Source: Thermoplasmata archaeon (lineage in GTDB: Archaea > Thermoplasmatota > Thermoplasmata > Thermoplasmatales > Thermoplasmataceae). Taken from it: a DNA stretch of 11,172 bases. Location: contig JAKAAU010000025.1 of NCBI GenBank assembly GCA_021802165.1, forward strand, positions 1 to 11,172, in the 5' to 3' direction. A program made the position numbers and the translations under genes. The notes under the pieces were generated by a model. That model saw only the letters and a program-made list of their open reading frames with translations. It did not search any database and was not told the origin of the DNA. Shown here in pieces: positions 1 through 11,172 of the stretch; position 1 is the first letter of the stretch, and each line of letters starts with the position of its first letter.

Positions 1-1
1 A

Positions 2-409
2 ATGCTGGAAATATACTACAAAAAATTATTAAAAACAGGCAGGAAAACAATCAACTCTGCATTCTCTATTGTTACATTTTTATTCGACGCCTATATTGCG
101 TTATATGTAGTGGACATGAACGTTGCTCCGGTATACACTCCATATTTTATCGGGGCAGAATTAGGGCTTTTTATAGTTATTCTTTTGATTCCCTTAATAT
201 TTTCCCGTGTAGCCATGAAAGGAAATATTGCTGTAGATAAGCAAATACTCTCACATAACGGCAACAGGATGGCCCTGATTTCACTTATTAATAAAGAGAA
301 TGATCGTGAACCCGCAGCAATGATGACACAGAGGCAGTATAACCGCTTTAAAGACAAACAGAAAATGAATGCTAAAAAGCGTATAGAAAACCTTGATAAT
401 ATAGATTAA
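2..409 (+). CDS. small two-helix membrane protein of unknown function, possibly truncated at the window edge
   Basis: I do not recognise a family. The 135-residue reading begins with a basic stretch (KKLLKTGRK), followed by two hydrophobic helices at about residues 20-38 and 49-70, then a charged soluble tail of about 65 residues that becomes very Lys/Arg-rich near the end. This suggests a small integral membrane protein with a cytoplasmic tail. The first ATG is at base 2, so the true start may lie outside the window and the protein may be longer. A T-rich tract just after the stop fits the end of a transcript. Coding status is supported by the clear membrane pattern and codon use like the neighbouring genes. 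Confidence 0.6.
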   Translation: MLEIYYKKLLKTGRKTINSAFSIVTFLFDAYIALYVVDMNVAPVYTPYFIGAELGLFIVILLIPLIFSRVAMKGNIAVDKQILSHNGNRMALISLINKENDREPAAMMTQRQYNRFKDKQKMNAKKRIENLDNID

Positions 410-419
410 TTACCATATA

Positions 420-437
420 TTTGTTTTTAGTTTTTTC
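420..437 (+). terminator. T-rich archaeal-type terminator
   Basis: Two T runs (TTTGTTTTTAG, then TTTTTTCTCC) start about 10 nt after the stop codon at 407-409, with no stem-loop. Oligo-T tracts of this kind are the usual intrinsic terminators in archaea. It would end the transcript of the membrane protein gene. Confidence 0.5.
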
Positions 438-691
438 TCCACCAATATCTGATAGAATTTTTCTATATGCGGTAAGTCTCTACATCCACGATTCATCAAA
501 ATATCTGGCCGGGATTATCTAAGCATATGAAAATAACATTTCAATTGAATATTTTATTCTGATGATTCTTGCCTAGCATGTATATTAATAAAAAATATTA
601 ACTGAAATTTTTTTCTTCTGTAAGCTATTTACATAGAGGCATAAATTTAATTGATTTTCCATCAAAATTTGCAATCGACTCATAATTCCTT
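438..691. other. non-coding stretch, no feature recognised
   Basis: This A+T-rich stretch holds no open frame of useful length. On the minus strand a short run around 510-430 reads like protein (including RLTAYRKILSDIGGE), but it is interrupted by a TAG and has no start. It could be the remains of a dead gene, but this is too weak to call. Confidence 0.4.
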
Positions 692-701
692 CTGACATAC
701 T

Positions 702-722
702 CCCACTGCTAAAGCATGTGGG
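702..722. repeat. IS-end hairpin, left copy
   Basis: The stem pairs CCCAC (702-706) with GTGGG (718-722) and TGCT (707-710) with AGCA (713-716), leaving a two-base AA loop and a bulged T at 717. It is nearly identical to the hairpin at 1053-1072 and has the same orientation. Confidence 0.65.
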
Positions 723-1022
723 GTTCCTACTTTTCCTTATGATTCGTCTTCATCCCTCGCGGTCCGGACGGTTTTGCAGGAACCAATTGTTGAGTTTTAA
801 GGTCGATGCCGGTTATGGCGTTGCCTCTTTAGGGATATCAGTGTTCCCTTTGCATGCATCCCTGTCTACATGCAATTGGAATATGCCTTTTGCCTGTACC
901 ATGCTGTACCGGGGCACAGAGGCATTTCCAACCTGTTACACAAGTCCTTACGGATCAATGATGTACTCAGGATTTACTGGCATAACTTGCTTAAAAGTAG
1001 TATAATGCCTGAATATTGATAT

Positions 1023-1031
1023 TTTATAAGT
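1023..1031 (+). promoter_or_regulatory. possible TATA box for the YeeE-type transporter gene
   Basis: TTTATAAGT matches the archaeal TATA-box pattern. Its centre is about 26 nt before 1053, so the transcript would start at the base of the hairpin at 1053-1072. The transporter start codon then lies about 15 nt into the mRNA, inside the stem. The box lies inside the mobile-element remnant, so it may have been supplied by that element. Confidence 0.4.
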
Positions 1032-1052
1032 ATATAGAATTTATGCATTCAT

Positions 1053-1072
1053 CCCACAGCTGAAGCAGTGGG
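1053..1072. repeat. IS-end hairpin, right copy, overlapping the transporter start codon
   Basis: CCCAC (1053-1057) pairs with GTGGG (1068-1072), and GCT (1059-1061) pairs with AGC (1064-1066) around a GA loop, with opposed A residues at 1058 and 1067. The GTG of the downstream arm is the only in-frame start codon of the following transporter gene. Confidence 0.65.
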
Positions 1073-2195
1073 TTTTCTGCTACGGGATCGTAAATGGCAG
1101 GACAGGTTATTTGTAGGGTGTATAGCAATAGCTATAGGGGCAGGAGCTCTTGCACTTTATGGGTTAGCTGCACTTGGTGTTGCATTCCATTGGGGAGTTA
1201 AACCTGATTATGTACTGGGTGTGGCCTTTGGAGCTGCATTGTTCGGAGTAGGAATTGCAATTTCAGGATATGTTCCAGGTACGGTATGGATGGGACTCGG
1301 AGAAGGAAGGCGTGACGCTATATACGCGCTGCTTGGTGGATTGCTTGGAGCAGCATCCTGGACACTGATATATCAGACATCGTTCGGGCAATGGTTAATA
1401 AGCTACGATAATTTTGGGCAAATTTATTTCGGTGGCAAAGTAGATACAAATCTATACGTTGGATTTGGAATAGCAGTTGTGTGGGCAATAGTTATGTTCT
1501 CCATAGCATATTTCCTTCCAAGGTATAAGGGAGGAAAAAGCTGTGCTTATACTTCATTGCACAAATCAGGGAAAATGAGCACAGTTGAACAGGAAAAATA
1601 CATAGAAACTGCGGGAATGCTTATGGAAGGGGCTTCTATGCCACTTGGCAAGAACAATATTGCTGAGAAAGTAAATTATCACTGGACTGTCTCATCTAAA
1701 TTATTTGGTGTGGTCATGATGTCCGTAGGAATAATTATAGGGTTAATGGTTGTACTGGAAATGTTTCTGCACCAGATCTTTGGTGAATCAACAACGTATT
1801 CATGGATTGTGGCAAAAATATGGCTTCCTGCAGGAGTATATAGCTATAGCACTCTTGTTGTCCACACAATAGGATGGGAACCTTTCAGTGATATAGGTAC
1901 TCTATTCGGTGCTTTTCTGGCTTCAATATTTTTCACAAGGAGATTTCAATCATTCAACAGCGTTATTCCTCCTTCATGGGAGACAAGATTTGGAAACAGC
2001 CAGATAAAAAGGGCAGGAGGTGCTTTTACAGGAGGTTTCATGATGTTGCTTGGGGCAAGGATGGCAGATGGCTGTGCTTCAGGGCATATACTGAGCGGTG
2101 ATTTGCAGATGGCAGTAAGTAGCCTGGAATTCTTTATAGTAGTGATAATATTCCTGCTAATTGCCGCCCGTTTAATATACAGGAAGGTGAACTAA
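1068..2195 (+). CDS. YeeE/YedE-family sulfur-compound transporter
   Basis: This 375-residue polytopic membrane protein belongs to the YeeE/YedE (sulphur transport) family, whose studied member TsuA imports thiosulfate. Two half-repeats are visible. The C-terminal half has the family signature GARMADGCASGH (329-340, Cys336) after PSWETRFG (302-309). The N-terminal half has the matching motif ISGYVPGT (65-72), then GLGEGRRDA. The usual Cys of that half (GGC-x-GT) is absent. Hydrophobic segments occur at roughly 15-40, 48-68, 85-103, 130-149, 212-232, 258-287, 318-333 and 352-369. The only start codon between the in-frame TAG at 1035 and the first helix is the GTG at 1068, inside an IS-like hairpin, so the N-terminus is probably altered. 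It is followed without a gap by a small membrane protein, probably its partner. The substrate is unknown. Confidence 0.85.
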   Translation: MGFLLRDRKWQDRLFVGCIAIAIGAGALALYGLAALGVAFHWGVKPDYVLGVAFGAALFGVGIAISGYVPGTVWMGLGEGRRDAIYALLGGLLGAASWTLIYQTSFGQWLISYDNFGQIYFGGKVDTNLYVGFGIAVVWAIVMFSIAYFLPRYKGGKSCAYTSLHKSGKMSTVEQEKYIETAGMLMEGASMPLGKNNIAEKVNYHWTVSSKLFGVVMMSVGIIIGLMVVLEMFLHQIFGESTTYSWIVAKIWLPAGVYSYSTLVVHTIGWEPFSDIGTLFGAFLASIFFTRRFQSFNSVIPPSWETRFGNSQIKRAGGAFTGGFMMLLGARMADGCASGHILSGDLQMAVSSLEFFIVVIIFLLIAARLIYRKVN

Positions 2196-2474
2196 ATGGA
2201 AGAAAAAGAAATTGATCAGGCTGAAATAAACAGAGAAAATGTTGAGCCGAAAAAGAAAGATGAAAGAGGAGTCAAAGCCTTTGTAATAACTATGGTGGGC
2301 ATTGTAATAGTTACTGCTGCACTGACATCCGGTACATACAATGGTTATGACCCCAACGCCTATTCTGTTGCAATTACAGGATTCTTTGTAATAGTAACAA
2401 TTGTAATGACAGCTGTTTGGTACAGAACAAAATATGACAATTATAGTTATGATCCGAAGAAAAATAAAAAATAA
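2196..2474 (+). CDS. small two-helix membrane protein co-transcribed with the YeeE-type transporter
   Basis: This 92-residue protein is of unknown function. It has a very acidic then basic N-terminal region (residues 1-27), two transmembrane helices at about 28-48 and 56-76, and a Tyr/Lys-rich tail. The start codon directly follows the transporter stop (TAA-ATG). A strong Shine-Dalgarno sequence, AGGAAGGTGA at about 2180-2189, lies inside the end of the transporter gene, which supports this start and translation as an operon. The arrangement suggests an accessory subunit or stabilising partner of the transporter. That is inferred from position only. Confidence 0.75.
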   Translation: MEEKEIDQAEINRENVEPKKKDERGVKAFVITMVGIVIVTAALTSGTYNGYDPNAYSVAITGFFVIVTIVMTAVWYRTKYDNYSYDPKKNKK

Positions 2475-2475
2475 T
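2457..2475 (-). terminator. possible T-rich terminator of the riboflavin operon
   Basis: Read on the minus strand this is ATTTTTTATTTTTCTTC, starting about 45 nt after the ribH stop codon. It would be an oligo-T terminator for arfC-ribB-ribC-ribH. It overlaps the last codons of the convergent membrane-protein gene, so the A-rich coding sequence (Lys/Asn codons) could also explain it. Confidence 0.35.
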
Positions 2476-2520
2476 ATTAAATTTTATTATGAAATTTCCA
2501 AATAATATATTAAAATAAAT

Positions 2521-2925
2521 TTATAAATTATTCAATGATTTAACCATTTTAACGCAGCTTTCCAGGGCTTCCTTTGCCATGTCTATTCTGGCTTCAGCCT
2601 GCAACCTGGATTCCCCAGGGCCGGATATGCCTAAAGCAACAGGCTTCTCATATTCTAATGATAAATCAGTTATTTTTCTTGCTGCATTTTCCATTATTAT
2701 TCTATGGTGGTCTGTTTCCCCTTTTATCACAGCACCTATTGCTATTATACCATCTATATCGTCAATTTTTAACAATTTTTTAATTCCTAAGGGTATATCA
2801 AAAGTTCCAGGTACTTTAAGTATTTTATACTCAATACCCAGAAAATCTGCATAATCTTTAGCTCTCTCCACCATCATCATTGTTATATCATAATTAAATT
2901 CTGCAACTACCATTCCTATTTTCAT
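2521..2925 (-). CDS. ribH: 6,7-dimethyl-8-ribityllumazine synthase (RibH)
   Basis: It condenses 5-amino-6-ribitylaminouracil with 3,4-dihydroxy-2-butanone 4-phosphate to give 6,7-dimethyl-8-ribityllumazine, the next-to-last step of riboflavin synthesis. The 134-residue protein matches archaeal RibH along its whole length. It has AEFNYDIT (8-15) for the substrate pyrimidine, VPGTFDIP (38-45), GAVIKGETDHH (64-74) with the catalytic-region His, and GISGPGESRLQA (99-110), where the Arg fits the phosphate-binding position. It is the last gene of the cluster. Nine bases separate it from ribC, and a Shine-Dalgarno sequence GGTGAT overlaps the ribC stop five bases before the ATG, which fixes the start. 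RibH normally forms a 60-mer or pentamer in the cytoplasm. Confidence 0.96.
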   Translation of the reverse strand: MKIGMVVAEFNYDITMMMVERAKDYADFLGIEYKILKVPGTFDIPLGIKKLLKIDDIDGIIAIGAVIKGETDHHRIIMENAARKITDLSLEYEKPVALGISGPGESRLQAEARIDMAKEALESCVKMVKSLNNL

Positions 2926-2934
2926 TTATATCAC

Positions 2935-4130
<1,196 letters not shown>

Positions 4131-4150
4131 ATTATTTAATTATTTGGTAA

Positions 4151-4169
4151 ATACTTATAAATGAGTTGA
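4151..4169. promoter_or_regulatory. candidate operator overlapping the ribB promoter
   Basis: ATACTTATAAATGAGTTGA contains the interrupted palindrome ACTTAT-AA-ATGAGT (five of six pairs) and shares ATGAGTT plus the spaced TAC-TA letters with the palindrome at 4783-4801. It covers the minus-strand TATA box of ribB, as expected for a repressor site. The archaeal riboflavin regulator RbkR (kinase-HTH fusion) is the obvious candidate, but I do not recall its operator in this group. Confidence 0.35.
4155..4162 (-). promoter_or_regulatory. TATA box for ribB-ribC-ribH
   Basis: On the minus strand this reads TTTATAAG. It is centred about 28 nt before the ATG at 4130, consistent with a leaderless transcript starting at that codon. 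It lies in the 44-nt gap between arfC and ribB, so ribB may be transcribed both from here and by read-through from arfC. Confidence 0.5.
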
Positions 4170-4174
4170 TAATT

Positions 4175-4744
4175 TTAAAAGTTATTAATATCTTTAATAT
4201 TCAATAATAAACCATCACCTTCCATGGATATTTTATAATTTAATTTCATTTCTTCTTTAAACAACGGTATCCCATCTAATATTAAACCAGGATTTATAAA
4301 TATATAAAATTCATCAAATATTTTTTTATCTATAAATTGATTTATAACATTGGAACCTCCTTCTACCAATATGCTTTTTATCCCCATATCATATAGTTTT
4401 TTTAATATACTGGGTATTGATAAATCATCTAAAATTATCATTTCCGCATTTTTTATTTTCTTATTATTTCTTGAAAATATATACGATTTTATTTTTCCAT
4501 CGAAAACATTGTAATTATCGTTTAATCTTAATTTTTCATCTAAAATTATCCTATTCTTTGCATAATTCAAAACCGGATTATCTACCTTTACGCTGTTAGC
4601 CCCCAGTAAAACGCCATCAACATTTTTCCTTATTTCCATTACCCTGTTGATGTCAATATCATTTGAAATCCTGTATCTCCCATTTATAGCAGATATTTTA
4701 CCATTTATCGACATTGCAACGTTTATTATAATATATGGAATCAT
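4175..4744 (-). CDS. arfC: 2,5-diamino-6-ribosylamino-4(3H)-pyrimidinone 5'-phosphate reductase (ArfC, RibD C-terminal family)
   Basis: It reduces the ribosyl side chain of the early riboflavin intermediate to ribityl with NAD(P)H, the reductase step that archaea carry out before deamination. The 189-residue protein matches the RibD C-terminal/MJ0671 family: MSINGKIS (11-18), VDGVLLGANSVKVDNPVL (42-59), the nucleotide-binding ILVEGGSNVINQFI (125-138) and FINPGLILDG (149-158). It is shorter than most archaeal homologues (about 215-225), mainly in the middle. No deaminase zinc motif (HAE, PCxxC) is present, so it has only reductase activity. It is the first gene of the minus-strand cluster and shares its upstream region with the divergent amidohydrolase. 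Codon use is strongly A+T-biased compared with ribC. Confidence 0.9.
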   Translation of the reverse strand: MIPYIIINVAMSINGKISAINGRYRISNDIDINRVMEIRKNVDGVLLGANSVKVDNPVLNYAKNRIILDEKLRLNDNYNVFDGKIKSYIFSRNNKKIKNAEMIILDDLSIPSILKKLYDMGIKSILVEGGSNVINQFIDKKIFDEFYIFINPGLILDGIPLFKEEMKLNYKISMEGDGLLLNIKDINNF

Positions 4745-4761
4745 ATAACCTTATTAAGAAC

Positions 4762-4770
4762 TAATATAAC
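4762..4770 (-). promoter_or_regulatory. possible TATA box for arfC
   Basis: The minus strand reads GTTATATTA, centred about 22 nt before the arfC ATG at 4744, the spacing expected for a leaderless mRNA. Confidence 0.4.
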
Positions 4771-4782
4771 AATTTTGAGATA

Positions 4783-4801
4783 TTACCTAATTATGAGTTA
4801 A
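4783..4801. promoter_or_regulatory. imperfect palindrome between arfC and the amidohydrolase gene, candidate operator
   Basis: TTACCTAATTATGAGTTAA is a 19-bp imperfect palindrome centred on 4792, with seven of nine pairs matching. It lies between the divergent TATA boxes, 3 nt before that of the amidohydrolase gene. The right half ATGAGTT recurs at the ribB promoter (4161-4167). This would suit joint control of both sides by one regulator, possibly RbkR. Confidence 0.4.
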
Positions 4802-4804
4802 ACT

Positions 4805-4812
4805 TTTATAAT
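4805..4812 (+). promoter_or_regulatory. TATA box for the amidohydrolase gene
   Basis: TTTATAAT is centred about 23 nt before the ATG at 4831, the leaderless spacing seen for several genes in this window. Confidence 0.5.
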
Positions 4813-4830
4813 ATATCTCTATTATAAAAA

Positions 4831-5829
4831 ATGGAATTTTCAGGCAATATATATTATAATGGAAAGTTGCGAAGAGGCACATTAAAAGTAGATGACACCG
4901 GTGAATCATTCAGTAATAAAACCGGAAATACGAACCATGGCACATTAATTCCAATGCCTGTAAATGCCCATACACATGTAGGTGATTCATTTATAAACGA
5001 AGAGCCGAAGGGCACATTGCCTGAAATCGTGGGTCCTGATGGCTTAAAGCATAGATTTTTAGATAATGCTGATGATAATGAAGTAATAAATTATATATCA
5101 AAAACCAACAATTTTATGGAGAAAAATGGAACAATATCATATTTTGATTTCCGGGAAAATGGGTTGAAGGGAATAAATATGATAAAAAGAGGAAATAAAA
5201 AGTTTATAAAACCCGTAATATTTGCAAGGCCTTACAATAACGATGATATAAATAAGATAATAGACAATTCTAATGGAGTGGGTATAAGTTCAATCTCAGA
5301 CATGGATTATGATGATATCTACGACGTCAGCATTAAAACCCATAAAAAAAATAAAATATTTGCTTTGCATTTCAGTGAAAATATAAATGAAGATATAGAT
5401 AAGGTTATGAATTTGAAGCCTGATTTATTAATACACGGAATAGAAGCAAATGATACTGATCTAGATATAATAGGTAAAAATAATGTAAGTATTGTAATAA
5501 CACCCAGGTCAAATATATTCTATGGCAAAAGGCCAGATTACAATAAATTCTTGAAGCATAATATAAATTTAATGCTGGGAACTGATAATGTCTTTGTCAC
5601 AGAGCCGGATATATTCTCGGAAATGGATTTTTTGTACAGGTATCAAAGATTTTTAAATTATGTAAGCCCTGAAAATATTTTAAAAATGGTTATAGATAAT
5701 CCATATACCTTTCTTAAAAAAAATAATATAAAAATTAAGAAGAGATACCTATTTTTCAAAAATGAATTGTTGAATGAATACCAGCTCGTAACAAAAAAAC
5801 ATTATTTTAACCCGGTAAAAATTTTATAA
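4831..5829 (+). CDS. amidohydrolase-superfamily protein of the cytosine/adenosine deaminase branch; candidate riboflavin-pathway deaminase
   Basis: This 332-residue metal-dependent hydrolase has a TIM-barrel core and only small flanking beta regions. All expected ligands of the deaminase branch are visible in order: NAHTH (45-49, His47 and His49), LHFSE (179-183, metal His180 and proton-shuttling Glu183), LIHGIE (200-205, His202), ITPRSN (223-228) and LGTDN (249-253, Asp252), then EPDIFSEM. The H-x-x-E and PRSN motifs are typical of deaminases acting on cytosine, guanine, S-adenosylhomocysteine and related rings. It is shorter than most of those (about 400-450). It is divergent from arfC and may share its regulation. 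Archaeal riboflavin synthesis needs a deaminase after ArfC and has no RibD deaminase domain, so that role is my leading inference. Salvage deamination of another purine or pyrimidine, or deformylation, is also possible. Very A+T-rich codons, like arfC. Confidence 0.85.
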   Translation: MEFSGNIYYNGKLRRGTLKVDDTGESFSNKTGNTNHGTLIPMPVNAHTHVGDSFINEEPKGTLPEIVGPDGLKHRFLDNADDNEVINYISKTNNFMEKNGTISYFDFRENGLKGINMIKRGNKKFIKPVIFARPYNNDDINKIIDNSNGVGISSISDMDYDDIYDVSIKTHKKNKIFALHFSENINEDIDKVMNLKPDLLIHGIEANDTDLDIIGKNNVSIVITPRSNIFYGKRPDYNKFLKHNINLMLGTDNVFVTEPDIFSEMDFLYRYQRFLNYVSPENILKMVIDNPYTFLKKNNIKIKKRYLFFKNELLNEYQLVTKKHYFNPVKIL

Positions 5830-5910
5830 TTTTTTAGTTTGCATTATACTTTATATGCACATATCGAAGGTCTTTCAGTTAACTCAACTATTCTCTATAA
5901 AAGTAATCAC

Positions 5911-5973
5911 AACAATTATTAATATTACAAATAATATAAAAAATAAATTGAAATTTGGAAACAATTATTAATA
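5911..5973 (+). repeat. 14-bp direct repeat upstream of the 77-residue protein gene
   Basis: AACAATTATTAATA occurs perfectly at 5911-5924 and 5960-5973, 49 bp apart. The second copy holds the likely TATA box (TATTAATA) for the gene starting at 5992. The first could be a second promoter or a binding site, but in such A+T-rich DNA a short repeat may be chance. Confidence 0.45.
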
Positions 5974-5991
5974 AAATACAGATAACCACCT

Positions 5992-6225
5992 ATGGGCGTA
6001 GAAAGTATGAAAGATGTTAAACTCATTGCTGAAAAAAATATTAAGGATATGTATGGGGAGAACATCTCAAACTTTACAATTAACAGCATAGTAGACAATA
6101 GTGATAGATACGATGTATCAACAGAGTTTGACTATGCCGGCTTTCATTATACCGTTTATCTGAGCATAGATGATGATGGGAACGTTACAAAATTCAACCA
6201 GATAGCAAAGGCAAAGTTAGAATAA
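5992..6225 (+). CDS. small soluble protein of unknown function
   Basis: I do not recognise a family for this 77-residue protein. It is acidic, with a predicted helix at about residues 6-20 followed by alternating hydrophobic/polar stretches at about 25-35, 38-46, 50-58 and 64-69 that look like a four-stranded sheet. The DDDGN turn at 60-64 sits between the last two strands, recalling small cystatin-like or PepSY-like folds, but this is only an impression. A TATA-like TATTAATA at 5966-5973 is about 22 nt before the ATG and supports this leaderless start. An alternative is Met6 at 6007 (MKDVKLIAEK), which looks like a more natural N-terminus but has no Shine-Dalgarno sequence. Confidence 0.6.
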   Translation: MGVESMKDVKLIAEKNIKDMYGENISNFTINSIVDNSDRYDVSTEFDYAGFHYTVYLSIDDDGNVTKFNQIAKAKLE

Positions 6226-6238
6226 GTGTTTGTGGGAA

Positions 6239-6247
6239 TATTTAATT
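6239..6247 (+). promoter_or_regulatory. TATA box for the 169-residue protein gene
   Basis: TATTTAATT matches the archaeal TATA pattern and is centred about 27 nt before the ATG at 6270, the correct distance for a leaderless transcript. It suggests the gene is not simply in an operon with the 77-residue gene 44 nt upstream. Confidence 0.45.
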
Positions 6248-6269
6248 AACATCCCGGATATTCAGTTAT

Positions 6270-6779
6270 ATGAAAAGTATTGATAACGCATGGAAGGTTC
6301 CACTGTCGAGGGGCGGTATTTTTAAAATCATAATAAATGAGGATAGCCTTGAAATTTACAGGATATTTTCCGGCAAGTATATAGAAGAGAAGCTTCATCT
6401 CAAAAAGGATATGGATTACATTGATTCGCTTATTGTACCCGGAGCTACAGATCCGGTGGAGCCTGAGGACCTGTATAATGATATAAAAAACATGATTAAA
6501 ACTATCTTTCAGCATTATAATTCAAATCAATCTGCAAAAATTCAGGAGATCGATAATGAAAAAGACAGTGCAGAATATAGGAAAATAAAATTTGCCGATA
6601 TTCATGATATTAGTATGTCTGCATCCGGAGATGAAAGATTTCCGGAACTTTCTCTAAATGGTGATCGTTATATATTGCCATCAGAAAATTTCCTGGCATT
6701 CAGCAATGCAGACAAAGAAAGGTATGAAGAATACAAAAATATTGTTGATGGAATCAGGAAACAAACTGGAAAAATGTGA
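6270..6779 (+). CDS. soluble protein of unknown function
   Basis: I do not recognise a family for this 169-residue protein. It has no signal peptide or membrane helix. The first 50 residues look beta-rich (GGIFKIIINEDSLEIYRIF at 15-33), a helix follows at about 66-83, a charged low-complexity linker spans about 84-103, and strands then a helix close the protein (NGDRYILPSENF 130-141, then residues 147-164). Two beta segments, each followed by a helix, could mean a duplicated PH-like or similar small domain, but this is speculative. It ends exactly where the convergent alpha/beta hydrolase gene ends, with the two stop codons abutting at 6779/6780. Start chosen by the TATA spacing. Confidence 0.65.
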   Translation: MKSIDNAWKVPLSRGGIFKIIINEDSLEIYRIFSGKYIEEKLHLKKDMDYIDSLIVPGATDPVEPEDLYNDIKNMIKTIFQHYNSNQSAKIQEIDNEKDSAEYRKIKFADIHDISMSASGDERFPELSLNGDRYILPSENFLAFSNADKERYEEYKNIVDGIRKQTGKM

Positions 6780-7499
6780 TTAACAGAGAGCGTATTCTTT
6801 AATTTTTCTGTTGATTATTTCTGCGAATTCCTCTGGCATATCTATAAATGGCGTGTGGCCGGCATCAGGCATAACAATTAATTCACTGCCAGAAATTTTG
6901 CTTTCCATGGCATACCCGTAGGATACAGGTATTATATTATCCGCACTTCCCCATATTATAGTTGTTTTGCTTTTTATGTTGCCTAAAGCTGTATCACTTA
7001 TTTTCTCTTCCTGTTTTTTATTATTTTCCATTATTCTTTCCAATGCGTTTCTGTTATTATAGTTCCTTAATTTTAAAATGGAATCAAGGACGCGGTTCAT
7101 ATTCTCCCTGCTTCCATTGCTTAAAGCAGGCGAGATTCCGGCGCTATCAACAGGGAAGATCATATCAGGTTCCAGCATTCCCGATGCAAGTTTCAGCGTA
7201 ATCCAGCCTCCATAGGAGTTTCCTGCAATGGAAAACTTTGAAACTTCAAGTGTACTGATTAGATCAACGATGGATTCAGCCTGCTGTTTTACTGTATATT
7301 CTATATCTGGCTTATCAGAATGGCCATGCCCTAGCAAATCCACAAGCACCGGCCTTATGCATTTTTCAAGGTATGGCGCGGTTTTCAGCCACGTATTTCC
7401 GGTGCCCCCAAAACCGTGCAAAAAAATTACAGGATAACCGGAGTTGCCATCCAGGTAGGACAGTTTTCCATACCTGGTTGTACAGTATTTTCTTTCCAT
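6780..7499 (-). CDS. alpha/beta-fold hydrolase
   Basis: This 239-residue cytoplasmic serine hydrolase has the classic order of motifs: oxyanion-hole HGFGGTGNTW (28-37), DLLGHGHSDKP (54-64), nucleophile elbow GNSYGG with Ser95 (93-98), acidic residue Asp187 in WGSADNIIP (183-191) and catalytic His215 in AGHTPFIDMP (213-222). The cap is short (about residues 120-170), as in small esterases, C-C hydrolases and peptidase-like members, so the substrate cannot be read from the sequence. It is the last gene of an operon after HMG-CoA reductase and a TPR protein, with only one base between the TPR stop and this ATG. A purine-rich AAAGGA before the start serves as ribosome-binding site within the TPR gene. 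The link to isoprenoid metabolism is unproven. Confidence 0.9.
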   Translation of the reverse strand: MERKYCTTRYGKLSYLDGNSGYPVIFLHGFGGTGNTWLKTAPYLEKCIRPVLVDLLGHGHSDKPDIEYTVKQQAESIVDLISTLEVSKFSIAGNSYGGWITLKLASGMLEPDMIFPVDSAGISPALSNGSRENMNRVLDSILKLRNYNNRNALERIMENNKKQEEKISDTALGNIKSKTTIIWGSADNIIPVSYGYAMESKISGSELIVMPDAGHTPFIDMPEEFAEIINRKIKEYALC

Positions 7500-7500
7500 T

Positions 7501-8229
7501 TTATTCCTTTGACCTGGATGCTATTTTCATAGCTTCATCTATATTTTCAAGCTCCATTGCAATATCTGATACAGAGTCATACAGGTATGAAACAGAGTCT
7601 TTAAATTCTTTTTTATCCTTCTTTGTTTTAATAGTATTCATTACCGTATCTATTTTATCCAGCCCTGCTTTTCCAGCATCGAAGGCAGCATTGATATCGG
7701 CATCACGTAATATGCTAATTTTCCCATACAATGCCTCGAAGTAATTCTCCCAATCTTCTGACTTCTCTGTTAGTTCCAGAACGTTATCATATATTTTCAT
7801 TGCCTCTGCCTGTTTGGATTTCAGGCTGGAAAGTGCCTCTGCCTTTGCATTGTTTGAAAGTGCAAATAAAGTAACATCCTTTATAGCATCTGCTGCCTCT
7901 ATAGCTTTATTGAAATAAGAAATCCCATCTTCCCTTTTGCCACTGTCCAGATAAATATAGCCAATATTTATCAGATCCATTACCTCAAGCTCGCTATCTC
8001 CAAGTTTGTGGTGGAGTTCAAGTGACTCTTCTGCATATTTAAGCGGATTTTCTGTGCTTTTGTGATCCAGGGAAGAATAACACTGGGAGAGTTTATAACA
8101 AATTTCAGCTTTTATGTCATCCTCTGAAATTGCGTCATATGCTTTAGTATACTCCCTGATAGCATCCATGAATTTTTCCTTCTTAACAAATGCATCCCCA
8201 TTCTTTATATTCTGTTCGTATTCTTCCAT
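7501..8229 (-). CDS. tetratricopeptide-repeat protein
   Basis: This 242-residue all-helical protein has TPR-like repeats at about residues 5-36, 42-75, 82-115, 122-155 and 161-193. The clearest repeat is at 82-115, with the pattern G-Y...G...A...F..AI (NIGYIYLDSGKREDGISYF). A Lys-rich helix and a last helix close it. It lacks a signal peptide, membrane span or enzyme domain, so it is probably a protein-protein adaptor or scaffold. It lies between HMG-CoA reductase (2-nt gap) and an alpha/beta hydrolase (1-nt gap) in one operon. AGGGATGA, inside the end of the HMG-CoA reductase gene, is a likely ribosome-binding site. What it binds is unknown; the operon partners are the first candidates. Confidence 0.85.
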   Translation of the reverse strand: MEEYEQNIKNGDAFVKKEKFMDAIREYTKAYDAISEDDIKAEICYKLSQCYSSLDHKSTENPLKYAEESLELHHKLGDSELEVMDLINIGYIYLDSGKREDGISYFNKAIEAADAIKDVTLFALSNNAKAEALSSLKSKQAEAMKIYDNVLELTEKSEDWENYFEALYGKISILRDADINAAFDAGKAGLDKIDTVMNTIKTKKDKKEFKDSVSYLYDSVSDIAMELENIDEAMKIASRSKE

Positions 8230-8231
8230 AT

Positions 8232-9467
8232 TTATTCATCCCTAAATTTTTTAATTATATCGACTGCTGCTGTGTAGCTAATGCTCCCGGTGGATATCAT
8301 CTCGCCGGCAACTTTTTCAACCATTTCTCCTGTAGCACCTGCTGCAATAGCTATATTTCTTGCATGCAATTTCATATGCCCGCTCTGGATTCCCTCTGCT
8401 GCCAGTGCCCGCAGTGCTGCAAAATTTTGTGCCAGCCCGACTGAACCCAGGATATTTGAAAATTCACCGGATCCATGTATTCCCATTATCTTCATTGCAA
8501 GCATTGCTTTTCTGGATGTTTTTGTTGCCCCGCCTACTGTGCCAACAGCTATAGGGATTTTTATTGATCCAATCAAATTCCCGTCAATGTCTTTTCTATA
8601 CTCTGTCAGTGGGCCATATCCACCCATGGATGCATAGGCATGTGAGTTTGCTTCCTGTGCCCTGAAATCATTCATGGTTGCCAGAAGCACAGCATCGATG
8701 CCGTTCATTATACCCTTATTATGGGTAGTGGCACGGTATATATCATTTTTTGCAAATTCATTTGCCCGTATTATCCTATCCACTGTTTCCTCTCCAAGCA
8801 TTTTCCCGTCAAATTTTGCATATGCATATGTAATTCTTTCTGTTGTAAGGTTGCTCATGATCCTGAGATTTGCCTGTCCTCCTGTGAGTTCTTCTATATA
8901 GCCTGACACATATTCGAGCATGGTATTTATTATATTAGCGCCCATAGCATCAGCCACATCTATTATAATATTAATTATAAGTTCATTATTAACAAAATGC
9001 AGGTCTATTGATTTTGCACCAGCATTCATGCCTGAGAGTGTTTTTGATCTTGTATTTGCCATTTTCAATATATTTTCCTTATTTTTAAGAATATTTATGG
9101 CTGCATAATCCGGGTCCGGTACATTATATAATTCAATTTCGCCCCGCATATAAGAATTAGTAGAATATGCGGTAAAGCCTCCTGGCCGTGCATATCTGGC
9201 GGCATTGGAACACGCAGCTATAACAGATGGTTCTTCGAGGCTCATAGGTATTAAATATTCTTTATCATTAATTTTGAAGTTTGTGGCAATTCCCACTGGA
9301 TAATCCATAATAGTATACACATTTTCTATCATATTTCCGGCGGTGCTAATATCCATCCTGTAATCCATTGCCTCCATATCTTCTGAAGAGAGGCCTGAAA
9401 ACTCCCTGATGATCTGTCTTCTTTCATCTACGGTCATCTTATGAAAGCCATGTATTAATGAATCCAT
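8232..9467 (-). CDS. hmgA: hydroxymethylglutaryl-CoA reductase, class II type
   Basis: It reduces HMG-CoA to mevalonate with two NAD(P)H, the committed step toward isoprenoid ether lipids. The 411-residue soluble protein matches the class II (Pseudomonas mevalonii) type: FSGLSSEDM (23-31), ENVYTIMDYPVGIATNF (48-64), LEEPSVIAACS (77-87) with the catalytic Glu, DAMGANIINTM (173-183) in the dinucleotide-binding part, HNKGIMNGIDAV (249-260) with catalytic Lys251, Asp267 in NDFRA, and LHARNIA (367-373) with catalytic His368. It has no membrane anchor. The enzyme may be degradative or biosynthetic in different class II members, but in an archaeon a biosynthetic role is expected. Cofactor preference is not decided. 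It is first in a tight operon with TPR and hydrolase genes and has a TATA-like box about 24 nt before its ATG. Confidence 0.96.
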   Translation of the reverse strand: MDSLIHGFHKMTVDERRQIIREFSGLSSEDMEAMDYRMDISTAGNMIENVYTIMDYPVGIATNFKINDKEYLIPMSLEEPSVIAACSNAARYARPGGFTAYSTNSYMRGEIELYNVPDPDYAAINILKNKENILKMANTRSKTLSGMNAGAKSIDLHFVNNELIINIIIDVADAMGANIINTMLEYVSGYIEELTGGQANLRIMSNLTTERITYAYAKFDGKMLGEETVDRIIRANEFAKNDIYRATTHNKGIMNGIDAVLLATMNDFRAQEANSHAYASMGGYGPLTEYRKDIDGNLIGSIKIPIAVGTVGGATKTSRKAMLAMKIMGIHGSGEFSNILGSVGLAQNFAALRALAAEGIQSGHMKLHARNIAIAAGATGEMVEKVAGEMISTGSISYTAAVDIIKKFRDE

Positions 9468-9482
9468 GTTAAGTAATCATTC

Positions 9483-9494
9483 ATATATTATTAA
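9483..9494 (-). promoter_or_regulatory. TATA box for the HMG-CoA reductase operon
   Basis: On the minus strand this reads TTAATAATATAT, centred about 22 nt before the ATG at 9467. It supports a leaderless transcript covering HMG-CoA reductase, the TPR protein and the hydrolase. Confidence 0.45.
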
Positions 9495-9533
9495 TTTTTA
9501 TCACAATTCCGGATCCAGATTACAATAAAAGCA

Positions 9534-9546
9534 TTTAAAATATAAA
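9534..9546 (+). promoter_or_regulatory. TATA box for the gene starting at 9562
   Basis: TTTAAAATATAAA is centred 22-26 nt before the ATG at 9562. This favours that ATG over the GTG at 9556 as the translation start. Confidence 0.45.
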
Positions 9547-9561
9547 TGAATACATGTGGAT

Positions 9562-10368
9562 ATGGGAAAAGATAAGCCTTTTAAATATAAAAAATATACA
9601 GCTAACTTTGAAAAACGGTCAATACTGGATTATCTGGGAAATAATGTGATTATAAATGAAAATTATGAAAGCAAAGCAATTGAGTTGATGCAATATATAA
9701 CAGACAAAACAGACAAACACTTTTCTTATAATATAACAGGAAGTGCCATTACTGCCCTGAAACAGGCACATTTTTCTGCTAAAAACGGAATGGCCAGTGC
9801 AGCATTCGAGAATACCAGATTTTTTCTTGAACGAATTTCACTGGTAAAAATAATTTCAATGATGAAAACTGAAAACAATCCATACGAAATTGCACTGGAA
9901 CACATGGAATGGCACAGATTGATAGATAAAAAATTTATATTATATGGCTTACAGCAATTTACTGGCCGGATATGGCATTACATGGGAGAGAAATATGTTC
10001 CAACAGGCAATACCATATTTCTAAGCGGGATTGCGCTCTGTGGAAATCATTCAAAGGCTTACACAAAATATTCCCGGACCGTAAAGGAAATAGAGGATGA
10101 GGCGGGAATATCCATTGAGGAAAAATGTGCAAAATGCGGGAAGGAAGCCACAAGGTTTACAATTTCACTCCCAAAGGCGGGTGCTATACTTGGGATGCTT
10201 GGTTTTTACACTGGTTTTGATATCACAAAACTGGGGCGTTTTTATGGAGATTATTCCAGGGTCCTCCATCCATACGGATTTTACAATTATCCTGGACATT
10301 TTTTGATTAATCTATGGAGCATTGATTTTATACGGCTCGGCGTGGAGCTTGATAAAATATTATTTTAG
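9562..10368 (+). CDS. protein of unknown function with a possible Cys/His metal site
   Basis: I do not recognise the family of this 268-residue soluble protein (270 if the in-frame GTG at 9556 is used; numbering below follows the longer form). The first 140 residues look mainly helical and include AAFENTRFFLERISLVKII (82-100). Next come LCGNH (161-165) and CAKCG (191-195), which together could form a zinc-ribbon-like site (Cys162, His165, Cys191, Cys194). The last part carries YGDYSRVLHPYGFYNYPGH (230-248), rich in aromatics and His. The pattern of a helical core with a late Tyr/Ser...His-Pro motif recalls some helical proteins of uncharacterised families, but I cannot name one. It is monocistronic with its own TATA box and converges on the NTF2-like gene with 17 nt between stops. 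Confidence 0.75.
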   Translation: MGKDKPFKYKKYTANFEKRSILDYLGNNVIINENYESKAIELMQYITDKTDKHFSYNITGSAITALKQAHFSAKNGMASAAFENTRFFLERISLVKIISMMKTENNPYEIALEHMEWHRLIDKKFILYGLQQFTGRIWHYMGEKYVPTGNTIFLSGIALCGNHSKAYTKYSRTVKEIEDEAGISIEEKCAKCGKEATRFTISLPKAGAILGMLGFYTGFDITKLGRFYGDYSRVLHPYGFYNYPGHFLINLWSIDFIRLGVELDKILF

Positions 10369-10385
10369 GATTATTGATAGGAAAA

Positions 10386-10739
10386 TTAAACGCTCTGCCC
10401 ATCGAAATAAGTATGCCTTTTTATGGCTTTCCCGCTGGAAAATGTATACACATCAACGAAAGTTGTGTGGGATTTGCTGCCATCCTTTAAAATACCATTG
10501 AATTCTCCTTCAACAATCACATAAGGGTCGCTTGCTATGATATTCGATAGGGTATGGTGACCCTCTTTTATTATTCTATTCTTCTGATAAAACTCTTTAA
10601 AGTTTGCCATGCCCTCTATAGGTTCGTATCCGGGTCGTTTGTAAACTATGTTATCGGCAAATATAGAAAACAGGGTATCCAGATCATTTTTATCTACAGC
10701 AATATAATATTTTTTTACAGTATCTTTCAGGTCTTCCAT
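10386..10739 (-). CDS. SnoaL/NTF2-like family protein
   Basis: This 117-residue protein has the NTF2-like cone fold pattern. N-terminal helices (residues 2-15 and 18-28) include VDKNDLDTLFSIFADNIVY (15-33), followed by GYEPIEGMANFKEFYQK (37-53), then beta strands at about 60-68, 71-81, 88-99 and 104-112 (YVIVEGEFNGIL, TTFVDVYTFSSGKAIKRH). The family contains small isomerases, cyclases, dehydratases and pure binding proteins, so the substrate is unknown. Acidic and aromatic residues that would line the cavity are present (Tyr33, His61/His62, Asp96, Tyr111). Length is typical for a single domain. A TATA box about 23 nt before the ATG indicates its own leaderless transcript. Confidence 0.8.
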   Translation of the reverse strand: MEDLKDTVKKYYIAVDKNDLDTLFSIFADNIVYKRPGYEPIEGMANFKEFYQKNRIIKEGHHTLSNIIASDPYVIVEGEFNGILKDGSKSHTTFVDVYTFSSGKAIKRHTYFDGQSV

Positions 10740-10757
10740 TATTGCATATTTATTCTC

Positions 10758-10765
10758 ATTATAAA
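10758..10765 (-). promoter_or_regulatory. TATA box for the NTF2-like gene
   Basis: The minus strand reads TTTATAAT, centred about 23 nt before the ATG at 10739. Confidence 0.5.
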
Positions 10766-10933
10766 TTACTTTTGAACATTATAATGAATCTTATTTATGG
10801 CGCGGCATGAAACACCCGTTTACATGAATATTGCCAAATTTAATATCAATAAAATATAACTGCTTGCTGGAAAAACACATTCTAAAATAATCTGTTTATT
10901 TATAAAAATCTGTTATTATAATATACATAACCA

Positions 10934-10941
10934 TTTATAAT
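10934..10941 (+). promoter_or_regulatory. TATA box for pyrB
   Basis: ATTTATAA lies about 30 nt before the ATG at 10967 and directly precedes TAAAG. The spacing predicts transcription starting at or next to that codon, which favours 10967 over the second in-frame ATG at 10976. Confidence 0.5.
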
Positions 10942-10966
10942 AAAGTTAAAGATAGTGTTAATAATT

Positions 10967-11172
10967 ATGGTAATAATGTTAAAAAACAGAAGCATTATTT
11001 CAATCTCTGACCTTGACGGTGAAGACATAAATGAAGTATTTTCCCGGGCAGATAAGATGCTTGAAAATATAGAATCAGGAAAGAAAATTAATGTTATGTC
11101 CTCTAAAATACTTGCAACTCTTTTTTATGAACCCAGTACACGGACACGGCTATCCTTTGAATCAGCAATGGA
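10967..11172 (+). CDS. pyrB: aspartate carbamoyltransferase catalytic chain, 5' part only
   Basis: It makes N-carbamoyl-L-aspartate from carbamoyl phosphate and L-aspartate in the second step of pyrimidine synthesis. Only 68 codons are in the window. They begin MVIMLKNRSIISISDL and reach the carbamoyl-phosphate-binding motif EPSTRTRLSFESAM (55-68), where Ser-Thr-Arg-Thr-Arg contacts the phosphate. ILATLFYEPSTRTRLSFE is characteristic of PyrB and also similar to ornithine carbamoyltransferase. The N-terminal RSIISISDLDGEDI and the LSFESAM ending favour PyrB. The start may be Met1 (10967, preferred by TATA spacing) or Met4 (10976). The gene runs off the right edge, so whether pyrI follows, as is common in archaea, cannot be seen. 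Confidence 0.9.
   Translation, partial: MVIMLKNRSIISISDLDGEDINEVFSRADKMLENIESGKKINVMSSKILATLFYEPSTRTRLSFESAM

Follow-up and report, generated by a model that had tools for sequence, protein, structure and literature searches.

A candidate amidohydrolase-fold deaminase for the ArfC route of archaeal riboflavin synthesis

The stretch of DNA analyzed here (the window) spans 11,172 nucleotides of a contig from a Thermoplasmata archaeon and holds a run of riboflavin genes beside a gene for a predicted amidohydrolase, referred to below as the candidate (Table 1). The DNA is Ferroplasma-like: the closest genome compared, G001, has 84% of sampled words in common with it, and the 332-residue candidate protein shares 95% identity with one from F. 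acidarmanus Fer1. Profile matches agree with an earlier sequence-only reading that ArfC, RibB, RibC, and RibH are all encoded in the window. The ArfC protein also matches TIGR01508 (2.5e-30; 105 bits), under that model's cut-off of 186. The ribB, ribC, and ribH genes come after arfC on the same strand, while the candidate is divergent from arfC, with 86 bp between arfC and its start.

Table 1. Features of the riboflavin locus, with positions counted along the window
Feature	Position	Strand	Evidence
ribH, lumazine synthase	2521..2925	-	TIGR00114, 140 bits, over cut-off
ribC, archaeal riboflavin synthase	2935..3423	-	TIGR01506, 190 bits, over cut-off
ribB	3420..4130	-	TIGR00506, 198 bits, over cut-off
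Operator-like site TACTTATAAATGAGTT before ribB	4152..4167		Pattern search
arfC, diaminopyrimidine-nucleotide reductase (RibD C-terminal type, without deaminase domain)	4175..4744	-	PF01872 RibD_C over cut-off, 6.9e-29
TATAACAATTTTGAGAT block	4765..4781		Nearly identical, on the arfC side, in nine aligned intergenic regions
Operator-like site TACCTAATTATGAGTT between arfC and candidate	4784..4799		Pattern search; similar in Ferroplasma-group relatives
TATA-like stretch CTTTTATAATATAT	4803..4816	+	15-28 bases before candidate start codon
Candidate amidohydrolase, proposed riboflavin-pathway deaminase (ArfC route)	4831..5829	+	ATG start, 332 aa, metal ligands, family residues

Deaminases of the RibD or cytidine-deaminase fold carry a zinc motif of the form (H/C)-x-E ... 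P-C-x-x-C. A search of the window's six frames with a simple pattern detected no zinc motif of the RibD type, which bears out an absence that had been proposed for it, and there was no Pfam cytidine-deaminase match among the seven proteins scanned. The candidate, arfC, and ribH have the three lowest GC3 values (0.28, 0.23, and 0.28) among the 12 window genes measured; a codon bias common to the candidate and arfC, another earlier suggestion, therefore holds loosely. Elsewhere in the window, two similar palindrome-like stretches, recognized by eye at 699-720 and 1053-1075, lie around about 350 bp and stand directly before a gene for sulphur transport (1068-2195; PF04143); the start of this gene is apparently displaced. 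A mobile-element reading of positions 690-1075 gained no support from the repeat finder, which did not list these stretches.

The sequence between arfC and the candidate had been thought to share an operator-like element with the region before ribB, and two copies of the pattern TACYTAWWWATGAGTT do occur in the window, one at each place, against an expectation of 0.01 matches with at most one mismatch. Both window sites, together with the arfC-side sites of relatives, served to derive the pattern. G001, G050, and G114 each have two exact sites, all six of which are located either in the arfC-candidate intergenic region or ahead of ribB (in G114, the latter site is on a different contig); G085 has no exact site. 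Given how the pattern was derived, the independent part of this result is the lack of other exact sites together with the ribB site of G114. When one mismatch was allowed, the site gave 3, 2, 2, and 2 matches in G001, G050, G085, and G114, respectively, versus 4, 4, 7, and 6 for a reversed control, and only exact sites were used because the looser pattern was no commoner than the control.

From this arrangement we infer promoter and operon status and a possible regulator. The TATA-like stretch is likely the promoter of the candidate, and the conserved block on the arfC side is possibly that of arfC. In Ferroplasma, the candidate is probably co-regulated with arfC and ribB, and the regulator of the predicted shared site is perhaps the flavin-linked RbkR. 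The CTP-dependent riboflavin kinase domain is present in all 14 genomes of the order tested, and in G001 the gene that has it also shows weak, sub-threshold HTH matches ahead of the kinase domain, as expected of RbkR.

In the amidohydrolase superfamily, the deaminase-type metal site consists of H-x-H, two further histidines, a catalytic glutamate, and a C-terminal aspartate on a TIM barrel. The candidate has such a site (H47, H49, H180-x-x-E183, H202, and D252) and also P225-R-S-N228, the same residues at the same positions that the sequence-only reading had listed. The match to Pfam Amidohydro_1 is sub-threshold, at 23.2 bits against a cut-off of 25. The best NCBIfam family is NF005552 (PRK07213, "chlorohydrolase"), which matches at 1.1e-55 with 189.1 bits; as this score is under the cut-off of 294, we call the candidate a divergent relative of PRK07213 rather than a member.

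The PRK07213 model matches all 32 rows of an alignment of relatives (A1). Three protein searches for relatives covered the best 120 of 449, 640, and 1073 matches. Six archaeal proteins scanned were all over the cut-off: P0338 of Methanothermococcus okinawensis (561 bits), which aligns to the window protein at 31%, a Methanobacterium protein, a protein from a Methanosarcinales MAG, two Nitrososphaeria proteins, and a Bathyarchaeota protein. Three plasmid-borne haloarchaeal relatives score 246-270 bits, under the cut-off, and a match that exceeds it occurs in 1 of 117 Thermoplasmatota genomes. Among ten control genomes, NF005552 matches were found in M. jannaschii and H. volcanii. The haloarchaeal family members lie on megaplasmids (L295, at NC_002608.1 198414-199433, L296, and L297), and no annotated riboflavin gene stands within 4 kb of any of these three.

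Could the candidate instead be a salvage deaminase, acting on a purine, S-adenosylhomocysteine, 5'-deoxyadenosine, or guanine, that lies beside arfC by chance? The fold would be the same, since its structural neighbors include TM0936 (an S-adenosylhomocysteine deaminase), guanine deaminases, and AtzA, and the F. acidarmanus homologue is named N-ethylammeline chlorohydrolase in one source. However, apart from PRK07213, the eight other NCBIfam models that match the candidate give 17-29 bits against cut-offs of 320-617 (for example, 17.4 bits for guanine deaminase, with a cut-off of 375.4, and 26 bits for aminofutalosine deaminase, with a cut-off of 320), and the 5'-deoxyadenosine and SAH/MTA deaminase models are not among the matches. 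On these family scores, the candidate fits no characterized salvage deaminase, and the assignment was rejected; the name "chlorohydrolase" gains no support from any result here either. Moreover, G001 has a separate paralogue (L002) whose PRK06380 score, 624 bits, exceeds the cut-off, and a salvage role leaves the distribution described below, presence with ArfC and absence with RibD, unexplained. We regard a salvage role as very unlikely.

Five residues, D52, K73, R108, E109, and N253, separate the candidate's family from paralogues. The window protein carries D52, K73, D106-F-R-E109, and N253, which together with the metal ligands form the signature by which we define a PRK07213-like archaeal family, and also the family residue R133. 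Lysine 73 is present in 80 of 80 orthologues versus 0 of 15 paralogues, the latter being those of 21 loci taken that the seed profile still recognized and that could be aligned. In a second alignment (A2), K73, D52, and N253 occur in all 11 family rows and the exact DFRE in 9 of them; P0338 from the Methanococcales and L295-L297 from the Halobacteria share the K73/D52/N253 signature with the candidate. In L054 (G010) and P0126, EFSN or EFSN-like letters replace DFRE, with K73 kept, and both are closer to the PRK07213 core; the pair possibly marks a subgroup with altered specificity.

We examined how the family is distributed in 117 Thermoplasmatota genomes, each at least 85% complete and drawn from a larger group, by profile searches with PRK07213, the ArfC model TIGR01508, the RibD model TIGR00326, and A1. 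At an E value of 0.001, PRK07213 matches occur in 114 genomes, mostly weak and from paralogues. At 122 bits or more, they are confined to 76 genomes, of which 75 have ArfC, none has RibD over cut-off, and one (G094) has neither. PRK07213 alone separates imperfectly, as five A1-positive genomes score below 103 bits, like some paralogues. Profile A1, which was built partly from the genomes searched (20 of its 32 rows are their PRK07213 matches), splits the sample cleanly into a group of 81 genomes scoring at least 117 bits, one of them (G104) with a fragment at a contig end, and a group of 36 scoring at most 57 bits.

ArfC-type matches were found in 108 genomes, 27 of which are RibD genomes, leaving 81 with a stand-alone ArfC; RibD scores exceed the cut-off in 28 genomes, three of which (G055, G108, and G113) have it as a fragment. 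The sequence-only reading had proposed co-occurrence of orthologues with arfC as a check, and within this one phylum the two go together: the candidate is present in 80 of the 81 stand-alone ArfC genomes and in 0 of the 28 RibD genomes. Candidate and RibD are never found together in the 117 genomes. There are two exceptions to the pairing with ArfC. G067 has ArfC without the candidate, which is present in G079, of the same genus, and in G004, of the same family, and G094 has the candidate, with arfC not found.

Seven genomes were without candidate, ArfC, and RibD. Three of these (G040, G077, and G080) belong to one genus, which may be Thermoplasma, and in them ribB, arfC, and the candidate (0 of 3) were not found; they retain genes for GTP cyclohydrolase II and for a protein with the CTP-dependent riboflavin kinase domain. 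The other four (G036, G041, G049, and G070) have ribB and may be incomplete or use another enzyme. Among 19 genomes tested for the start of the pathway, GTP cyclohydrolase III (PF05165) was found in none and GTP cyclohydrolase II (PF00925) in 13, Ferroplasma-type genomes included, and so the Ferroplasma substrate probably derives from cyclohydrolase II. In six genomes with the candidate (G028, G094, G047, G103, G057, and G020), neither cyclohydrolase was found.

Kinship limits how these counts can be read. A tree of initiation factor 2-gamma covered 110 of the 117 genomes (G041, G072, G075, G078, G081, G086, and G089 were dropped) and placed 26 of the 28 RibD genomes in one clade, together with three genomes that have neither gene; G008 and G016 stand apart. 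The tree requires at least five changes per trait, three of them forced by well-supported branches. The mutual exclusion thus comes down to about three RibD replacements, all in the expected direction, and one joint loss. Independent kinship-corrected contrasts number three on the best tree and one on well-supported branches, and are therefore too few for significance.

Gene order in relatives offers a further line of evidence. The candidate adjoins arfC in six (G001, G050, G085, G097, G114, and G037) of the eight genomes of the Ferroplasma-type family (f1) that have it, and lacks this linkage in the other two (G074 and G109). At L007, L008, L090 (G097), and L094 (G037), ribB, ribC, and ribH come next after the candidate on its strand, with 20-42 bases between it and ribB. 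Riboflavin genes stand beside the candidate in 6 of the 80 genome loci fetched, all from the Ferroplasma-type family, and in six of the seven named loci; at least three of the named loci overlap the genome loci (L003, L004, and L006 are probably the same DNA as G050, G085, and G114). Linkage outside the Ferroplasma-type family was looked for in the other 74 genome loci, and no relative of arfC, ribB, ribC, or ribH turned up in the flanking sequence, which reached up to about 6 kb on each side. The clustering of orthologues with arfC and ribB, also suggested as a check by the sequence-only reading, is thus only partly borne out among these loci, having been seen in the Ferroplasma-type family and in none of the others. 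The neighbor search used phmmer with the window's own proteins on greedily called open reading frames, several contigs being short, and so divergent or miscalled riboflavin neighbors may be missed. A separate listing comprised 213 neighboring open reading frames (23 genomes were skipped), 10 of which were named. At L056, L082, and L098, a gene with four CBS domains adjoins the candidate, followed in L056 by glycyl-tRNA synthetase, and open reading frames similar in size to the four-CBS gene recur at other candidate loci.

The co-occurrence data also bear on whether a stand-alone protein of the cytidine-deaminase fold (dCMP-deaminase-like; PF00383) carries out the riboflavin step, leaving the amidohydrolase to other work. 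Of 29 genomes tested, 27 have a PF00383 match, all five of the Ferroplasma genus among them, but its distribution in these genomes does not track ArfC. It is retained in G040, G077, and G080, which are without arfC and ribB; five RibD genomes tested encode a PF00383 protein outside RibD too; and G002 and G009 have ArfC and the candidate with no PF00383 match. The controls M. jannaschii and S. acidocaldarius have no PF00383 match either. On these genomes, the assignment was rejected as highly unlikely. Another reading ties the candidate to a different ArfC-linked flavin or deazaflavin (F420) step, such as removal of a damaged intermediate, and it is true that the phylogenetic profile and the shared site link the candidate to ArfC only and do not specify a step. 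Nevertheless, deamination is what RibD brings and ArfC lacks, the RibD genomes are without exactly the candidate, and the candidate's ligand set is that of hydrolytic deaminases, all of which makes a step other than deamination extremely unlikely.

We propose that the candidate is very probably the deaminase of the ArfC route in archaeal riboflavin synthesis, its activity being predicted from sequence family, predicted fold, co-occurrence, RibD exclusion, gene order, the shared site, and family residues. The sequence-only reading, which had put the gene forward for this step, was right in the main, and the evidence gathered here, above all the co-occurrence with ArfC and the absence from RibD genomes, makes its case stronger. 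From the same data we infer a substrate, a mechanism, and residue roles. The protein would be a metal-dependent hydrolytic deaminase of the amidohydrolase fold that acts with ArfC, converting the 2-amino group of 2,5-diamino-6-ribitylamino-4(3H)-pyrimidinone 5'-phosphate to a carbonyl and yielding 5-amino-6-ribitylamino-uracil 5'-phosphate and ammonia. If the order of the steps were reversed, the substrate would be the ribosyl form. The substrate ring is an isocytosine ring, and enzymes of the amidohydrolase superfamily deaminate such rings. A metal bound by H47, H49, H180, and D252 would activate water, with H202 and E183 assisting as acid/base. Residues D52, K73, R108, E109, R133, and N253 probably serve to recognize the diaminopyrimidine and to hold the 5'-phosphate, the phosphate site being predicted from conservation.

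Two known systems help to place this proposal. The isocytosine deaminase Vcz (PDB 7ww2 and 8is4) is 10-13% identical to the candidate and acts on the free base, not on a sugar phosphate. The deaminase domain of bacterial RibD has the same chemistry and pathway that we propose for the candidate, but it has the cytidine-deaminase fold, and its zinc motif and family differ. The candidate would thus substitute for the deaminase half of bacterial RibD without being homologous to it.

According to a 2026 review (PMC13028884), reduction comes before deamination in archaea; the archaeal deaminase is unnamed in the covered portions of that review and of PMC12051542, PMC12855090, PMC10746257, and PMC11665356. 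PMC8305020 describes three remaining gaps in the haloarchaeal pathway to riboflavin and gives candidates for two of them. HVO_1235 is the arfB candidate, and Table 6 of that 2021 paper credits Rodionova et al. (2017) with the prediction of HVO_2483 (34% to MJ0699). The HVO_2483 row has arfC on one side and the open EC 3.1.3.104 step on the other, and the main text, as far as covered, gives no function name; table order and elimination point to the deaminase as the gap concerned. MJ0699 and HVO_2483 apparently fill the same pathway gap as the candidate and would belong to its family, and the core idea appears to be already in print as a prediction for these relatives. The window copy differs in being linked to arfC and ribB.

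The earlier statement that no enzyme is firmly assigned to the step holds in that the literature covered contains no proven enzyme, but HVO_2483/MJ0699 had already been predicted for a gap of this pathway (PMC8305020). Our search, with most subscription papers outside its scope, found no experimental paper on the archaeal deaminase step, and we do not claim absence from print. The literature covered does not contain the reciprocal distribution of the candidate and RibD, the residue signature of the family, or the Ferroplasma-group evidence from operons and shared sites, although the 2017 paper may include some of this.

In the literature covered, the deamination that follows ArfC is among the last steps of archaeal vitamin B2 (and F420) synthesis still to lack a proven enzyme. 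We posit, with good though somewhat lesser confidence than for the candidate itself, that this step belongs to a pan-archaeal family of the amidohydrolase fold, marked by D52, K73, mostly DFRE, and N253 and unrelated to the RibD deaminase; that in Thermoplasmatota this family and RibD are alternatives that displace each other; and that in Ferroplasma the gene lies within the flavin regulon. If so, genes at present annotated as chlorohydrolase or N-ethylammeline chlorohydrolase would have to be renamed, and archaea and bacteria would use different protein folds for the deamination step of riboflavin synthesis.
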